A model generated the notes under the pieces. It saw only the letters and a list, made by a program, of their open reading frames with translations, was not told the DNA's origin and ran no database searches. A program made the position numbers and the translations under genes. Source: Isosphaeraceae bacterium (GTDB lineage: Bacteria; Planctomycetota; Planctomycetia; Isosphaerales; Isosphaeraceae). From it: a stretch of 64,000 bases of DNA. The DNA lies in assembly GCA_025356435.1 (NCBI GenBank), contig JANXSY010000027.1, forward strand, positions 1 through 64,000, read 5' to 3'. Below are positions 1 to 64,000 of this stretch, one piece after another (positions within the stretch are counted from its first letter, which is position 1; the number at the start of each line of letters is the position of its first letter).

Positions 1-30
1 GGAGGACTCGTTCGCGGAGAGGGACGGTTC

Positions 31-1086
31 TTACTCGGCCCAGCCGTGGGCATCGCGGACCGCGACCATCGCGGCGAGGATGTCGTTCCAGGTCTGAGGT
101 TTCATCATGACGGCGTTGGGGAACATGCAGCCATCCCAGCAGATGTGCCGGGCCTTCCTGGTAACGTCCCCGTGCTCGTCGCGGAGCCAGAAGCCGGCGT
201 GGTGGACGATGTCGAGCTTGCCGGCCGGGTCGGTTGCGAGGCAGTGGCGGCCTGTCTTGTCGTGCGAGCCCGTGCCGTGGACCGTGGCGTCGTTCTGGGC
301 GACGTGGAAGTCGATCGTCCACGGTCGGAGGGCGTTGGTGACAGTCCGGAGCGCCTCGTCGAGCTTCGAACGGTCTTTCCAGTCATAGCCTTCGGGGAGA
401 AGCCGGTCCTCGGGGGCGTTGTAGCCCATCGTATACAGCAGGGTGTGGGCCATGTCGGCCTGGAAGCCAACGGTCTCGGGCTCACCCACCCGTTCGAGCA
501 GGTCGACCATCTTCCGCCACGAGTGCATGCCGCCCCAGCAGATTTCCCCCTCGGCGGCGAGCTTCTCGCCGTGGTCCCGGGCGATCTTGCCGGCCTGCTT
601 GAAGGTTTCGGCGATGCGGGCTTGGTTCCCCTCGGGGTCTTGAAGCCAGTCCGACGGGCCGGAGGCTGAGTCGATCCGGACGACGCCGTGGGGTCGGACG
701 CCCAGCTCGCGAAGCCGTTTGGCGATCCGGACTCCCTTGGTGACCTGCTGGAGGAACTTGGTACGGCCTTCGCCAGCGTCGAGCGCAGGGCCACCGCCGG
801 TGGGGGGCCAGACCGGGGCGACGACCGACCCAATCGTCAGTCCTCGCGAGCGAACCTTGTCGGCGAGGACCTTGAGGTCGTCGTCGGTCGCGTCGATCTC
901 GACATGGGGGGCGAAGAGGAAGAGGTCGATGCCGTCGAACTTGACGCCGTCCACCTCGGCCGCGGCCGTCAGGTCGAGCATCGTGTCGAGCGAGATCGAG
1001 GGCTCAGAGCCCTCGCCTTTACCGACGACCCCGGGCCAGGCGGCGTTGTGAAGCTTGGGGAAGTTGTGAGGATGGCTGCCGCTCAT
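31..1086 (-). CDS. sugar phosphate isomerase/epimerase-like TIM-barrel protein
   Basis: The 351-residue product has the look of the xylose isomerase-like TIM-barrel superfamily: acidic and histidine residues on successive strands ([59 protein letters not shown]), as expected for a metal-dependent sugar isomerase or epimerase. The substrate cannot be read from sequence. The frame is open further upstream to 1413, but the stretch before MSGSHPHNF is arginine/proline-rich and unlike a domain. I therefore start at the ATG ending at 1086; an ATG 21 bases upstream is an alternative. No signal peptide, so probably cytoplasmic. The family is greatly expanded in planctomycetes. Confidence 0.82.
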
Positions 1087-1208
1087 CGAAAAGACCTCTC
1101 TCGACATCGTGTGGAGGACGACGACAGGATGCCAGCCCCGGCCCACGCAATCAAGACGTCCTTGCCGATTCAAGGCTGAAGACCGGGCCTCAGGGCATGA
1201 ATATGGAT

Positions 1209-1409
1209 CTATTCCGCCGGGTCGACCATCAAGACTTGCCGGATAGAGTGCTCGACCTGACGGACGTCTGGGATACCTGCCAGGATGTTCGGCGTTCCGA
1301 GCGGATGTAGCTGGGCGAGGAAAAGGTTCACGTCGCCCGTTCCATCGGGATATTCGACCCGGCTCACATTCTTGATGGATGCTTTGGGATAGGAATCGAT
1401 TTCGACTCC
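1209..1409 (-). pseudogene. coding remnant in frame downstream of the TGA of the two-helix protein
   Basis: Directly after the TGA at 1410-1412 the same frame stays open for 66 codons to a TAG at 1209-1211. The translation looks like genuine protein (for example [20 protein letters not shown], then [20 protein letters not shown]) and mostly uses G/C third positions like neighbouring genes. There is no ATG near its beginning; a GTG (VSRVEYPD) is the only plausible independent start. I read it as the C-terminal part of a roughly 150-residue protein whose gene carries a nonsense TGA, or as a small separate gene. A selenocysteine reading is not suggested by anything else here. Confidence 0.4.
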
Positions 1410-1658
1410 TCAAGTCCCTCGATCGATCTTCCGATTGGCGATCGCTGAACCGACGTTCGGGATGGCCGCCAGGACGCTGACGAAAGCGACGAAGCCGGAG
1501 ACGGTCCCGATGACGACCAGGAGGACGTCAACCTTGAGGATGCTCGTGCCGAAGACCCCGTTGAACGCCGCCGGAGCGAGGAAGCCAATGGTGATCGAGC
1601 CGACGATCCAGAGAGAGGCGTTCAAGGCCCCTGACCACGGAGACAGTTCGTCGGGCAT
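1410..1658 (-). CDS. small two-helix membrane protein
   Basis: 82 residues with two hydrophobic segments (about 12-33 and 40-62) and short polar ends; not recognised as a known family. Strong G/C third-position preference supports real coding. The start is the ATG at 1658; a TTG nine bases upstream is possible. It ends at TGA 1410-1412, but protein-like sequence continues in the same frame to 1209, so this may be the N-terminal part of an interrupted gene. Function unknown. Confidence 0.5.
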
Positions 1659-1970
1659 TTCGGTCAATTCGAGGGCGTGTCACTCGATCAATAAGATATC
1701 TTGACAGGACTGGAGATAAAGCTTTCTCAGGCCCCGGTCTGAATTCGAGGCAGGACGACCGTCCGCAATCAGTCGTCGACATTCAGGAACAAGACCTTCA
1801 AACCCGGGAGCTCGGGAAGGGCGTCGGAAATCGCAACGCACGTCACAAAATATGAGGTGTTATGATTCGGTCGTGGACACTTCGGGGCCGGCGATCGTTG
1901 TCATGATCTCCCTCTCGTCGACCGGGGTGACGCCCGACCCGCAAGCAGGCCGGGCATCTCCACTGGCCCG
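1659..1970. other. intergenic stretch, nothing recognised
   Basis: About 310 bases between the small membrane protein gene and the cupin gene, both on the minus strand. Short ORFs here are arginine/serine-rich shadows. No hairpin with a T-run and no repeat was noticed. Confidence 0.5.
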
Positions 1971-3200
1971 TTACTTCGCGTGGTCTCCCACGCTCGGCAC
2001 GCTCGGATGCACGTCGGGGCCGAAGTAACGCAGGCTCACGAAGGCCTCGACGCCGGTGTTCTTGAACGTCACGCCCGACTTGGCCCGCTTGGCGGTGACG
2101 AAGACTTCGTCCTTCGTGACCTCGCCGAACCGGATGAAGTTGGGGCTGTCGACCGCGAGGCCGCCGATCGAGCCGCTGCCCTGGACGACGATCACGCCGC
2201 TGGCCCCGGCGTCCTTGATCTCGACCGACTCACCGGGGAGGACGGTCAGCTCGCGGGCGCTGAAGAGCTGCTTGCCGTCGACCTTCCCGTAGACGACCCA
2301 CTTGTCGACGTGGCCCTGCCCTTCGCCACCCGAGTGGACGATTGGCTCCAGATAGTTGTTGGCCTTGAAGTGCTCGTCGACGTTCTTCGCCCAGTCGAGC
2401 TGGTCGACGATGAAGTCGAGGTCGTGGTGCTTGTCCTCGGGCATGTCCTTGACGAGCAGCTCCCAGCCGACGCGACGGCCCTCGACCATTGACTGATACA
2501 TGCCGAAGACGTCCGACCCCCACTGCGGCTCATAGGTGACGAGCGAGCCGGGGGCGTGCAAGACGGCGGGTGGGATCAGCCAGCCGGTGCCGGGCTTGAG
2601 TCGATACGCTTTTGAGTAGTCGAGGATACCGTTGTCGCCCTCGTTCCAGCGTTCCAGACACTTGCGAATATCTTCTTTCTTCGTCCCCGGCTCGAAACCC
2701 ATGAACGTATAAGGAAAGTTGTTGCCGGTCCAATTGAGCTGGGGGGGGAAGTAATAGCTCTCGGGCTTCCCTTCGCGGCCGACAAGCGCGGCCTGTTGGG
2801 CAGTCTGGTGCATGTGGTGGGGGATCGGGCCCAGGTTGTCGAAGAACTTGCTATAGACCGGCCACTTTTTGTATTTCGACCAGATCGCCTCGCCGATCAT
2901 TTCGGGTCCGTGAAGGTCGACGGCGTCCTTGAGGGTGAACCGCTCTTTCTCGTGGACAACGTAGCTCAGCCCTTCGTCCGGGGGAGCGTTCTCGTTGGCG
3001 GCGGCGGTGGTCGAGGAGAACCATCGCTCGTCAATGCCGCCGCGATGGGTGCCGAGAGCATAGAGGTCTTGCCTGGCGAGCTTAAGCCGCGCGCCCGGCA
3101 TTAGGAACGAACGCGGGACCCAGGTCGGGGCCAGCCGAAGAATACCATCACCCGCATCGAGCGCCGCTCGGACACGGGCGTCGAGGTGCTGATCGCTCAT
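1971..3200 (-). CDS. cupin / mannose-6-phosphate isomerase-like protein
   Basis: 409 residues. The middle contains a cupin-type histidine cluster (NLGPIPHHMHQTAQQ) followed by YFPPQLNW and GTGWLIPPAVLHAPGSLVTYEP, which resembles the metal-binding barrel of type I phosphomannose isomerases and related sugar isomerases. The C-terminal part contains a second barrel-like segment (LTVLPGESVEIKDAGASGVIVVQGSGSI). I start at MSDQHLDARV (ATG at 3200), preceded by GGTGGAG; the extension to 3338 is AT-richer and not protein-like. Likely a cytoplasmic metal-dependent sugar-handling enzyme; exact substrate unknown. Transcribed away from the AT-rich leader of the DUF1559 gene. Confidence 0.7.
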   Translation of the reverse strand: MSDQHLDARVRAALDAGDGILRLAPTWVPRSFLMPGARLKLARQDLYALGTHRGGIDERWFSSTTAAANENAPPDEGLSYVVHEKERFTLKDAVDLHGPEMIGEAIWSKYKKWPVYSKFFDNLGPIPHHMHQTAQQAALVGREGKPESYYFPPQLNWTGNNFPYTFMGFEPGTKKEDIRKCLERWNEGDNGILDYSKAYRLKPGTGWLIPPAVLHAPGSLVTYEPQWGSDVFGMYQSMVEGRRVGWELLVKDMPEDKHHDLDFIVDQLDWAKNVDEHFKANNYLEPIVHSGGEGQGHVDKWVVYGKVDGKQLFSARELTVLPGESVEIKDAGASGVIVVQGSGSIGGLAVDSPNFIRFGEVTKDEVFVTAKRAKSGVTFKNTGVEAFVSLRYFGPDVHPSVPSVGDHAK

Positions 3201-3908
3201 CCGTCGATATCTCCACCCAGGCCACGCAAAGGGGGGCGTTGCCGCTTCTGTAAATCGATAAAAAAGGGCTATTGTCGATGCCTTGCACAGAACCCTCAAT
3301 GGAGAACTTGTTGTAGTGGCGGCCTGGCCAGGATGCAAGCAAAAACTCGGCTTTGTTGCCGTTCGATATCGCTTCGCTACGATTAATTCCCAAATTCGCG
3401 GTTCTTGACGATAAATCCCTTGGTCCTAACTGCTTCATAAAGAACGAATATCAGGCACTCCGCCTTACTTTCAGGCAAATCCTCATGTCCTATGGCGCTG
3501 TAGAAAACATCCAACCGCGAATATTTCGTTGAGTTTTCAGAAAAATTCTAACCCTTAAACGTTTTTTCGCTCACGATTTATGGAAAAGACGTTGAAACTT
3601 AACAAATTCGTACTCGAGTCTGCGGCAAAAAATTTGCTTTCATCAAAAACTTACTCAGTTTTACTCTGACAATAGAGCGATTCGTTAGTGTCCAAAGTGC
3701 ATTCGCTAACATTCGCGCACATCTAGATCAGTAAATTATCTCGATTTTAATTTGCATTGACGGATTTCACGTCCATTCATCTCTTTAATAAGGAGGCCTC
3801 TTCTGATCCGACCTCTCTTTATCTCGCTGCTCTTAAGAAATGACATAAATCGCTGCTTATTCATCGTTTTGATCTTCATGCCGGGACTCAATCACTTCGG
3901 AGGCATCT
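3201..3908. other. AT-rich divergent intergenic region / long leader
   Basis: About 700 bases without a convincing gene. From roughly 3340 to 3900 the base composition is clearly AT-richer than anywhere else in the window apart from 61980-62220. It lies between the divergently transcribed cupin and DUF1559 genes, so it should hold promoters for both. A TTGACG at 3757 and TTTAATAA near 3784 are weak promoter-like boxes with poor spacing, which I do not claim as a promoter. Confidence 0.5.
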
Positions 3909-3916
3909 ATGACTAA
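3803..3916 (+). other. possible leader peptide ORF ahead of the DUF1559 gene
   Basis: A consensus-grade AAGGAGG (3790-3796) has no ATG behind it. It lies six bases before a CTG (3803) that opens a 37-codon frame with no stop until TAA at 3914-3916, overlapping the DUF1559 start at 3909. The hypothetical peptide is hydrophobic (LIRPLFISLL at its start). CTG starts are rare, so it may be chance; if translated it would couple to the next gene. Confidence 0.2.
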
Positions 3917-4973
3917 ATTCGAGCGTCGTCGTGTCTGTCGCGGTTTTACCCTCATCGAACTTCTGGTGGTCATCTCGATCATCGCTGTTCTCATCGCCCT
4001 CTTGTTGCCGGCCGTTCAAGCGGCTCGCGAAGCTGCCCGCCGCTCTCAATGCGTCAACAATCTCAAGCAGATGGGGTTGGCCATCTTCAATTACGAGAGC
4101 TCTTTAGGCGTCCTCCCCCTCGGCGCTAATTACCAGGGATCAATCGATGCTGGGACGGGATGCGGGTACACGACCTTTAACGGTACACGCGAGTGGGGTA
4201 CCCTCGCGATGATCCTCTCGTACGTCGAACAGACCAACGTCTACAATGCGATCAACTTCAACTGGCGTCCGGGCGGTGGAACGCAGAACGGCAACTCTCC
4301 TGGACTGGTCAACAGCACGGCCATGCTGACCAAGATCAGCGTTTACGTCTGCCCGAGCGACTTTCCGATCACCCCCTATGCGGTCCCCTCTGCCTCGAAA
4401 AACGGTTACTCCCAGACTTCCTACTTCCCATCAGGCGGGACATGGAACACGCTTGGGTTTTTCGCTGGCCCTGACTGCTGGCAGCAAGATCAGGGCAACG
4501 GTGCCTTCGACGACTATACCGCTTACCGGATCGCCGACATTACCGACGGTATGAGCAACACGATTTTCGTCGGTGAGGCGGCAAGGTTCAAGAACGATCC
4601 GGACCCCGTTTTCAATCAGTGGAACCGGTTCGAGTATTTCGGCTCCGCGCTGACACCGAACACGGGTTCGGGTCGTCCGCAAGGCCTTGGTTATGAAGTT
4701 CCCCGAATCAACGCGAATCCAGTCGATGGCAACCTGCCCCCCGGGACGAATTATCCCGACACCTCTGACTATAAGGCATGGGCGCTGCCGGCCAACGTGC
4801 CAATTTACAAAGAGTACGGGCAGTGGGGATTCAGGAGCCAACACCCTGGCGGAGCCGACTTCCTCTTCGGCGATGGCTCGGTGAGATTTCTCAAAAACTC
4901 GATTGACCAGGCAACATACATGGCTCTCGGCACGCGAGCGATGGGCGAGATTATCAGCTCCGATTCTTATTGA
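3909..4973 (+). CDS. DUF1559 family pseudopilin-like protein
   Basis: 354 residues with a textbook type IV prepilin N-terminus: a short basic leader, cleavage between G12 and F13, the sequence [10 protein letters not shown] with E17 at mature position 5, and a hydrophobic helix to about residue 35. The remainder is the DUF1559 domain ending in the family signature [21 protein letters not shown]. Planctomycetes carry dozens of these putative surface or pseudopilus proteins; their function is largely unknown. The SD GGAGG lies seven bases before the ATG. A lipoprotein gene follows 47 bases downstream and a terminator after that, so the two form a small operon. Confidence 0.95.
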
Positions 4974-5020
4974 TCCCGAGCGTTACCTCTCTGACAACCC
5001 CCCCAGGAGCTCCGCCCTCA

Positions 5021-5197
5021 ATGATTGCGAAGTCGTTCCGATGGTGTCTCATGGCGATCACCGTGTCGTTCATGACTGGATGTGACAACAATCCTGAGGG
5101 GCCGGCCGCCCCATCGACGACTGCTAAGCCCACTGAAGCCGCAGCCAAGCCGAAGAGTAAAATCAAGGATGCCAGGCAACAGTCAGCAGTTGACTAA
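5021..5197 (+). CDS. small lipoprotein next to the DUF1559 gene
   Basis: 58 residues starting MIAKSFRWCLMAITVSFMTGC. A basic N-terminus, a hydrophobic core and the lipobox FMTGC predict signal peptidase II cleavage and lipid attachment; the mature part is only about 38 residues, rich in proline, alanine and lysine. I start at ATG 5021 because the earlier in-frame ATG at 4970 adds a non-signal stretch overlapping the DUF1559 stop. Small lipoproteins of this kind commonly follow DUF1559 genes in planctomycetes; the partner role is inferred. Confidence 0.72.
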   Translation: MIAKSFRWCLMAITVSFMTGCDNNPEGPAAPSTTAKPTEAAAKPKSKIKDARQQSAVD

Positions 5198-5232
5198 TTG
5201 TCAGCTCTGCCGCTTTATCTCGATCGAGTCGA

Positions 5233-5290
5233 CGGCCCGTGCGTGTCCTCTTCTCCCGCGAGGAGAAGGTACGAGCGGGCCTTTTTTCTC
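5233..5290 (+). terminator. Rho-independent terminator after the DUF1559-lipoprotein operon
   Basis: GGCCCG (5234-5239) pairs with CGGGCC (5276-5281); inside it, CTTCTCC pairs with GGAGAAG around a CGCGA loop. A run of six T follows at 5282-5287. It sits just before the end of the convergent glycosyltransferase gene. Confidence 0.75.
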
Positions 5291-5303
5291 GCTCTGGCGT
5301 GGG

Positions 5304-7337
5304 TTAAGACCTGGACGAACTGCCACTGAGAAGCTTGGGGTTGATCCGGTCGCACTGCTCTTGCGTCACGTCGTAGACGTAAATTGAGTGGCCCATCCTG
5401 GCAACGGGCGTCAACTCGGCGAAATAGTCGAACGCCGGCTCGATCGCATTCCAGGCCGGTTGCCAGGTGAAGGCGGGGTCTCCCCGGTCGAAAAGCCGGA
5501 ACGGCAGGCCACGCACGAATGATGCGCTGATCGCATAAACGCCCGGCGTGAGCCTGGGCGAGGGGCCGACCCGCGACGGATGCGGGGTCGCGCTCATCGG
5601 CCTGACCTTACCAGCACGAGCCGGGGGCAGGAACCAGACGAAGTCGCGGTCGGGGACGAGGACGACGTTCGGGTTGACCTGGCCGAAATACGCCAGGCCG
5701 ACAGGCTTGCCCGGCCGGTTGGCGGCGAGCCAGCGCTTCAGGGTGACGAGGTCTTGCCCCCAGTCGAGGTTGCTGTCAATCAAATGCTCCGGACCCCGGT
5801 TCGGTCCCCCCGAGAGCCAGTTGAAAGTCGCCAGGTAGCTCGGGTGGATCAGGGCCGTTTGCAGGGTCGTCAGGCCGAGGCCGACCACAACCAGCGCGGC
5901 CATCGGCCTCCTGGCCTTGCCCCGCAGCGACGACAACCAGGGGACTAGCTTGCCCGTGGCGATAAAGACGAATGGAAAGATGGAAAGAACGTAACGTATA
6001 CCTAGATTAATATCCGTCAGAGCGCTCATGACAAAGAGCATGATTGCCGGAAAGGCGAGCACGGCGACTTCGTCGAACCAGGCAGCCCGGTCCCGTCGAA
6101 CGACGACCAGGGCGACGAAAGACAGCGCGACGAGCAGCCAAGTTCCCTCGGGCACCTTGTAGACGAGGCAAGCGAGGTAGTAATACCACCACCCGGTCCG
6201 CCTCATCTCGCCGTCGAGATAGACGGGATAGCCGGTCTTCTCGCCAGGCGGGGCGTTCGGGTCGAGCCAGAAGGCGGGCAGGCCCTCGGTCTCGACCTTC
6301 TGGTCGTCGAAGCCGAGCACGAATTGCGCGGGGAGAGGGACCGGCAGGCGATCGAGCCAGGTGTCCCGGAATCGATTGATCCGGTGCTGCCAGGACACTT
6401 CGAGCAGCCGGTTGGCGCTCCTCGGCCGTCCCTTCGCCAGTTCGCCCGGCGTGATCGGTCGGGTCAGCGATTGACTCGCCAATTCATAGGAACCGAGCGG
6501 CTTGCCGACTCCTTCGAAGCCATAGCCGACGCAGATCGTCGCCAGGCTGATCGCCACCATCACGCCCCCCTGCCCCGCGTCGCGCAGGAAGCGTCGGGGC
6601 CAACCGGCGAAGTTACGCTCGATCGCGAGGCGGGCCAGCCAGAGGAGCGGCCAGTAGCCGTAGAGCAGGAGCAGGCTGAATTTCGTGAGCTGTGCCAGCC
6701 CGAGGGCTACCCCAGCGAACAACACACCCTTCCAGCTCGGCTGGCGGAGATATCGCCAGAAGAGATACGTCGCGCCGACCGCCATCGCAGCTCCGGCGAC
6801 ATCGCTCGTAATCAGCCGGGCATGGGCCAGGATATTCGGGCAGAGGCACCACATCGCCAGGCTGAGCAGGCCGCCCAGACGCCCATAGAGGCGGCTCGAC
6901 CAGGCGAACACAAACAACCCACCGACGACCGAAAACAGCGGCATCACCATCCGCGAGACGGTGAACAGTTCGAGATAGCGGTCCCGATTCAGATAGGCGA
7001 AGAGCAGGGCGAAGTCGGGATGCGAGGGCGGGTCGGTCGTCCAGTATCTCGTGGTGTAGAGCCCCGCCGTCTCGGGGCTGAGCAGCAACGCCGGGATCGC
7101 CGCGACGAGCTTCGAGAGCGGGGGGTTATGGTGATAGAGCTTGAACGTCCCCTTCTGCCAGTAGGAGATACCGGCAGGCAGGTGGGCGACCTCGTCGACT
7201 GTAGGGTTCTCACGCCTCAGGCTATCGAACGCGAGCGCGTAGTGGACAGCCAGGAGGAGGACAACCGCCAGCGCGGTCCGCGTCTTGGTCAGGCCATATG
7301 GCGACGCGACGGTCTCGGTCTTGGGGTGCCGGGTCAT
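5304..7337 (-). CDS. GT39-like integral membrane glycosyltransferase
   Basis: 677 residues with about ten hydrophobic segments, the first at 21-37. The first extracytoplasmic loop carries the acidic pair D48-E49 in NPTVDEVAHLPAG, like the catalytic loop of the dolichyl/polyprenyl-phosphate-mannose transferase family (GT39/ArnT/PMT type). A large soluble-looking C-terminal region with SNLDWGQDLVTLKRWL follows, a sequence typical of the bacterial branch. Expected role: transfer of a sugar from a lipid carrier to a protein or lipid on the outer face of the membrane. The start is the ATG at 7337. The gene lies alone, convergent with the DUF1559 operon, with the repeat array at its 5' side. Confidence 0.85.
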   Translation of the reverse strand: MTRHPKTETVASPYGLTKTRTALAVVLLLAVHYALAFDSLRRENPTVDEVAHLPAGISYWQKGTFKLYHHNPPLSKLVAAIPALLLSPETAGLYTTRYWTTDPPSHPDFALLFAYLNRDRYLELFTVSRMVMPLFSVVGGLFVFAWSSRLYGRLGGLLSLAMWCLCPNILAHARLITSDVAGAAMAVGATYLFWRYLRQPSWKGVLFAGVALGLAQLTKFSLLLLYGYWPLLWLARLAIERNFAGWPRRFLRDAGQGGVMVAISLATICVGYGFEGVGKPLGSYELASQSLTRPITPGELAKGRPRSANRLLEVSWQHRINRFRDTWLDRLPVPLPAQFVLGFDDQKVETEGLPAFWLDPNAPPGEKTGYPVYLDGEMRRTGWWYYYLACLVYKVPEGTWLLVALSFVALVVVRRDRAAWFDEVAVLAFPAIMLFVMSALTDINLGIRYVLSIFPFVFIATGKLVPWLSSLRGKARRPMAALVVVGLGLTTLQTALIHPSYLATFNWLSGGPNRGPEHLIDSNLDWGQDLVTLKRWLAANRPGKPVGLAYFGQVNPNVVLVPDRDFVWFLPPARAGKVRPMSATPHPSRVGPSPRLTPGVYAISASFVRGLPFRLFDRGDPAFTWQPAWNAIEPAFDYFAELTPVARMGHSIYVYDVTQEQCDRINPKLLSGSSSRS

Positions 7338-7464
7338 GCGCCGGCCCTCGGGCGTCGGGACTGCGAGTTGGCTTCGTTTGGTCGGCGCGGAAGGTCTTGC
7401 CGTGTTGATTGGCTTCGTTCGGTCATCGAACGGCGAGCGATCCCTCCCAGTTTGGGAACAGCGT

Positions 7465-7598
7465 CTGGTCTCCTCCCCCCTTGCGGGGGAGGGTTAGGGT
7501 GGGGGGGCACGGCTCGATAAGTTTTGTGAATATCATCCCTTGCGGCGAACACGCCCCCCCACCCTAAATCTCTCTCACGGGGTGGGGAGGAGACGAGA
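7465..7598. repeat. palindromic element inside the repeat array
   Basis: A long imperfect inverted repeat: CTGGTCTCCTCCCCCCTTG at the left, followed by GGGTTAGGGTGGGGGG; at the right, CCCCCCACCCTAAAT followed by GGGGTGGGGAGGAGACGAG. The arms are joined by about 40 unrelated bases. It belongs to the same family as the element at 10048-10179 (same CCCTCCCC / AGGGTGGGG organisation). It widens the distance between two repeat pairs, as expected for an insertion. Confidence 0.75.
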
Positions 7599-7693
7599 GT
7601 TGGCTTCGTTTCGCGCGAGCCGCATTGCAGGGCGGATTGGCTTCGTTCGGTCAACGAGCGTGGGGCGATCGCTCCCCGCTTTGGAGCGACTTC

Positions 7694-7715
7694 TGGTCCC
7701 CTCAAGGGAAGGACC
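7694..7715. repeat. possible truncated palindromic element
   Basis: CTGGTCCCCT followed by AAGGGAAGGACC looks like the two outer tips of the palindromic element with the centre deleted. It lies between repeat pairs of the array. Confidence 0.35.
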
Positions 7716-8039
7716 GAAGTTGGCTTCGTTCGGCGCGGAGGGTCGTGCCGAGCGGATTGGCTTCGTTCGGTCGGGACTTCGGATCGACCCGGCCGAGGTC
7801 CGTCGGTCCTTGGAACTGACGCGACCTCCCGCCCGCGCGAGACCCGAGTTGGCTTCGTTCGGCGCGAGCCCCTCCACCGAACCGATTGGGTTCGTTCGGT
7901 CGGCCTAGCGGCGCGGGGGTTGGGTTCGTTTGAGCGCAAAGTCAGAAGTCCGATCGGGAGGCGATTGGTTTTGATATGCGACACCTCAGCCAACGCCTTC
8001 ATCATCTGCGTTTGCCGGCACTCTTGTCCCGCGAATCGC

Positions 8040-9569
8040 TCAACCGTTCGCGAGTTCGCCCATCGCCTTGAACGACGCTTTCAGGTCGACATAGAGCCCA
8101 CGATAAATCGGATAGGCGCGGTCATAGAACGACGCGACCTTGGCGTCCTTCGGCGTGGTCTCGACGACCCGGATCGTGGCGTCGCACGCCTCGGGGACGC
8201 TCGAAAAGCCGCCGGTGCCCACCTGAGCAAGCAGAGCCACCCCGAACGCGGGGCCTTCACTCGCATTGATCGTGCAGACATCCTGACCGTAGATATCGGC
8301 CTGGATCTGCTTCCAGAGGGCGTTCCTCGCGCCGCCACCAGAGAGGCGGATCTCGGTCAGAGTGACGCCCATCTCGCGGATTAGTTCGAGACTGTCACGC
8401 ATCGCGTAGGTGGCCCCTTCGAGCACCGCGCGGATCAGGTGGGGCCGACCGTGACGAACCGTCAGGCCGATCCACGCCCCCTTGGCGTCGGGATCAAAGT
8501 GGGGCGTCCGCTCGCCGGTGAGGTAGGGGAGAAAGAACAGCCCCTCCGCTCCCGGTCCCGCGAGCGCGGCCTCGTCGGTGAGGAGAAAATAAGGATCGAC
8601 CCCGCGTGCCTTGGCGGCCTCAACCTCGGACTGGCCGACATTGTTGCGATACCACTGGAACGAACCGCCGGCCGAGAGCACGACGCCCATGACGTGCCAC
8701 GCCCCGGGCACCGCATGGCAACCGCGCTGAAGCCGACCGAGCGGGTCGAAGCCGGGCTCGGAGGTGTGGGCGAAAACGACGCCCGAGGTGCCCATCGTCG
8801 CCGAGACCGCGCCGGGACGGACGATCCCGTTGCCGACCGCGCCGGCGGGCTGATCGCCGCCGCCGCCCACGACCGGTGTGCCGACGAGCAGCCCCGTCGC
8901 CTCGGCACCAATCGTGCTGACCTGGGCCGAGACTTCGAAGCTCTCGAAGCAAGGGGGCAGCAGCGCGGGGTCGAGGTCGAGCTTGGCGAGAAGCTCCTTA
9001 CTCCATCGGCGGTTGGCCACGTCGAGCAGCAGCGTTCCCGAGGCGTCGCTCACCTCGGTCGCATAGGTGCCGGTCAGTCGATAGCGAACGTAGTCTTTGG
9101 GCAGGAGGACTTGCCTCACCTTCGCCCAATTTTCGGGCTCGTGGTTGCGGAGCCAGAGGACCTTCGGCGCGGTGAAGCCGGTGAGCGCGATGTTGCCGAC
9201 CATCCGGACCAGAGCCTCACGCCCCCCGGCGCGGGCCTCGATCTCGGCGCACTCGGCGGCGGTCCGCTGGTCGTTCCAGAGCAATGCCGGACGGATAACC
9301 TTGCCGTTGGCGTCGAGAAACACCGATCCGTGCATCTGGCCACTGAGGCCGATGCCCGTCACGTCGCCCGGCTTGAGCCCGGCCTTGGCAATCACGGCCT
9401 TCACAGTCGACCTGGTCGCCTGCCACCAGAGTTCGGGGTCTTGCTCCGACCAGCCCGGCCGGGGATAGTCGCACCGGTATTCGGCCGATGCGCTCGCGAG
9501 GATGGCCCCGGTCGCGTCGATGGCCAGCGTCTTCGTCCCGGACGTCCCGATATCGATCCCCAGCGTCAC
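8040..9569 (-). CDS. xylB: xylulokinase
   Basis: 509 residues of the FGGY carbohydrate kinase family: N-terminal phosphate-binding motif [28 protein letters not shown] (the QMHG substrate signature of xylulokinases), [27 protein letters not shown] and a C-terminal [18 protein letters not shown] nucleotide motif. It phosphorylates D-xylulose to xylulose 5-phosphate in the cytoplasm. I start at the GTG ending at 9569, whose bases form a GTGA overlap with the stop of the upstream hydrolase gene; another GTG lies six bases upstream. It is the last gene of a five-gene run. No xylose isomerase gene is adjacent. Confidence 0.9.
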
Positions 9570-10585
9570 GCCCACGGCCCGACCTCCCAGCGCTCGCCGC
9601 ACCGCAAGACCTTCGGCCCGACCCCCACCGGCAACCGGCGAGCCTCAGCCTCGAACGTCTCGACCGGCACAGTATTGAACGTAAACATGTCATAATGATG
9701 AGGGACAACGAATCTCGGTCTGACGACGGCAGCCAGGTCGACCGCCTCGGCGCTCGACATGTTCCCCGCAACGCCCCGTCTCGGGTCTCGGCCATTGATC
9801 GGCACGAACATCACGTCGAACGACTCGGAGCCAAGCGCCTCGACGAGGCCGTCATAGGTCAGGCTATCGCCGCTGTGATAGAGCCGGAGGCCCTCGACCT
9901 CGACGACGAACCCCAGATAAAGATGATGACCGTAGTCGTTCCTGTCGAGACCCTCGTGGGCAGAGGCGACGGCTCGGATGCGAAATCCAGCGATTTCGAT
10001 CGTCTCGCCCGCGTCGATCCCGACCACCCTCTCGGATGAATCGACCTCTGGTCCCCTCCCTCCTTGTGAGGGAGGGATAGGGTGGGGGGTCGCGCCGACA
10101 TCACAGCCCGACGAGAGGAGTTGCTGTCGATTCGGAACCGCCCACCCTAACCCTCCCCCACAAGGAGGGAGGGGACCAGATGAAATCTCTCGGAAAGAGG
10201 AAATCATCTCTCTCGCATGGGAGATTAGAGCCTTCGGCACCACCAACAACGCCCCGACCGAAGCCCCAAGCATCGCCGGCACCGTCCCTGGGTCGAGATG
10301 ATCCGAATGCTTATGACTGGCCAAGATCGCGTCGAAGCCCGTCAGTTCACCGCCCCGAAAGGGTGCCGCCGTCATCCGAACGTGCGGCTTGTCGGTGTCG
10401 GCGTACTTGTTTGTAAGGTGCTCAGAAAGATAGGGGTCGATGACGATCAAGCCATGACGCGATTTGATCGCGTACCCGCTCTGCCCAAGCCACCAGACCG
10501 AGATCGAGCCAGGCCGGGGCGAGTCGTTTGCGATCTCATCGAGCAAAATCCGACCCGAGGCGATCGGCTGGATGAGATCGCTCAT
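9566..10585 (-). CDS. UlaG-like metallo-beta-lactamase-fold hydrolase with in-frame insertion
   Basis: 339 residues. The metal-binding motif H91-K-H93-S-D95-H96 ([11 protein letters not shown]), [11 protein letters not shown] and [11 protein letters not shown] place it in the metallo-beta-lactamase superfamily near the L-ascorbate-6-phosphate lactonase (UlaG) branch. Residues about 136-180 are encoded by a 132-bp palindromic repeat and read [12 protein letters not shown], a spacer, then [13 protein letters not shown], between two conserved blocks; relatives should lack this stretch. The start ATG overlaps the upstream membrane protein stop (ATGA, 10582-10585) and the stop overlaps the xylulokinase start. 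Predicted cytoplasmic hydrolase of a lactone or phosphorylated sugar; the link to pentose use is inferred from the neighbour. Confidence 0.82.
10048..10179. repeat. 132-bp palindromic element inserted in frame in a coding gene
   Basis: It begins with CTGGTCCCCTCCCTCC (continuing TTGTG) and ends with the exact reverse complement, giving a perfect 21-bp terminal inverted repeat. Inner arms carry AGGGATAGGGTGGGG and CCACCCTAACCCTCCCC, and about 50 bases separate the arms. Its length is 44 codons, so the host frame (minus strand) is kept and no stop appears. No target-site duplication is obvious. It matches the family at 7465-7598. Confidence 0.9.
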
Positions 10586-11094
10586 GATTCCGACTTCACT
10601 TCGCGAGAACGGAGTAGACGAGGCCGGAGCCAGACAGCCACGTACCCGCCGACACAGCCGTGTACGAGCGCGAAGATCGATTGACAGGTCCACATCACGA
10701 CGGAGATCGTGTCGCGGTAGTCCGAAAGGAATTGGTCGCGATCTCTGACGGAAGATGCGTTATAGAAGAAAATATATATCGCATAGGCAAGTCCTTTCGT
10801 TATCGAAGTGAACGCGAACACGATGATTTTATTTGAGAGGAGCGGCGACATCCAGGGATCGGACTGGGTGGTCAAAAACCCGGCGTAGATCAATCCGGCT
10901 ACGGCAAAGCCGACCCAGAAGGTTCGCCTCGGATCGAGAACGGCCACGATCGCGGCACCGATCAAAAGCGTCAGCGTCCCCGTCCACGCCAGGCTCGCCA
11001 CGAGCGGATTGGGGTGGAGGAACGCGGCCAACGCGACCCCGATCGCGGCGCTGATCCCCATCAGTCCAAGCAGTCTCGTCCGACGGCATTTCAC
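10582..11094 (-). CDS. four-helix integral membrane protein, unknown family
   Basis: 170 residues with four hydrophobic segments (about 9-26, 32-52, 58-75, 85-108) plus a weaker one near 130-155, and basic ends. No domain recognised. The start is a GTG whose bases overlap the stop of the MetE-like gene (GTGA, 11091-11094), and its own TGA overlaps the ATG of the hydrolase gene, so it is translationally coupled on both sides. It may be a transporter-like or structural membrane partner of the run; function unknown. Confidence 0.7.
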   Translation of the reverse strand: MKCRRTRLLGLMGISAAIGVALAAFLHPNPLVASLAWTGTLTLLIGAAIVAVLDPRRTFWVGFAVAGLIYAGFLTTQSDPWMSPLLSNKIIVFAFTSITKGLAYAIYIFFYNASSVRDRDQFLSDYRDTISVVMWTCQSIFALVHGCVGGYVAVWLRPRLLRSREVKSES

Positions 11095-12113
11095 TCGCTC
11101 GCTCCCAATTCCGCCCGCACCTTCCTCACTCCCTCGACCATCGCCCGCGCTTTCGCTATGGCGACATGCCTCGCGGTCTGCGAAAAGCCGCAGTCGGGGG
11201 TGACGGAAACGCGCTCGGGCGCCACGTATTTTAACACCATCCGTAGCCGATCAGCGACCAGGTCAGCTGGCTCGATCCAGGTGTTTTTGACGTCGACCAG
11301 GCCGACGGCTACGTCGATCGACTCGGGCAACTGGGCGAGCAACTCGACCTCGGACATCTCTCGGCTGGCGAATTCAAGCGCAAGCTGATTCACGCTCACG
11401 CGGCCGATGTCGGGGAAGAGTCCCGCGTACGATCGCCAGCCGACGGCCCTTGCGCGGTAGTTGCCGAAGCACATATGCATGCTGATATAGGCGTCGACGC
11501 CCGCGACGGTCCGGGCAATCACGTCGAGGAAGTGGTCGGGCTCGTCGGGGTGGCAGACGAAGCTCGGCTCGTCGAGCTGGAGGAAGTCGATGCCCGCCGC
11601 GACGCACGCTTTTAGCTCGGCGTTGACGATCGGGATCAGGGCTTCCGTGACAGCGATCCGGTCGGCATAGACGTCGCCGCCGTTGATGCAACCGGCGAGC
11701 GTGAACGCGCCCGGGATTGGCATCTTGGTCGGGGCATTCGTGACCTGGCGAAACCGGTGGTACTCGTCGAGCAGGCCGAGTCCGCGAGGGGCCTTAAGCG
11801 GCGCGACGCAACGATACTTGCTCCGCTGGTCGTGCGCTGGCGGTCCCCACTTGCGGCCGACGGGGAGCGGCGTGAGACCTTCGAGATGGTCGTAAAACCC
11901 GAGATTGAAGTCGATCCGACGCATCTCGCCATCAGTGATCCGGTCGAGACCAGCTCGCAGTTGGTCGTCGATCGCCAACTGCACGGCGTCTCGAACGGCC
12001 TCCTCGCGATCGAGGGGCCCGAAGCGGTCGGGCTCGGCCGAAACATCGGCGATAAATTTCTCATACCAGCCGGGGAACGACCAACTCCCGATCACGGTCG
12101 CGGGGATCAGCAT
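11091..12113 (-). CDS. MetE C-terminal-like (cobalamin-independent methionine synthase family) protein
   Basis: 340 residues, equal to the C-terminal catalytic barrel of MetE alone. Seen: MLIPATVIGSW at the N-terminus (the family's TTVVGS-like opening), LQLDEPSF, the zinc pair H213-M-C215 in SMHMCFGNY, E247 and C308 in TPDCGF, matching the His-Cys-Glu-Cys zinc site that activates a thiol substrate. Stand-alone members act as methyltransferases on varied thiols; the substrate here is unknown. I start at ATG 12113; a TTG at 12155 would overlap the aminopeptidase gene. The stop overlaps the next gene's GTG. Confidence 0.82.
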   Translation of the reverse strand: MLIPATVIGSWSFPGWYEKFIADVSAEPDRFGPLDREEAVRDAVQLAIDDQLRAGLDRITDGEMRRIDFNLGFYDHLEGLTPLPVGRKWGPPAHDQRSKYRCVAPLKAPRGLGLLDEYHRFRQVTNAPTKMPIPGAFTLAGCINGGDVYADRIAVTEALIPIVNAELKACVAAGIDFLQLDEPSFVCHPDEPDHFLDVIARTVAGVDAYISMHMCFGNYRARAVGWRSYAGLFPDIGRVSVNQLALEFASREMSEVELLAQLPESIDVAVGLVDVKNTWIEPADLVADRLRMVLKYVAPERVSVTPDCGFSQTARHVAIAKARAMVEGVRKVRAELGASE

Positions 12114-12138
12114 AGGTTCAATCCACCGGTCGGAGGAA

Positions 12139-13989
12139 TCAGGGTTTGCCGACAACTTTATCGACCGAGTCGACCGCGATCGGGTGATAGAAGGGACGGG
12201 CCTTGGCGTAGATCGCCCGGGCGCGGGCCTTACCGGCGTCGGTCTTGACCAGTTCCTTGTAGAGCGGCATGAGGAACTTGCGACGGCCGATCGTCGTCAG
12301 GAACGCTTCGAGCCGCACATCGGCCGGTGCATAGCCGTTGCGGACGGTCATCACGAGCCACTGCGCAGCGATCTCGGCATTGCCGCGTTGTGTCAGGCCG
12401 AAAGCGGTATCGAGATCGGCCATCTGGGCGGGGGTCAATCCCTCGGGCATGGCGCGGAGGAACTGGAGCCACTCATGGGTTGTCCAGTCGGCCGTCTTGA
12501 CGTCCTTGGCGTTGCCCCCGCCGGCAAACTGCTCGGCGCTCCGACCGATCGCCGCCAGTTTCGCCGACTCCGGTTCGGTGAACGTCCCTTTGAGGTCGGG
12601 CTGTTCGATCCAGGCGTCGAGGTCGATTTTTGCGGCGGCTTCGGGATTCGTCGCGAACAGGCTCGCCTTCAGGTCGGCGACGAAGTCGGCCGTCGTGATG
12701 CTCTTGAAGGCGTTGCGGGAGAAATAACCTTTGAGATAGGTATCGAAAGCAGGTCGGCCGAATGCCTGTTCGACGGTCGCAAGGAAGAGTGCCCCCTTTT
12801 CATAGGGGATGCGGGTCATCCCGTCGTCGGGATCGCGGCCGGCCAGGTCAACATGGAGGACTTGATCGATGGGTTTATGGCTCGCGAGTTCCTCCTTCAA
12901 GTCGAGGAAGCCGAGCCGCTTCTCGACCGTCGCCACTTCGGCCCCGTAGATCTCCTCGACGATCCGCCGTTCTCCGTAAGTCGTAAACCCCTCGTTGAGC
13001 CAGAAGTCGCGCCAGGTGGCGTTGGTCACGAGGTTCCCCGACCATGAATGTGCCAGTTCGTGGGCGATCAAGGCGACGAGCGAGCGGTCGCCCGCGATGA
13101 CGGTCGGGGTGGCGAAGGTGAGCTTGGGGTTCTCCATCCCACCGAACGGGAAGCTCGGCGGCAGCACGAGGATGTCATACCGACCCCAGCGATATGGCCC
13201 GAACAGCCTCTCGGCCGCCTCGACCATCTTCTCGGTGTCGGCAAACTCCCACGCGGCCTTTTCGACGACCGACGGCTCGGCCCAGACGCCAGTGCGCTTG
13301 CCAATAGGTTTGAATTTAAGGTCGCCGACGGCCAGCGCAATGAGATAAGACGGGATCGGCTCCTTCATTGTGAACAACGCGGTGCGGATTCGGTCAATAT
13401 TCGTGCCTGATCGTTCGGCGCTCATAACAGCGATTAAGTTCTCACTTATCTCGATCGAGGCGTCATAGGTGATCCGAACGCCGGGCGAGTCCTGGAGCGG
13501 AATCCACGACCGCGCATGGATCGCCTCCGACTGCGTGAACAGGAAGGGATGCTTGCCGCCGGCCGTCCGCTGCGGGTCGAGCCACTGGAGGGCCGAGGCC
13601 GACGGAGAGGTCTTGTAAGTCACCCGGACGATCTTCGCGTCGTCGGGAAGGGTGATTTCGAGGGCCGATCCAAGGATCGGATCGGCGGGCTTGAGCGTAT
13701 ATTTCGTCGCGGCCAGGGTTTTCGGATTCGCCCCCGCTTCGACAGCCTCGATCGTCAGGTCACGCGTATCGAGTACGAGCGAGCCGGCGGCCTTGCGCTC
13801 GATGGTGAGGGTGGCCGAGCCGTGAAGAGTCTTCGTTGCGAAGTCGACGCTCAAATTCAGATCGAGATGGCGGACTACAGCCACGTCGGGATTGCTATAG
13901 GAATGGATGTCGCGAGCATTCACTGGGTTGGTTCCCATTCCGAGGCCCACCACCACCCCGATGACCCGGCACACGCACATTGGTCGCAT
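12139..13989 (-). CDS. M1 family zinc aminopeptidase, secreted
   Basis: 616 residues. A signal peptide (MRPMCVCRVIGVVVGLGMGT, cleavage near NARD) is followed by the M1 beta domain. The catalytic domain has GGMENP (283-288, the exopeptidase motif) and the zinc site H310-E311-x2-H314 with E333 in NEGFTTY, exactly the HEXXH-x18-E arrangement. It resembles the leukotriene A4 hydrolase-like branch and should cleave N-terminal residues from peptides in the periplasm. I start at ATG 13989 because the extension to 14037 precedes the signal peptide without adding anything. It is the first gene of the five-gene minus-strand run; the next gene starts 25 bases downstream. Confidence 0.9.
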   Translation of the reverse strand: MRPMCVCRVIGVVVGLGMGTNPVNARDIHSYSNPDVAVVRHLDLNLSVDFATKTLHGSATLTIERKAAGSLVLDTRDLTIEAVEAGANPKTLAATKYTLKPADPILGSALEITLPDDAKIVRVTYKTSPSASALQWLDPQRTAGGKHPFLFTQSEAIHARSWIPLQDSPGVRITYDASIEISENLIAVMSAERSGTNIDRIRTALFTMKEPIPSYLIALAVGDLKFKPIGKRTGVWAEPSVVEKAAWEFADTEKMVEAAERLFGPYRWGRYDILVLPPSFPFGGMENPKLTFATPTVIAGDRSLVALIAHELAHSWSGNLVTNATWRDFWLNEGFTTYGERRIVEEIYGAEVATVEKRLGFLDLKEELASHKPIDQVLHVDLAGRDPDDGMTRIPYEKGALFLATVEQAFGRPAFDTYLKGYFSRNAFKSITTADFVADLKASLFATNPEAAAKIDLDAWIEQPDLKGTFTEPESAKLAAIGRSAEQFAGGGNAKDVKTADWTTHEWLQFLRAMPEGLTPAQMADLDTAFGLTQRGNAEIAAQWLVMTVRNGYAPADVRLEAFLTTIGRRKFLMPLYKELVKTDAGKARARAIYAKARPFYHPIAVDSVDKVVGKP

Positions 13990-14448
13990 CGATCGATTCT
14001 CCAAGGGCTGCCGATCCCGATCGCCTCGGCAAGTCATACCGACTCTAACGAGGCGACTCCTCGGTCACTAGGGTCTCTCGCCAATTCTTCTCCATCACGA
14101 TAGGATGATTGCGTGGAGAAAATGATCGTTGCGCGACAAAAGCGCCAACGAAGAATTGCATCCATCGCGTATGAGAAGGTACGGTAGGGCAGTTGTTCAA
14201 CAATTGACCGACCGCCATTCCAGGATGCAACGATCGCCACGGAGGGTCAAAGGGCCTTCTGGACGACGTTGAGGAGTTGGGAATGGACTCGCCCGACGGG
14301 CGTCGCCAAGAGGGCGGCGTCCTCCCGCCCGACGGCATGCCTGCTCCCGATCCCTTCGGACAGAATCGACTTGGGTCTGACCGAGACGCCGTTTTCGTCC
14401 CTCGCTTCGGACGGTGTCAACGCTGGGTTCTCGAAACGGAGACGCACG
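13990..14448. other. divergent intergenic region
   Basis: About 460 bases between the aminopeptidase and DUF1501 genes, which point away from each other, so both promoters should be here. CGTTGCGC (near 14130) and GCGCCAACG form a near-perfect inverted repeat around GACAAAA. Short ORFs on both strands lack coding signs. Confidence 0.4.
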
Positions 14449-15759
14449 ATGAACGGTGGACTTATCAGCCGCGGCCTATTCAGCCGCCGCGGTTTCTTGA
14501 CCGTGGGGGCCGCCGGCTTCGGCCTGAGCCTGGGCGACTACTTCGCACTCAAGGCGCGCGCCGAGCAGAAGAACTTCGGCCCGATCGCGGCGAAGGCTGA
14601 CTCGATCATCCACATCTTCCTGCCCGGCGGGATCGCACATCAGGAGACGTTCGACCCCAAGCCGTTCGCGCCTGTCGAGTATCGCGGCGAGCTCAAGCAC
14701 ATCCCGACTAAGATCGAGGGGGAGTTCTTCAGCGAGACTTTGCCCCAAACGGCTCAGATCGCCGACAAGCTCACCGTCATCCGGTCGATGACCCACGGCG
14801 AGGCCGCCCACGAGCGCGGCACGCACAATATGTTCACGGGGTATCGCCCCAGCCCCGCCCTTCAGTACCCGAGCATGGGCAGCGTCGTTTCCCACGAATA
14901 TGGCCCGAAGAACAACCTACCGCCGTACGTCTGCGTGCCGAGCATGCCAAACGTCTATGCGGGCACGGGCTACCTCAGTTCGAGCTTCTCGCCGTTCAGC
15001 CTCGGTGCCGACCCGGCCGACGGCGGGTTCCGGGTCCAAGACCTTAATCTTCCGGGCGGGATCGACGACTCGCGGTTCGCCACCCGTCGCCATGTGCTCG
15101 AAGCGGTCAACGAGCACTTCGCCAAGAAAGAAAAGGCCGATGGCCTGGCGGCGATGGATACTTTCTACGATCGGGCCTACAGCCTCATCAGTTCACCTAA
15201 GGCTCGCGAGGCGTTCAACATCAATGCCGAGCCCGCCGCGATCCGCGACGAATATGGCCGCAACGCTGCTGGCCAGCGGATGCTGATGGCGCGCCGACTG
15301 GTCGAGGCTGGCGTCCGCTTCGTCTCGCTCCAGTATGGCGGCTGGGACCTCCACGCCGGGATCGCCGCCGGCATGAAGACCCAGATGCCCGCGTTCGACC
15401 AGGGCTTTGCCACCCTGATCCGTGACCTCGACCGTCGTGGCCTGCTCAACCGGACTCTGGTGATGGTCTCGTCCGAGTTTGGCCGGACCCCGAAGATCAA
15501 CAAGGACGCCGGCCGCGACCACTGGCCGAAAGTCTTCAGCGTTGTCCTTGCGGGAGGAGGCGTCAAGAAGGGCTTCGTCTTCGGCGCGTCGAACGCCACG
15601 GCCACCGAGCCCGAACGCGACCCGATCGGCCCCGAAGACCTCGCGACCACGCTCTACCACCAGCTTGGGATCGTGGCCGACAAGGAACTGATGGCCCCCG
15701 GCAACCGCCCGATCGAGATCGTCGACGGCGGCAAGGTCCGGACCGAGCTTTTGGCCTGA
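14449..15759 (+). CDS. DUF1501 family protein with Tat-type signal
   Basis: 436 residues. The N-terminus contains SRRGFLTVGAAGFGL, a twin-arginine-like signal typical of DUF1501 proteins, which belong to the alkaline phosphatase/sulfatase-like superfamily. Seen: DSIIHIFLPGGIAHQETFDP, HERGTHNMFTGYRP, MVSSEFGRTPKINKDAGRDH and DLATTLYHQLGI, the standard family blocks. The natural substrate of DUF1501 proteins is not established. The SD GGAG lies upstream of ATG 14449; the open frame back to 14269 is not protein-like. First gene of the planctomycete cytochrome cluster that runs to 23538. Confidence 0.92.
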   Translation: MNGGLISRGLFSRRGFLTVGAAGFGLSLGDYFALKARAEQKNFGPIAAKADSIIHIFLPGGIAHQETFDPKPFAPVEYRGELKHIPTKIEGEFFSETLPQTAQIADKLTVIRSMTHGEAAHERGTHNMFTGYRPSPALQYPSMGSVVSHEYGPKNNLPPYVCVPSMPNVYAGTGYLSSSFSPFSLGADPADGGFRVQDLNLPGGIDDSRFATRRHVLEAVNEHFAKKEKADGLAAMDTFYDRAYSLISSPKAREAFNINAEPAAIRDEYGRNAAGQRMLMARRLVEAGVRFVSLQYGGWDLHAGIAAGMKTQMPAFDQGFATLIRDLDRRGLLNRTLVMVSSEFGRTPKINKDAGRDHWPKVFSVVLAGGGVKKGFVFGASNATATEPERDPIGPEDLATTLYHQLGIVADKELMAPGNRPIEIVDGGKVRTELLA

Positions 15760-15788
15760 GACCGTCCCGAAGGATCATGAACGGTCTC
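15758..15788 (+). terminator. possible terminator hairpin after the DUF1501 gene
   Basis: GAGACCGT (15758-15765) and ACGGTCTC (15781-15788) are perfect inverted repeats with a 15-base loop, beginning inside the stop codon. There is no T-run, so termination or attenuation is only a guess. Confidence 0.3.
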
Positions 15789-16136
15789 GGGCGGGCGCCC
15801 AAATCGTCCGTCCGAGGTCGTCAGCTCCGGCGACCTTTCTCGGAAAAAGTTCGACTTTATGCAGCCATCAGAGTACGAGAATTGCTACTCGTCATCCAAA
15901 GGTCCTGGGGTTGGAACTCCATCGAAGACAACATGAAGGCTGGAACTCTCCCTCCGTCTCCGGCATCGACGCGCCCGGATTGCTCGTCAGGGATGTGTGA
16001 AGCTGACTTTTCGCCTGGTCCATTGCCACCCCCGCCCCAAGATTGAAGTAATTCGCCCGTTGACGGCCGCACCTAGCTCGCCTGAGCCACCCACCCGATT
16101 TCAGAGCCGCCGGCACGACCCACCCTCCTCGACCGG
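15789..16136. other. intergenic stretch, nothing recognised
   Basis: About 350 bases between the DUF1501 and PPC-domain genes on the same strand. It may hold a promoter for the three genes that follow. The short ORFs inside have no protein-like features. Confidence 0.4.
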
Positions 16137-16145
16137 ATGACACCC

Positions 16146-18596
16146 ATGCGTTGCCGAAGACTCGCCGGAATCGCCGTGATCCTGCTCGCGACGACGACCG
16201 CACGGGCATCATCCCCCGCCCTCAGCGCCATCCGCCCGCTCGGAGGCCAGCGTGGGACCGAGACCGAGATCAACTTGACGGGGGATCGTCTCTCCGACGC
16301 TAAGGAGATCATCTACTACCAGCCCGGGATCACCACGACGAAGCTAACCGTCGTGAGCAACGCGCACGTCAAGGCCACGGTCAAGATTGCCCCCGACTGC
16401 CGCCTCGGGCTCTTCGATCTCCGCGTCCGCACCGCGACCGGCATGAGCGAACTGCGGACGTTCAGCGTCGGTGCCCTCAAGGAAGTGACCGAGGTCGAGC
16501 CGAACAGCGACTTCGCCAAGCCCCAGCCCGTCGCGATGAACAGCGTCGTCAACGGCGTGGCCGACAACGAAGATGTCGACTATTACGTCGTCGACGCTAA
16601 GAAGGGAGACCGGATCTCGGCCGAGGTCGAGGGCATCCGCGTCGGGATCACGATGTTCGACCCCTATGTCGCGATCATGGACGCCAAGCGGTTCGAGCTC
16701 GTGTCGAGCGATGACTCGGCCCTGATCTTTCAGGACGGATTCGCCTCAGTGATCGCCCCGAGCGACGGCAAATACATCATTCAGGTGCGAGAGAGCGCCT
16801 ACGCAGGTAGCGCGGCCTGCCTCTATCGCCTCCACATCGGCAACTTCCCCCGCGCCACCGCGACCGTCCCCTCGGGCGGTAAGCTCGGTGACAAGGTGAC
16901 GGTCAGGTGGATCGGCGATATCGCGGGCGAACGGACGACGACCGTGACCCTGCCCGCTGTGTTCGACAAGAACTTCGGCCTGCTGAATAGTGATGAGAAA
17001 GGCGTGTCGCCCTACGCCAACGTCTTCCGGCTCTCGACGTTCGGCAACGTCGTCGAGGTCGAGCCGAACGACGACCCAGCCAAGGCGACCGCCTTCGAAG
17101 CGCCGATGGCGCTCAACGGTGTGATCGGCAAGGCGGAGGACAACGACTACTACGTCTTCAAGGCCAAGAAGGGGCAGGTCTTCGACATCCGCGCCCTCGC
17201 CCGGGCGCTCCGGTCTCCGCTCGACCCCGTCATGCACATCCTCAAGAAGGGCGGGCCGTATCTCGCCGGCAATGACGACACCGAAGGCCCCGACAGCTTC
17301 ATCCGCTTCGCCGCCCCCGACGACGGCGAATACATCATCTGGATCCACGACCACCTCAAAAAGGGCGGGCCGGACTACTTCTACCGGGTCGAAGTCGCCC
17401 CCGTGGCGGCGAAGCTCATCACAACCGTTACGACCGAATCGATGGGGCGAGGCACGGGCGCGATCAACCTCTCGGTCCCCAAGGGCAATCGGCAGTCGAT
17501 CCTGGTGAACGTGACCCGCGCCGACTTCGGCGGCGAGCTGAAGCTGAGCATGCCCAACCTACCTCCGGGGATAACCTTCGACGCCGACCCGATGTATGCC
17601 AACCTCGCCACGATGCCCATCTTGCTCTCGGCCAAGGCCGACGCACCGATCGGCGGCACGCTGTCGAAGGTGATCGGTACCCACGCAGACCCCAAGATCC
17701 TGGTTCCTTGCGAGTTCAACCAGACGATCGAACTAGTCCTCGGCGCGAACAACGTCAACTTCTGGGGACGAGTCGTCGAGACCCTGCCGGTCGCGGTGAC
17801 GGACGAGGCCCCTTACTCGATCGAGATCGCCGAGCCCAAGGTGCCGCTCGTACGGGGCGGGTCGATGAACCTCAAGGTGGTGGCCAAGCGAAAGCCGGGA
17901 TTCACCGCTCCCATCTCGGTCTCTCTGCCCTGGAACCCGCCCGGCGTCAGCTCGTCGGGCGGCGTCGTGATCCCCGAGAAAGCGAACGAGGCTCTGATCC
18001 CGGTCAACGCCGACGGCGGGGCCGAGTTGAAGACCTGGCGGATCGTCGTCGACGGCGTCTCGACCGGACCGACCGGGCCGATCAAGGTCTCGACCCAGTT
18101 GGCCAAGCTCACGATCTCCCAGCAGTTCCTCACGCTCGGCTTCCAGGCCGCGAGCGTCGAGCAGGGCAAGGAGACCGACCTCGTCGCCACGGTCAACAAA
18201 GTGGTCGACTTCCCCGGCGAGGCCCAGGTCACGCTAGTCGGCCTGCCGAACAAGGTAACGACCGACGTCAAGAAGGTGACGAAAGACGTCAAGGAACTGG
18301 TGTTTCACCTCAAGACCGATAAGGGTTCGCCGGCCGGCAACCATCAGAACCTGTTCTGCCAGGTAGTAGTGATGATGAACGGCGAGCCGATCGTCCACAA
18401 CCTCGGCACCGGGGCGCTTCGGGTTGACGTGCCCCTGCCGCCGAAGCCCGCGCCGGTCGCTGTCGCGGCGGCCCCGGCACCCGTCGCGGCCCCCAAGCCG
18501 GTCACGCCGGCCCCACCCGTCGAGAAGCGGCTGACCCGCCTCGAAAAGCTCCGCCTCGAAGCGGCTGAGAAGGCCAAGGCCGGGGGCGGAAAATGA
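16146..18596 (+). CDS. secreted PPC-domain (pre-peptidase C-terminal) repeat protein
   Basis: 816 residues with a signal peptide (MRCRRLAGIAVILLATTTAR, cleavage near ASS). An IPT/TIG-like Ig fold (about 25-110; LGGQRGTETEINLTGDRL) is followed by two PPC-type domains, recognisable by EVEPNSDFAKPQ ... DEDVDYY-like and EVEPNDDPAKAT ... EDNDYYVFKAKKG blocks, then further beta-rich segments and an alanine/proline tail ending in a lysine/arginine-rich helix. Planctomycete clusters with DUF1501 and DUF1549/1553 often contain such a protein; its role is probably extracellular binding or scaffolding. An ATG nine bases upstream is an alternative start. The stop overlaps an ATG of the next frame (ATGA at 18593). 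Confidence 0.85.
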   Translation: MRCRRLAGIAVILLATTTARASSPALSAIRPLGGQRGTETEINLTGDRLSDAKEIIYYQPGITTTKLTVVSNAHVKATVKIAPDCRLGLFDLRVRTATGMSELRTFSVGALKEVTEVEPNSDFAKPQPVAMNSVVNGVADNEDVDYYVVDAKKGDRISAEVEGIRVGITMFDPYVAIMDAKRFELVSSDDSALIFQDGFASVIAPSDGKYIIQVRESAYAGSAACLYRLHIGNFPRATATVPSGGKLGDKVTVRWIGDIAGERTTTVTLPAVFDKNFGLLNSDEKGVSPYANVFRLSTFGNVVEVEPNDDPAKATAFEAPMALNGVIGKAEDNDYYVFKAKKGQVFDIRALARALRSPLDPVMHILKKGGPYLAGNDDTEGPDSFIRFAAPDDGEYIIWIHDHLKKGGPDYFYRVEVAPVAAKLITTVTTESMGRGTGAINLSVPKGNRQSILVNVTRADFGGELKLSMPNLPPGITFDADPMYANLATMPILLSAKADAPIGGTLSKVIGTHADPKILVPCEFNQTIELVLGANNVNFWGRVVETLPVAVTDEAPYSIEIAEPKVPLVRGGSMNLKVVAKRKPGFTAPISVSLPWNPPGVSSSGGVVIPEKANEALIPVNADGGAELKTWRIVVDGVSTGPTGPIKVSTQLAKLTISQQFLTLGFQAASVEQGKETDLVATVNKVVDFPGEAQVTLVGLPNKVTTDVKKVTKDVKELVFHLKTDKGSPAGNHQNLFCQVVVMMNGEPIVHNLGTGALRVDVPLPPKPAPVAVAAAPAPVAAPKPVTPAPPVEKRLTRLEKLRLEAAEKAKAGGGK

Positions 18597-18667
18597 CGAC
18601 CATTGAGCCGAACCCTAAGTCCGCCCCGACGATGCGACGACCGGACCCAAGTTTGAGAGAGGTTCTG

Positions 18668-21106
<2,439 letters not shown>

Positions 21107-21116
21107 TCTGACGACC

Positions 21117-21151
21117 CCGGCCCGCCCGGCCTCCCGGGCGGGCCTCTTTCC
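21117..21151 (+). terminator. GC-rich hairpin between DUF1549/1553 and cytochrome-WD40 genes
   Basis: GGCCCGCCCGG (21119-21129) pairs with CCGGGCGGGCC (21134-21144) around a four-base loop, followed by TCTTTCCC. A strong stem with a weak pyrimidine tail, so a terminator or a partial attenuator inside the cluster. Confidence 0.6.
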
Positions 21152-21189
21152 CAAATAGACGACGATCAAGCCCCGCGAGGTCTGCCCCC

Positions 21190-23538
21190 ATGCGACTGCG
21201 ATTGACCCTGGCCTCTTTCGCCCTGGTGCTCGCCGCGAGCTTCGTCTCGGCCTACTCGGCCGACGACAAGGCGAAGCCGAAGGTCACGTTCGAGAACGTC
21301 TCGACGATCTTCCGGGCCAAGTGCAATAGCTGCCACAATGCCGACAAGCAGAAGGGCGGCCTCAACCTCGAAACCTACGGCTCCGCCATGCAAGGCGGCG
21401 CGGGTGGCAAGGTGATCGAGGCGGGCGACTCGAGCGGCTCGCGGCTCTACGGCCTGGTGTCGCACACCGAAGAGCCGAAGATGCCGCCGATGCAGCCCAA
21501 GATCCCCGACGCTGACATCGCCACCATCCGGCTTTGGATCGACGCCGGTGCGCCCGAGTCTTCGGGCTCGGCCGTGGCCGTAAAGGCAAAGCCAAAGTTC
21601 GAGTTCAAGGTCGACGCCTCGGCGACGGGCAAGCCCTCTGGTCCCGCCGCGATGCCTGTCGGTGTACCGACTGAGCCGGTCATCGTCAGCCTTCGGCCGA
21701 ACGCGATCCTGGCGATGTCGGCCAGCCCGTGGGCCCCGCTCGTGGCCATCGGCGGACACAAGCAAGTCTTGGTCTACAACACGGCCTTGAGCCGCCTCGT
21801 TGCCGTCTTCCCGTTTCCCGAAGGAACGATCCACGTCCTCAAGTTCAGCCGTAACGGCTCGCTGCTCCTGGCGGCGGGAGGTCGTGGCGGCCAGTCGGGC
21901 GGGGCCGTCGTCTTCGACGTTAAAGACGGCAAGCGGGTGTTTGAGATCGTCAAGGAATATGACTCCGTCCTCGCCGCCGACATCAGCCCCGACCACAGCC
22001 AGATCGCCCTCGGAGGCCCAAGCCGCATCCTCCGTGTCTACTCCACCGCCGACGGCAAGCCGCTCTTTGAGTCGAAGAAGCACACCGAGTGGATCACCGC
22101 GATCGAGTTCAGCCCCGACGGCGTGCTCCTTGCCTCCGGAGACCGCAACAACGGCCTCTTCGTCTGGGAGACCGCAACCGGGCGCGAGTACTACGAGCTG
22201 CGCGGGCACACAGCGATGATTACCGACGTGAGCTGGCGGCCCGACTCGAACGTGCTCGCCTCGTGTAGCGAAGACGGCTCGGTCCGGCTCTGGGAGATGG
22301 AGAACGGCACCCAGATCAAGAACTGGGCCGCCCACGGTGGCGGTGCCGCCTCGGTCCGGTTCGCTAAGGACGGTCGGCTTGTAACCACCGGCCGCGACCG
22401 CGTCCCCCACCTCTGGGACCAGAATGGCGGCAAGCAGCGCGACTTCGAAGGCTTCAATGACCTCGCCCTCCGCGCAGTGTTCTCGTTCGACGATGCAGCA
22501 GTGATCGCCGGAGATTGGTCGGGCGAAGTCCGCGTCTGGAACGTCAAGGACGGGGTCCGGCTCGCGAACCTCGTCGCCAACCCCGCCCCCGTGGCGGTTC
22601 GACTCGAAGCGGTGAAGGCCGCTTATCTGACCGCCCAGGCCGCCGCCCAGAAGGAACTCGCCCCGCTCCAGGCCTCCGTCGCCGAAAAGATCGTGTTGTT
22701 GACCAAGTCCCAGCAGGCTTACACCGCCGCGCAGGCCCTGGCCACCCAGAAAGCAGCCGAGGTCGCCGGCTTCGAGAAGGCACTCGCTGACAAGACGCTT
22801 ACCGAGTCCAACGTCGTCGCGGCGTTCACCAAGGCGCAGGGGCTTGCGAAGACCACGGCCGACGCCAAGGTCACCGCCGAGAAGAAGGTCGGCGAGACGA
22901 TCGCCGCCGAGAAGGCCGCTGCCGCCGCGCTCGCCGCGAGCAAGTTGGCGATCGAAAAGACGCTCGCCGACAAAACCGCGACCGACGCCCTCGTCAAGAC
23001 CGCCGCCGAGGCCGTCAAGGCGACGACCGACAAGGCGGCCGTCGATAAGGCGAACGCCGCACTTGCCACCCTCATCCTCCAGGCAAACGAGAAGACGGCC
23101 GCCCTCACGCTCGCCGCTCGTCGCCAAAGCGAAGCCCAAGCCGCCTATGAAGCCGCCGTCGCCGCCAAGACGGCGGCACCGAATGCGGTGGTCGTCGCGA
23201 CGGCCCAGATGAAGGCGACTGCCGACGCCCTGCCGCCCCTCCAGGCGGCCCTCGCGAAAGCCCAGGCCGAGAAACTCGCCGCCGCCGCCCTGATCCCCAC
23301 CGCGAAGGCCGTCGCCCTCGCCGCGATCAACGCCCTCAACGCGGGCAAGGCCGGATTCGACGGCGCAAACGTCGCCAAGCTCGCCGCCGACAAGGCCCTC
23401 GCTGACAAGACAGCCGCAGTCGCCCCGATCATCGCCAAGGCCGAGAACCTGCGACTGGAGAGCGAAGCCCTCGCCTCCGAGATGAAGGCGGCCGACAGCT
23501 CGAAGTCGGTGATGACGAACAAGCCGCCGAAGGGCTGA
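21190..23538 (+). CDS. planctomycete cytochrome c (PSCyt1-like) fused to WD40 repeats and a long coiled coil
   Basis: 782 residues. Signal peptide (to about residue 23), cytochrome c-like domain with C45-NS-C48-H49 and the downstream MPPMQPKIPDADI block (heme-ligand methionine region), WD40 beta-propeller repeats (about 170-460; WITAIEFSPDGVLLASGD, MITDVSWRPDSNVLASCSED), then some 300 residues very rich in Ala, Lys, Glu and Thr with heptad character, predicted to be a long helix or coiled coil. Probably exported and heme-bearing, with an interaction platform. A full-length antisense frame exists but is a composition shadow. Last gene of the cluster. Confidence 0.9.
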   Translation: MRLRLTLASFALVLAASFVSAYSADDKAKPKVTFENVSTIFRAKCNSCHNADKQKGGLNLETYGSAMQGGAGGKVIEAGDSSGSRLYGLVSHTEEPKMPPMQPKIPDADIATIRLWIDAGAPESSGSAVAVKAKPKFEFKVDASATGKPSGPAAMPVGVPTEPVIVSLRPNAILAMSASPWAPLVAIGGHKQVLVYNTALSRLVAVFPFPEGTIHVLKFSRNGSLLLAAGGRGGQSGGAVVFDVKDGKRVFEIVKEYDSVLAADISPDHSQIALGGPSRILRVYSTADGKPLFESKKHTEWITAIEFSPDGVLLASGDRNNGLFVWETATGREYYELRGHTAMITDVSWRPDSNVLASCSEDGSVRLWEMENGTQIKNWAAHGGGAASVRFAKDGRLVTTGRDRVPHLWDQNGGKQRDFEGFNDLALRAVFSFDDAAVIAGDWSGEVRVWNVKDGVRLANLVANPAPVAVRLEAVKAAYLTAQAAAQKELAPLQASVAEKIVLLTKSQQAYTAAQALATQKAAEVAGFEKALADKTLTESNVVAAFTKAQGLAKTTADAKVTAEKKVGETIAAEKAAAAALAASKLAIEKTLADKTATDALVKTAAEAVKATTDKAAVDKANAALATLILQANEKTAALTLAARRQSEAQAAYEAAVAAKTAAPNAVVVATAQMKATADALPPLQAALAKAQAEKLAAAALIPTAKAVALAAINALNAGKAGFDGANVAKLAADKALADKTAAVAPIIAKAENLRLESEALASEMKAADSSKSVMTNKPPKG

Positions 23539-23640
23539 TCCGGGACGATGGCCCAAGTCATCCTCACACGACCAGACACGCGATCGTCCCCCTTCCCCCG
23601 CCCCCATCGGCATCGAGGGAGGGATCAAACTGGGCCGCTC

Positions 23641-24219
23641 TCAACACATGCGTCGGCCCCAGGCGAATACTCCGATCGCCGCGATGAGACCTGCCAGAAG
23701 CGTCGACGGTTCGGTAGCGGCGATGGCGGGAGTGGCCCCAGTATAGTTGCCGAAGGAGCCCTGGCCCGTTTCATAGTAAAGATTCAGGCTACCGGCGATC
23801 GGCGGCTCGAACGAGAGCGACTGACCTGCGGCGTTGGAGAAGTCGACCGAGCCGGAGAGCGGCCCGTCGCCGAACGAATTGACGTTGCTGAATTGCACGC
23901 CCTCGCTCCCTAGGCCGTTGTCGGCGATGACAACCTCGACGGTGGCGAGCGTGGTGCGGATGTCGGCCTCGGTGTAGAGGTCTCCGCCGATCGAGAAGGC
24001 GATGTGGTATTCGCCGAGGGAGGTGAGGGTGAAGGTCCCCTGTCCCGGGTCGTCCGCGATCGTGAGCGTGCCCGATCCGACGAATGGGGGTGTGGCCGGG
24101 GGCGGGCCGGGGCCATTGTTGTCGAAGACGAAGTTGAACGTCACGCCCGCGCGGGATGCGGGGCCGGTCGCGAGCCCGATTAGGCAGGCGACCCCAAGAA
24201 TCCGAGCGATGTTTCTCAT
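23641..24219 (-). CDS. PEP-CTERM-like secreted protein
   Basis: 192 residues with a signal peptide (MRNIARILGVACLIGLATGP) and a beta-rich body. Its C-terminus ATEPSTLLAGLIAAIGVFAW ends in GRRMC, matching the PEP-CTERM sorting layout: a PS/EPS motif, a hydrophobic helix and basic residues. Such proteins are processed by an exosortase, which I do not see in this window. Function unknown; probably surface or exopolysaccharide associated. It lies downstream of the beta-propeller gene on the same strand with a 64-base gap. Confidence 0.75.
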   Translation of the reverse strand: MRNIARILGVACLIGLATGPASRAGVTFNFVFDNNGPGPPPATPPFVGSGTLTIADDPGQGTFTLTSLGEYHIAFSIGGDLYTEADIRTTLATVEVVIADNGLGSEGVQFSNVNSFGDGPLSGSVDFSNAAGQSLSFEPPIAGSLNLYYETGQGSFGNYTGATPAIAATEPSTLLAGLIAAIGVFAWGRRMC

Positions 24220-24283
24220 GATGTATCCCTGGTGTGGTACGTCGCGGGCAGGAGGGCGACGTAGCACAACCTAGGACACGAAT

Positions 24284-25129
24284 TCATTTTTCGACGATCA
24301 CCAGCGTGCAAGGGTGCTTCATCGCCGGGCTCTTGATGATGCGGACCGTCGACTTGTCCATCGCGACGACGCGGATCGCGGCGTTCTGGGCCTCGGAGAT
24401 GTAGGTCAGGCCCTTGTGGCGGACGAAGCCCGAGGGCCACTTGAGGTGCTGATCGACCGGGGCGTCAGACCCGCCGTACTTCCAGACGACTTCGCCCTTG
24501 GGGTCGACCTCGACAAGGAAATACCCGACCTTGCTGCCGTATCCGGTGCCGCTGCTGATGAGGGTATTACCATTGTCGAACCGGGTCGCGAGGTAGGGGA
24601 ACGGGAGCTTGTAGCGCCAGACGATCGACTTATCGGGGGCGACCTCGATCACCTCGTCCTCTGTGCTGGCGCAGATGAGGGTGTTGCCGTTAGGCAGGCG
24701 ACGCATCTGTCGCATCGTCGGGTTCGGACGCTTGTTTGTGTTGGGAACGTCAAACCGCCAGACCTCTTTTTTATCGGCGTCGACCTCGATCACGGCCATC
24801 TGACCCGCGTCGCCGATCACGGTATGGCCGTTTGGCAGCCGCTGGGCCGACTCAGCAAACTTGATCGTCGGCGCTCCGAGTTCCCAGACGACCTTCTTCT
24901 CGGGGGAGATCTCCTGGACCTTGCCGGTGGAGATCAGAACGTTGCCGTTGGGCAGCAGTTGAACGTCGTGGCCGTTGCGGTTCGGGCAGTCCCAGACGAG
25001 AGTGCCATCCTCCTTGATCTTGATGAGTCGACCGGTCTCGTGGTCCATGCTGTAGATCTGGACCTCCGCGACGGCCACGGCCGGGAGGCAGGCGAGCAGG
25101 AAGGTCATCGAAAGGGCGTGGAGGCGCAT
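24284..25129 (-). CDS. secreted PQQ-like beta-propeller protein
   Basis: 281 residues with a signal peptide (MRLHALSMTFLLACLPAVAV) and six or so similar blades with the pattern LPNGNTLI...EVD..KEVVW (for example VQLLPNGNVLISTG, MRRLPNGNTLICAS, TRFDNGNTLISSG). This is the PQQ-like or arylsulfotransferase-like propeller family. No catalytic residues can be assigned, so it may be a binding protein. I start at ATG 25129; the upstream extension of six residues has no extra support. It lies 25 bases downstream of the aldolase gene, probably in one operon. Confidence 0.82.
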   Translation of the reverse strand: MRLHALSMTFLLACLPAVAVAEVQIYSMDHETGRLIKIKEDGTLVWDCPNRNGHDVQLLPNGNVLISTGKVQEISPEKKVVWELGAPTIKFAESAQRLPNGHTVIGDAGQMAVIEVDADKKEVWRFDVPNTNKRPNPTMRQMRRLPNGNTLICASTEDEVIEVAPDKSIVWRYKLPFPYLATRFDNGNTLISSGTGYGSKVGYFLVEVDPKGEVVWKYGGSDAPVDQHLKWPSGFVRHKGLTYISEAQNAAIRVVAMDKSTVRIIKSPAMKHPCTLVIVEK

Positions 25130-25154
25130 GGAGAGAGTCCTCGGCAAGAGAAAT

Positions 25155-25952
25155 TCAATATTTCGCGAGTTCGCCGGTGATCAGTTCGGGGTGGATCTGC
25201 TTGGCGAGTTCGGAAGCCCCGTTGAGCATGAACTTCAACTCGCTGTTGACGGCGATGAATCGCCAGCCTTCGGCGATGCGACGCTTGGCGTCGTCGATCG
25301 AGAAGACATGCAGGCCCGACGGCACACCCTGGCGGGCGCAGGCCTCGCGGATGCGCTGCATGGTGGCCTCGTGGAGTTCTTTCGAGGGAGGAGAGCCATC
25401 CGGGCCTCTCAGCGACGCGGCGAGGTCGTTGGGGCCGACGAACACGGCGTCGATGCCAGGGACGGCGTAGATCTCGTCGGCGATGTCGACGGCGTCAATG
25501 TGCTCGGTCTGGATGATGACAAGGATCTCGTCATCGGCGTGGCGATAATACTCGTCAGCGGTCGCGCCAAAGTTCATGGCGTGAAGCCCGCCGCCGACCG
25601 AGCGGTTGCCCTTGGGGGGATATTTGCAGGCGGCGACGATCGTGCGGGCCTCTTCGGCCGTCATGACCATCGGGGCGATGATCCCCATGGCGCCGCAGTC
25701 GAGCGCCATCTTGATCCAGTCGTGACGGCCGTGCGGGACGCGGGCGAGCGGTACGCAGCCGGCGTCGGCGATCGCGCCGAACATCATGGCGGCGGTCTGG
25801 ATGTCGGTGTGCGAATGCTCCATGTCGACGGTCAGCCAGGGGAGGCCCGTCCGTGCCAGGAACCGCGACGCGACGACGCTCCCGAGCGACAGCCAGGTGC
25901 CAACCTGCGGCTTGCCCGCCTTCAAGGCCCGCTTGACGGGGTTTAATTTCAA
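25155..25952 (-). CDS. HpcH/HpaI family aldolase
   Basis: 265 residues of the class II pyruvate-type aldolase family: PQVGTWLSLGS, WLTVDMEHSHTD, LARVPHGRHDWIKMALDCGA, GIIAPMVMTAEEA, VIIQTEHIDAVD and AVFVGPNDLAASLR, the last including the expected metal-binding Glu/Asp region. It should cleave or form 2-keto-3-hydroxy acids in the cytoplasm. There is no ATG at a sensible place; I use a TTG at 25952 (LKLNPVKRAL) because GGAGAG lies about six bases before it, and it gives the normal family length. The longer frame to 26042 has no domain. Confidence 0.85.
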   Translation of the reverse strand: MKLNPVKRALKAGKPQVGTWLSLGSVVASRFLARTGLPWLTVDMEHSHTDIQTAAMMFGAIADAGCVPLARVPHGRHDWIKMALDCGAMGIIAPMVMTAEEARTIVAACKYPPKGNRSVGGGLHAMNFGATADEYYRHADDEILVIIQTEHIDAVDIADEIYAVPGIDAVFVGPNDLAASLRGPDGSPPSKELHEATMQRIREACARQGVPSGLHVFSIDDAKRRIAEGWRFIAVNSELKFMLNGASELAKQIHPELITGELAKY

Positions 25953-26121
25953 GTGGCTCTCCGGTCTTGATTGAGAGGGGATCGTGCGATTTGGGCCGGC
26001 TAACCCCGATTTTTCACGAGAGTTTGACACTTCCGTCACCACGAGACAAGGCCTGGCCTGTTAAGATCAACTGAGGATCATGAGAAGTCACCCGGCCGGA
26101 CCGACTCGAACGGAGGGTACC

Positions 26122-27273
26122 ATGCGACTGACCCTGATCACCGAGACATACGCCCCGCAGGTGAACGGCGTCTCCCGGACCTTGGGCCAGCTCGTCCGCC
26201 ACATGACCGAGGCGGGCGACACGGTCCAGGTCGTCCACCCCGACTACGGCCAGGCCCCCGACCACGCCGAGCACGTCACGGTGCGGTCGGTTGCGCTGCC
26301 CTGGTACAAGGACGTTCGGGTTCCTCTGCCGCCGTTCCGCGAGGTGTATCGGGCCGTCGATGCCTTCCGCCCCGACCTGGTCCACATCGCGACCGAGGCA
26401 ACTCTCGGCCTGAGCATGTTGCGGCATTGCCGACGCCGGGGCTACCCCGTCGTGTCGAGCTTCCACACGAATTGGGATCACTACAGCGACCACTACCGGA
26501 TCGGCTTCGCCCGGGGCACGATCTGGCGATACCTCCGCTGGTTCCACGCCCGGACAATCGAAACCTACGTCCCCTCGCGTCCGACGATCGCCGAGCTTGA
26601 GGCCCACGGATTCGACAAGCTCGTCCTCTGGCCGCGCGGCGTCGATGGCGACCTCTTCCACCCCGACCGGCCCGGCCGCGATCGCGTCCGCGCGGAGTTG
26701 GGCTTCACCGCTGACCACGTGGTGATCGGTCATGTGAGTCGGCTCGCCCCCGAGAAGAACGTCGAGTATCTCGCCGACGCGCTGGCGATCGTCGGTGAGG
26801 CGCGGCCCCGAGCCCGTTTTCTGTTCGTCGGCGACGGCCCCGAGCGGGCAAACCTCGAATCGCGGATGGGTCCGAACGCGCGATTCGCGGGCTATCGCTC
26901 CGGCATCGACCTCGCCGACCACTACGCCGCGTCCGACGTTTTCGCGTTCGCCAGCCTGACCGAGACGTTCGGCAACGTGGTCCTCGAAGCGATGGCCTCG
27001 GGCCTGCCGGTCGTCGCCCTTCGCGCCGGCGGGGTGGGCGACATCGTCCGCCCCGGCGGCACCGGCCTTCTCTGCGAGCCGACCGACCCACCCACGAAGT
27101 TCGCCGATGGCCTGATCCGTCTCGTCGACGACCAGGCCCTTCGTCGAGACCTCGCCGAGTCCGCCAGAGCCTACGCCCTGACGCAGACCTGGGAGGCCAT
27201 CATGGGGAGCTTGCGAGATCGGTATCGGGCGATCGTGAAGACGGAAGGTGCTCCGCTCCCCGTGATGGTTTGA
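26122..27273 (+). CDS. GT4 family glycosyltransferase (mannosyltransferase-like)
   Basis: 383 residues with a GT-B fold: N-terminal ITETYAPQVNGVSRTLGQLV, VHIATEATLGLS, HTNWDHY, and a C-terminal nucleotide-sugar domain with HVSRLAPEKNVEYLADAL and the E-x7-E motif in LTETFGNVVLEAMASGLPVV. It is closest in look to GDP-mannose-dependent alpha-mannosyltransferases of glycolipid or glucan synthesis; donor and acceptor are inferred. The start is ATG 26122 with SD GGAGGG; the 14 extra upstream codons are not needed. Cytoplasmic or membrane-peripheral. It stands alone between a minus-strand operon and a convergent ATPase gene. Confidence 0.88.
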   Translation: MRLTLITETYAPQVNGVSRTLGQLVRHMTEAGDTVQVVHPDYGQAPDHAEHVTVRSVALPWYKDVRVPLPPFREVYRAVDAFRPDLVHIATEATLGLSMLRHCRRRGYPVVSSFHTNWDHYSDHYRIGFARGTIWRYLRWFHARTIETYVPSRPTIAELEAHGFDKLVLWPRGVDGDLFHPDRPGRDRVRAELGFTADHVVIGHVSRLAPEKNVEYLADALAIVGEARPRARFLFVGDGPERANLESRMGPNARFAGYRSGIDLADHYAASDVFAFASLTETFGNVVLEAMASGLPVVALRAGGVGDIVRPGGTGLLCEPTDPPTKFADGLIRLVDDQALRRDLAESARAYALTQTWEAIMGSLRDRYRAIVKTEGAPLPVMV

Positions 27274-27390
27274 ACGGGCGGAGGTCGAGGACGGTCGTCT
27301 TGACAGCCGTTTTCTGGTCTCATCCCATCGGAGTTCTGTCAGGCTATCGATGCATGAGTCGGCGATCTGAAATTCGCTGCAAGCGTCTTG

Positions 27391-28575
27391 CTAGGAAGGG
27401 AATTGGGGAATCGTGCGGATCATGAACTCATCGAACAGAGGGACCGTGAACGCCATCTCGCCGTAGGCCGGACTATAGATCATGCCTTTCTTGATCAGTT
27501 TGGCCCGTACCGGTCCCAGACTCGTCACCTTGACCCCGAGACTCTCGGCGATATCGCCGGTGCGCTGAGACCCCGATCCGAGTTCGGCCATGGCCCGCAA
27601 AAAGTTCTTCTCGCTCGGCGTTAATCGATTGTAGCGCACGCGAAAGAAGTTCTGGTCAAGGCGTGGGATGACGGACGCCGTTGCCTCTTCGACGGTCTTC
27701 TTCGTGATCGGGCTGGAAACGGCTTGATTCCAGGCTTGATATCCCCATTCCTGGACGAAGTAGGGATATCCCTGCGTCTGACGGAAGACCTCATCGAGTG
27801 CGGACGGATCGAAGGAGATTCCGGCAGCCTGCGCGGGGTCCTGGAGAGCTTTGGCCGCGTCGGCCTCCGAGAGGGCACCGATATCTGGGAAGCTGAAAAG
27901 ACGCTCGGCATACGACTTTGATTCTCCGGCCAGTCCAGGGAGGATGGGCAAGCCCGCCCCCAAGAGCACCAAGGGTAGCTGACGCTGCTGGATCCGGTGC
28001 ATCGCCATTATCAGCGCGCCGAGTTCCTTTTCGTGAAAATATTGAACTTCGTCGATGAAGATCGCCACGGCGCTCTTTCTGTCCTCGGCCGCCTCGCCGA
28101 TTGCGACGAAGAGATTTGGCAGATCGATCTCCAGATCCCCGCTGTCGGCGGCACCCTTCTCTGGCTCGATATCCAGGCCGACGGTCACGTCGTTCATTGT
28201 GACCTTGAGGCCCCCCAAGAAGCTTCTCAGGACCGCTAGGCCTCGTTTCACCTTATCGCCAGCACCCGCGATCCGATTGAGATCGAACAGCAGGGTACGC
28301 AGATAGGGCGCAATTAGCGGGCCGAGAGCCTTCCCCTCGTGAGCCTCAATGGAGATCGTCTGGTAGGCGTGGTTCTGTGCGAGACGCTCGATCTCATTGA
28401 GCAGAACAGTCTTGCCCACGCCGCGAAGTCCCGTGAGGATCATGCTCTTTTCAGACCTCTTCTCCTTCACTCGGCCCAAAAGAATACGTGCATGCTCAAG
28501 GATGGGGTCCCGCCCCACCAACTCCGGCGGGGGTGAGCCGGCTCCGGGAGAGAATGGGTTCTTGATCGGGTCCAT
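27391..28575 (-). CDS. AAA-type ATPase with C-terminal winged-helix region
   Basis: 394 residues. Walker A GLRGVGKT (49-56), Walker B AVAIFIDEVQ (D175-E176), a sensor-like LVLLGAGLP, and a lid with PYFVQEWGYQAW. The last 80 residues look like a winged helix (TPSEKNFLRAMAELGSG, RTGDIAESLGV, LIKKGMIYSP). This is the AAA_16/archaeal-type ATPase group found as stand-alone genes or with mobile and defence loci; function unknown. The ATG has no SD, and three 10-bp repeats carrying GTATAA on the coding strand end six bases upstream, which suggests a leaderless mRNA or autoregulation. Confidence 0.8.
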   Translation of the reverse strand: MDPIKNPFSPGAGSPPPELVGRDPILEHARILLGRVKEKRSEKSMILTGLRGVGKTVLLNEIERLAQNHAYQTISIEAHEGKALGPLIAPYLRTLLFDLNRIAGAGDKVKRGLAVLRSFLGGLKVTMNDVTVGLDIEPEKGAADSGDLEIDLPNLFVAIGEAAEDRKSAVAIFIDEVQYFHEKELGALIMAMHRIQQRQLPLVLLGAGLPILPGLAGESKSYAERLFSFPDIGALSEADAAKALQDPAQAAGISFDPSALDEVFRQTQGYPYFVQEWGYQAWNQAVSSPITKKTVEEATASVIPRLDQNFFRVRYNRLTPSEKNFLRAMAELGSGSQRTGDIAESLGVKVTSLGPVRAKLIKKGMIYSPAYGEMAFTVPLFDEFMIRTIPQFPS

Positions 28576-28580
28576 GCCGG

Positions 28581-28610
28581 ATTTATACCAAGTTATACGA
28601 GGTTATACAA
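28581..28610 (-). promoter_or_regulatory. three tandem 10-bp repeats upstream of the AAA ATPase gene
   Basis: On the plus strand: ATTTATACCA, AGTTATACGA, GGTTATACAA, all matching NNTTATACNA with exact 10-base period. On the coding strand each reads as GTATAA, close to a -10 box. Two further partial copies (CTATAACTG, GGTATAAG) follow at 28619-28635. They lie 6-35 bases before the ATG. Helical phasing suggests cooperative binding by a regulator, possibly the winged-helix ATPase itself. Confidence 0.6.
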
Positions 28611-28667
28611 GGTTTTCGCTATAACTGGGTATAAGTCGCCTCGAAATTCGCGCGACCTCCGTGGTTT

Positions 28668-30356
28668 TCATCGGCCCACCGGTTTGAGCGTCGCATCCCG
28701 AACCCCCTTGAACTCCGTCCCCGGTTTCCACTCGGGGAACTTGTCTCCCTGCGCGATCCGATAGCCGACTTCGAACATCAGCCGCAAGTCTTCGATGGCT
28801 CCTGTGAGGTCCCAGTCGGGTTTCACCTCGTCGGAGACTTTGTGGTAGTCCTTCTGGGTGTATTCCTCGCGCTTGAGCTTGCCGTAGCCGGCGGGCTTGT
28901 CGAGGTAGTCCATTCCGCCTTTGGTATTGAGCGAAGGAACGCCCTGCTTGGCGAATTCGAAGTGGTCGGATCGGTAGAACATCCCCTTCTCGGGCTCGGC
29001 GTCGGGGCCGACGGTCCGGCCCTTATCGGCGGCGGCCGAGGCGAGGACCTCGTCGAGCGTGGTGTTGCCCTGGCCGACGCTCACGATGTCTCTGGTGCGT
29101 CCCCAGAGATTGATTACGTCCATGTTCATGTCAGCAAGCGTTTGGGTCAAGGGATAGAGCGGGTGCGAGGCGTAATATTTCGCGCCGAGCAGGCCCTTCT
29201 CCTCGGCCGTCACGGCGAGGAAGAGGATCGACCGCCTGGGGGCGGGCTTAAGCTGGGCGAAGCCGTGGGCGATTTCGAGGATCGCGGCCACGCCCGAGGC
29301 GTTGTCAGCGGCACCGTTGTAGATCTGGTCGCCTGGGAGGTTCGGGTCGCGGCCGAGGTGGTCCCAGTGGGCGGTATAGATGATGATCTGGTCCTTAAGC
29401 TTCGGGTCGGAGCCTTCCACCTTGGCCACGACGTTTTTTGACTTGATCGGGCGTGATACATTCTTGATTTCGAACTTCGCTTTTGCGTCGAGCGAAACGG
29501 GGCGGAAGGCTTTCGTCGCGGCCGCCTTCTTGAGGGTTTCGAAGTCCTGACCGGACGCCTTGAGCAACGCTGACGCCTTCTCCAGGCTGAGCCAGCCCTC
29601 GATCGCAACATGCGAGGCGTTGCCGTCGGGCGAGGGGATGTCGACATTCTCGCGGCCCCAACTGCCGACGACGACCGAATAAGGATAACCCGCCGGCCCC
29701 GACTCGTGGACGATCAGGGCGGCGGCGGCTCCTTTCTTCGAGGCAATCTCATATTTATAAGTCCAGCGCCCGTAATAGGTCATCGCCCGTCCCTTGAAGA
29801 GGTTCGGATCGAGCTCGCCGGGATGGGCGGGGTCGGGGACGGCCGGGTCGTTGACGAGCATCACGATTGTCTTGCCGCGCACGTCGACGTCCTTGTAGTC
29901 GTCCCAGCCATATTCGGGGGCAACGACGCCGTAGCCGACGAAGACGACGTCGGAGCCTTCGACACTGACCGAGTCGTTGGCGAACCGCCTTGAGACGGCG
30001 ACCCAGTCGGCGCTGGTCTTGAGGTCGATGGTTGTCGATCCGACTTGGATCGAGCCCGAGGTCGACTTCGCCGTGAAGCCGACGAGGGGGACCTCTTGAA
30101 CAAAAGTGCCGTCGGGGTTGCCGGGCTTGAGGCCCATCGCCTTGAACGTGTCAACGAGGTAGGCGATGGTCTTGTCCTCGCCCGGCGTGCCAGGCCCTCG
30201 GCCTTCGAAGGCGTCGGAGGCGAGCACCTTGATGTGGGCGAGCACGTCCTCACCACGAAGCGTCTCCGCGACGGCCTTCAGGTTGTCAGGAGGGGCGGCC
30301 CCCAGGCAGGCCAGACCGAGGACCGCCAAGCCCGCCCAGACGTTCGTCTTATCCAT
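28668..30356 (-). CDS. M28 family zinc aminopeptidase with PA-like insert, secreted
   Basis: 562 residues: signal peptide ([20 protein letters not shown]), N-terminal part containing [19 protein letters not shown] (typical of the M28 group), a protease-associated-like domain (about 130-280; [18 protein letters not shown]), then the M28 catalytic domain with H in TAHWDHLG, D in NGAADNASG, the EE pair in [11 protein letters not shown] in NMDVINLWG and H in [15 protein letters not shown], which form the di-zinc site. It removes N-terminal residues from peptides outside the cytoplasm. The start is ATG 30356. Divergent from the histidine kinase gene. Confidence 0.9.
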
Positions 30357-30835
30357 CGTCGCCTCGATCTCGATCGTGCCGTGTGCCAAACGTCTCGCCG
30401 CGAAGGGTCCATCATAAGTGGAAATCGCGGGAGAGGCGACGGGGGATCGAAGACCTGTTTCCTGGCCTCGCGGGAGATTTCATCGCGTCGACGACAGGAA
30501 TTTATGGCGGAGGGGAGACGGCAGCAAATCCGCGCGACGGCCGATACACCGGCGGCAAGGAGCGAGGGGGGCGGGGCCGAGGCCAGCGACTCAAGTCTAC
30601 AGATGTCGAAGGAGGAGGAACTGCGACAGGAGCCGAAGGTCGAGGTGTACCCCCCCCAGGCCCTCGCCTTCGAGCCCCTGTTGCCAGAACCGCTGACGCG
30701 GAACTGTTCGGGTGATCGGCCGGACCGCTTCGCGTCGCCGCCACTCGCCTCAAGGAAATCGCAACCTGTGTGCCGTGGAGTTCTCGGGCGACTATAATCA
30801 GAGTCGGGAACGGACGACCGGACGGGGAGATGGGA
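30357..30835. other. divergent intergenic region
   Basis: About 480 bases between the peptidase and kinase genes, which diverge. Overlapping frames here are arginine-rich shadows. It includes a run of eight C near 30651. No repeat or hairpin of note was seen. Confidence 0.4.
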
Positions 30836-32170
30836 ATGGCCTCGGATCGGACCGAAAAGCGGAACTGGGAGCTGGCCGCCGAGTCGATCGTGGTCCAGCT
30901 CCGCTGGTTCGGGGTCGCGATGGGTTACGTCCTCGTCCAGACTCGCACCGGCCTGCACAACCCCTCGGCGGTCCGAGCCTTCCTCGCCCTCGGGGCGGGG
31001 TATGCCGCGCTCGACACCACGTTCCACCGGATGGGCGAAGTCTTCCTGAAGCGGTGGCCGCTGTTCGTGTCGCTGATGGAGTCGGTATTCATCACGCTCC
31101 TCTGCTATCAAGACACCCAACTCTCCAGCCCGTTCCGGTGGTATTACCTGCTTTCGTCGATCTGCGCGGCGATCCGCTATCGGCCGACGGTCGCGTGGGT
31201 TACGTGCGGCCTGCACGCCCTCAGCTTCGCCGGGCTCGCCTGGTCGCTGGGCATGACCGAAGGATCGATCGCCGAAGTCGAGCAGATGGCGATTATCCTC
31301 GCCTGGGTGACCTGGGCCAGCTCGTCGCTCGCCGGCATCCTCCGTGCGACCGGGTCGAGTCTCGCGGCGGCGAACCTCGACCTCGAAACCCACCGCGCCG
31401 AGCTGGAAGACCGCGTCGCCGAGCGGACAGACGCCCTCCACGCGGCGCAGGCGAGGGTCATCCACCAGGAGAAGATGGCCGCGTTCGGCCTGCTCGCGGC
31501 GGGGATCGCCCACGAGGTCGGCAACCCGCTCGCCGCGCTCTCGTCGCTGCTCCAGATGCTCCGCCGACGCAACCCCGACATCTACACTGCCGATAAGCTC
31601 GATCTGGCCGATCGCCAGCTCACCCGCATCCAGCGGACGATCCGCGAGCTGGTCGACTTCTCCCGGCCCACGTCGACGATCGTTAGCCGCGTCCGCCTGG
31701 GCGAGGCGGTCGACGAGGCGCTTGGGATTGCCAAGTATTACCACCGGACCAAGGACCGCGCCATCACCACCGACGTCCCGACCGACCTGCCGCCGATCCT
31801 CGCTCTCCGCGACCACATCACCCAGGTCGTCCTCAACCTCGTCCTCAACGCGGTCGACGCAACGGGGAAAGGTGGGCAAATCCGCGTCGTCGGGCGGCGG
31901 GAAGCGGAGTGGGTCGTGCTGGCGGTCGAGGACGACGGGCGAGGCATCGACGCGTCGGATCATCATCGCGTGTTCCAGCCCTATTTCACCACGAAGCCCC
32001 AGGGCACTGGCCTCGGCCTGTTCGTCAGCCGGAAGATCGTCGAAGAGCAAGGAGGCGAACTTTCTTTCGCCTCGTCGCCGGATATCGGCACGACCTTCAC
32101 GGTCCGCCTGCCTTCGGTAAGGGTCGAGCCACTGCTTGCGACCGTCGCGGCGGGAGAGGAGCTCGTATGA
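30836..32170 (+). CDS. membrane sensor histidine kinase, NtrB-like
   Basis: 444 residues. Five or six hydrophobic helices (about 25-170) form a membrane sensor, followed by a linker helix, the HisKA dimerisation box GIAHEVGNPLAAL with H226, then the ATPase domain: NLVLNAVDA (N box), VEDDGRGID (G1), YFTTKPQGTGLGL (F/G2). The G-x-AHEVGNPLA signature is typical of NtrB/AtoS-like kinases that drive sigma-54 activators. ATG 30836 is chosen because GGGGAG lies seven bases upstream; an ATG at 30830 is too close to it. The stop overlaps the response regulator start (ATGA, 32167-32170). Confidence 0.92.
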   Translation: MASDRTEKRNWELAAESIVVQLRWFGVAMGYVLVQTRTGLHNPSAVRAFLALGAGYAALDTTFHRMGEVFLKRWPLFVSLMESVFITLLCYQDTQLSSPFRWYYLLSSICAAIRYRPTVAWVTCGLHALSFAGLAWSLGMTEGSIAEVEQMAIILAWVTWASSSLAGILRATGSSLAAANLDLETHRAELEDRVAERTDALHAAQARVIHQEKMAAFGLLAAGIAHEVGNPLAALSSLLQMLRRRNPDIYTADKLDLADRQLTRIQRTIRELVDFSRPTSTIVSRVRLGEAVDEALGIAKYYHRTKDRAITTDVPTDLPPILALRDHITQVVLNLVLNAVDATGKGGQIRVVGRREAEWVVLAVEDDGRGIDASDHHRVFQPYFTTKPQGTGLGLFVSRKIVEEQGGELSFASSPDIGTTFTVRLPSVRVEPLLATVAAGEELV

Positions 32171-33558
32171 AACCGACCTCCGTAGGTCCCGTCGGATGTC
32201 GAGGACGGGTGCTGATCGTCGACGACGAAGAGGTGATTGCCTCGACGTTGCAGGAATTTCTATTGGGCGAGGGGTTCGAAGTCGCCGTCGCGGGGGATGC
32301 ACTTGGGGGCCTGAGCCTGGCCGAGTCGTTCGAGCCCGACCTCGCCCTCTGCGACGTCCAGCTCCCCGGGCTTGACGGACTCGACCTGCTCGACAGGCTG
32401 CTGCGGGTCAGGCCCGACACGCTCGTCCTCATGATTACGGCTTATGCGACGGTCGAGAACGCCGTGGCGGCGTTCCGTCGCGGGGCGCACGACTACTTGA
32501 TGAAGCCAGTGATCTTCGAAGAACTCCTGACGAAGCTCGATCGGTTGATGGGCTTCCGCCGCCTGCTCCTCGAAAACCAGGCCCTCCGACGTGAGCTGCA
32601 TGCGCCGGTCGACCTGGAGACTCTGGTCGGTGACAGCCCGCCGATGCAGCGGGTGAAGACCCTGATCCGCAAGGTCGGGCCTACGCGGAGCAACGTGCTT
32701 ATCACGGGGGAGTCGGGCACGGGCAAGGAGCTGGTCGCGCGGGCCTTGCACGCCACGGGGCTCGAACCCGACGCGCCGTTCCTGGCGGTCAACTGCGCGG
32801 CGATCCCGAACGAGCTGCTCGAAAACCAGCTCTTCGGCCACGTCCGAGGCGCGTTCACCGGGGCGGATCGCGATCGGATCGGCCTGTTCGCGGCGGCGGG
32901 GCGGGGGACGGTCTTCCTCGACGAGATCGGCGAGTTGCCGCTCGCGACCCAGGCGAAGCTGCTCCGGGCGATCGAGATGAAGGAGGTCTTGCCCGTCGGA
33001 GCGACGAGGTCAGTCGCGATCGGGGCGCGGGTGCTCGCGGCGACGAATAAAGACCTCGCCGCCGAGGTCGACGCGGGGACGTTCCGCGCTGACCTGTACT
33101 ATCGCCTCAACGTCGTTGCGATCCCGATGCCGCCCCTGCGCGATCGTCGCGAGGACATCCCAGAACTCGTCCCGGTGCTCCTCGCCCGCCACGCCGCACG
33201 GATGGGGAAGCCGGCAGCTCGGGTCGACAACGCGACGATTAGGCGGCTTTCGGGTGCCCCCTGGCGTGGCAACGTCCGCGAACTCGACAATGCCCTAGAA
33301 CGCGCGGTGATCCTAAGCGACGGCCCCGTCCTTACGCCGGCCGACTTTCCCGTCGAACTTATGGGCGAGCCCTCCGACGATCGCGGCGAAGACTCCGACG
33401 ACCTCCGCGCGGCCCTCGAACGGTTCGAGCGGGCCCACGTCCGTCGCGTGCTCGACCGATCCGGAGGCGACAAGCGCGAGGCGGCCCGGCGGCTCGGGCT
33501 CGGTCTCTCGTCGCTCTACAGAAAGCTCGACGAATCGGGGGCGGGAACGGAACGCTGA
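32167..33558 (+). CDS. NtrC-family sigma-54 response regulator
   Basis: 463 residues: receiver domain (about 13-130) with D19-D20, phospho-acceptor D63 and K in MKPVIFEE; sigma-54 AAA+ domain (about 150-380) with Walker A GESGTGKE, the GAFTGA loop (RGAFTGADRDR) and LDEIGELPLATQAKLLRAIE; C-terminal Fis-type HTH (RDRSGG-like DRSGGDKREAARRLGLGLSS). All elements for sigma-54 activation are present. It pairs with the upstream kinase through a 4-bp overlap. Targets are unknown; no -24/-12 promoter was identified here. Confidence 0.95.
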   Translation: MKPTSVGPVGCRGRVLIVDDEEVIASTLQEFLLGEGFEVAVAGDALGGLSLAESFEPDLALCDVQLPGLDGLDLLDRLLRVRPDTLVLMITAYATVENAVAAFRRGAHDYLMKPVIFEELLTKLDRLMGFRRLLLENQALRRELHAPVDLETLVGDSPPMQRVKTLIRKVGPTRSNVLITGESGTGKELVARALHATGLEPDAPFLAVNCAAIPNELLENQLFGHVRGAFTGADRDRIGLFAAAGRGTVFLDEIGELPLATQAKLLRAIEMKEVLPVGATRSVAIGARVLAATNKDLAAEVDAGTFRADLYYRLNVVAIPMPPLRDRREDIPELVPVLLARHAARMGKPAARVDNATIRRLSGAPWRGNVRELDNALERAVILSDGPVLTPADFPVELMGEPSDDRGEDSDDLRAALERFERAHVRRVLDRSGGDKREAARRLGLGLSSLYRKLDESGAGTER

Positions 33559-33577
33559 ACATCGGGAGGGAGCTTTG

Positions 33578-34159
33578 ATGCGGTGTGCTCAGTGCGGACA
33601 CTCGACGAAAAGGCTCAGGATCGGCCGAGGGCCCGACGGCCGCCTCCTCTTCGACTGGTGTGCCGACTGTCTCGCCGACATCCAGTCCGAAGCCCTCGGC
33701 CTGGCGGCGATCGGGCCTACCAGAACGCGGCGGGTCAGACGAAACCCGGCCACGGAGACCGAAGCCCGGGCGCTCGGCCTGCGGATCATGGGGATAGTCC
33801 TGGTGGTCTGGGGGCTTGTGCTCGAAGTCATTGGCGCGGGGTCTTGGCTCGGATTCGGGCCGCCACACCCGGGCCGGTTGCCGATCTTCGCAGTGGCGGG
33901 GTGCATGCTGGCCGTCGCGGGGGCGTGGGTCGGACTGACCTCGCTCGATCGCGTTTCCCGGCGGCGGAGCATCTCCCGCGCGATCGAGGCGGTCGCCGTC
34001 GGCCTGGGGCTCGGGGTGCTGGTGCTCGGGATCGTCTTCCACGAGCCGAAGCGCGACCCGTGGATCGTCGGGGTCGTCACGGTTGCCTGCTTCGCGACCT
34101 GGGCGGCCCGACTCGTGAGGACAGGCCTGCCCGTTTCGCAGAGGCAACTCCCGGGTTGA
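33578..34159 (+). CDS. zinc-ribbon membrane protein
   Basis: 193 residues. The N-terminus has C-x2-C (MRCAQCGH) and a second pair (WCADC) about 25 residues later, a likely zinc ribbon. It is followed by a basic linker and four hydrophobic helices (about 66-85, 97-115, 133-150, 157-172). Family not recognised. The SD GGGAGG lies before ATG 33578. It starts 19 bases after the response regulator stop, so it probably belongs to the same transcript, which suggests but does not prove a link to the two-component pair. Confidence 0.72.
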   Translation: MRCAQCGHSTKRLRIGRGPDGRLLFDWCADCLADIQSEALGLAAIGPTRTRRVRRNPATETEARALGLRIMGIVLVVWGLVLEVIGAGSWLGFGPPHPGRLPIFAVAGCMLAVAGAWVGLTSLDRVSRRRSISRAIEAVAVGLGLGVLVLGIVFHEPKRDPWIVGVVTVACFATWAARLVRTGLPVSQRQLPG

Positions 34160-34239
34160 TTCTCGGCCACATCGCTCCCGGGTCGGCCGGAGTCGCGTAG
34201 CTTGTGTGGACGCGACGAACGACACCGAGGAGCCGAAGA

Positions 34240-34443
34240 ATGTCAGCCCGCGCTTTGCGCTCGATCCTGCTCTTGAGCCTCGCCTTCATGGTCGCGAATG
34301 CGGCGGAGGGCAGCGAGAACAGCATCCCCGCGAGTCGCGATGCTGCGCGTCCGATCGACCGTAGCCTCGCCCCGGCGATCGGCCTCTCGGGCCTGGTGAT
34401 CGGCCTGTTCTTCCGCCACAGGGCGCGGGGCGAGGCGATCTGA
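34240..34443 (+). CDS. small membrane or secreted protein
   Basis: 67 residues: a hydrophobic N-terminal helix resembling a signal peptide (MSARALRSILLLSLAFMVAN), a short polar stretch and a second hydrophobic segment (LAPAIGLSGLVIGLFF) ending in RHRARGEAI. GAGGAG lies ahead of ATG 34240; the extension to 34204 is arginine-rich. Not recognised. It ends nine bases before the convergent FIST gene. Confidence 0.5.
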   Translation: MSARALRSILLLSLAFMVANAAEGSENSIPASRDAARPIDRSLAPAIGLSGLVIGLFFRHRARGEAI

Positions 34444-34452
34444 TCCTGTGCT

Positions 34453-35595
34453 TTACTTCGGTTCGCTGAAGAGGACGACGCTCGCGGTAAACCCGTGGAT
34501 GAAGTTCTGGCCGCCGACCGGGCCGAGTTCGCCCATCGCGAAGAATCCGGCGGCGGGGATCGGGCCGAGTATTTCGCGGAGAACCTTGACGTCGTGGTTT
34601 GGTTCGAGAAAGAGCCGAGACCCGCGCCCGTTGCAGGTGAACAGCAAGGCCCCGGCCGCTGGGCCGTCGGCCTCGGCCCCGTCGAGGAGCTGGCGGAGGT
34701 CTTCGTCGGCGGTCTCGGCGTCTCGGACGTGAAACTGCACCGTCTGGCCGACGCGGACGAGGTCGCTGATCGCGATCCCGCCGGTCTGGTCGGCCCCCAT
34801 AACGTTGCGGACGAGGAAGTCTCCACGCCCGAAGGTCTCCTGATACTCGTTGATGACCCGGCCGATGTGCAGGCCCGTCTTGACGAGTTCCTGGTCTTCT
34901 TCCGAGAGTTCGCCGAATAGCTCCTGGACCACTTCGAGAGCGGGGACGCGGCCGAGTTCGCGGATGATATTCCGATCGGCCTTGGTGACGATCATCGGCC
35001 GACCGATCGGTCGGCATCCCTGACTAACGACGGTCCGGATCAGCACGTCGCCCCGAATCACCACGCCGACGGCCCCCGCAGCGTGGGCCACGTCGTCGAG
35101 CACGAGCCGATTCTGGCCCGGCGACTTCCCACCGCTCGCCATGCCGCCCATGATCCGCATGCCCGGTCGCTCGGCCGCGACGCGATGGAGGAAGTTGTCG
35201 ATCGGAAACTGGAACGGGTCGGCGAGCAGAAGGACTGCCGTCGCCGGTTCGTTACCGGCCGACTCAGGCCAGCCAGCGTCTCCCTCGACCGCGAACGGCG
35301 AGAGTTCAACCCCGGGCAGACGCGCCGACCAGGCGGCGAGGGCGGTGGTCGCCTCGATCTCCTGGCCTTCGCCGACGACCGACTCGCAGGTGCAGCCGAG
35401 CACGACCCGCCCCAGACCTCGCTCGCGAAGGGTCCGCGCGATCCGGTCGAGGGCGTCGGCGTGGTGCATCGTGGAGAAGATCAGGGTCAGGTCGCCCGAT
35501 CCCCCGCCGAGCCCGCTCGACAACTTCGCCGCGATTTCTTCAAGGGCCTCGTCCGTGTTGCGGGCCGTCGAGAGTGCCTCCGCGCATTGGATCAT
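34453..35595 (-). CDS. FIST N and FIST C domain sensory protein
   Basis: 380 residues: N-terminal FIST domain (LTLIFSTMHHADALDRIART, LGCTCESVVGEGQEIE, RIMGGMASGGKS) and FIST C domain (NRLVLDDVAHAAGAVGVVIR, LFTCNGRGSRLF, GFFAMGELGPVGGQNFIHGF). FIST proteins bind small ligands such as amino acids or NO-linked signals and usually feed kinases or cyclases. Here it stands without fused output domain and without a transmembrane segment, so it should be cytoplasmic. The gene starts at ATG 35595. The EF-hand gene upstream on the same strand is 112 bases away. Confidence 0.9.
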   Translation of the reverse strand: MIQCAEALSTARNTDEALEEIAAKLSSGLGGGSGDLTLIFSTMHHADALDRIARTLRERGLGRVVLGCTCESVVGEGQEIEATTALAAWSARLPGVELSPFAVEGDAGWPESAGNEPATAVLLLADPFQFPIDNFLHRVAAERPGMRIMGGMASGGKSPGQNRLVLDDVAHAAGAVGVVIRGDVLIRTVVSQGCRPIGRPMIVTKADRNIIRELGRVPALEVVQELFGELSEEDQELVKTGLHIGRVINEYQETFGRGDFLVRNVMGADQTGGIAISDLVRVGQTVQFHVRDAETADEDLRQLLDGAEADGPAAGALLFTCNGRGSRLFLEPNHDVKVLREILGPIPAAGFFAMGELGPVGGQNFIHGFTASVVLFSEPK

Positions 35596-35707
35596 CGCTG
35601 CCTTCTCCGCTCGGACCGGTATCGGTGCCGCACTGGGAAACCGATCGCATTCTAGTCACGAGCCAAGCCGGGGGCCTAGATCCTCGCGACGCGAGGCCGT
35701 CCTTTCT

Positions 35708-36520
35708 TCAGGTTGAGGCCTTGGCTTTGGGGCCGGCCGCCTTGGTCTTGGCGGGGAGGTTCTCGGGCTTTGAGACCGGGACATTGGCGGCATTCGGGCC
35801 GCCGGAGTCGCGGATTTCTTGGAAGGAAACGGAGCCGTCTTTGTTGGCATCGAGCTGGTCGAACCGGGCGGGCTGGCCCTGGAACTCCTCGCGGGAGAGC
35901 TTGCCATCAGCGTTCTTGTCCATCGCGGTCAGCCGCTGATACATCACGGCGGCGACCTTCGACGCCTCGTCCTTGTCGATTTTGCCATCTTTGTCGGCGT
36001 CGAGGCGATCGAACATCTCGATCGGGCCGAGGTATTCCGTGCGGCTCACCTTGCCGTCGCCGTCCTTGTCCATCGCCATGATTCGCGCCCCGGGCGAGCC
36101 CTGCGCCGTGAGGGGCTTGATCTCGTCCTTGTCGAGGAACCCGTCTCCGTTCGAGTCGATCCGGTCGAACATCGCGGGCTGGCCCAGAAACTCGGCGCGG
36201 CTGACCTTGCCGTCGTTGTCTTTGTCCATCGCCTTGAACCGCTCGGCCGGGGTGATGCCGGCCTGCATCCGCCGGCCCATCTCGCGATATTCCTCGACCT
36301 CGATCTTGCCGTCCTTGTTCGTGTCAGCCAGGCCGAGCAGCTTCTCAAACGCGGGCATGGCCCCCTCGGGCACTTCTCCCCGTTCGATCACCTGGTCGCC
36401 ATTGGCGTCGAGCCGGACGAACAGTTCACGCAAATTAACGCCGGCCACCTGGGCGTTCACCACTCCCGCCGATGCCGTCAGGACGAGGAGGCCGAAACCG
36501 GCCGCGCGGATCGATCGCAT
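35708..36520 (-). CDS. secreted protein with eight EF-hand loops
   Basis: 270 residues with a signal peptide (MRSIRAAGFGLLVLTASAGV, cleavage near NAQ). Eight calcium-loop motifs of the D-x-[DN]-x-D-G pattern follow in a regular array: DANGDQVIERGE, DTNKDGKIEVEE, DKDNDGKVSRAE, DSNGDGFLDKDE, DKDGDGKVSRTE, DADKDGKIDKDE, DKNADGKLSREE and DANKDGSVSFQE. The C-terminal tail is a lysine/alanine/proline linker. It should bind calcium outside the cytoplasm. I start at the ATG with the signal peptide; the 42 upstream codons have none of these properties. Confidence 0.9.
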   Translation of the reverse strand: MRSIRAAGFGLLVLTASAGVVNAQVAGVNLRELFVRLDANGDQVIERGEVPEGAMPAFEKLLGLADTNKDGKIEVEEYREMGRRMQAGITPAERFKAMDKDNDGKVSRAEFLGQPAMFDRIDSNGDGFLDKDEIKPLTAQGSPGARIMAMDKDGDGKVSRTEYLGPIEMFDRLDADKDGKIDKDEASKVAAVMYQRLTAMDKNADGKLSREEFQGQPARFDQLDANKDGSVSFQEIRDSGGPNAANVPVSKPENLPAKTKAAGPKAKAST

Positions 36521-36972
36521 GAGGAAGTCCTTCGGATCAACTGACGGCGAATGGGGCTTACGATTCAACACAAGATTCAACCCGTAGGCCGCCAAAAGTT
36601 CCGCGCGGCCGCCGGTTTTTTCCCGCGATCGACTGGCCCGGGCCAATTGATCCGGCGGCGGTACGGGCTACAATTCGGACATAAAAACGACTTGACAAGA
36701 ACCCACGTCCGCCTTCCTGGAGTCGCGGCTGATGTTGACGATCGAGCGGTCCTGTCGCTGCCGGTCGTCGGTGACTAGACCAAGCGGGTCTACCCGCTCA
36801 TCAAGGCCGACGGCACGGTGTACGACCTCGACACCGAGGGCTGCAAGCACGTAAAGGCCCACGTCCAGCAAGGACTAATGGCCGGACGTTGACCGCGCCC
36901 GCCTCTAGCCCTAGAATCCATCGCGAGCTAATCTTCGGGGTGAGATCACGCTGGTTGCGGGAGGTCTGGCCG
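36521..36972. other. divergent intergenic region with a coding remnant
   Basis: About 450 bases between the EF-hand and thiolase genes. The right part (36700-36891) contains the remnant described separately. The left part shows nothing recognisable apart from the presumed promoters. Confidence 0.4.
36779..36891 (+). pseudogene. C-terminal gene remnant after an in-frame TAG
   Basis: After TAG 36776-36778 the same frame encodes TKRVYPLIKADGTVYDLDTE, then GCKHVKAHVQQGLMAGR, ending at TGA 36889-36891. Third positions are almost all G or C and the peptide looks natural. There is no start codon for it (only an internal GTG), and sequence before the TAG is less protein-like. Best read as the tail of a decayed gene; family not recognised. 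Confidence 0.35.
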
Positions 36973-38160
36973 ATGGCCGAGCCGTTCCCCTTAATCCTAT
37001 CAGCCGTTCGGACGCCGATCGGGCGCTATCTCGGTGCTCTGGCGTCGCAGACGGCGGTCGAATTGGGGGTCGTCGCGGCCCGCGAGGCGATCGCGCGGGC
37101 GGGCGTCGAGGGGTCGAGCCTCGAAGAGGCGATCGTCGGCTGCGTCCTCCCGGCCGGTCTCGGCCAGGCCCCCGCGCGGCAAGTCGCCCTGGGCGCGGGG
37201 ATGGCCTCGGGATCGAGTGCCCTCACGGTAAACATGGTCTGCGGCTCGGGCCTCCGCGCCGTGATGCTCGCCGAGACTGCCCTCCGCGCCGGGTCGGCCG
37301 ACCTGGTCCTCGCCGGGGGCATCGAGAGCATGAGCAACGCCCCGCACCTCCTCAAAGGGGGCCGATCAGGCTGGAAAATCGGCGAACAGACGCTCGTCGA
37401 CTCGATGCTCCACGACGGCCTCACCTGCGCCGTCGAAGGCTGGCCGATGGGAATGGCGGCGGAGCGCACGGCCGAAATCTGCGGTCTCTCCCGCGCCGAC
37501 CTCGATGAATACGCCGCCCTCAGCCAGAGACGCGCCGCAAGGGCGATCGCCGAAGGGATGTTCCGCGAGGAGATCACGCCGGTCTCGATCCCGGGCAAGA
37601 AGGGGGTCGCGACGATCGTCGACATCGACGAAGGTCCCCGATCCGACACCACGACCGAGACCCTCGGCCGACTGAGCCCCGCATTCAAAGCCGAAGGCGT
37701 CGTCACCGCCGGCAACGCCTCGACGCTCAGCGACGGCGCGGCGATGCTGGTCGTCGGTTCGGGAGCAATCGCACACCAGCTCGGCCGGATTCCGCTCGCC
37801 CGGATCATCGCCTCGGCCACCGCGGGCCTCGACCCGCGCGACCTCTTCCTCGCCCCGGTCGACGCCATCACGAAGGCGCTCGCGAAGGCCGACCTTCGGC
37901 CCGGTGATATCGACCTCTACGAGATCAACGAGGCGTTCGCCTCGCAGATGCTCGGCTGCATCCGTCGGCTCGATTTGCCCCTAGACCGGGTGAATGTCCG
38001 GGGAGGGGCGATCGCCCTCGGCCACCCGATCGGCGCGAGCGGGGCGAGGGTATTGGTGACGCTCTTGCACGCCCTAAAGCAGAGTGGCGGGCGTTACGGC
38101 GTTGCCTCGCTCTGCCTCGGCGGCGGCAACGCGGTGGCGATGGTGGTTGAGTCTGTGTGA
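36973..38160 (+). CDS. acetyl-CoA acetyltransferase (thiolase)
   Basis: 395 residues, normal thiolase length. Active-site C90 in [11 protein letters not shown], the substrate-binding [20 protein letters not shown], the catalytic His in [16 protein letters not shown] and the second Cys region [12 protein letters not shown] are all present. It should carry out thiolytic cleavage of 3-ketoacyl-CoA or condensation of acetyl-CoA in the cytoplasm. I start at ATG 36973 ([17 protein letters not shown]), the usual N-terminus. First gene of a CoA-dependent catabolic cluster; the carboxylase gene begins 16 bases downstream. Confidence 0.93.
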
Positions 38161-38176
38161 GGAAGGAACCGCACGC

Positions 38177-39814
38177 GTGTCGACATCTCAACCCCACCGT
38201 CCTGCCGCCGAACCTTCGCTTCGCGACGCCACCACGCGTCTGCTTCGCGAGGAAGACCAGATCCGCCAGGGAGGCGGGGCCGAGGCGATTCGCCGCCAGC
38301 ACGAGAAGGGACGCAAGACGGCCCGCGAGCGGATCGCGGCCCTGATCGACCCCAAAACGACCCTGCTCGAACTCGGCCTCTGGGCCGCCCACGGGATGTA
38401 TGAGGAGTGGGGCGGCGCACCGGCCTCCGGGGTGGTGACAGGGATCGGCGTCGTCTCGGGACGGCGGGCGATGATCGTCGCGAACGACGCGACGGTCAAG
38501 GCCGGGGCCTGCTTCCCGATGACGATCAAGAAAATCCTCCGGGCGCAGCAGATCGCCGAGGAAAATGGGCTGCCCGTGGTCTATCTGGTCGACTCGTCGG
38601 GGGTGTTCCTGCCGATGCAGGACGAGGTCTTCCCCGACGTCGACGACTTCGGCCGGATCTTCCGCAACAACGCCGTGCTCTCGGCCCGGGGCATCCCGCA
38701 GTTCGCGGCGATCATGGGAAACTGTGTCGCGGGCGGGGCCTATCTGCCGGTCCTCTGCGACACCGTGCTGATGACCGAGGGCTCAGGGCTCTATCTCGCC
38801 GGCCCCGCGCTGGTCAAGGCGGCGATCGGCCAGGACGTGTCGAGCGAAGAACTCGGCGGCGCGGCGATGCACGCGGGGATTAGCGGGACCGTCGATTATC
38901 GCGAGCCCGACGACGACGCGTGCCTCGCGCGGCTTCGTCGCCTGATCGGGTTCTTGCCCCCCGATCCCGGCCCGGCGTTCAACCGATCCGCCATCGAGGC
39001 GCCGACCCGTCCCGCCCACGACCTGCATGAGATCGTCAGCTCCGACCCGTCGTCGCAATACGATATGCGAGATGTTCTCGCGACGATCATCGACGGCGGG
39101 CGGTTCGACGAGTATCGCGCCGATTTTGGGCGAACGCTCGTCTGCGGGTTTGCTCGGCTCGGGGGCCGCGCGGTGGGAATCGTCGCCAATCAGCGGCTCC
39201 GATTCAAGCCGATCGGAGGAGGGCCGCTCCAGTTCGGCGGGGTGATCTACGGCGACAGCGCCGATAAGGCCGCGCGGTTCGTGCTCGACTGCAATCAGGC
39301 GAAGACGCCGTTGCTCTTCCTCCAAGACGTGAACGGGTTTGACGTCGGTCGCGAGGCCGAGCGGTCGGGAATCATCCGCCGGGGCGCTAAGCTGGTGAGC
39401 GCCGTCAGCAACTCGGTCGTCCCCAAGATCACGCTCTTGATCGGCCATTCGTTCGGCGCGGGGCATTATGCGCTCTGCGGACGCGCCTTCGATCCGCGCT
39501 TCCTCTTCGCCTGGCCGAGTGCCCGCTACGCCGTGATGGGTGCAAATCAAGTAGCACGAACGATGCTCGATATAACGGTTGCCGCGCTCAGGCGCGAGGG
39601 CAAGGAGGTCAACGAGGCCAGGCTCGCCACGATTGGCGACGAGCTGCGCGCCCGTTATGATCGAGAAACCGACATCCGTTACGCCGCAGCGAGGGGCTGG
39701 GTCGACGCGATCATTGATCCTGTCCAGACGCGAGACGTCTTGATTGAGGCGTTCGAGGTCGCCTGCCGCCCCAAGCCGGGCGACGCGGCCTCAATAGGTG
39801 TCTTCCAAACCTGA
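38177..39814 (+). CDS. acyl-CoA carboxylase beta subunit (methylcrotonyl/propionyl-CoA type)
   Basis: 545 residues of the carboxyltransferase family. Seen: KGRKTARERIAALIDP, the N-domain GGAPASGVVTGIGVVSGR, VYLVDSSGVFLPMQDEVFPD (methylcrotonyl-type block), GNCVAGGAYLPVLCD, PLLFLQDVNGFDVGREAE and LIGHSFGAGHYALCGRAFDP. It transfers CO2 from biotin to an acyl-CoA and needs a biotin carboxylase/carrier alpha subunit, which is not in this window. The start is GTG 38177 preceded by GGAAGGAA. The neighbourhood of AtuA, hydratase and thiolase favours a methylcrotonyl- or geranyl-CoA carboxylase. Confidence 0.9.
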   Translation: MSTSQPHRPAAEPSLRDATTRLLREEDQIRQGGGAEAIRRQHEKGRKTARERIAALIDPKTTLLELGLWAAHGMYEEWGGAPASGVVTGIGVVSGRRAMIVANDATVKAGACFPMTIKKILRAQQIAEENGLPVVYLVDSSGVFLPMQDEVFPDVDDFGRIFRNNAVLSARGIPQFAAIMGNCVAGGAYLPVLCDTVLMTEGSGLYLAGPALVKAAIGQDVSSEELGGAAMHAGISGTVDYREPDDDACLARLRRLIGFLPPDPGPAFNRSAIEAPTRPAHDLHEIVSSDPSSQYDMRDVLATIIDGGRFDEYRADFGRTLVCGFARLGGRAVGIVANQRLRFKPIGGGPLQFGGVIYGDSADKAARFVLDCNQAKTPLLFLQDVNGFDVGREAERSGIIRRGAKLVSAVSNSVVPKITLLIGHSFGAGHYALCGRAFDPRFLFAWPSARYAVMGANQVARTMLDITVAALRREGKEVNEARLATIGDELRARYDRETDIRYAAARGWVDAIIDPVQTRDVLIEAFEVACRPKPGDAASIGVFQT

Positions 39815-39901
39815 TCGGGCGAATTCGCCCAAGGAAGAGGCCTCCCGGACGTTGACCACAGACAAGCGTCTCGATTTCGAGGGCCTTGAGAAAATGTCAC
39901 C

Positions 39902-40765
39902 ATGCGACAAACGATCCTTGCCGCGACCCTGTTCGCCATCAGCACCGTCTCGGCCCAGCCGGTCGGCCAAGAGGCGTTTATCAAACAGGGCAAACCTCCT
40001 GCCGGGCCGACGTTGTCTCTACCCGGCTTCCCTCATTCGATGAAGCACGCCTCTCCCGCGACGACGCCCGCCGCCGCCGACGCCCTCATCAGGGCCCACG
40101 ACAAAAATGGCGACCGGAGATTCAACGCCGACGAATGCCCTACGCCGTTCCGTATCAGCTTCGCAACCCTTGATAGCAACCACGACGGCTATCTCGACGC
40201 GACCGAACTCACCAGCGGGCTCGGCCTGGGCGAGAAACGACCGATCGTCCGGGGCAAGGTGATCGCAAACTACGTTTACACCGTGGCCGACGACTTCGTC
40301 GTCGACGTCTATCACAACGGCGAGAAGGTCGCCGACAGCCGCCGCGAGATGCTCTCCGAGACCTTTGGGGCGACCGACGAGAAGATCAACATCGAGGTCC
40401 GCGAGGGCGACTGTCTCGTGTTCAATGTCGTGAACAACCGGCTCCGCTGGAATGGCGTCTCCTACTTCGCGGTCGCCGGGATGAAGACGGGCAGCGGGGT
40501 AGGTTTCCTTAGCGACGCCGACAGTGGACAATGGTCGTATTGCGACGACCTGGGCGCGGTAAATACCTTCATCGCAGACCCAGCCTATCTCGCCAACCAG
40601 AAGGCCAGGCCGGTCACGCCGAAGTGGGACCAGGGCGACTCGCGGATGAATTCCCTTGCCGACGGCTGGAAGGGCACGTCGGTCTGGGGCAACAACCGCA
40701 ACACCTGGATCAAATACATCGCGCCTCCCGCTCCCGCGAATTTTCAGATCGGCGTGACTCATTGA
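39902..40765 (+). CDS. secreted EF-hand protein of unknown function
   Basis: 287 residues with a short signal peptide (MRQTILAATLFAISTVSA). Two calcium loops, DKNGDRRFNADE and DSNHDGYLDATE, lie at about 67-110. The rest is beta-rich with tryptophan and tyrosine (VADDFVVDVYHNGEKVADSR, GKVIANYVYT, WGNNRNTWIKYIAPP), perhaps a carbohydrate- or matrix-binding fold. It sits inside the CoA cluster on the same strand (88 bases after the carboxylase, nine bases before the AtuA start), yet is exported, so its link to the pathway is unclear. Confidence 0.75.
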   Translation: MRQTILAATLFAISTVSAQPVGQEAFIKQGKPPAGPTLSLPGFPHSMKHASPATTPAAADALIRAHDKNGDRRFNADECPTPFRISFATLDSNHDGYLDATELTSGLGLGEKRPIVRGKVIANYVYTVADDFVVDVYHNGEKVADSRREMLSETFGATDEKINIEVREGDCLVFNVVNNRLRWNGVSYFAVAGMKTGSGVGFLSDADSGQWSYCDDLGAVNTFIADPAYLANQKARPVTPKWDQGDSRMNSLADGWKGTSVWGNNRNTWIKYIAPPAPANFQIGVTH

Positions 40766-40774
40766 GGTGAAGTG

Positions 40775-42163
40775 ATGACGACACCAGCCCGCCCGATCCG
40801 CATTGGCAACGGCGCGGGATTCTGGGGCGACAACCTCGACGCCCCGTTCCTGCTCGCGAGAGACGGCGGGCTCGACGTCCTCACACTCGAATACCTCGCC
40901 GAATTGACGATGGCGATCCTCGCCCACCTCCGCTCGAAAGACGCGAAGGCGGGCTTCATCACTGACTTCCCCGAACTGCTCGAACGGCTCGCCCCCCTGA
41001 TGCGAGAGGGGGGCGGGCCGTCGATCGTAACCAACGCCGGGGGCCTAAATCCGTCGGCCTGCTCGGCGCGATGCGCGATGATCATGACCGGTGCCGGCCT
41101 GGGAAATTGGCCGGTTGGGGTCGTCTCGGGCGACGACCTGCTGGCCTGGATTCCCGCCTGGATCGGCGAAGGGGTTGACCTCGCGCACTTCGAGACGGGG
41201 GAGCCAATTGCGACGGTCGCGGATCGGCTTGTCAGTGCGAATGTTTATCTTGGAGCACAGCCGATCGCCGAGGCGATCGTGGGCGGCGCGAGGGTCGTCA
41301 TCACTGGTCGGGTCGCCGACGCTTCGCTGACCCTCGGCCCGGCTGCGGCGCATTTCGGCTGGAACTGGCACGACTGGGACCGACTCGCCGGGGCGAGCGC
41401 GGCGGGCCATGTGATCGAGTGCGGGGCACAGGCGACGGGTGGGCTCTGGCACGACTGGGCCAATCTAACCGACCTCGCTGGGGTCGGCTATCCGATCGCC
41501 GAAGTGGCCGATGACGGCTCGTCGATTATCACCAAACCCGCAGACTCGGGCGGCCTCGTCTCGATCGGGACCGTGGCCGAGCAGCTCGTCTACGAGATCG
41601 ACGACCCCACGCGCTACAAGACGCCCGACGTAGACGTCGACCTCGCCTCGATCCAACTCGCGGACGTCGGACCGGATCGGGTTTCCCTGCGAGGGACGAA
41701 GGGGCAAGCCCCAGGCCCTCGGCTCAAGCTGTCGGCCGTCTATCGCGACGGCTGGACGGCGAGTGGCCTCGTGGCCGTCGTCGGCCGAGACGCTGTCGCC
41801 AAGGCCCGCGCTGCGGGGCGGATTGTGATCGAACGGGTGAAGCGGGCCGGTTTCGACCTGGCCGACTCGCTCGTCGAGGTGATCGGCGCGGGGGACGTCG
41901 TCCCAGGTGTGGTCATCTCCGAACGCATGCCGTTCGAAGTGGTCCTCCGCGTCACAGTGCGCGACCCGAGGCGAGCGGCGGTCGAGCGATTCTGCCGAGA
42001 GATCGCCCCGCTCGTGACGTCGGGGCCGCCCGGCATCGCCGGCTACGCCTCGGGCCGACCGTCTCCCCGGCCCGCCTTCGGCTACTGGCCCGCGCTCGTC
42101 CCTCGCGAACTGGTGGCCTCAGAGGTGCGTGTCCGATCGGCAAGGGAATGGACGAGTGTCTGA
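40775..42163 (+). CDS. acyclic terpene utilisation AtuA-like protein (DUF1446)
   Basis: 462 residues of the DUF1446/AtuA family: IRIGNGAGFWGDNLDAPFLL, LDVLTLEYLAELTMAIL, IVTNAGGLNPSACS, ANVYLGAQPIAEAIVGGARV, GRVADASLTLGPAAAHFGW and AGHVIECGAQATGG are family blocks. AtuA is required for growth on citronellol and geraniol in Pseudomonas, with no proven reaction. The ATG at 40775 with GAGGTGA is preferred over the GTG three bases upstream. The small AtuA C-terminal-like gene follows after 21 bases, so the pair replaces the longer single-chain form. Confidence 0.88.
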   Translation: MTTPARPIRIGNGAGFWGDNLDAPFLLARDGGLDVLTLEYLAELTMAILAHLRSKDAKAGFITDFPELLERLAPLMREGGGPSIVTNAGGLNPSACSARCAMIMTGAGLGNWPVGVVSGDDLLAWIPAWIGEGVDLAHFETGEPIATVADRLVSANVYLGAQPIAEAIVGGARVVITGRVADASLTLGPAAAHFGWNWHDWDRLAGASAAGHVIECGAQATGGLWHDWANLTDLAGVGYPIAEVADDGSSIITKPADSGGLVSIGTVAEQLVYEIDDPTRYKTPDVDVDLASIQLADVGPDRVSLRGTKGQAPGPRLKLSAVYRDGWTASGLVAVVGRDAVAKARAAGRIVIERVKRAGFDLADSLVEVIGAGDVVPGVVISERMPFEVVLRVTVRDPRRAAVERFCREIAPLVTSGPPGIAGYASGRPSPRPAFGYWPALVPRELVASEVRVRSAREWTSV

Positions 42164-42184
42164 ATTCTGGAAAAGGTGCCAGTC

Positions 42185-42535
42185 ATGGGCAAGCGAGAAG
42201 ACCGTGTCCGTCTCGGCGAACTCGCCCATGCCCGGAGCGGCGATAAGGGAAACCGCGCGAACGTGGGCGTCGTGGCCAACGATGCGGCCTGTTATAATTG
42301 GTTAAGGGTTCATCTGACCGAGACCGTCGTCGCCGATTACTTCCGATCGCTCGGGATCGGTGCCGTGCGTCGGTATGCGATGCCGAACCTCCATGCGTTC
42401 AACTTCGTGATCGACGACGCCCTCGCGGGCGGGGCGAGTCGCTCGCTTCGGCTCGACACGCAGGGCAAGGCGCTCGCCACGGCGCTGCTCGAACTGCAAA
42501 TTCCGGCTCCGATCGCGGAGGGGGAACCATCATGA
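42185..42535 (+). CDS. AtuA-related small protein
   Basis: 116 residues matching the domain fused to the C-terminus of longer AtuA proteins: VRLGELAHARSGDKGNRANV, then VGVVANDAACYNWLR, RRYAMPNLHAFNFVIDDAL and GASRSLRLDTQGKALATALL. Likely a subunit of the AtuA-type enzyme; reaction unknown. The ATG at 42185 is used (a GTG lies nine bases upstream). The stop overlaps the ATG of the enoyl-CoA hydratase gene (ATGA, 42532-42535), so the two are translationally coupled. Confidence 0.88.
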   Translation: MGKREDRVRLGELAHARSGDKGNRANVGVVANDAACYNWLRVHLTETVVADYFRSLGIGAVRRYAMPNLHAFNFVIDDALAGGASRSLRLDTQGKALATALLELQIPAPIAEGEPS

Positions 42536-43332
42536 CGATGAGCCCAGGATTCGTCCGGTTCGACACCCGAGGCCCGGTCGCCCTCATCACGATCGACCGG
42601 CCCGACCGCCGCAACGCCCTTTCGGCGAGCGTGATCGCAGAACTGGGCGACGCCCTTGACCGGGCACGCTACGACCAGACGGTCCGGGCCGTCGTGCTGA
42701 CGGGGACCGCCCCGGCGTTCTGCGCGGGGATGGACCTGAAGGAGGCGAACAGGGACGGGGCAATGGGGCTCACCGATATCGAGCGAGCCGCCGTCGCCGA
42801 TGCGCAGGCAATGGCCGACCTCATGATGCAGGTGCATGCGATGCCCAAGCCGGTGGTCGCCGCGATCAACGGAGATGCCCTCGCCGGAGGCGCGGGGTTG
42901 GCGATGGCGTGCGACCTCGCGGTGGCGGCCGATTCGGCGCGGATCGGCTATCCCGAGGTGAGGCGCGGTCTGGTCGCGGCGATCGTGATGCACGACCTCG
43001 TCCGGCTCGTCGGCGACCGCAGGGCGAGGCAACTTTTGCTCACCGGCGACCCGATCTCGGCGGCCGAAGCCGAGCGGTGGGGCCTCGTGAATCGGGTCGT
43101 GCCGGCGCGGGAATGTCTCGATACGGCGATCGCGTGGGGCGTCACGCTCGCCGAGGTCGGGCCGATCGCCGTGGCGACGACGAAGAAGCAGCTCGACGAG
43201 GCGAGCCGACGACCGCGTGATCTGCGCGGCTCGGCCGCCGTGAGCGCGGCGGTGCGGGTCTCTGACGAGGCGATCGAGGGGATGACCGCCTTCCTCGAAA
43301 AGCGCCGGCCCAACTGGACGATCGGTGACTGA
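42532..43332 (+). CDS. enoyl-CoA hydratase/isomerase family protein
   Basis: 266 residues with the crotonase fold: VALITIDRPDRRNALS, VLTGTAPAFCAGMDLKEA (first oxyanion-hole block), PVVAAINGDALAGGAGLAMA, CDLAVAADSARIGYPEVRRG, then a C-terminal helix region. The first catalytic Glu position of typical hydratases is replaced in the GGAGLAMACDLA block, so reaction type (hydration, isomerisation or methylglutaconyl hydration) is open. In context it should act on an unsaturated acyl-CoA made by the carboxylase. The start overlaps the previous stop. Confidence 0.88.
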   Translation: MTMSPGFVRFDTRGPVALITIDRPDRRNALSASVIAELGDALDRARYDQTVRAVVLTGTAPAFCAGMDLKEANRDGAMGLTDIERAAVADAQAMADLMMQVHAMPKPVVAAINGDALAGGAGLAMACDLAVAADSARIGYPEVRRGLVAAIVMHDLVRLVGDRRARQLLLTGDPISAAEAERWGLVNRVVPARECLDTAIAWGVTLAEVGPIAVATTKKQLDEASRRPRDLRGSAAVSAAVRVSDEAIEGMTAFLEKRRPNWTIGD

Positions 43333-43364
43333 TCCACGACGCACGAATTTTCGAGGCGAGCACG

Positions 43365-45035
43365 ATGACCGCGAGCACTACCGCCCCCTGGGTCGACGGC
43401 CTGACCGTCGGCGAGGTCATCCGGACCACGGCCGGGGCCTATCCCGATCGCGATGCGCTCGTCTTCCCCGCGCTGGGACTTCGGTGGTCATGGTCTGAAC
43501 TCGACCGACGGATTGACGCCTTCGCCTCGGGGCTGATCCGCGAGGGGGTCGAGGCCGGGGAGCATGTCGGCATCTGGTCGATGAACGTCCCCGAATGGGT
43601 CGTCGCCCAGTTTGCAGTGGGACGGATCGGATCGGTCTTGGTCAACGTCAACCCGGCCTATCGCATCCACGAACTCGAAGAGACGCTCCACCAGGCCGAC
43701 GTGGCGACGCTGATCGCGGGCGCTCCGTTCAAGACCTCGAACTTCGTCGAGATGATCGAGACGCTCGTCCCCGAGGCGACTGTCGGCGGCGAGTGGCGGT
43801 CCGCCAGGCTCCCGCGTCTTCGCCGACTCATCGCGCTCGCCGATCGGCCCCGCCAGGGATGGCTGAACTGGAACGAGGTGGAACGGGGTGACCTCCTCCC
43901 CGAACTGGGCCGGCGCGAGCGGTTGGCGAAATTCACCGATATCTACAACATCCAGTTCACCTCGGGCACGACGGGCCTGCCCAAGGGGGCGATGCTTACG
44001 CACCGCAACGTGCTCCTGAACGCCTTTTACGTCGGAGAGCGACTGAGGTATACGCCCGAGGACCGCGTCTGCGTGCCCGTTCCGTTCTATCACTGCTTCG
44101 GCTGCGTGCTCGGTACGCTGGCCTGCGCGGTCTACGGGTCGGCGATCGTCGCCCCCGCGCCGACGTTCGACCCCGGGGCGACACTCTCGGCCATCGCCGT
44201 AGAGCGATGTACGTCGCTCTACGGCGTGCCGACGATGTTCGTCGGCGAACTTGACCACCCCGACTGCTCGACGTTCGACTTGAGCAGCCTGCGGACCGGG
44301 ATCATGTCGGGTAGCCCGTGTCCACTGCCCTTGATCAATGCCGTAATGAACGTTTTTGGTGCCGAGCAAATGACGATCGGATACGGGCTCACCGAGGCCT
44401 CGCCAATCATCACGCTGACGGCGGTCACCGACCCGGTCGAGGTCCGCGTCGGGACGGTCGGCCGTCCAATCCCGGGGGTCGAAGTCCGGCTGGTCGACCC
44501 TCTGACGGGGGCCGACGTCCCCCGGGGCGAAGCGGGGGAGCTTCGTGTCAGGGGGCATGGCGTGATGGCGGGATATTACAGGAACCCCGAGGCCACCCGG
44601 CTCGCCATCGACTCCGACGGCTGGCTCTCGACCGGAGACCTCGCCCGCGAACGCGACGACGGCAATTATCGGATCGTTGGCCGGCGCAAAGACCTCATCA
44701 TTCGGGGCGGCGAGAATATCTACCCGCCCGAGGTCGAGGAGTTCCTCCACCATCACCCCAAGGTGGCCGAGGTCGCGATCGTCGGCCTTCCCGACCCGAA
44801 ATACGGCGAGGTCTGCTCGGCCTGGGTCGTCGCCAAGCCGGGGGTCGTCCTCTCGGCCGACGAGATCCGCGAATACTGTCGCGGTCAGATCGCCCATTTC
44901 AAGATTCCCCAATACATCGAAGTCGTCGACGTCCTGCCCAAGACCGTGACCGGGAAGGTGCGTAAGCATGTCCTCCGGGACCAAGGGATCGCCCAGCACA
45001 GCCTGGGAGATGCCGCATCGGTCTCGACGGCGTGA
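43365..45035 (+). CDS. AMP-forming acyl-CoA synthetase
   Basis: 556 residues of the ANL superfamily: P-loop-like FTSGTTGLPKGAMLTHRN, YGLTEASPIITL, STGDLARERDDGNYRIVGRR, KDLIIRGGENIYPPEVEEFL and the C-terminal catalytic lysine in LPKTVTGKVRKHVLR. It activates a carboxylic acid with ATP and CoA, providing the entry substrate for the pathway encoded upstream; chain type unknown (medium-chain or branched is likely). ATG 43365 follows GAGGCGAG. The gap to the hydratase gene is 32 bases. Last gene of the cluster. Confidence 0.92.
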   Translation: MTASTTAPWVDGLTVGEVIRTTAGAYPDRDALVFPALGLRWSWSELDRRIDAFASGLIREGVEAGEHVGIWSMNVPEWVVAQFAVGRIGSVLVNVNPAYRIHELEETLHQADVATLIAGAPFKTSNFVEMIETLVPEATVGGEWRSARLPRLRRLIALADRPRQGWLNWNEVERGDLLPELGRRERLAKFTDIYNIQFTSGTTGLPKGAMLTHRNVLLNAFYVGERLRYTPEDRVCVPVPFYHCFGCVLGTLACAVYGSAIVAPAPTFDPGATLSAIAVERCTSLYGVPTMFVGELDHPDCSTFDLSSLRTGIMSGSPCPLPLINAVMNVFGAEQMTIGYGLTEASPIITLTAVTDPVEVRVGTVGRPIPGVEVRLVDPLTGADVPRGEAGELRVRGHGVMAGYYRNPEATRLAIDSDGWLSTGDLARERDDGNYRIVGRRKDLIIRGGENIYPPEVEEFLHHHPKVAEVAIVGLPDPKYGEVCSAWVVAKPGVVLSADEIREYCRGQIAHFKIPQYIEVVDVLPKTVTGKVRKHVLRDQGIAQHSLGDAASVSTA

Positions 45036-45109
45036 GGGCTTGCCGAGCCGGTCTCTTCGCTTATAAGAGAGTGAGTTAGCCTGTCGGATCGCGGAACGGA
45101 GTCCTGATC

Positions 45110-46012
45110 GTGCTGCGCCATCTTGGATACGTCGGAGCGAATTTAACGATCGACGCCAGCACCGCGCGGACGTGCCGACTGGCCAACGCCACGCCCGACC
45201 GGCTCCGCCAGCTCATCGCCGCCAATCTCGCCGACCTCGAACGTGTGCTCGCCTTCAACGCTGAGCACGAGATTCAACTCTACAGGATGAGCAGCCAGGT
45301 GATCCCTTTTGCCTCGCACCCGGTCAGCACAATCGACTGGGCGGACGAATTCGCGGAGTCGTTCGCCCGGATCAGACACGTGAGCGCAAAACATCATTTT
45401 CGGATCTCGATGCATCCCGGCCAATATACGGTCTTGAACTCGCCGAACCCGGCGATCGTTTCGGCGTCGATCGCCGAATTGGAAGCGGCGGCTCGGCTGC
45501 TCGACGAAGTGCACGACGACCCGTCCGGGAAGATCGTACTCCATGTCGGCGGTGTCTACGGTGATCGAGCCGAGTCGCTTCGCAGGTTCGAAACCGTCTC
45601 GAAGGGCCTCCCTGATCTGGTCCGACGACGCCTCGTTATCGAGAACGACGACACCTCCTATTCGACCGGTGAAGTGCTCTCGCTCTCGGAGTCGACCGGC
45701 TTCCCCATCGTGTTCGATTGGTTCCACCACACGATCCGCCCATCGGAAGACCCCGACCATACCCGGATGATCGCCCGATGCTTCGCGACATGGGGTGAGG
45801 CCGACGGCGTGCCGAAGGTTCATATCAGCAGCCAGTCGCCGGACGGACGGGTCGGCCACCATTCCGACGAGATCGACCCCGCCGACCTCGCCGCGTTCCT
45901 CGACCATGTCCCCCCCGAATCGCCGTTTGACATGATGATCGAGGCCAAAAAAAAAGATCTGGCCTTGATGCGGCTCCGCGACGACCTCCGAGCGATCTCG
46001 AAAAAGGGTTAA
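45110..46012 (+). CDS. uvsE: UV damage endonuclease UvsE/UvdE
   Basis: 300 residues: LGYVGANLTIDAS, LERVLAFNAEHEIQLYRMSS, ISMHPGQYTVLNSPNP, VLHVGGVYGDRAESL, LVIENDDTSYS, PIVFDWFHHT and VHISSQSPDGRVGHHSDEI, the expected metal-ligand and substrate motifs of the TIM-barrel nuclease that nicks DNA 5' of UV photoproducts. The start is GTG 45110. Near the C-terminus a run of nine A (45947-45955) encodes three lysines, a potential slippage site. Standalone gene. Confidence 0.9.
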   Translation: MLRHLGYVGANLTIDASTARTCRLANATPDRLRQLIAANLADLERVLAFNAEHEIQLYRMSSQVIPFASHPVSTIDWADEFAESFARIRHVSAKHHFRISMHPGQYTVLNSPNPAIVSASIAELEAAARLLDEVHDDPSGKIVLHVGGVYGDRAESLRRFETVSKGLPDLVRRRLVIENDDTSYSTGEVLSLSESTGFPIVFDWFHHTIRPSEDPDHTRMIARCFATWGEADGVPKVHISSQSPDGRVGHHSDEIDPADLAAFLDHVPPESPFDMMIEAKKKDLALMRLRDDLRAISKKG

Positions 46013-46112
46013 AGCCCTGCGGCGATCTTGCCGAAGAGCGAGTTGGGGCTTTACGTCTCAACTTCAGACTCGCACGACCCGCGAGCCTCCACGATCTGCA
46101 CCGAGACGCACC

Positions 46113-47042
46113 ATGATGGCCTCAATCGGCCTCTTGATGGCCCTCTCTCTAATCGGCGGTCATCCAGCCCTTATTGAAAGCGGGGGCGACCCGGCACCGG
46201 GCCTGCTCGTCAATCGGACCGTCGGGACGCGACCGTTCGATCGGCCCGACCCGGACCGGCCGACCATCGTCTTCATCCACGGCATCAACCCGTTGCCTGG
46301 GGTCGTTCACTTCACGATGGCCGGGCACCTCTCCAAGGCGATCGCGCGACGGTATGGCCCGGGCACCTTCAACGTGCTCGACTGGGACTGGAATGCCGCC
46401 ACCTTCACGAGCCTGCGGCATCGCGACAACATCGACGCCGCGATCGACCAGGGCCGACGATTGGCCGAGGCTCTCCTACTCGCGGGCTTCGACCCGGCCC
46501 AAGTCCATCTCATCGGCCATAGCGCGGGGGGACTCGCGGCGGCTTCGGCCGCCCAGACAATCTTTCGGACGAGAGGAATCCGGGTCGCGCAGGTGACACT
46601 CCTTGAACCGGCGGGTTGTACCCACGACGCCATATTCGAGGAACTGCAAGCCGTCACGTCGGCCGGTCGCGTCGAGAATTACTGGACCCCCGGCCTCAGC
46701 GCATTCGGTCGCGCAGCGGACGTGCCCGGCGTGACCGACTATCGGGTCGACCACCCGACCCCGTTCACCGGGACGATGATCCCGAGCCGGTCAGGGCACC
46801 TGTGTATCGTGCGATGGTATATCGCGACGGCCGAGGCCCCCGCCAGCCATTCGGGATTCAACACCAGTGTCCTGCTCGTGAGAGAGGTCGTTTCTGGAAA
46901 GACGAATCATCCGCAGACGCCGAGCCCTTACACCCCTTCGACGAGGGCCCGGACCCGGTCGAGGCCACGGCGGACCACGTCGAGCGGGTCGGCTTCCCAG
47001 AGCGAAGGGTTAAAGAGTTCGAGGGAGAGCGGGCCTCGGTAG
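46113..47042 (+). CDS. secreted alpha/beta hydrolase with odd C-terminal tail
   Basis: 309 residues. N-terminal hydrophobic signal (MMASIGLLMALSLIGGHPAL), then an alpha/beta hydrolase: PTIVFIHGINPL (oxyanion region), LIGHSAGGLAAASAAQ with nucleophile Ser in GHSAG, and a late His in PSRSGHLCIVRWY. It resembles lipase/esterase-like proteins. The last 38 or so residues (PSTRARTRSRPRRTTSSGSA onward) are arginine/serine-rich and lie over the 3' end of the convergent isomerase gene, a 115-bp overlap. The real C-terminus may have been lost by mutation. Confidence 0.75.
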   Translation: MMASIGLLMALSLIGGHPALIESGGDPAPGLLVNRTVGTRPFDRPDPDRPTIVFIHGINPLPGVVHFTMAGHLSKAIARRYGPGTFNVLDWDWNAATFTSLRHRDNIDAAIDQGRRLAEALLLAGFDPAQVHLIGHSAGGLAAASAAQTIFRTRGIRVAQVTLLEPAGCTHDAIFEELQAVTSAGRVENYWTPGLSAFGRAADVPGVTDYRVDHPTPFTGTMIPSRSGHLCIVRWYIATAEAPASHSGFNTSVLLVREVVSGKTNHPQTPSPYTPSTRARTRSRPRRTTSSGSASQSEGLKSSRESGPR

Positions 47043-47755
47043 CCAATCGTGCGGAGGTTGGCGATCACCCGAGGGAGGTTGGCGATGCCGTCGCCGGGGA
47101 GGACGCGGTCGGAGTCGGATTGGGTTAACGGGTCGGGCACGGCAGGAATATCGTTGATATGAAAACAGGCGAGTTGGTCCCCCTTGAGCATCAGGAGGTC
47201 GTCGAACGAGCCGCCGCCTCGGATCATGTGAAAGACGTCGGCGACGACGGTGGCACTGGGGTCATGGGTGCCGTCGGCCACCGCGAGGGCGGACGCGACG
47301 CTGTTAATCCCGTCGACAAATCCGAGGAACTCCATGCTCGGTCTAACCCCTTCCTTGCGGCCAATCTCGAGCAGTCGGGAATAGCGATCCGAGGCGCGGG
47401 CGAGGTCGACGACCTCTTGCGGCGGGCTGGCGACGATAAAAGGGCTGCCGAGCGCGGCGGCCTGCTCCATCCGGCGATGCGAGTCGTCGATCACCCGCTG
47501 GTAGTCCGAACCTTCCGCCGTGACCCAACCGTGGAGCGCGATCATGCTCACCACGCTAAGGCCAGCGTCGGCAAGGGCCAATTTCAGGGTTGCCATCGAG
47601 CCGCCGCTGGTCAGATAGGCCGTGACCTCGTCGTTCCAGGGCTCGATGGCGGTGTAACCCGCCTCGCCCGCAATCCGGATCTTGTCAAGCAGCGGAGTCG
47701 TTCGGATCGTGCTCGTATTCAAGCAATAGGTAAATGTCGACACGTCGGGCCTCAT
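46928..47755 (-). CDS. sugar phosphate isomerase/epimerase (TIM barrel)
   Basis: 275 residues with metal-site features of the xylose isomerase-like fold: E in YTAIEPWND, IVASPPQE, E in SMEFLGFVDG, D-x2-H in VVADVFHMIRGG, H in ACFHINDIPA, and E in PLSLELFNP. The normal length supports the ATG at 47755. Cytoplasmic; substrate unknown. It lies 43 bases downstream of the SDR gene on the same strand, suggesting a small sugar or polyol oxidation-isomerisation operon. Confidence 0.85.
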   Translation of the reverse strand: MRPDVSTFTYCLNTSTIRTTPLLDKIRIAGEAGYTAIEPWNDEVTAYLTSGGSMATLKLALADAGLSVVSMIALHGWVTAEGSDYQRVIDDSHRRMEQAAALGSPFIVASPPQEVVDLARASDRYSRLLEIGRKEGVRPSMEFLGFVDGINSVASALAVADGTHDPSATVVADVFHMIRGGGSFDDLLMLKGDQLACFHINDIPAVPDPLTQSDSDRVLPGDGIANLPRVIANLRTIGYRGPLSLELFNPSLWEADPLDVVRRGLDRVRALVEGV

Positions 47756-47798
47756 TTCATGGAGAGTGCAAGCGTTGTGTGCGGGCCGCCCGTCACGA

Positions 47799-48617
47799 CT
47801 ACGACCGCAAGGCGACCTCGGGGTCGTGGTAGCGGGTACGGGACTCGTGCGGGAGGTAGATCATCCCGGCATCGTCGGCGACGTGCATGCCGGAGTCGAT
47901 ATAGAGGATCTGCCCCGTAACCTTCCGGCCGGCAGGGGTGGTGAAGAAGACGACGGCGTCGCCGATCTCGTCGGAGGTCGTGAGGTTGCGGACGCCATTG
48001 GGGAAGTCGGGCCGACCGTGCTTGGCCTGCAAAACCCGTTCGCCGGGCGTGTCGACCCAGCCGGGGGCCACCATGTTGCAGGTGATGCCAGCGTCGATGT
48101 ACTCGACCGCCACCTGCTGGGTCAGCCCGAGTAGTCCCGCCTTGCTGGTGATATACGAAAAGAGGCCGGGCATCGGCCTCGTAGCGCGGGTGGTGCCGAT
48201 GTTGACGACCCCGCCGCGCGAGGCCCTAAGCAGGGGCAAGAAGGTCTTGATCCCGAGCCAGGGGCCTTTGAGATTGACCGCGAGGGTGAGTTCCCAGAGG
48301 GCCTCGTCGGTCGTCTCGACAGTCCCTCTCGGGCTGATCCCGGCCGAGTTCACGAGCAGGTCGAGCCCGCCGAAACACGCCTCGACTTCTGCCCGGACTC
48401 GCTCCCAGGCTTGGGAGTCAGAGACTTCGAGGTGGAGGCCAAGGGTCTCGGCCCCCCCGTCAGCGAGGACTGCGGCCGAGGCGAGCGCGGTCTCGGCATT
48501 GCGGTCGGTCAAGACGACGCGGTGGCCGGCCTTGGCGAGGGCGCGGGCGATCCCCTGGCCGATCCCCTGGCCTGCTCCAGTGACAAGGGCAACGGGTCGT
48601 TTGAACGGTTCAGACAT
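47799..48617 (-). CDS. short-chain dehydrogenase/reductase
   Basis: 272 residues: cofactor motif TGAGQGIGQGIA (about 14-25), D at the end of strand 2 (LTDRN, favouring NAD), NSAGISPRG, the catalytic Tyr-x3-Lys in SYITSKAG, and a downstream APGWVDTP. It should oxidise or reduce a sugar, polyol or hydroxy acid. The C-terminus is longer than minimal SDRs (MIYLPHESRTRYHDPEVALR), suggesting a subunit contact. First gene of the two-gene operon with the isomerase. Confidence 0.9.
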   Translation of the reverse strand: MSEPFKRPVALVTGAGQGIGQGIARALAKAGHRVVLTDRNAETALASAAVLADGGAETLGLHLEVSDSQAWERVRAEVEACFGGLDLLVNSAGISPRGTVETTDEALWELTLAVNLKGPWLGIKTFLPLLRASRGGVVNIGTTRATRPMPGLFSYITSKAGLLGLTQQVAVEYIDAGITCNMVAPGWVDTPGERVLQAKHGRPDFPNGVRNLTTSDEIGDAVVFFTTPAGRKVTGQILYIDSGMHVADDAGMIYLPHESRTRYHDPEVALRS

Positions 48618-48810
48618 AGCGGCTCAACTCGACAAGGTCTGCCTTCGGGCATTTTTCCGGACGATCTGGTATCCGAAGCCCTTAGGTTGTGCTTCAATGG
48701 GGCGTCACACGGAGGGGTTTCCCCGAGCGGGGATTATGGCGCGCCCACCGAGGTCCGGCCAGGGGTGGCCGGGCGCGGGGATCGATCGACGTCGAAGGGC
48801 GGTCTGAGTC

Positions 48811-50025
48811 ATGGCCGTCGTGCTGATCGCAACCCTCGACACCAAGGGGCGAGAGCTGGGTTTCGTGCGTGACCTCATCCGAGCCTCCGGCCTGGAGACG
48901 GTCGTGATCGACGTCGGCTCACTTGGGCCGCCGACGATCGAGCCCGACCTGAGCCGCGACGAGGTTTTCCGTCGCGCCGGAAGCTCAGCCGATCGGGCGA
49001 GGGAGCGGGCCGACCGTGGCGAGGCCGTCTCCGAGGCGGCGCGGGGTGTCGCGGCGCTGGTGGGCGAACTCGACGCGGCGGGAAAGGTCGACGCCGTGCT
49101 CGCGATCGGCGGCTCGGCCGGGACGGTCATCGGCACCGCCGCCATGCGTGCCCTGCCCTTCGGGCGACCGAAAGTCATGGTTAGCACGCTCGCAAGCGGC
49201 CAGGTCGGCCCCTATGTCGGCGGCACCGACATCATGATGCTCTACCCGGTGGCGGATATCGCCGGCCTGAACCGGCTGACGCGCACCGTACTTTCCAACG
49301 CCGCGAATGCCGTCGCCGGGATGGTCCGGGGATTGTCAACCCGGCGAGACGGCGACGATGATCTCAGGCCCGTGGTCGCGGCCACCATGTTCGGCGTGAC
49401 CACTCCCTGCGTCGACCGCGCCCGCTCGCTCCTCGAAGCGAAGGGCTGCGAGGTGATTGTCTTCCACGCGACCGGGGTCGGCGGCCGATCGATGGAAGGG
49501 CTGATCCGCGACGGACTGGTGAACGGCGTGCTCGACCTGACTACCACCGAGCTTGCCGACGAACAGGTCGGGGGCATCCTCTCGGCCGGCCCCGATCGGC
49601 TCGAAGCGGCGGGGCGACGCGGCATCCCACAAGTGGTGAGCGTCGGGGCGCTCGACATGGTGAACTTCGGCCCGATGCCGACGGTCCCGGAACGATTCCG
49701 GGGCCGTACGTTCCACGTCCACAACGAGACCGTCACGCTCATGCGGACGACCCCCGCCGAGAACGCCGCGATCGGCACGCGGATGGCCGAGGTGCTCGGG
49801 CGATCCCGAGGTCCCGTGACGGTCTTGATCCCGCTGCGAGGCGTCTCGGCCCTCGACGCCCCCGGCCGCCCGTTCCACGACCCCGAGGCCGATTCGGCGC
49901 TCTTCGGGGCGATCCGATCCGGGTTGGCCGGGCACGCCGAAGTCCGGCTCGTCGAGCGAGACCTACACATTAACGATCCAGCATTTGCGGAAGACGCCTC
50001 GAAACTTCTCTTCGAAATGCAGTGA
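48811..50025 (+). CDS. Tm-1-like ATP-binding protein (UPF0261)
   Basis: 404 residues of the Tm-1-like family: [99 protein letters not shown] and the C-terminal [20 protein letters not shown]. Plant Tm-1 pairs this domain with a TIM-barrel partner, encoded here by the next gene. The bacterial role is unknown. ATG 48811 opens the gene; a GTG start of the next frame overlaps its stop. Confidence 0.9.
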
Positions 50026-50063
50026 CAACCGCCTATAGTCAGTTCAAACAGGAAAGGCCGATC

Positions 50064-50894
50064 ATGACCCGTTCGGAAATTCTCGAAACGTTCCGGCGGA
50101 AGATCGCCGAGGGTCGCCCGATCATCGGCGGCGGAGCGGGAACCGGCCTCAGCGCCAAGTGCGCGGAGGCGGGCGGCATCGATCTGATCATCATTTATAA
50201 CTCCGGCCGGTTCCGTATGGCCGGGCGAGGTAGCCTCGCCGGCCTGATGCCCTACGGTGATGCCAACGCGATCGTGATGGAGATGGCCCGCGAGGTCTTG
50301 CCCGTTGTCGAGAACACGCCGGTACTCGCCGGCGTCTGCGGGACCGACCCGTTTCGCGTGATGTCGCGGTTCTTGGTTGAGGTGCGCGACGCCGGGTTCT
50401 CGGGAGTGCAGAACTTCCCGACCGTGGGCCTAATCGACGGCACGTTCCGACAAGGGCTCGAAGAGACCGGGATGGGCTACGATCGCGAGATTGAGATGAT
50501 CGCCCAGGCCCGTCAGCTCGACCTGCTGACATGCCCCTATGTCCACAACCCGATCGAAGCCCGCGCGATGGCCATGGCGGGGGCGGACGTGCTGGTCCCC
50601 CACGTCGGCCTGACGACGAAGGGCCTGATCGGCTCCAAAAGCGCGATCGACCTCGACGAGGCGGTGCGGCGGGTGCAGGCGATGGCCGACGCGGCATTCG
50701 CGGTCCGCGACGACGTGATCGTACTCTGCCATGGCGGGCCGATCGCCGAGCCCGAGGACGTGGCCTACCTCTTCCGCAAGACGCGCGGGATCGCCGGATT
50801 CTTCGGTGCGAGCAGCATCGAGCGGCTGCCGACCGAACTGGCGATCATCGGTCAAGTCCGGGCCTTCGCGGCTCTGAAGCCGCCCGGGAGATGA
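50064..50894 (+). CDS. phosphoenolpyruvate hydrolase-like TIM-barrel protein
   Basis: 276 residues: [92 protein letters not shown] and [14 protein letters not shown] match the PEP hydrolase-like/TIM-barrel family (PF09370 type) that accompanies the Tm-1 domain. Reaction in bacteria not established. I use ATG 50064 with GGAAAGG upstream; a GTG at 50022 overlapping the previous stop is possible. The two genes are surely one operon. Confidence 0.88.
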
Positions 50895-50906
50895 TCCATG
50901 GGCCGC

Positions 50907-51116
50907 TCAGACGCGGGTAGGGACGTCGTCCTCGAATTCGTCCCACCACTCGATATCCTGGCGGTCGGGGTCAGAATCTCCGGGGAGTGCCGAATCCAAG
51001 GGGTCCGGTTCAGGCAGGGTGATCGTGATCATGGCGCGTCCTTCGGGAAAATAGGACGGCAACAGCACGCAGACATATCGGTCGGGCGGGATCGAGATTT
51101 CGGTCCGATAGCGCAT
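50907..51116 (-). CDS. small acidic hypothetical protein
   Basis: 69 residues: a beta-like start (MRYRTEISIPPDRYVCVLLP), EGRAMITITLPEP, then an acidic end rich in D and W (DPDRQDIEWWDEFEDD). It resembles short planctomycete proteins of unknown role that precede toxin-like or PIN genes, but no toxin gene is adjacent. ATG at 51116. It sits 12 bases tail-to-tail with the previous gene and 80 bases downstream of the MaoC gene on the same strand. Confidence 0.5.
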   Translation of the reverse strand: MRYRTEISIPPDRYVCVLLPSYFPEGRAMITITLPEPDPLDSALPGDSDPDRQDIEWWDEFEDDVPTRV

Positions 51117-51196
51117 CTCACGGGGCCTCGCTGATGACGACCGGGACGGTCCAAGGTGAAGGGGCGAAGCTGGATCGGTGCGGTATCCGCGCCGTC

Positions 51197-51691
51197 TTAG
51201 GTCTCGTCGGCATCGGCTTCATCGCCGACGGGTGCGGCAAGGTGGGCGCGGACGAGCGTCTGCGTCCGCCCTTCCTGGACCATGTCTCCGGCCTGGTTGA
51301 CGATCCGTCGATGCCAGGTGATGATACCGCGACGACCCTTGGCGCGGGGTTCCATCGCCTCGACCCGGCTGAGAACCTTGATCGTATCTCCGAAGAGGAT
51401 GGGCTTGTGGAAGGTCCATCCGAGGATGCCGAGGAAGGCCAGCGTGTCGACGCGAGGCGCGAAGCTAGTCAGCCCCGCAGCGAACGAGAGGCCGAGCAGG
51501 CCGTGGGCCACCGGCCTGCCGAACGGCCCCCGTCGGGCCGATTCGTGGTCAACATGGAGGGCGTTGAAGTCTCCCGTGAGCGCGGCGAAGTTCGACACGT
51601 CGGCCTCGGTCACCGTCCGCGAGGGGCTTTCCCACTCGTCGCCGACCGCGAGATCGTTGTAACCCAGCAATTCGATCGGGCGCAATGCCAT
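51197..51691 (-). CDS. MaoC family dehydratase
   Basis: 164 residues with the hot-dog hydratase layout: VGDEWESPSRTVTEADVSNF, then ALTGDFNALHVDHESARRGP with the catalytic D and H, followed by FGRPVAHGLLGLSFAAGL and the closing strand FHKPILFGDTIKVLSRVEAM. It hydrates trans-2-enoyl-CoA with R specificity, or acts on branched acyl-CoA. Functionally it could belong with the CoA cluster 6 kb upstream, but the gene is separate. ATG at 51691. Confidence 0.9.
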   Translation of the reverse strand: MALRPIELLGYNDLAVGDEWESPSRTVTEADVSNFAALTGDFNALHVDHESARRGPFGRPVAHGLLGLSFAAGLTSFAPRVDTLAFLGILGWTFHKPILFGDTIKVLSRVEAMEPRAKGRRGIITWHRRIVNQAGDMVQEGRTQTLVRAHLAAPVGDEADADET

Positions 51692-51923
51692 GCGTCGCCC
51701 CCCTCACCTAACTGGGCCTGCTCCGTGATCTTAGCACGGGGCGAACTGAGATGAACGGTCGAAAACGGAACGAATTGTGCAGGTTGAGCGAATCTGCGTC
51801 AAGCCAACCCGAAGAGAGTTCCGCGGCGAGCGTCCCGACCATACGAGCCCCTGAAGCGATCCGTCTCGAGGTCGAGGCCGCCGTCTCTCCCGCCCTAACC
51901 GCCGAATTGAGGAGTGTGTTTGT

Positions 51924-52523
51924 ATGACTCGACCTTTGAGGGTCCTCGTCGTCGACGACGAAAAGCCGGTCGCCGCCGGGCTCCAGGGTCAACTGGATGC
52001 ACTCGGTTACGACGTGGTGGCCTTGGCGCACGACGGCCACTATGCCATTGAGGTCTGCCGCCGCACCCAGCCCGACCTTGTCATTATGGACATCGAGATG
52101 CCCGGCCTTGACGGGCTCGCTGCCGCGAGACAAATTGCCAAAGACCCCGGCACGCCAGTGATCATCCTCACAGCCCACGGCCACCCGAACCTGGTTGAAC
52201 AGGCGGTCGAGGACGGTGTGGTCCATTACCTGCTCAAGCCGGTGACGAGCCCAAGCCTCCACGCCGCGATCCAGGTCGCGATCGCTCGGTCGCGTGAGGT
52301 CCACGAACTGCGAGAGAACGTCAACGCCCTGGAGATGACTTTACGCGACCGCAAGATCATCGAACGCGCGAAAGGCATTCTTATGACACGTCGAAACATG
52401 TCTGAGCCCGAAGCGTTCCGATATCTTCAGCGCGAGAGCCAGAACCGGCGGATTCCAATGGCGAAGCTTGCGGAGGCGATCGTCCAAGCCGACGAACTCC
52501 TCGAACCCGGCCCTACACATTGA
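51924..52523 (+). CDS. response regulator with ANTAR RNA-binding domain
   Basis: 199 residues: receiver domain (6-120) with D11-D12, phospho-acceptor D56 in VIMDIEMPG and K in LLKPVTS, then a coiled linker and an ANTAR domain (about 130-190; LRDRKIIERAKGILMTRRNM, SEPEAFRYLQRESQNRRIPM, AKLAEAIVQ). ANTAR proteins act by antitermination, binding paired hexaloop hairpins in leader RNA. No such leader could be assigned by eye in this window. It is followed by a BON-domain gene and a histidine kinase gene on the same strand, one of which may be its partner. Confidence 0.92.
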   Translation: MTRPLRVLVVDDEKPVAAGLQGQLDALGYDVVALAHDGHYAIEVCRRTQPDLVIMDIEMPGLDGLAAARQIAKDPGTPVIILTAHGHPNLVEQAVEDGVVHYLLKPVTSPSLHAAIQVAIARSREVHELRENVNALEMTLRDRKIIERAKGILMTRRNMSEPEAFRYLQRESQNRRIPMAKLAEAIVQADELLEPGPTH

Positions 52524-52746
52524 GTGCAGCCCGTCCGGCTATCGAAGCCGTGTAGACGCGAAGAAAATCGTTGACTCTCGGGCATCGAGCGATTACGGTC
52601 GACGTGTCGGGGAGGCCAGGCGACCGGTCCTTAGCCCATCGACTGAAGACCCGGATGGACCGAAAGCCTCTCCGACTTCTGCTCGGCACGCGGCCTTGAC
52701 CATCGGATGGTCAACGCCGCTCGCCGATCAACCGGGAGTCGGCAAT

Positions 52747-53004
52747 ATGACACACCCTCGGGAATCGGACGTGCGGCGGATGGCCGCGAACTCGGGGCCA
52801 ATCGGTCTCGCAGAGCGGATCGAAGGGCAGATAGAGCAGAGGGCCAGCGGTCGAATCCGCGACCTCCGCGTCGTCTGCGAGGAGGGCCAGATTACCCTTC
52901 AGGGCCACTCGCGGACCTATCACGCCAAGCAGCTCGCGCTCCAAGCAGTGCTCGACCTGACGGACGGTCACGCCATCCTGGCCAACCTAATCGTCGTCTC
53001 CTGA
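52747..53004 (+). CDS. BON-domain small protein
   Basis: 85 residues: LAERIEGQIEQRASGRIRDL, RVVCEEGQITLQGHSRTYHA and KQLALQAVLDLTDGHAILAN form a BON-like fold (two helices and three strands), which in other proteins binds phospholipid or surfaces. No signal peptide, so the cellular place is uncertain. ATG 52747 is chosen where the domain begins; the upstream open frame to 52468 is shadow sequence. It lies between the ANTAR regulator and the kinase genes. Confidence 0.7.
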   Translation: MTHPRESDVRRMAANSGPIGLAERIEGQIEQRASGRIRDLRVVCEEGQITLQGHSRTYHAKQLALQAVLDLTDGHAILANLIVVS

Positions 53005-53053
53005 CCGCGATCGCGTCCATCGCGTCTACGACCCCGCGAAGCATCATCGAGTC

Positions 53054-53824
53054 ATGAACATGGACGGTCTTCTCGACACCTCGGCCCCGCCGGCGGCCGG
53101 TGATCGCCTCAAGCCACGCGACTTCGAGCCTCGCGAGCTATTTCAAAAGCTTAGCCACGAGTTCTGTCGCCCTCTGATCTCGCTGCGAGCCGGTTTCGAC
53201 CTGCTCCTGGCGGGCTGCGAGGGTCCGATCTCGCAAGACCAGCGCGGCCATGTCCAGGAACTCCGCGCCCATTGCGACGACCTGATCCGTCTGACGCGGA
53301 CCTACCTCGATTTCGCCGGGCTTGACCGGTCGTCACGTACACCGGAGTGGGGCTCATTTCGCCTCGGTGCCCTCCTTGAGGAAGTGGCCCGCCAGTTCGC
53401 CGGCAGGGCGGCGGTGCGGGGGATCGCGTGGGAGTGCCGACTCGAAGGCCCCGATGCCACCGTGCGGACCGACCTCGCCCACTTCCAGCAAATCCTCGGC
53501 TGTCTCATCGAGAATGCGCTGGACCACACCCCCGAGGGGGGCTGGGCCGGCGTAACGGCCCGATTCGACGCAGACTCTTGGCAGGTCGAGGTCTCCGACG
53601 ACGGGTCGGGCATCCCCGCCAGAGATATCGATCGCGTCTTCGAGCCGCTCGTCCGGCTCAAGACGGGGTCTCACGCGGCCGCCGGTTCCAGGGACGGCCT
53701 CGGTATGGGCCTCGCCGTCTGCCGCGAACTGGTCGCCCACCTCGGCGGCGAGATCCACCTCCGCTCCTCGGCCGAGGCCGGCACTGCGGTGAAGGTCCGA
53801 TTCTCATTCGCAAAGGAAAGTTAA
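53054..53824 (+). CDS. soluble histidine kinase
   Basis: 256 residues without a membrane helix. HisKA-like box ELFQKLSHEFCRPLISLRAG with the phospho-acceptor His, then the ATPase domain: GCLIENALDHTPEGGWAG (N box), VSDDGSGIPARD (G1), VFEPLVRLKTGS, DGLGMGLAVCRELVAHLGGE (G2). It should sense through a partner or a short N-terminus. ATG 53054 (another ATG six bases later). Its partner may be the ANTAR regulator 530 bases upstream; this is inferred from proximity only. Confidence 0.9.
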   Translation: MNMDGLLDTSAPPAAGDRLKPRDFEPRELFQKLSHEFCRPLISLRAGFDLLLAGCEGPISQDQRGHVQELRAHCDDLIRLTRTYLDFAGLDRSSRTPEWGSFRLGALLEEVARQFAGRAAVRGIAWECRLEGPDATVRTDLAHFQQILGCLIENALDHTPEGGWAGVTARFDADSWQVEVSDDGSGIPARDIDRVFEPLVRLKTGSHAAAGSRDGLGMGLAVCRELVAHLGGEIHLRSSAEAGTAVKVRFSFAKES

Positions 53825-53835
53825 CGTGATCACGT
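53824..53835. other. perfect 12-bp palindrome in a convergent gap
   Basis: ACGTGATCACGT starts at the last base of the kinase stop codon, in the 26-base gap between two tail-to-tail kinase genes. A second small inverted repeat, TCAAC and GTTGA around AATCAA, follows at 53844-53859. It could act as a weak bidirectional terminator or be a binding site. Confidence 0.3.
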
Positions 53836-53850
53836 AATACAAGTCAACAA

Positions 53851-54603
53851 TCAAGTTGATCTCGTTACCGCTAATGTCGGTTTGATAGGCTCGACGCAGA
53901 GGCGAATCGTCGTCCCCTCGCCTGGGATGCCGCGAACGGACATGGTTCCCTTGTGGCGTCTCCAAATCCCGTTGGCGATGCTCAGGCCGACGCCCAGGTG
54001 GTTCGGTTTGGTGCTAAAGAAGGGCTCGACCGCGCGTTCAAGGACTTCGGCGGTCATGCCCTGCCCGTTATCGCGGACTTCGAGGACCACCCACCCGCGC
54101 TCGTCGAGCGCGGTGGAGAGGTGGATCACGAGGCCGTCCGGGCCGGCCGCCTCGATCGCGTTCGCGCTCAGGTGGTCGAGCATCGAGCGGAGGTGGTCGG
54201 CGTGGCCCAAAATCGGTGGGACGACGGCGGGGGCCACCGTCCAGCGGACCGGTAGGCCGGACTCCTGGGCCGAGCCGGATCGTTGTGCGGCGTAGTCTTC
54301 GATCAGGCGATTGAGCGTGACCTCTTCACGTCCGACATCGGTGATCGGCCGGGTGACGTCGATCAGCCGACGCGCGATGGCCGACGCTTCAAGAGCCGTG
54401 CGGATGATGGCATCGGCAAGAGCGTTCGGATCGGGCGGGTTTGGCATCGAGAGCTTAATCCGCAAGATCTCGGCATTGCTCACGACGGCGCTGAAGGCGT
54501 TGATCACATGATGACCGACCCCGGACGCGAGATGGCCCAGTTCGTTCACCGTTGCGACCACCTTGCCACGGTCGACGGCTCCCACGGTCGATTTCGGTCT
54601 CAT
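53851..54603 (-). CDS. soluble histidine kinase, atypical H box
   Basis: 250 residues without membrane helices: ELGHLASGVGHHVINAFSAV as the H box (GHHVIN in place of the usual AHEIRN), SMLDHLSANAIEAAGPDG (N box), LEVRDNGQGMTAEVLERAVE (G1), PFFSTKPNHLGVGLSIANGI (F/G2), WRRHKGTMSVRGIPGEGTTI at the end. The second His of the HH pair is the likely phospho-acceptor. It has no adjacent response regulator gene on its strand. The NPCBM gene lies upstream, 72 bases away. Confidence 0.87.
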   Translation of the reverse strand: MRPKSTVGAVDRGKVVATVNELGHLASGVGHHVINAFSAVVSNAEILRIKLSMPNPPDPNALADAIIRTALEASAIARRLIDVTRPITDVGREEVTLNRLIEDYAAQRSGSAQESGLPVRWTVAPAVVPPILGHADHLRSMLDHLSANAIEAAGPDGLVIHLSTALDERGWVVLEVRDNGQGMTAEVLERAVEPFFSTKPNHLGVGLSIANGIWRRHKGTMSVRGIPGEGTTIRLCVEPIKPTLAVTRST

Positions 54604-54675
54604 GCCACGATCGCTCCGGGGACCAAGAAAAGAATAATGGGAGAGGGAGTGTTTCTTGAGACCGGCCCGGTCGCC

Positions 54676-55929
54676 TCAGCGAATCAGGCGGGCTTCGACC
54701 CAGTCGGCGTGGTCGCGGACTTCGCCCCGCTCGCCAAAGTCGGTGATGAGTACGATCGACTTCGCCCCGGCGACATTGATGTCGATCGACTTAGGCGTGT
54801 CCCTGACCGACATCGGCGGCGACGCGAATTTCTCTTCGCCGTCAACGACCACGCGGAAGACGACGCTACCCAGCGGGCCCGCCCGGTCGTCGAGGCCAAC
54901 GAGTGCCTGGAGCCGTTTGATGCCCGGTTCGAGCCGATAGGCGAGATAGGTTCGGCTCTGCGTGCCGAGCCCGCGGTCGTAGACCTTACCGCCGACCCGG
55001 AGCGGCTGTCCGTCGATCGCCCGATCCGTCCGGACCGGGCGGGTCGGGCCGAGGTAGCTGATGTAACGAGTGAGCGTGGGAGACCTCTCAGAGAGGTAAG
55101 CCACGGTCCCGCCCTTGGTGTGGATCTGGGCGAGTTCGCCGAGGGGGACCTTGATGGTCTGCCCGTATCGCGTGGTCGCCTGGAGTTGCCCCCCCTCGAC
55201 GTGGACCGCCGTCACGCCCAGACGCGAGCCGTCGACCAGCGTCAATTCATAGAAGGGGCCTTCCGGCGCGGGGTAGTTCACGAGCTTCGGGTCGAACGCC
55301 AGCGCGATGACGCCTGAGCGGTCAAGCTCAACCTTACCGGTCGAGGGCTTGAAGGCGATCTTCTTGTCGTCCAGTCCCAAGAGGCCGCCGGCGAGTCGGT
55401 CGCCGTTCGCCAACCAGAGGACTTCGCTCGTCCGAGGCTCGTCACGTATCCTCGCGGCGAGGGCGTAGACGGCGTCGGTCTCGGTCGGAGGTGCGAGGAT
55501 CAGGGCGAGCACGCTATCGAGCGGGACCGACAACGTCCCGAGTGCGAACGACTGGACCTCGATCGAGGTTTCGCCAGCTGGCCCGATCACGCTCCGATAG
55601 AGGCGATCGCCTTCGGGAAAGAGGATGACGCTGCCGCCGTCGCTCGACATCAGCGGCGTGCTCCCCTCGCGGATGAGCTTGACCAGTGAGGCGGCGGGGA
55701 TGGTCTCGATCGTCTCGCGATCGTCGACGGCCAGCGAGGCCCCCCCTTTGACGTCGAGCTGGCGGAGTCGGCCCGTGACAGCCGTGCCGTCGGTTTTGAC
55801 TGCGGTCAGGACCGGGTCGGAGGGGACCGATGGGGCACCGTCGGCACCCAGCAGGCCGAGGGCGGTCGCAAGGCCGAGTAAGGCCATCGGGCGTCGAGGT
55901 CGGGTCGAGTGCGGTTGGTTCTCTCTCAT
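54676..55929 (-). CDS. secreted NPCBM-domain protein
   Basis: 417 residues. Signal-like N-terminus (a basic stretch, then MALLGLATALGLLGADGAPS), a beta-rich body with two or three similar segments (LDVKGGASLAVDDRETIETI, ANGDRLAGGLLGLDDKKIAF), and a C-terminal NPCBM/NEW2 domain (ISYLGPTRPVRTDRAIDGQP, YDRGLGTQSRTYLAYRLEPG, FQALVGLDD-like LQALVGLDDRAG, VDWVEARL-like end). NPCBM domains bind carbohydrate near glycosidase or peptidase partners. ATG 55929. Last gene of the long minus-strand operon, 48 bases after the prenyltransferase-repeat gene. Confidence 0.85.
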   Translation of the reverse strand: MRENQPHSTRPRRPMALLGLATALGLLGADGAPSVPSDPVLTAVKTDGTAVTGRLRQLDVKGGASLAVDDRETIETIPAASLVKLIREGSTPLMSSDGGSVILFPEGDRLYRSVIGPAGETSIEVQSFALGTLSVPLDSVLALILAPPTETDAVYALAARIRDEPRTSEVLWLANGDRLAGGLLGLDDKKIAFKPSTGKVELDRSGVIALAFDPKLVNYPAPEGPFYELTLVDGSRLGVTAVHVEGGQLQATTRYGQTIKVPLGELAQIHTKGGTVAYLSERSPTLTRYISYLGPTRPVRTDRAIDGQPLRVGGKVYDRGLGTQSRTYLAYRLEPGIKRLQALVGLDDRAGPLGSVVFRVVVDGEEKFASPPMSVRDTPKSIDINVAGAKSIVLITDFGERGEVRDHADWVEARLIR

Positions 55930-55977
55930 CGGCGCGTGCGCCTCGTCTCTCGGGGTGCTCTGCGGACGTTCGGGCGG

Positions 55978-57126
55978 CTATCTCTGGAAGATCGGCAGCA
56001 CGTTGTTCGGCATCTGGAGAATGATCAGGGCCATGGCGGTCCCGTACTCGTTGCAGATGCTGTCTTGCCAGAATCCCTGGGTCTGCTGACGGCGGACAAG
56101 TTCGTCGCGGATGGCGGGATACCAGGTGTTCCAGTCTTCGCCACCGCGAATCCACATCGCCTGTGCCGCGTAGTAGTGGCCGTAGAAGTAATGGCTGTAA
56201 CGTTGGCCGAATTTGATCTCGGGCATGTATTGCTTGAGATAGGCGACCCCCGAGTCGATCTCCTTGCCGTCATATTCCGCCGCACTATAGAGAGCGACAA
56301 TGCCAGCGGCCGAGCGGGGGAAGGCGCTGACGCCCCCCTGGAGCATGTAGCGGAAGCCGCCGTCGGTGTTCTGCGACTGTTTGACGTATTTGATGCAGTT
56401 CTCGACCGTCTCCTTGGGCACGAAGATGCCGGCGTTCCTCGCGGCGCGGAGGGCGTTGATCTGGCAGATCGTCACCGAGAGGTCGGCGTCCCGTCGGGCG
56501 GGCTGATAGCGCCAGCCGCCTTCGTTGTTCTGGGTATCGATAATCAGGCGGATCGCCTTCTGGAGTTTCTCGCGAATCTCGGCCCGTCGCGTCATCCCGT
56601 ACGACTCAGCGAGGAAGAGCGCTCCGAAGCCGTGCGAGTACATCGGCCCGTGGGTGGCGGCCGAGGGGACGGCGATAAAGCCCGACGGAGCGGTGTTGTC
56701 CATCACGTAAACGAGGGCTTTATCAATATGGGCCCCATACTGCCCCCGGCCGGGGCTTGACCCCGCTCCCATGAAGGCGAGTCCGGCAAGGCTGGTGACG
56801 GCGATGTTGCCGCGATAGGTGCCCGAGCCACCGAACGAGCCGTCGGCGTTCTGCTGCTTCGCAAGCCAAGCAAGGCCCTGCTCGATCGCCTTGTCGGTCT
56901 CGGCGGTAACCTGTTCGGCCGCCCCCTCGGGGATCTCTCCCTGCCTCGCCTCGACGAACCCGCCCCCCTCCTTCACCGGCCCGGGCTTGGCGGCCGGCGC
57001 AGCGGGCTTGGCAGGGGTTTGGGCGAGCAGCGGGGCCGGTATCGCCAGCGTCATCGACAGCCCGAACGCGAAGGCCGATCGCGGCGACCGGACGAGAGAC
57101 GTCAAGAATCGGGTCATCGTCGTCAC
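55978..57126 (-). CDS. secreted prenyltransferase/squalene-oxidase-repeat protein
   Basis: 382 residues: signal peptide (about residues 15-36), then alpha-alpha barrel repeats with the QxxDGSFGG or QNxEGGWRY pattern: LAWLAKQQNADGSFGGSGTY, LIIDTQNNEGGWRYQPARRD, KYVKQSQNTDGGFRYMLQGG. This is the squalene cyclase/prenyltransferase alpha-toroid without visible catalytic DxDD. The family is common next to DUF4175-like genes in planctomycetes; function unknown. The start is a GTG at 57126 overlapping the previous stop (GTGA); an ATG three codons later is possible. Confidence 0.88.
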   Translation of the reverse strand: MTTMTRFLTSLVRSPRSAFAFGLSMTLAIPAPLLAQTPAKPAAPAAKPGPVKEGGGFVEARQGEIPEGAAEQVTAETDKAIEQGLAWLAKQQNADGSFGGSGTYRGNIAVTSLAGLAFMGAGSSPGRGQYGAHIDKALVYVMDNTAPSGFIAVPSAATHGPMYSHGFGALFLAESYGMTRRAEIREKLQKAIRLIIDTQNNEGGWRYQPARRDADLSVTICQINALRAARNAGIFVPKETVENCIKYVKQSQNTDGGFRYMLQGGVSAFPRSAAGIVALYSAAEYDGKEIDSGVAYLKQYMPEIKFGQRYSHYFYGHYYAAQAMWIRGGEDWNTWYPAIRDELVRRQQTQGFWQDSICNEYGTAMALIILQMPNNVLPIFQR

Positions 57127-58046
57127 TCCTCGCGAGAGAGGCTTTTCTTGGAGACCGAGAGATAATAACGCTTGATGAGGTCTTCCTTGGCGGGAAGCAA
57201 CTCTTCCTTGAAGACGTTGTCCATCTCAGCTCGAAGTTCCGGGGGGAGGTGGCCCCACGGGTTCTTGTCGAGCGCGGCGACGCTCTTGGTCTTGGGCTTT
57301 TCGGGACGCATCGGCGGCGGGCCGTTGGCCAACGCCCCGGTCGAATCCTGCCCCGGTTGGCCGGGCTTGTCTCCCTTCCGCATCATCCGCATCGCCTGAG
57401 ACTGCGTCTTCACCTTGCGCATCTGCTCGATCATGGTGTCGAGCCGCTTGACGATCTCAGTCTGCTTCTGCCGGGTCTGCTCGCCGGTGTCGGGCTTGCC
57501 GAGGCGCTGTTCGACCTCACGCATCTGCTTGACCAGGTCTCCGAGCGGGCCGTCGTCCTCGCCTTGCTGCTTCTGCCCTGGCTTCTGGCCGGGCTTGGGC
57601 TTCTTCTTCTTGCCAGCGATCTCGTCGAGCACCTCGTCGAGCTGTTTTTCTTTGCCGCTCAGCCCGTCGGACTTGGGCTTCGCATCCTTCGGCTTCTCGT
57701 CAGCCCCTTGCCCCTTCTCGTCTTCGGGCTTCTTCTTGTCGTCAGCACCGCCGGGGGGCGGTTCGGGCTTCTTGCCATCCGGCGAGGGTTTGTCGTCGGT
57801 CTGACCGAGCTTGTCGAGGAGGCTGTCGAGGTCTCTATCCTTGGGCGCAACCTGGCCGGGCAGGACCGGTTTGGCGGCGTCGGGCTTGGCGGCGTCTTTA
57901 GGCTTTGAGACCTCTTCGACCTTCTTGAGGAGGTCGTCGAGGGCCTGGTCTTTGGGCTTGCCTGCCTGGGCGATGCCGAGGCCGGCCCAGCCGAGAATGG
58001 CGGCGGCCGAGAGCGTCGCGATGCGGCGTGAGTGGGGGCGAATCAT
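57123..58046 (-). CDS. low-complexity charged secreted protein
   Basis: 307 residues. Signal peptide (about 1-28, ending AQA), a long lysine/proline/aspartate-rich disordered part (KPKDAAKPDAAKPVLPG, KKPEPPPGGADDKKKPE), a coiled segment (LVKQMREVEQRLGKPDTGEQ) and a C-terminal block NPWGHLPPELRAEMDNVFKE, LLPAKEDLIKRYYLSVSK that looks conserved in planctomycetes. It starts two bases after the DUF4175-like gene and overlaps the next gene by four bases, so it is surely co-translated. Function unknown; probably a structural or chaperone-like partner. Confidence 0.8.
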   Translation of the reverse strand: MIRPHSRRIATLSAAAILGWAGLGIAQAGKPKDQALDDLLKKVEEVSKPKDAAKPDAAKPVLPGQVAPKDRDLDSLLDKLGQTDDKPSPDGKKPEPPPGGADDKKKPEDEKGQGADEKPKDAKPKSDGLSGKEKQLDEVLDEIAGKKKKPKPGQKPGQKQQGEDDGPLGDLVKQMREVEQRLGKPDTGEQTRQKQTEIVKRLDTMIEQMRKVKTQSQAMRMMRKGDKPGQPGQDSTGALANGPPPMRPEKPKTKSVAALDKNPWGHLPPELRAEMDNVFKEELLPAKEDLIKRYYLSVSKKSLSREE

Positions 58047-58048
58047 GG

Positions 58049-61000
58049 TCAGTTTTCCTCCCCGTCGGCCTGTTTGGGGCGGGTCAAGTCACGGACGAGG
58101 TCGGCCAGGGCTCCCTGGTCCTCATGGAGCCTCTCGCGTTCCTGCTCTTGTTCGGGCATCAGCTTCTCGCCGCGCTGGACGAGCTTGTCGAACTCGTCGG
58201 TCCGCTCGTTCAGCTCTTGCTGGAGCACCTTCAACATCTTGATCTGGGCGGCTGCGGGGATGCCATCGCCCCCTGCTCCGCCGCCACCGCCTCCTCCACC
58301 GCCACCCTCGCCCGGATCGCCGTCGGCCTTCTTCATCTTATCAGGCTTGAGCGAGTCAAGAAGTTGCTTGAACCGGCCGTGCGCGGTCTTCTCGGCGGTG
58401 AGGGTCGGGTTATCTGTCTTGAGCGCCTGGAGCCGGCCCGCCGCGTCGTCCATCGCGGCAGTCGCGCGTTTGAGTGTGAGGGTGAAGACCGGGACCCCAT
58501 CGCCGAGCCGTTCGATTAACTCGCCAGTCTCGTCTTTCAGGCCGCCCTGGACCCGGCCGAGGTCTCGGACCCCGGTGCGTTGGGCAATCGAGAGCTTGCC
58601 GGCGTTCTTGGCGCGGGCCTGCTCGTAGCCGGTCGTCTCGCCGATCATCTTCTCTTGCCGTTCGGCGATCGACTTGAGGCTGTCGGCCATCTTGGAGATT
58701 TGCTCGATCGCGAGCTGTTCCTCGGCGTCGCGACGGTTCTCGGCGAGGTCTTGCTGGGCCTGGCGGAGGTTGTCGAGGGCCTCTTCCATGTCGTCCTCGG
58801 CCTGTTCTCCCTGGTCCTGGTTGAGGTCTTGCTCGGCCTTGGCCATCTTACCCGCCGCATTTTCCCCCTTCTGCGACGCTGAATCAGCCCCGAGCTTGGC
58901 GAGCTTCTGGAGCTGGCGCTTCAGCTCTTTCTGGATCTCAGCCTGCTCTTTGGCGAGCTTCTGGAGTTCCTTCTCGCGGGCCTTGGGGTCGGTCATCTTC
59001 TTGGCGTCGGCGGTCTTCTTGAGGTTGGCCGCCTGGCGGGCACGGAGGTCTTTGAGGTCTTTCTCGGCCTGTTTGAGTTCCTGGACGAGCCGGGCGAGCT
59101 CGCGCTCTCGACGGTTCTGGATCGAGTCAACGAGGTCTTTGAGATCATTCTTGGCCTGGTCCTGGTTCTGGCGGGCCTGACCCATCTGGTTTTTGCCGAG
59201 CTGCTCGGCCCCCTCGGCCATCTTGGCTGCGGTGGCCTTCTGGCGGCTCTGCTTGGCGGCGTCCTTGAGGGCGGCGGCACCGAGCGGGTCGTCTTTCTCG
59301 ACTTTCTTCGCCATCTCGTCGAGCTTCGACTCGAAGTTCTGGAGCAGCTTGGCGAGTTCGGCCTGACGCGCACCCAGGTTCTCCAACTCGGCCTTCTGCT
59401 CGGGGGTGAGGGCCTCGGGCGTCTTGCTCATCAGGTCGGCCTTAGCCGCCGCCTCGGCCGACTGCTTGATCGCCTGTTCCTGCTGCTGAAGGATCGCCTT
59501 CGCCTCCTTGACGACCCCGCGATAGGTATCGAACTCGCTCATGCTATCGAGCATTTTCTTCAGCTCATCGGCGATCGCCTTCTGGTTCTTGTTGGCGTCG
59601 TTAAGTGCGAGCTGCGGAGCAGGCTTGTCAGCCTTGGGCTGACCGGCGTTTGGCTTCGTTTCGTCGCCCGGCTTGGGGTCGCCGCCATTTGGCTTCGTTT
59701 GGTCGCCCGACTTGGGATCGGAGGGCTTGCCCGAATTTGGCTTCGTTTCGTCACCGGGTTTGGGCTGGCCCGCGATTGGCTTCGTTTGGTCGCCCGGCCG
59801 ATCGGGTTTGGCCGGGTCGCCGGGCTTCGGCTGGGCACCCGGCTCGGGCTTGCCGTCAATTGGCTTCGTTTGGGAACCGGCCTGGGGGTCGCCCGCGGTC
59901 GGCTTCGTTTCGTCACCGGGCTGAGGTTGGGCTCCGGGCTCGGGTTTACGATTCGGGTCGGACGCTTCGTCGAGTGCCTTCCCAGCGCGTGCAAGGTTTT
60001 GCTCAGCGGGGGTGAGGTTGCGGTCTTTAATCCGCTCGACAGCCTCGCCCATCGCGCGCATCTGGCGTTCGACTTCGGGGTTGGGGACGTTGGAGTTCTT
60101 GAGGTCGTCGGTGATCCGCTTGATCTTCTGCTCGATACCGTCGGACTTGCTGGTAATCCGGCTTGCCACCTGGCGCTGGATGGTCTCGGCATTTTTGAGG
60201 TTGTCGCGGATCGGGGTCGGCAGCTTGTTGGTGCGGGCGAGGGTACGAATCGCGTCGTCGACCGGGGCCTGCGCCTGCTTCTGCATGGCGTGGGTCCGTT
60301 CGATGTCGTCGCGAAGGGCTCGCTGCTGTTCTTCTAGCTGTCGGCCAGCCTCCTCATCCGAGACGATCCGCAACCGCAACTCACGGCTTTTGCCGATGTT
60401 CGGACCTTTGACATTGTCGAAGTCGCGGGCATCGGCGTGAAACGAAAGAATTGTGCCGGGTTCGAGCTTGAGCGGGGCAAGTTCCCATCGGTAGGTCACA
60501 ACCTCACGCTTCGACGGCGGTGCGTCTTTCCTGGTCGTGCCGTCCCATAGGGGAAGGATGACCTCTCGGGCCGGTTCCGAGCCACCGGCGGCGACCTTGT
60601 AGATCATCCGGATCGAGTGGATACCATAGTCGTCGTCGACCGCGATCTGGATCGGCACCACGGCGCGGGCGGACACGTCGCGGTCGTTCGTCGGCTCTTC
60701 GATACCGACGCGGGGGGCCTCGTCGGCGACGGTGCGGAGGTCATATCGGACGGCGTCCTGATTCTTGAAGCCCTCGGTGTCTTTCAGCTCGAACCAGAAC
60801 GGCGCGGTGGCCGAGGCCGGGAATCGTGCCGAGACTCCGAGGCCGTTGGCGACGAGCTTGACCGGGTCTTTCGACTGAACCTCGCCGACCCGCAGGACGG
60901 CCGAGGCGAGTGCCTTGTTGGCTTTGCCGTCGAGCTCGATCTGCGTCCCGAACACCGCCTTGACCTGCGTGTTGCCTGGCGCAAGTGTTTGCGGAGGGAG

Positions 61001-61897
61001 GCCGGTATACGCCGGGGCGACGAGTCGGACAGTCAATTCGGTCAGAGTCGGCGGGGGGACAACTTTGACTCCCCAGGGAGAGGTCTTGTCGTCGCCCGCC
61101 GAGACGGTGAAGGTGAAGTCTCGGCTGGCGGTGTCGAGCCGACCCCGGAAGACGCCGTCGTCGGCGGGTCGGAGGGCCTCTTCAGAGGTCTCGCCATCGG
61201 CGAACGTGAAGGTGACGCGGGCCGTTGAGGGCATATGTTCCCCCTTCGCGACCCCAACCGCCAGCGTGAACGGCTCGCCCCGCGCGACCTTGTGCGGGGT
61301 CTCGGACTCGACGATCGAGAGATGCGTGAGCTTCGGCCACTCGGCCGAACCGAACGGTAGGAAAAGCCGCTGAAGTGCGATCCGGCTCGACATCGGCACG
61401 AAGACCATCAGCAAGATCGCCGCGCCGACGGCCAGTGACGACCAGCCGAGTGCCCTGCGGGCGGGGCGGGCGTCGATCGCCTGGCGGAAGTCGATCGCCT
61501 TGGTCTCCTCGATCGTCTGCGCGATCGTGGCGTCACGCATCGCCTTTGACCCGCTCGCGTCGGACTCGGCCTGGCGGAGAAACTGGATTGTGCTGGCCAG
61601 TCGGTCGTTGAGGCCGGGCCAGCGGTCCTCGATCTTCATCGCGATGTCGAGGTCATTGAACCGGACAACCAGAGGTGCGACGACGTAGCGAGCCATCAGC
61701 CAGAGGCCGCTGGCGATCACGCCGATCAGGAGCACGAGACGGACCTCGGGCACTAGATGAATGAGCCAGTCAAGCAGGCCGGCCGCCGCGACGGCCGAGA
61801 CGACCCCCAGGGAGAGCCAGGCCAGCCCGTGGGCCGCGAGGAGACGACGGACCTGCCCTCGCAGGGCGGCGATTCGAGTTTCGAGCGGATGACGCAT
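58049..61897 (-). CDS. DUF4175-like large membrane protein with long coiled coil
   Basis: 1282 residues. Three N-terminal hydrophobic helices (about 20-85 and 148-165), a basic loop with VRFNDLDIAMKIEDRWPGLN, Ig-like beta domains in the middle (LTELTVRLVAPAYTGLPPQT), then a proline-rich linker at about 662-750 containing six (D/S)(E/Q)TKP units, and some 450 residues of lysine/glutamate/glutamine coiled coil ending in glycine-rich GEGGGGGGGGGGAGG. The six linker units are encoded by the same 16-base word that forms the 7.4-7.9 kb intergenic array. I start at the ATG ending 61897 (GGCGGGAG upstream), not 61918. First complete gene of the operon after the AT-rich gap. Confidence 0.85.
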   Translation of the reverse strand: MRHPLETRIAALRGQVRRLLAAHGLAWLSLGVVSAVAAAGLLDWLIHLVPEVRLVLLIGVIASGLWLMARYVVAPLVVRFNDLDIAMKIEDRWPGLNDRLASTIQFLRQAESDASGSKAMRDATIAQTIEETKAIDFRQAIDARPARRALGWSSLAVGAAILLMVFVPMSSRIALQRLFLPFGSAEWPKLTHLSIVESETPHKVARGEPFTLAVGVAKGEHMPSTARVTFTFADGETSEEALRPADDGVFRGRLDTASRDFTFTVSAGDDKTSPWGVKVVPPPTLTELTVRLVAPAYTGLPPQTLAPGNTQVKAVFGTQIELDGKANKALASAVLRVGEVQSKDPVKLVANGLGVSARFPASATAPFWFELKDTEGFKNQDAVRYDLRTVADEAPRVGIEEPTNDRDVSARAVVPIQIAVDDDYGIHSIRMIYKVAAGGSEPAREVILPLWDGTTRKDAPPSKREVVTYRWELAPLKLEPGTILSFHADARDFDNVKGPNIGKSRELRLRIVSDEEAGRQLEEQQRALRDDIERTHAMQKQAQAPVDDAIRTLARTNKLPTPIRDNLKNAETIQRQVASRITSKSDGIEQKIKRITDDLKNSNVPNPEVERQMRAMGEAVERIKDRNLTPAEQNLARAGKALDEASDPNRKPEPGAQPQPGDETKPTAGDPQAGSQTKPIDGKPEPGAQPKPGDPAKPDRPGDQTKPIAGQPKPGDETKPNSGKPSDPKSGDQTKPNGGDPKPGDETKPNAGQPKADKPAPQLALNDANKNQKAIADELKKMLDSMSEFDTYRGVVKEAKAILQQQEQAIKQSAEAAAKADLMSKTPEALTPEQKAELENLGARQAELAKLLQNFESKLDEMAKKVEKDDPLGAAALKDAAKQSRQKATAAKMAEGAEQLGKNQMGQARQNQDQAKNDLKDLVDSIQNRRERELARLVQELKQAEKDLKDLRARQAANLKKTADAKKMTDPKAREKELQKLAKEQAEIQKELKRQLQKLAKLGADSASQKGENAAGKMAKAEQDLNQDQGEQAEDDMEEALDNLRQAQQDLAENRRDAEEQLAIEQISKMADSLKSIAERQEKMIGETTGYEQARAKNAGKLSIAQRTGVRDLGRVQGGLKDETGELIERLGDGVPVFTLTLKRATAAMDDAAGRLQALKTDNPTLTAEKTAHGRFKQLLDSLKPDKMKKADGDPGEGGGGGGGGGGAGGDGIPAAAQIKMLKVLQQELNERTDEFDKLVQRGEKLMPEQEQERERLHEDQGALADLVRDLTRPKQADGEEN
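59650..59914. repeat. coding copies of the TTGGCTTCGTT repeat in pairs
   Basis: Six copies of (T)TGGCTTCGTTT start at 59650, 59689, 59737, 59776, 59860 and 59899. Pair distances are exactly 39 bases in all three pairs (13 codons); distances between pairs are 48 and 84. Two copies (59689 and 59776) are identical over TTGGCTTCGTTTGGTCG to the intergenic copy at 7368. On the minus strand they encode (D/S)(E/Q)TKP. Confidence 0.9.
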
Positions 61898-62243
61898 CGG
61901 CAATCTCCCGCCTGGCATCGCCAGGACCGTCGTCGGACGGACACCAACCTAGACTATACCACTCAGCAACCGCCCCGTCCTAGGGCCGTTTTGTCCGCGA
62001 CTTCTCATCCATAACTCTATTACTTATCACCTCTACTAGTTTTGCTTCGTTGATGTAGCGATAGCCGGATCACCGGTTGTTGCGGACAACGGCGGATCAA
62101 GAAAATAATTTTGTGACCTTTTGATTTCTATTGAATATACAACGCACTTTCTTATCTACGCATATAATGAATAGGATTAATTAAAATTCTTAGTCGGCGC
62201 TAATGCCTCGATACCAAACGTCTTAAGACGCGGGCCGGGGCGG
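61898..62243. other. AT-rich intergenic gap in the minus-strand gene run
   Basis: About 345 bases between the VWA protein stop and the DUF4175-like start. The part 61990-62220 is AT-rich like 3340-3900. It holds a perfect palindrome CGTCTTAAGACG (62219-62230) followed on the minus strand by TTTGG, a weak terminator candidate, and a TATAGT box on the minus strand near 61955 that could belong to a promoter. A TTGCTTCGTTG near 62042 is a weak echo of the repeat word. Confidence 0.4.
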
Positions 62244-64000
62244 TCATGCCATCTGCTTCCGCTTCCGCAAGACCCACTCCGTCACCAGCACCGCGAGGAA
62301 GAGCGTCAGGACCGGCCAGGTGTTCCAAAGTGGGATGGGCGGGTCGGTATCGAGGGGGACCTTCTGCGGCTTGGGCAGCGCGGCCATCAGCCCTGAAGTG
62401 TCTCCCGGCGTGTAGAACGCCCCGCCCGACACCGACGCGGCTCGGATCAGCTCGGCCTCGTTCATCTGGACCCGCTCCATCTCGCCGGCCGGCGGATCGA
62501 CGCGGAAGGTCGTCGAGGGCAGCACGCCTTCGAGCACGGGCGGCGGCAAGAGCCGCACGGTGTAGTCGCCCTCGGTCGCCTGCGGCAGCACGGCTTCGAG
62601 CAGGTTCGGGACGTTGGGCGCGGCGCGGAGGGTGAGCTTCCTCGGACCCGATCCGTCCTTCTTTTCGACCTCGACGTTCACCTCGCGAGACATCGGCGCG
62701 AGTGCGGGATTCGGGAATCGTACACGGATCAGGACCGGGTCGTTCCGCTGGTATCGTCTGCGGTCGGTCTGCAACTCGGCCTGACGCTGGCCGAGCAGCT
62801 TTGACCGCGCGAGGAAGCGGATCGTCTGAATCCAGTAGCGGCCGAAGTATTTATCGCCGACGCGAAACCGCCATCGCCAGGTGTCGTCAACGGCATTGAA
62901 CATCGCCTTGCCCGAGCCGACGAACTGATAAAGCATCAGCGGCAGAGGCCCGTCCGAGCCGGTCTGGGTCGGGTGCTCGGCCAGCACGATCGCGGCGGGC
63001 TTTTTTCTCGGAGCTTCGAGGTACCAGAACAGCTCGGGCAGATTGGCCCAGATCCGGGCGCTCGTGACCTCATCATCGCCGAACCGGAAGATCGGGCTCG
63101 ACCGTCCCTCGACCGTCAGGCTGGGGCGGAACGACGTGATCCCCGTCCCCACCGCCGTCGGATTCCTCGCATCCGCGAGTTCGATCGGCAGGAGAATTTC
63201 GAGCGGGCTGCTCCGATAGCTGAGCGGGTTGAACTGCTCCCCCGCCAGGAACAAGACGCCCCCGCCCTTCTCGGTCACGAACTCGACGAGGTTCGTCATC
63301 TGAGATCGTGAAAGATTATTGGGATCGGCATCACCGAGAATAATCACATCGTAACCGAACAGGTCTTCCTTCGAAGCGGGGAACGTCGGTAGCGCGTAGA
63401 GGTCTTGGTTCGAGTATTCGGGATCGGAGGCGAGGAGCACGACCTTGAGATCGATCGTCTTCTCTCGTTGGAGGAAGTTTTTCAGGTAGCGAAATTCATA
63501 GCGCGGCTCGTTGTCGACGAAGAGGATTCTGAGCTTCTCCTCACGGACGTGGATCGTCCGCTCGATCCGATTGTTGTCGGGCGAAAGTTCGCGATCCTTC
63601 TTCTCGACCTCGACGACATAGGTAATCTGCCCCGTCCGTTTCGGCCGGTGGGGGATCTCGACCCGCTTCGGCTGGCCGTCGGGCGGGGCAGGAACATGGA
63701 TCGTCTCGACGAGCCTGAGCGACTTGGAGTCGGCCGAACTCGCGTCGCGCTCTGAGAGGCGGATCGTCACATCTTGACCCGCGAATCCCTTTGCGGTGAG
63801 CTTGGGCTGGAACCGCACGAGGTCATCGACGAACACAACGTCGTCGACCAGCAGTTCGCTCAGTTCGAGGTCGCGCGCCGGCTCGGGATCGCCGAGGCCG
63901 ATCGAGTAGAGCGGCACTCCTTTTCGGCCGGCGAACTTGGCGGCGTCGGCGAGGGTCTCGCCGTCGGTCGTCTGGCCGTCGGTGAGCAGGAGGATCGCGG
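62244..64000 (-). CDS. VWA-domain membrane protein, truncated at the window edge
   Basis: At least 584 codons; the 5' end lies beyond the window. The partial N-terminus reads ILLLTDGQTTDGETLADAAK, the end of a von Willebrand A domain, followed by PLYSIGLGDPEPARDLELSE, beta-rich domains, a glutamine-amidotransferase-like segment (LRILFVDNEPRYEFRYLKNF, DVIILGDADPNNLSRSQMTN, GGGVLFLAGEQFNPLSY) and a C-terminal membrane helix (WPVLTLFLAVLVTEWVLRKR). This is the BatA/BatB-like planctomycete family with a class I amidotransferase-like fold that lacks an obvious catalytic Cys. It probably belongs upstream of the DUF4175-like gene in the same locus. Confidence 0.85.
   Translation of the reverse strand, partial: AILLLTDGQTTDGETLADAAKFAGRKGVPLYSIGLGDPEPARDLELSELLVDDVVFVDDLVRFQPKLTAKGFAGQDVTIRLSERDASSADSKSLRLVETIHVPAPPDGQPKRVEIPHRPKRTGQITYVVEVEKKDRELSPDNNRIERTIHVREEKLRILFVDNEPRYEFRYLKNFLQREKTIDLKVVLLASDPEYSNQDLYALPTFPASKEDLFGYDVIILGDADPNNLSRSQMTNLVEFVTEKGGGVLFLAGEQFNPLSYRSSPLEILLPIELADARNPTAVGTGITSFRPSLTVEGRSSPIFRFGDDEVTSARIWANLPELFWYLEAPRKKPAAIVLAEHPTQTGSDGPLPLMLYQFVGSGKAMFNAVDDTWRWRFRVGDKYFGRYWIQTIRFLARSKLLGQRQAELQTDRRRYQRNDPVLIRVRFPNPALAPMSREVNVEVEKKDGSGPRKLTLRAAPNVPNLLEAVLPQATEGDYTVRLLPPPVLEGVLPSTTFRVDPPAGEMERVQMNEAELIRAASVSGGAFYTPGDTSGLMAALPKPQKVPLDTDPPIPLWNTWPVLTLFLAVLVTEWVLRKRKQMA

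Follow-up and report, generated by a model that had tools for sequence, protein, structure and literature searches.

What is the array of short repeats that lies between two minus-strand genes near the start of the window, i.e., the 64,000-nucleotide stretch of Isosphaeraceae DNA analyzed here? The initial annotation described nine copies of a short word, mostly in pairs, within a gene-free interval, and offered two explanations: a two-part protein-binding site or a small structured RNA. We recovered all nine copies at 7368-7930, with the consensus TTGGSTTCGTT, and the interval between the two genes is indeed gene-free (Table 1). Pfam gave no match for the open reading frames (ORFs) of 223 and 398 aa that cross the array or lie next to it. 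Seven of the nine words are exact copies of TTGGCTTCGTT and the remaining two read TTGGGTTCGTT. When the intergenic stretch (7338-8039) was shuffled 2000 times with its dinucleotide counts preserved, the mean was 0.001 words and the maximum was one, vs. nine observed.

The start-to-start spacings between consecutive words are 41, 191, 37, 83, 37, 92, 37, and 34 bp, which include three pairs at 37 bp, plus one pair at 41 bp. In all three 37-bp pairs, CGCG follows the first word and GGTC the second, as had been described; read directly from the sequence, the 41-bp pair resembles the others with a 4-base insertion. Such alternation between two flanks characterizes the window array; among the 51 listed pairs at 34-38 bp in this genome, inspection by eye revealed no common alternation. 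The 191-bp gap is partly occupied by a MITE-like repeat that the initial annotation had not seen. This repeat has many similar places genome-wide and adjoins words at other sites too. A nearby MBL-fold gene (9566-10693) has an in-frame insert matching the same repeat, with copies at 10047-10089 and 10138-10180, and this insert is missing from the syntenic ortholog (L186, 1327-2193).

Table 1. Positions of the array words, the bordering genes, and a second word cluster in the window.
Feature	Position	Strand	Remark
PMT_2-like gene (membrane protein)	5304-7337	minus	its start borders the array
Word 1	7368-7378	minus	exact TTGGCTTCGTT; reads AACGAAGCCAA on the minus strand; 15-mer form at 7367-7381
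Word 2	7409-7419	minus	exact TTGGCTTCGTT; partner of word 1 at 41 bp
GC-rich palindromic (MITE-like) repeat	7464-7598		inverted repeats; own dispersed family
Word 3	7600-7610	minus	exact TTGGCTTCGTT
Word 4	7637-7647	minus	exact TTGGCTTCGTT; 37 bp from word 3
Word 5	7720-7730	minus	exact TTGGCTTCGTT
Word 6	7757-7767	minus	exact TTGGCTTCGTT; 37 bp from word 5
Word 7	7849-7859	minus	exact TTGGCTTCGTT
Word 8	7886-7896	minus	TTGGGTTCGTT, the AACGAACCCAA variant; 37 bp from word 7
Word 9	7920-7930	minus	TTGGGTTCGTT, the AACGAACCCAA variant; 34 bp from word 8
FGGY sugar-kinase gene	8040-9602	minus	its stop borders the array
Second word cluster	59592-59909	minus	inside a gene; five exact and two one-mismatch words; not seen by the initial annotation

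Dispersed words in the genome

The genome that contains the window (G000; 5.6 Mb in 303 contigs) has approximately 45 places that carry words, and the window array is one of these. The word is 15 bp long and non-palindromic, and reads approximately CSRANCRAASCCAAY on the opposite strand, with free positions at N and S. Its consensus came from one pattern that fixes the other core positions and from one search that allows two mismatches near exact copies. Compared with reversed controls, G000 has 82 vs. 2 exact copies of TTGGCTTCGTT, 225 vs. 3 matches to RANCRAASCCAAY, and 208 vs. 1 matches to CSRANCRAASCCAAY. Among the sampled clusters, 161 of the 168 words are intergenic according to a codon model, and none of the 33 multi-word clusters mixes strands; the G000 clusters consist of direct repeats only and lack the inverted M word that is described below for another group.

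The initial annotation would have been refuted by a lack of other pairs with the same distance, but this distance does recur elsewhere in this genome, with 40 of the 115 adjacent gaps shorter than 250 bp in the sampled clusters measuring 36 or 37 bp. Some of these gaps stem from duplicated units or from a near-identical composite block with the MITE-like repeat. The composite block (words plus MITE-like repeat) is found at L005, L022, L053, L056, L067, and L071; it probably breaks the assembly, because its copies are near-identical and often located near contig ends. Such near-identical copies also indicate that part of the copy number in G000 is due to recent duplication.

Distribution and genus-specific forms

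CSRANCRAASCCAAY has 35 or more matches in 13 of the 45 Isosphaeraceae genomes compared, and the controls have 0-2. The word-rich genomes include G000 (208), G014 (163), G015 (122), G036 (120), and G002 (88), as well as G066 and G008, and the word-poor ones include G001 (5), G062 (2), G064 (3), G028 (1), and G035 (3). These counts produce sharp contrasts between sister species, namely, G000 vs. G001, G015/G036 vs. G062/G064, and G014 vs. G028/G035. In 243 other genomes that sample the phylum evenly, SRAACGAASCCAAY has 0 to 5 matches vs. 108 in G000. The dispersed word family is thus confined to Isosphaeraceae (Planctomycetota) in the genomes sampled. No paired words were found in viral contigs, and no match to the array was found in plasmids.

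Both the spelling of the word and its spacing vary by genus, and direct arrays at 36-37 bp are the form found in G000. The arrays of G014 have units of 22-24 bp, G059 and G061 have 42-bp spacings, and G021 (L119) has a near-perfect tandem array of 22 words with a 24-bp unit. Since spacings or accessory boxes differ in G017, G014, G021, G059, and G061, the geometry of the element is genus-specific. We interpret the window array as a lineage-specific form of an intergenic cis-element family of Isosphaeraceae. A short hairpin of the CTGCCA...TGGCAG type was also observed after words in G000, G059, and G061 (L039, L074, L098, L099, and L110).

The near-perfect tandem units of G021 and G014, and the spacers that are common to the units of L044 and L096, are what would be expected of a minisatellite, a functionless product of slippage and neutral tandem duplication. 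However, at most sites the spacers are unrelated but constant in length, g15 genomes often carry single elements instead of arrays, and words are conserved at orthologous loci (see below), such that we consider this the least probable of the explanations weighed here.

The main rival to protein binding is a small mobile element, MITE-like or REP-like and served by a transposase in trans, in which the words would be transposase-binding sites without a role for the host. Mobile DNA also fits the data because the distribution is patchy within genera. Moreover, the dialects are specific to genomes, G000 has the composite blocks described above, and the second word cluster of the window is located within a reading frame. 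The syntenic locus of a same-genus record (SRR12456171_bin.19) is consistent with mobility as well: there, the sugar-kinase and PMT_2-like genes are adjacent with approximately 180 bp between them, compared to approximately 700 bp in the window, and no word is present. The window array is either a gain in G000 or a loss in its same-genus relative. The evidence that runs against mobility is presented in the following sections.

A composite element in g15 genomes

In G015 and G036, two species of genus g15, the words form an element of approximately 130 bp in which the A word is followed after 55 bp by the inverted M word and, after a further 17-18 bp, by the B word. Conserved YTAA and YTTGCGTC boxes, with starts approximately 22 bp apart, are located within the gap, and AAAGCGCG is found ahead of A. 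Among 30 elements from loci that were chosen for carrying the word, 28 have an A-M gap of 54-57 bp together with an M-B gap of 17-18 bp. A second form, in which the M word is unrecognizable, accounts for 21 of 50 instances. The same geometry was observed when words were not chosen for being in pairs: among the first 100 of the 237 words in G036, 28 of the 38 same-strand pairs within 130 bp are at 88-91 bp. In a contiguous 800-kb stretch of G036, which was not chosen for words and is 81% coding, this applies to seven of 10 same-strand pairs. Words are intergenic in 105 of 105 cases across 40 G015/G036 loci and in 29 of 30 cases in the 800-kb stretch.

Between g15 copies, the words are near-identical and the spacers are unrelated. 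Conserved words at fixed spacing with free spacers are the pattern by which a multi-site protein-binding element is recognized, and this is the pattern found. Under the mobile-element explanation, uniform decay of dead copies would not yield near-identical words among unrelated spacers.

The initial annotation had asked whether the pairs are found at specific places such as gene 3' ends. The g15 elements have a clear polarity in this respect. In the 40 G015/G036 loci, 23 elements have an opposing gene next to the B end, and in 13 of these its stop codon is less than 50 nt away; for stops before A, the corresponding count is two of 20. Among 50 g15 instances, a gene boundary lies within 60 nt of the B end in 17, all of them stops, and within 60 nt of the A end in two. 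In the 800-kb stretch of G036, five of 13 clusters have a stop within 30 nt at the B side. This placement is not general: among the 30 G000 clusters with both neighbors called, the upstream gene (in the direction of the word) points the same way as the word in 19 and the opposite way in 11. Even in g15, a downstream plus-strand gene takes the place of the opposing gene in 22 of the 50 instances.

The accessory boxes could instead belong to a promoter or operator family, with the word as the upstream site of an alternative sigma factor or activator and the secondary boxes as promoter elements. In addition to the 22-bp offset of the g15 boxes, a comparable arrangement was found in G017, in which the word is followed at fixed distances by two further boxes (GACTTACG and TTTGTACAGGT; L272-L281). 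Of 22 words, 11 have CTTRYG exactly 28 bases downstream and 11 have TTGTAC exactly 50 bases downstream, such that the starts of the two boxes are 22 bp apart. With a codon model trained on just approximately 18 kb, the G017 words were placed between codirectional genes and on the same strand in those six loci, out of ten, that have a plus-strand gene called on both sides. However, no start codon was called within 100 nt of either end of the g15 elements, and many elements are located between converging genes. The g15 and G017 boxes match no standard promoter known to us. We consider a promoter function improbable.

For the arrangement along the chromosome, a strand bias was considered and rejected, given 22 plus-strand vs. 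24 minus-strand clusters in the first 2.9 Mb of G036. In this region (contig C1), clusters occur approximately every 65 kb, and the coefficient of variation (CV) of their gaps is 0.65-0.73, compared to approximately 0.95 for random placement (P = 0.003-0.012); the following 800 kb, with 13 clusters, has a CV of 0.83. These values weakly suggest a cluster spacing in the first 2.9 Mb that is somewhat more even than random placement, a tendency that the following 800 kb does not clearly repeat.

Conservation and decay at orthologous loci

Conservation of the pairs in sister strains, which the initial annotation had named as a test, gave a mixed result: the array is absent from the orthologous same-genus site described above, but words are kept between two g15 species. 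When eight G036 loci were compared with 32 G015 loci, both sets having been chosen for carrying the word, three of the eight formed orthologous pairs. In two of these (L212/L223 and L214/L231), the A, M, and B words align in register and little else in the intergenic region is alignable apart from short boxes, e.g., TGCGTC. In the third (L217/L208), the element is present in both species and the alignment places only one word in register. This persistence of words at orthologous places is further evidence against mobile DNA.

We traced two of these orthologous loci in six species of g15, and only G036 and G015 retain the element intact. At the first locus, word-poor G064 has a copy judged by eye to be decayed, and at the second locus, word-poor G062 has one; the element was not seen in the remaining three species at each locus. 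Within the intergenic part of the 800-kb G036 stretch, we found 29 words with no mismatch vs. 0.2 expected, 32 with one mismatch vs. 7.7 expected, and 134 with two mismatches vs. 106 expected (standard deviation 32), the last being no clear excess. The one-mismatch excess could represent functional variants or decay.

Tests for a structured RNA

The alternative proposal of the initial annotation, a small structured RNA, was not supported. It may be extended to a hairpin in the 3'-UTR that acts as a terminator or mRNA stabilizer, and the g15 elements give some reason to consider it: their M and B words could form a stem of approximately 12 bp, and the last word is often close to the stop codon of an opposing gene, as described above. 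A stem-loop with G-C swaps, which the g15 element had at first seemed to form, was rejected after counting found no covariation. The variable C/G position of M and B is paired in 12 of 29 cases vs. 14.4 expected, and a Fisher test on 30 elements gave P = 0.85. More than half of the stems have a mismatch at this position, and other variable pairs are near the expectation of independence. Folding of the four pair units of the window on both strands revealed no common structure, with z < -2 in two of eight folds, which are the two strands of one unit. A search against Rfam 15 found nothing at the gathering threshold in the window and nothing at E ≤ 1 in 20 loci. An RNA would also have to accommodate the G000 arrays, which are exclusively direct repeats, and the g15 instances with a downstream plus-strand gene instead. 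Because covariation, Rfam matches, and a common fold in the pair units were all absent, we regard a structured RNA as quite doubtful. Since the variable position of M and B does not covary, the words appear to be kept singly rather than as a stem, which therefore points to recognition in double-stranded DNA.

Comparison with known repeat systems

Direct repeats of CRISPR are approximately 23-50 bp long, with regular spacers, and are found in one or few arrays. The G000 clusters resemble them in that their repeats are short and their spacers are unlike one another yet nearly constant in length, but differ in the 15-bp word, the few copies per cluster, the dozens of clusters, the uneven spacing, and the inverted copies in other genera. 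We agree with the initial annotation that the window array is neither a CRISPR nor a simple tandem repeat, given a 15-bp word with gaps of 34-191 bp at approximately 45 places in the genome.

Repetitive extragenic palindromes (REP/BIME), including the GTAG- and CGTC-tagged REPs in the available part of PMC3733652, are likewise dispersed, intergenic, present in many copies, often downstream of genes, and variable among lineages. According to the same part of that source, CGTC-tagged REPs have a stem of 8-9 bp and a loop of 4-5 nt (PMC3733652). CGTC also adjoins the g15 M word, but the cores of M and B are 17-18 bp apart, a wider arrangement than in the CGTC-tagged REPs, and the window array has no such unit. 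Three features of REPs were looked for and not found. The window words are direct repeats without a common fold rather than imperfect palindromes or stem-loops, and the g15 M and B words have no compensatory changes (12 of 29 vs. 14.4 expected). As for a link to RAYT transposases, Y1_Tnp/RAYT (PF01797) had no match in word-rich G036 and G017, and 17 of the 20 RAYT loci that were fetched had no word nearby, which also counts against the mobile-element explanation. Because the location and number of the elements are BIME-like, yet the palindrome and RAYT features are lacking, we assign them to the broad kind of bacterial intergenic repeat elements.

DNA uptake sequences are found at high and even density over the whole genome, with far more copies than the words described here. 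The 225 matches to RANCRAASCCAAY in 5.6 Mb, which are clustered and intergenic, do not have this density. The available part of PMC3630211 describes the dialects of these sequences in Neisseriaceae, and the words here are likewise short, restricted to one family, and divided into species dialects, but they differ in being clustered at fixed spacing and in having extra boxes.

The likeness to MITEs consists of the patchy distribution and of the physical mixing with a MITE-like repeat in G000. The difference is that the words are conserved and the interiors are not, and no terminal inverted repeats were recognized; around the g15 elements, inspection by eye revealed neither terminal inverted repeats nor target duplication. 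A mobile element without a host role is rather unlikely overall and is the strongest of the rival explanations. The literature searched, including the available parts of PMC5352709 and PMC3733652, contained no description of the motif.

A putative docking site for a DNA-binding protein

Of the two proposals made in the initial annotation, protein binding, here as a multi-part site, is the one that we favor, because fixed spacings are found in one genome after another, orthologous loci keep their words, and potential stem arms lack covariation. On these sequence patterns, the best-fitting explanation is predicted multi-site recognition of double-stranded DNA by a putative protein of the family, to which we give a probability of slightly under one half. 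The element would consist of several copies of the 15-bp word (CSRANCRAASCCAAY) at set distances, with further short boxes in some genera. A putative family-specific protein would read each word in double-stranded DNA and assemble on at least two words at fixed spacing, which would form an intergenic nucleoprotein complex. This predicted complex, which in g15 would often be located at gene 3' ends, may affect transcription or the local structure of the chromosome. That a protein is the reader, that the reader is common to the family, that the complex has such an effect, and that the protein was lost in word-poor genomes are points that we infer. The words may also be both spread by mobile blocks and kept where they are useful.

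A more far-reaching version of protein docking is a dedicated DNA-binding system of the whole family, in which the protein and its sites co-evolve, giving each genus its own dialect of word and spacing, with approximately a hundred multi-site complexes per genome in a g15 species, and in which loss of the protein (e.g., in G062 and G064) leads to decay of the sites. We consider this version speculative and somewhat unlikely in its entirety. If the words are docking sites, they would amount to a previously undescribed code, regulatory or chromosome-structuring, that belongs to an entire bacterial family. The patchy distribution would then offer a route to the protein, through a gene that is present in word-rich genomes and missing in their word-poor sisters.

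Words in predicted reading frames

Even if the words are mobile, they account for repetitive ORFs predicted across such arrays. The three frames of GAACGAACCCAAT read ERTQ, NEPN, and TNPI, and repetitive ORFs of this kind are common among the Isosphaeraceae entries in databases. The second word cluster of the window is located within a DUF4175-containing gene on the minus strand (58049-61897). The gaps between the upper six words of this cluster are 39, 84, 39, 48, and 39 bp, all of which are multiples of 3, and the words in the frame of the gene read (E/Q)TKP(N/I). It is as if an intergenic element had turned into a protein linker, or the reverse.

Follow-up and report, generated by a model that had tools for sequence, protein, structure and literature searches.

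A short DNA word, with the core TTGGSTTCGTT and the extended form ATTGGSTTCGTTYGGYGC, is probably a dispersed repeat of the Isosphaeraceae that lies in intergenic arrays, is carried in the 3′ coding tails of an unannotated gene family (STGPRT, named for its N-terminal motif), and has entered the linker of a DUF4175-like protein; we put the probability of this reading at about 0.6. The word is dispersed across the family, its copies in coding sequence are identical at the DNA level, these copies lie antisense and are independent of the reading frame, and the word is associated with STGPRT genes. This has the appearance of a genuine repeat system that colonizes genes, and not of a coincidence of codons.

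Within the window, by which we mean the whole 64-kb stretch of DNA that was analyzed, the exact 17-mer TTGGCTTCGTTTGGTCG occurs on the plus strand at 7368-7384, 59689-59705, and 59776-59792, in agreement with the three positions of the original prediction. Allowing up to three mismatches, the window holds 12 copies (100 shuffles gave a mean of 0.17 and a maximum of 2), and the 11-mer TTGGCTTCGTT is observed 12 times against 0.02 expected. Nine of the words form an intergenic array at 7368-7936 (plus strand; starts at 7368, 7409, 7600, 7637, 7720, 7757, 7849, 7886, and 7920) in the gap between a minus-strand gene whose start codon is at 7337 and another that stops near 8040. All nine share a single orientation, antisense to both flanking genes. 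The repeat unit of the array consists of TTGGSTTCGTTYGGYSR and ∼20 bp of unrelated spacer, and the pair distances are 41, 37, 37, and 37 bp with one additional 34-bp neighbor, which matches the predicted 37 bp (once 41). Also within the array, at 7475-7586, is a REP-like palindrome of the CCCTCCCCC...AGGGTTAGGGTGGGG type, made of inverted repeats. When searched against Rfam, the array gives only matches far under the cut-offs.

The core is found 139 times in this 5.6-Mb genome (G000), compared with 3 occurrences of the reversed pattern, and the genome stretches fetched contain 230 places with at most one mismatch to the word. The intergenic unit here comprises ∼17 conserved and ∼20 unrelated nt, with a spacing mode of 36-37 bp (47 of ∼93 close pairs). 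Enrichment is patchy in the family and is seen in 18 of the 45 Isosphaeraceae genomes. Core counts reach 250 in G030 and 248 in Paludisphaera borealis (G027), against 2 and 4 for the reversed control, and SH-PL62 (G031) has 155 copies; the counts for G007 (9), Singulisphaera acidiphila (19), and Isosphaera pallida (22) are not clearly above the reversed control. Across genomes the copies number 1-250 and are arranged in arrays, the spacing of which differs from genome to genome: 36-37 bp in G000, commonly 80-84 bp in G027, G030, and G015, 64-66 bp in G025, and both 22-25 and 36 bp in G010. Several of these genomes are drafts, and gene calls outside the annotated plasmids are codon-score calls. 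A phylum-wide repeat was considered and rejected since none of 245 other Planctomycetota genomes is enriched in the manner of the Isosphaeraceae, the top one having 36 copies where its control has 17. Rfam searches near the words return nothing above the gathering threshold except a tRNA, and in the literature the 11-mer turns up in unrelated papers only, presumably as primer sequences.

The remaining words of the window lie in the gene for a DUF4175-like protein of 1289 amino acids (58049-61918, minus strand), which matches PF13779 over residues 295-446 with 29.0 bits against a cut-off of 27.3. Its low-complexity linker (59606-59956, minus strand) is rich in Pro, Lys, Gly, and Gln, and six plus-strand words fall within it: TTGGCTTCGTTTCGTCG at 59650-59666 (antisense reading DETKPN), TTGGCTTCGTTTGGTCG at 59689-59705 (DQTKPN), TTGGCTTCGTTTCGTCA at 59737-59753 (DETKPN), TTGGCTTCGTTTGGTCG again at 59776-59792 (DQTKPI), TTGGCTTCGTTTGGGAA at 59860-59876 (SQTKPI), and TCGGCTTCGTTTCGTCA, which has one core mismatch, at 59899-59915 (DETKPT). 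The encoded peptide is thus the (D/S)(E/Q)TKP that had been read from the gene, with the refinement that the words are six, set as three pairs (59650/59689, 59737/59776, and 59860/59899), and the distance within each pair is exactly 39 bp, as predicted.

A TKP-rich linker might have come to be written in the codons of the intergenic repeat by chance, whether through codon bias or through convergence at the protein level; the codons ACG and AAG are used often in this genome (frequencies of 0.39 and 0.77), and low-complexity linkers tend to repeat themselves. However, CCA is a rare Pro codon (0.10), and yet it is used in 5 of the 6 words and in none of 22 cases elsewhere in the same linker. When the peptide is kept fixed and synonymous codons are resampled, the linkers of G000, G010, and P. 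borealis are expected to contain 0.03, 0.04, and 0.25 words; the observed numbers are 5, 2, and 4. The same DNA is moreover read in other frames as other peptides, and this frame independence excludes coincidence as a serious account; we leave it only a few chances in a hundred. The proposal of a dispersed repeat family with members inside coding sequence is supported.

Orthologues of the DUF4175-like gene were found in all 45 of the family genomes searched, and a low-complexity linker stands at the same place in each orthologue in which this region was readable, from which we conclude that the linker is ancestral. Its sequence is lineage-specific. The original prediction had left room for the linker being absent in close relatives; the alignment of orthologues reveals instead that the linker is general and that the words are not. 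At the DNA level, exact words are present in the linkers of 3 of 40 genomes examined, namely G000 (five, plus the mismatched one), G010 (two), and P. borealis (four), all of which are word-rich. The 21 nt that include the word at 59776 recur in the P. borealis orthologue, and in both G010 and P. borealis a single linker contains identical DNA in two reading frames, giving NEPN and QTKP. The linker of G013 has a four-fold related variant (DRTNPASK), and that of the nearest relative, G007 (same genus, 79% identical), is a DQSKGQ linker without words.

An ancestral linker that holds far more words than its peptide and codon usage predict suggests that the DNA words entered a pre-existing linker, and we favor this direction on the basis of the sequence comparisons: the linker is in all readable orthologues, the words are in three word-rich ones, and the reading occupies two frames in G010 and P. 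borealis. The gene may also have inherited its words from a common ancestor of these three genomes, with loss elsewhere, as opposed to independent entries. An array would have been the source, through copying or gene conversion, with in-frame duplication afterward, such that the words multiplied within the linker with the codon phase kept; in-frame duplication of units would also account for the codon-phase spacing in the window gene.

The coding potential of the word differs between its two strands. Read antisense, it is stop-free in all frames and yields hydrophilic peptides of Pro, Asn, Lys, Glu, and Gln (NEPN, QTKP/TNPI, and KRSQ/ERSQ), and read in the sense direction it yields hydrophobic ones (LASF, GFV, and WLR). 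Coding word clusters are antisense in 26 cases against 1, and the difference between the two readings is a sufficient explanation for this bias and for the location of the words in disordered linkers and tails, regions that would tolerate a hydrophilic insertion open in any frame. The suggestion that selection trims pair distances to whole codons does not hold in general. In this genome the 18 close coding pairs are indeed all spaced by multiples of three, but 14 of them belong to paralogues of one family, and the commonest intergenic spacing of 36 bp is itself divisible by 3. Coding words elsewhere are spaced 67, 70, 77, 79, or 80 bp apart with a change of frame, and this freedom of spacing and frame argues against trimming. 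We also rejected the notion that words generally lie antisense to transcription, as 10 of 11 tandem clusters do so in G000 but the split is 6:6 in G030; an orientation away from the nearer gene (59:18) describes the clusters better.

The other coding home of the word is an unannotated, often multicopy family with the N-terminal motif ANRRNAxKSTGPRTxEGKARSRxNALKHGL, present in 35 of the 45 genomes at up to 37 copies per genome. The tails of 51 copies from 22 genomes contain 30 exact words, where 1.08 are expected given the peptides (maximum of 5 in 500 simulations). All of these are antisense and none sense, and they fall in frames 0, 1, and 2 in the numbers 16, 7, and 7; the N-terminal 780 nt of the same 51 copies (39,780 nt in all) contain no words. 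Word-rich genomes make up 18 of the 35 with STGPRT genes and none of the 10 without (Fisher p = 0.0026, Mann-Whitney p = 0.001), p values that are optimistic since the genomes are related and the copies within a genome are paralogues. The correspondence is loose in places: G001, G002, and G006 have 15, 14, and 22 STGPRT copies and yet are not word-rich, and the copies of G040 are mostly without exact words. STGPRT proteins have no sequence match in NCBIfam, PHROGs, or the PDB, only stray sub-threshold matches in Pfam, and no match among annotated phages. No paper was found that contains STGPRT/STGPKT or two or more of the NEPN, KRTQF, and TNPI peptides, and an AlphaFold model had a pLDDT of 47.6, too poor for a structure search.

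These tails bear on where the word came from. It may have begun as a codon repeat in a coding tail, of STGPRT or of the linker, and spread from there to the arrays. Very different bacteria have STGPRT genes with the word within or close to the 3′ end, so that the gene end may be the ancestral home of the word, and the single STGPRT copies of G030 and SH-PL62 have two words each with a spacing of 70-79 bp, which, like that in the tail of the viral-contig relative L292, is near many intergenic spacings, including the ∼80 bp that separates many intergenic words in this genus. Set against this, nothing other than the word, neither a k-mer nor a boundary, is common to the intergenic clusters compared, which argues that the arrays are not tail fragments, and the peptide of the STGPRT tail shows no conservation in frame. 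In the case of DUF4175, most linkers are free of words. The alternative in the original prediction, that a coding linker seeded the arrays, is accordingly disfavored for the DUF4175 linker itself, and its broader form stands to the extent that an STGPRT coding tail could be the ancestral source. We regard a coding origin as a minority view with perhaps a quarter of the weight.

Relatives of STGPRT are found well outside the family. On viral contigs, three of them (L292, L294, and L295) carry the exact word antisense, either in the tail or directly past the gene, and for a fourth (L293) it is the adjacent upstream gene whose tail contains the word. That upstream gene (L293, 3401-4432) ends in the word-encoded tail ...SKLQNEPNLANGAQ, and its product is, judging by the look of the sequence, presumably an ERF/HNH-type phage recombination protein. 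Two further relatives lie on Rhodobacterales plasmids, each an STGPRT-motif gene near a tyrosine recombinase with an antisense word. In the Marivivens sp. JLT3646 plasmid (NZ_CP018573.1, gene at 2001-2513), the exact word is 160 nt past the stop, with 0.004 expected in the whole 4-kb stretch; in Gemmobacter aquarius (NZ_CP028919.1, gene at 2001-2585), a copy with one mismatch is 28 nt past the stop. Phage proteins that resemble the small terminase share the N-terminal motif STGPRTxEGKxxSxxNxxKHG with the STGPRT proteins, the similarity being confined to ∼45 residues, and one of them (L296) matches Terminase_4 with E = 9.4e-6. The IMG/VR contigs that encode such proteins (L296-L328), with the form STGPRTxEGKxxSSxNxWKHG, are nearly all without words: the 33 contigs (268 kb) contain only two exact words, one of which lies antisense ∼130 nt downstream of the STGPRT relative L300. 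A plasmid search with the L300 protein found nothing.

We compared the word with repeat systems that are already described. Rickettsia palindromic elements (RPEs) and intragenic REPs have units that are palindromes of 20-150 bp with a GTAG or CGTC end. They likewise are dispersed noncoding repeats that occur within unrelated coding genes and are tolerated as extra peptide (PMC3733652). In-frame presence in unrelated genes is also seen here, in DUF4175 linkers and STGPRT tails, but the word is a direct one of 11-17 nt with variable spacers, is read in three antisense frames, is tied to its own gene family, and has no long palindromic unit with a CGTC end. With REP/RAYT systems (REPtrons) the word has in common many small intergenic copies and a gene that carries the same repeat, sometimes in single copy (G030, SH-PL62). 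A REP/RAYT-type or other transposase-driven miniature element is also suggested by inverted word pairs ∼25 bp apart that form hairpins in G030 and by the composite repeat of G000, in which REP-like palindromes occur with words. The carrier gene, however, does not encode a Y1 transposase and has the word in its coding 3′ tail, and Y1 transposases (PF01797) do not track the word: they are absent in the word-rich SH-PL62 and G014 and present in the word-poor G007 and G037, and only 1 of 30 fetched Y1 loci (L338) contains the word. The word also lacks REP architecture. No 20-40-bp palindrome with a terminal GTAG or CGTC was found, the tag being absent from word contexts in four genomes, and the words of G000 are nonpalindromic, same-strand direct repeats, with inverted pairs only in some elements of G030 and G014. 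We therefore rejected a RAYT, and any transposase-driven element of this kind is improbable. With ∼17 conserved nt, imperfect repeats, and spacings of 25-60 bp, the arrays lack the near-identical, constant-length repeats and regular spacers of CRISPR arrays. As regards a MITE, which is defined by terminal inverted repeats and a target-site duplication, the word clusters compared share no boundary and no k-mer beyond the word.

The main functional rival to a role of the word as an STGPRT recognition site is a binding or boundary site used by the host, that is, a DNA-uptake-like or protein-binding signal of the genome (an uptake sequence, or a nucleoid or boundary site), the presence of which in tolerant coding regions would be accidental. 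A short conserved core with free spacers across genera would fit such a signal. So would the orientation of intergenic clusters, which mostly face away from the nearer gene, whichever strand that gene is on (59 vs 18, p = 3e-6; L060-L096, L141-L180, and L252-L291), an observation that no explanation considered accounts for. The uptake sequences of Neisseria and Pasteurellaceae are short genome-wide words, both intergenic and intragenic, with an orientation bias within genes (PMC2346458), and in all of these features the word is like them. Unlike uptake sequences, for which hundreds to thousands of genome-spread copies are stated, the word has at most ∼250 copies per genome, which are strongly clustered in arrays and concentrated in the tails of one gene family. 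A genome signal of this sort is in our estimation a lesser possibility, on a par with a coding origin.

As to what spreads the repeat, it is possible, though we would not wager on it, that the word is recognized by the STGPRT protein, which would drive or sustain the dispersal of the repeat. Our best guess is that the word would serve the STGPRT protein or transcript as a site of recognition or processing, with the arrays as its nonautonomous copies, so that the two would work like a REP/RAYT pair without being one. That STGPRT proteins bind DNA is a guess from their basic motif. About as doubtful is the broader proposal that STGPRT represents an undescribed class of repeat-handling proteins, distantly small-terminase-like and with relatives in more than one phylum, whose DNA or RNA site TTGGSTTCGTT would be kept in the 3′ coding tail of its own gene in any open frame and would have spread into hundreds of intergenic arrays and the disordered linkers of other genes, as a nontransposase analogue of REP/RAYT.

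The case is an unusually clean one of selection or copying that operates on a word of DNA within coding regions, whatever the reading frame, so that a stretch of a protein linker is a side product of a DNA element. NEPN-, QTKP-, and AERSQ-type peptides in these genomes should accordingly not be taken as protein-level motifs. It also connects an abundant and wholly unannotated gene family with a specific cis element, so that both become open to test.

Some words are part of longer elements. A palindrome akin to that at 7475-7586 of the window belongs to a composite repeat of several hundred bp in G000 that combines words with AGGGTTAGGGTGGGG-type palindromes; outside the window it is present in at least 10 copies, which were aligned with the window and several of which lie near contig ends (contigs C58, C97, C104, C148, C180, C193, C282, and C297). 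An intergenic stretch of G010 (C1:3705557-3706071, L146) consists of twenty-two near-identical 24-bp tandem copies of the word. In G030, an element of ∼125 bp comprises an inverted word pair 25 bp apart and, ∼65 bp on, a third word with CGGCGC, and is often located between convergent genes (L161, L163, L164, L168, L169, L171, L174, L176, L178, and L179).
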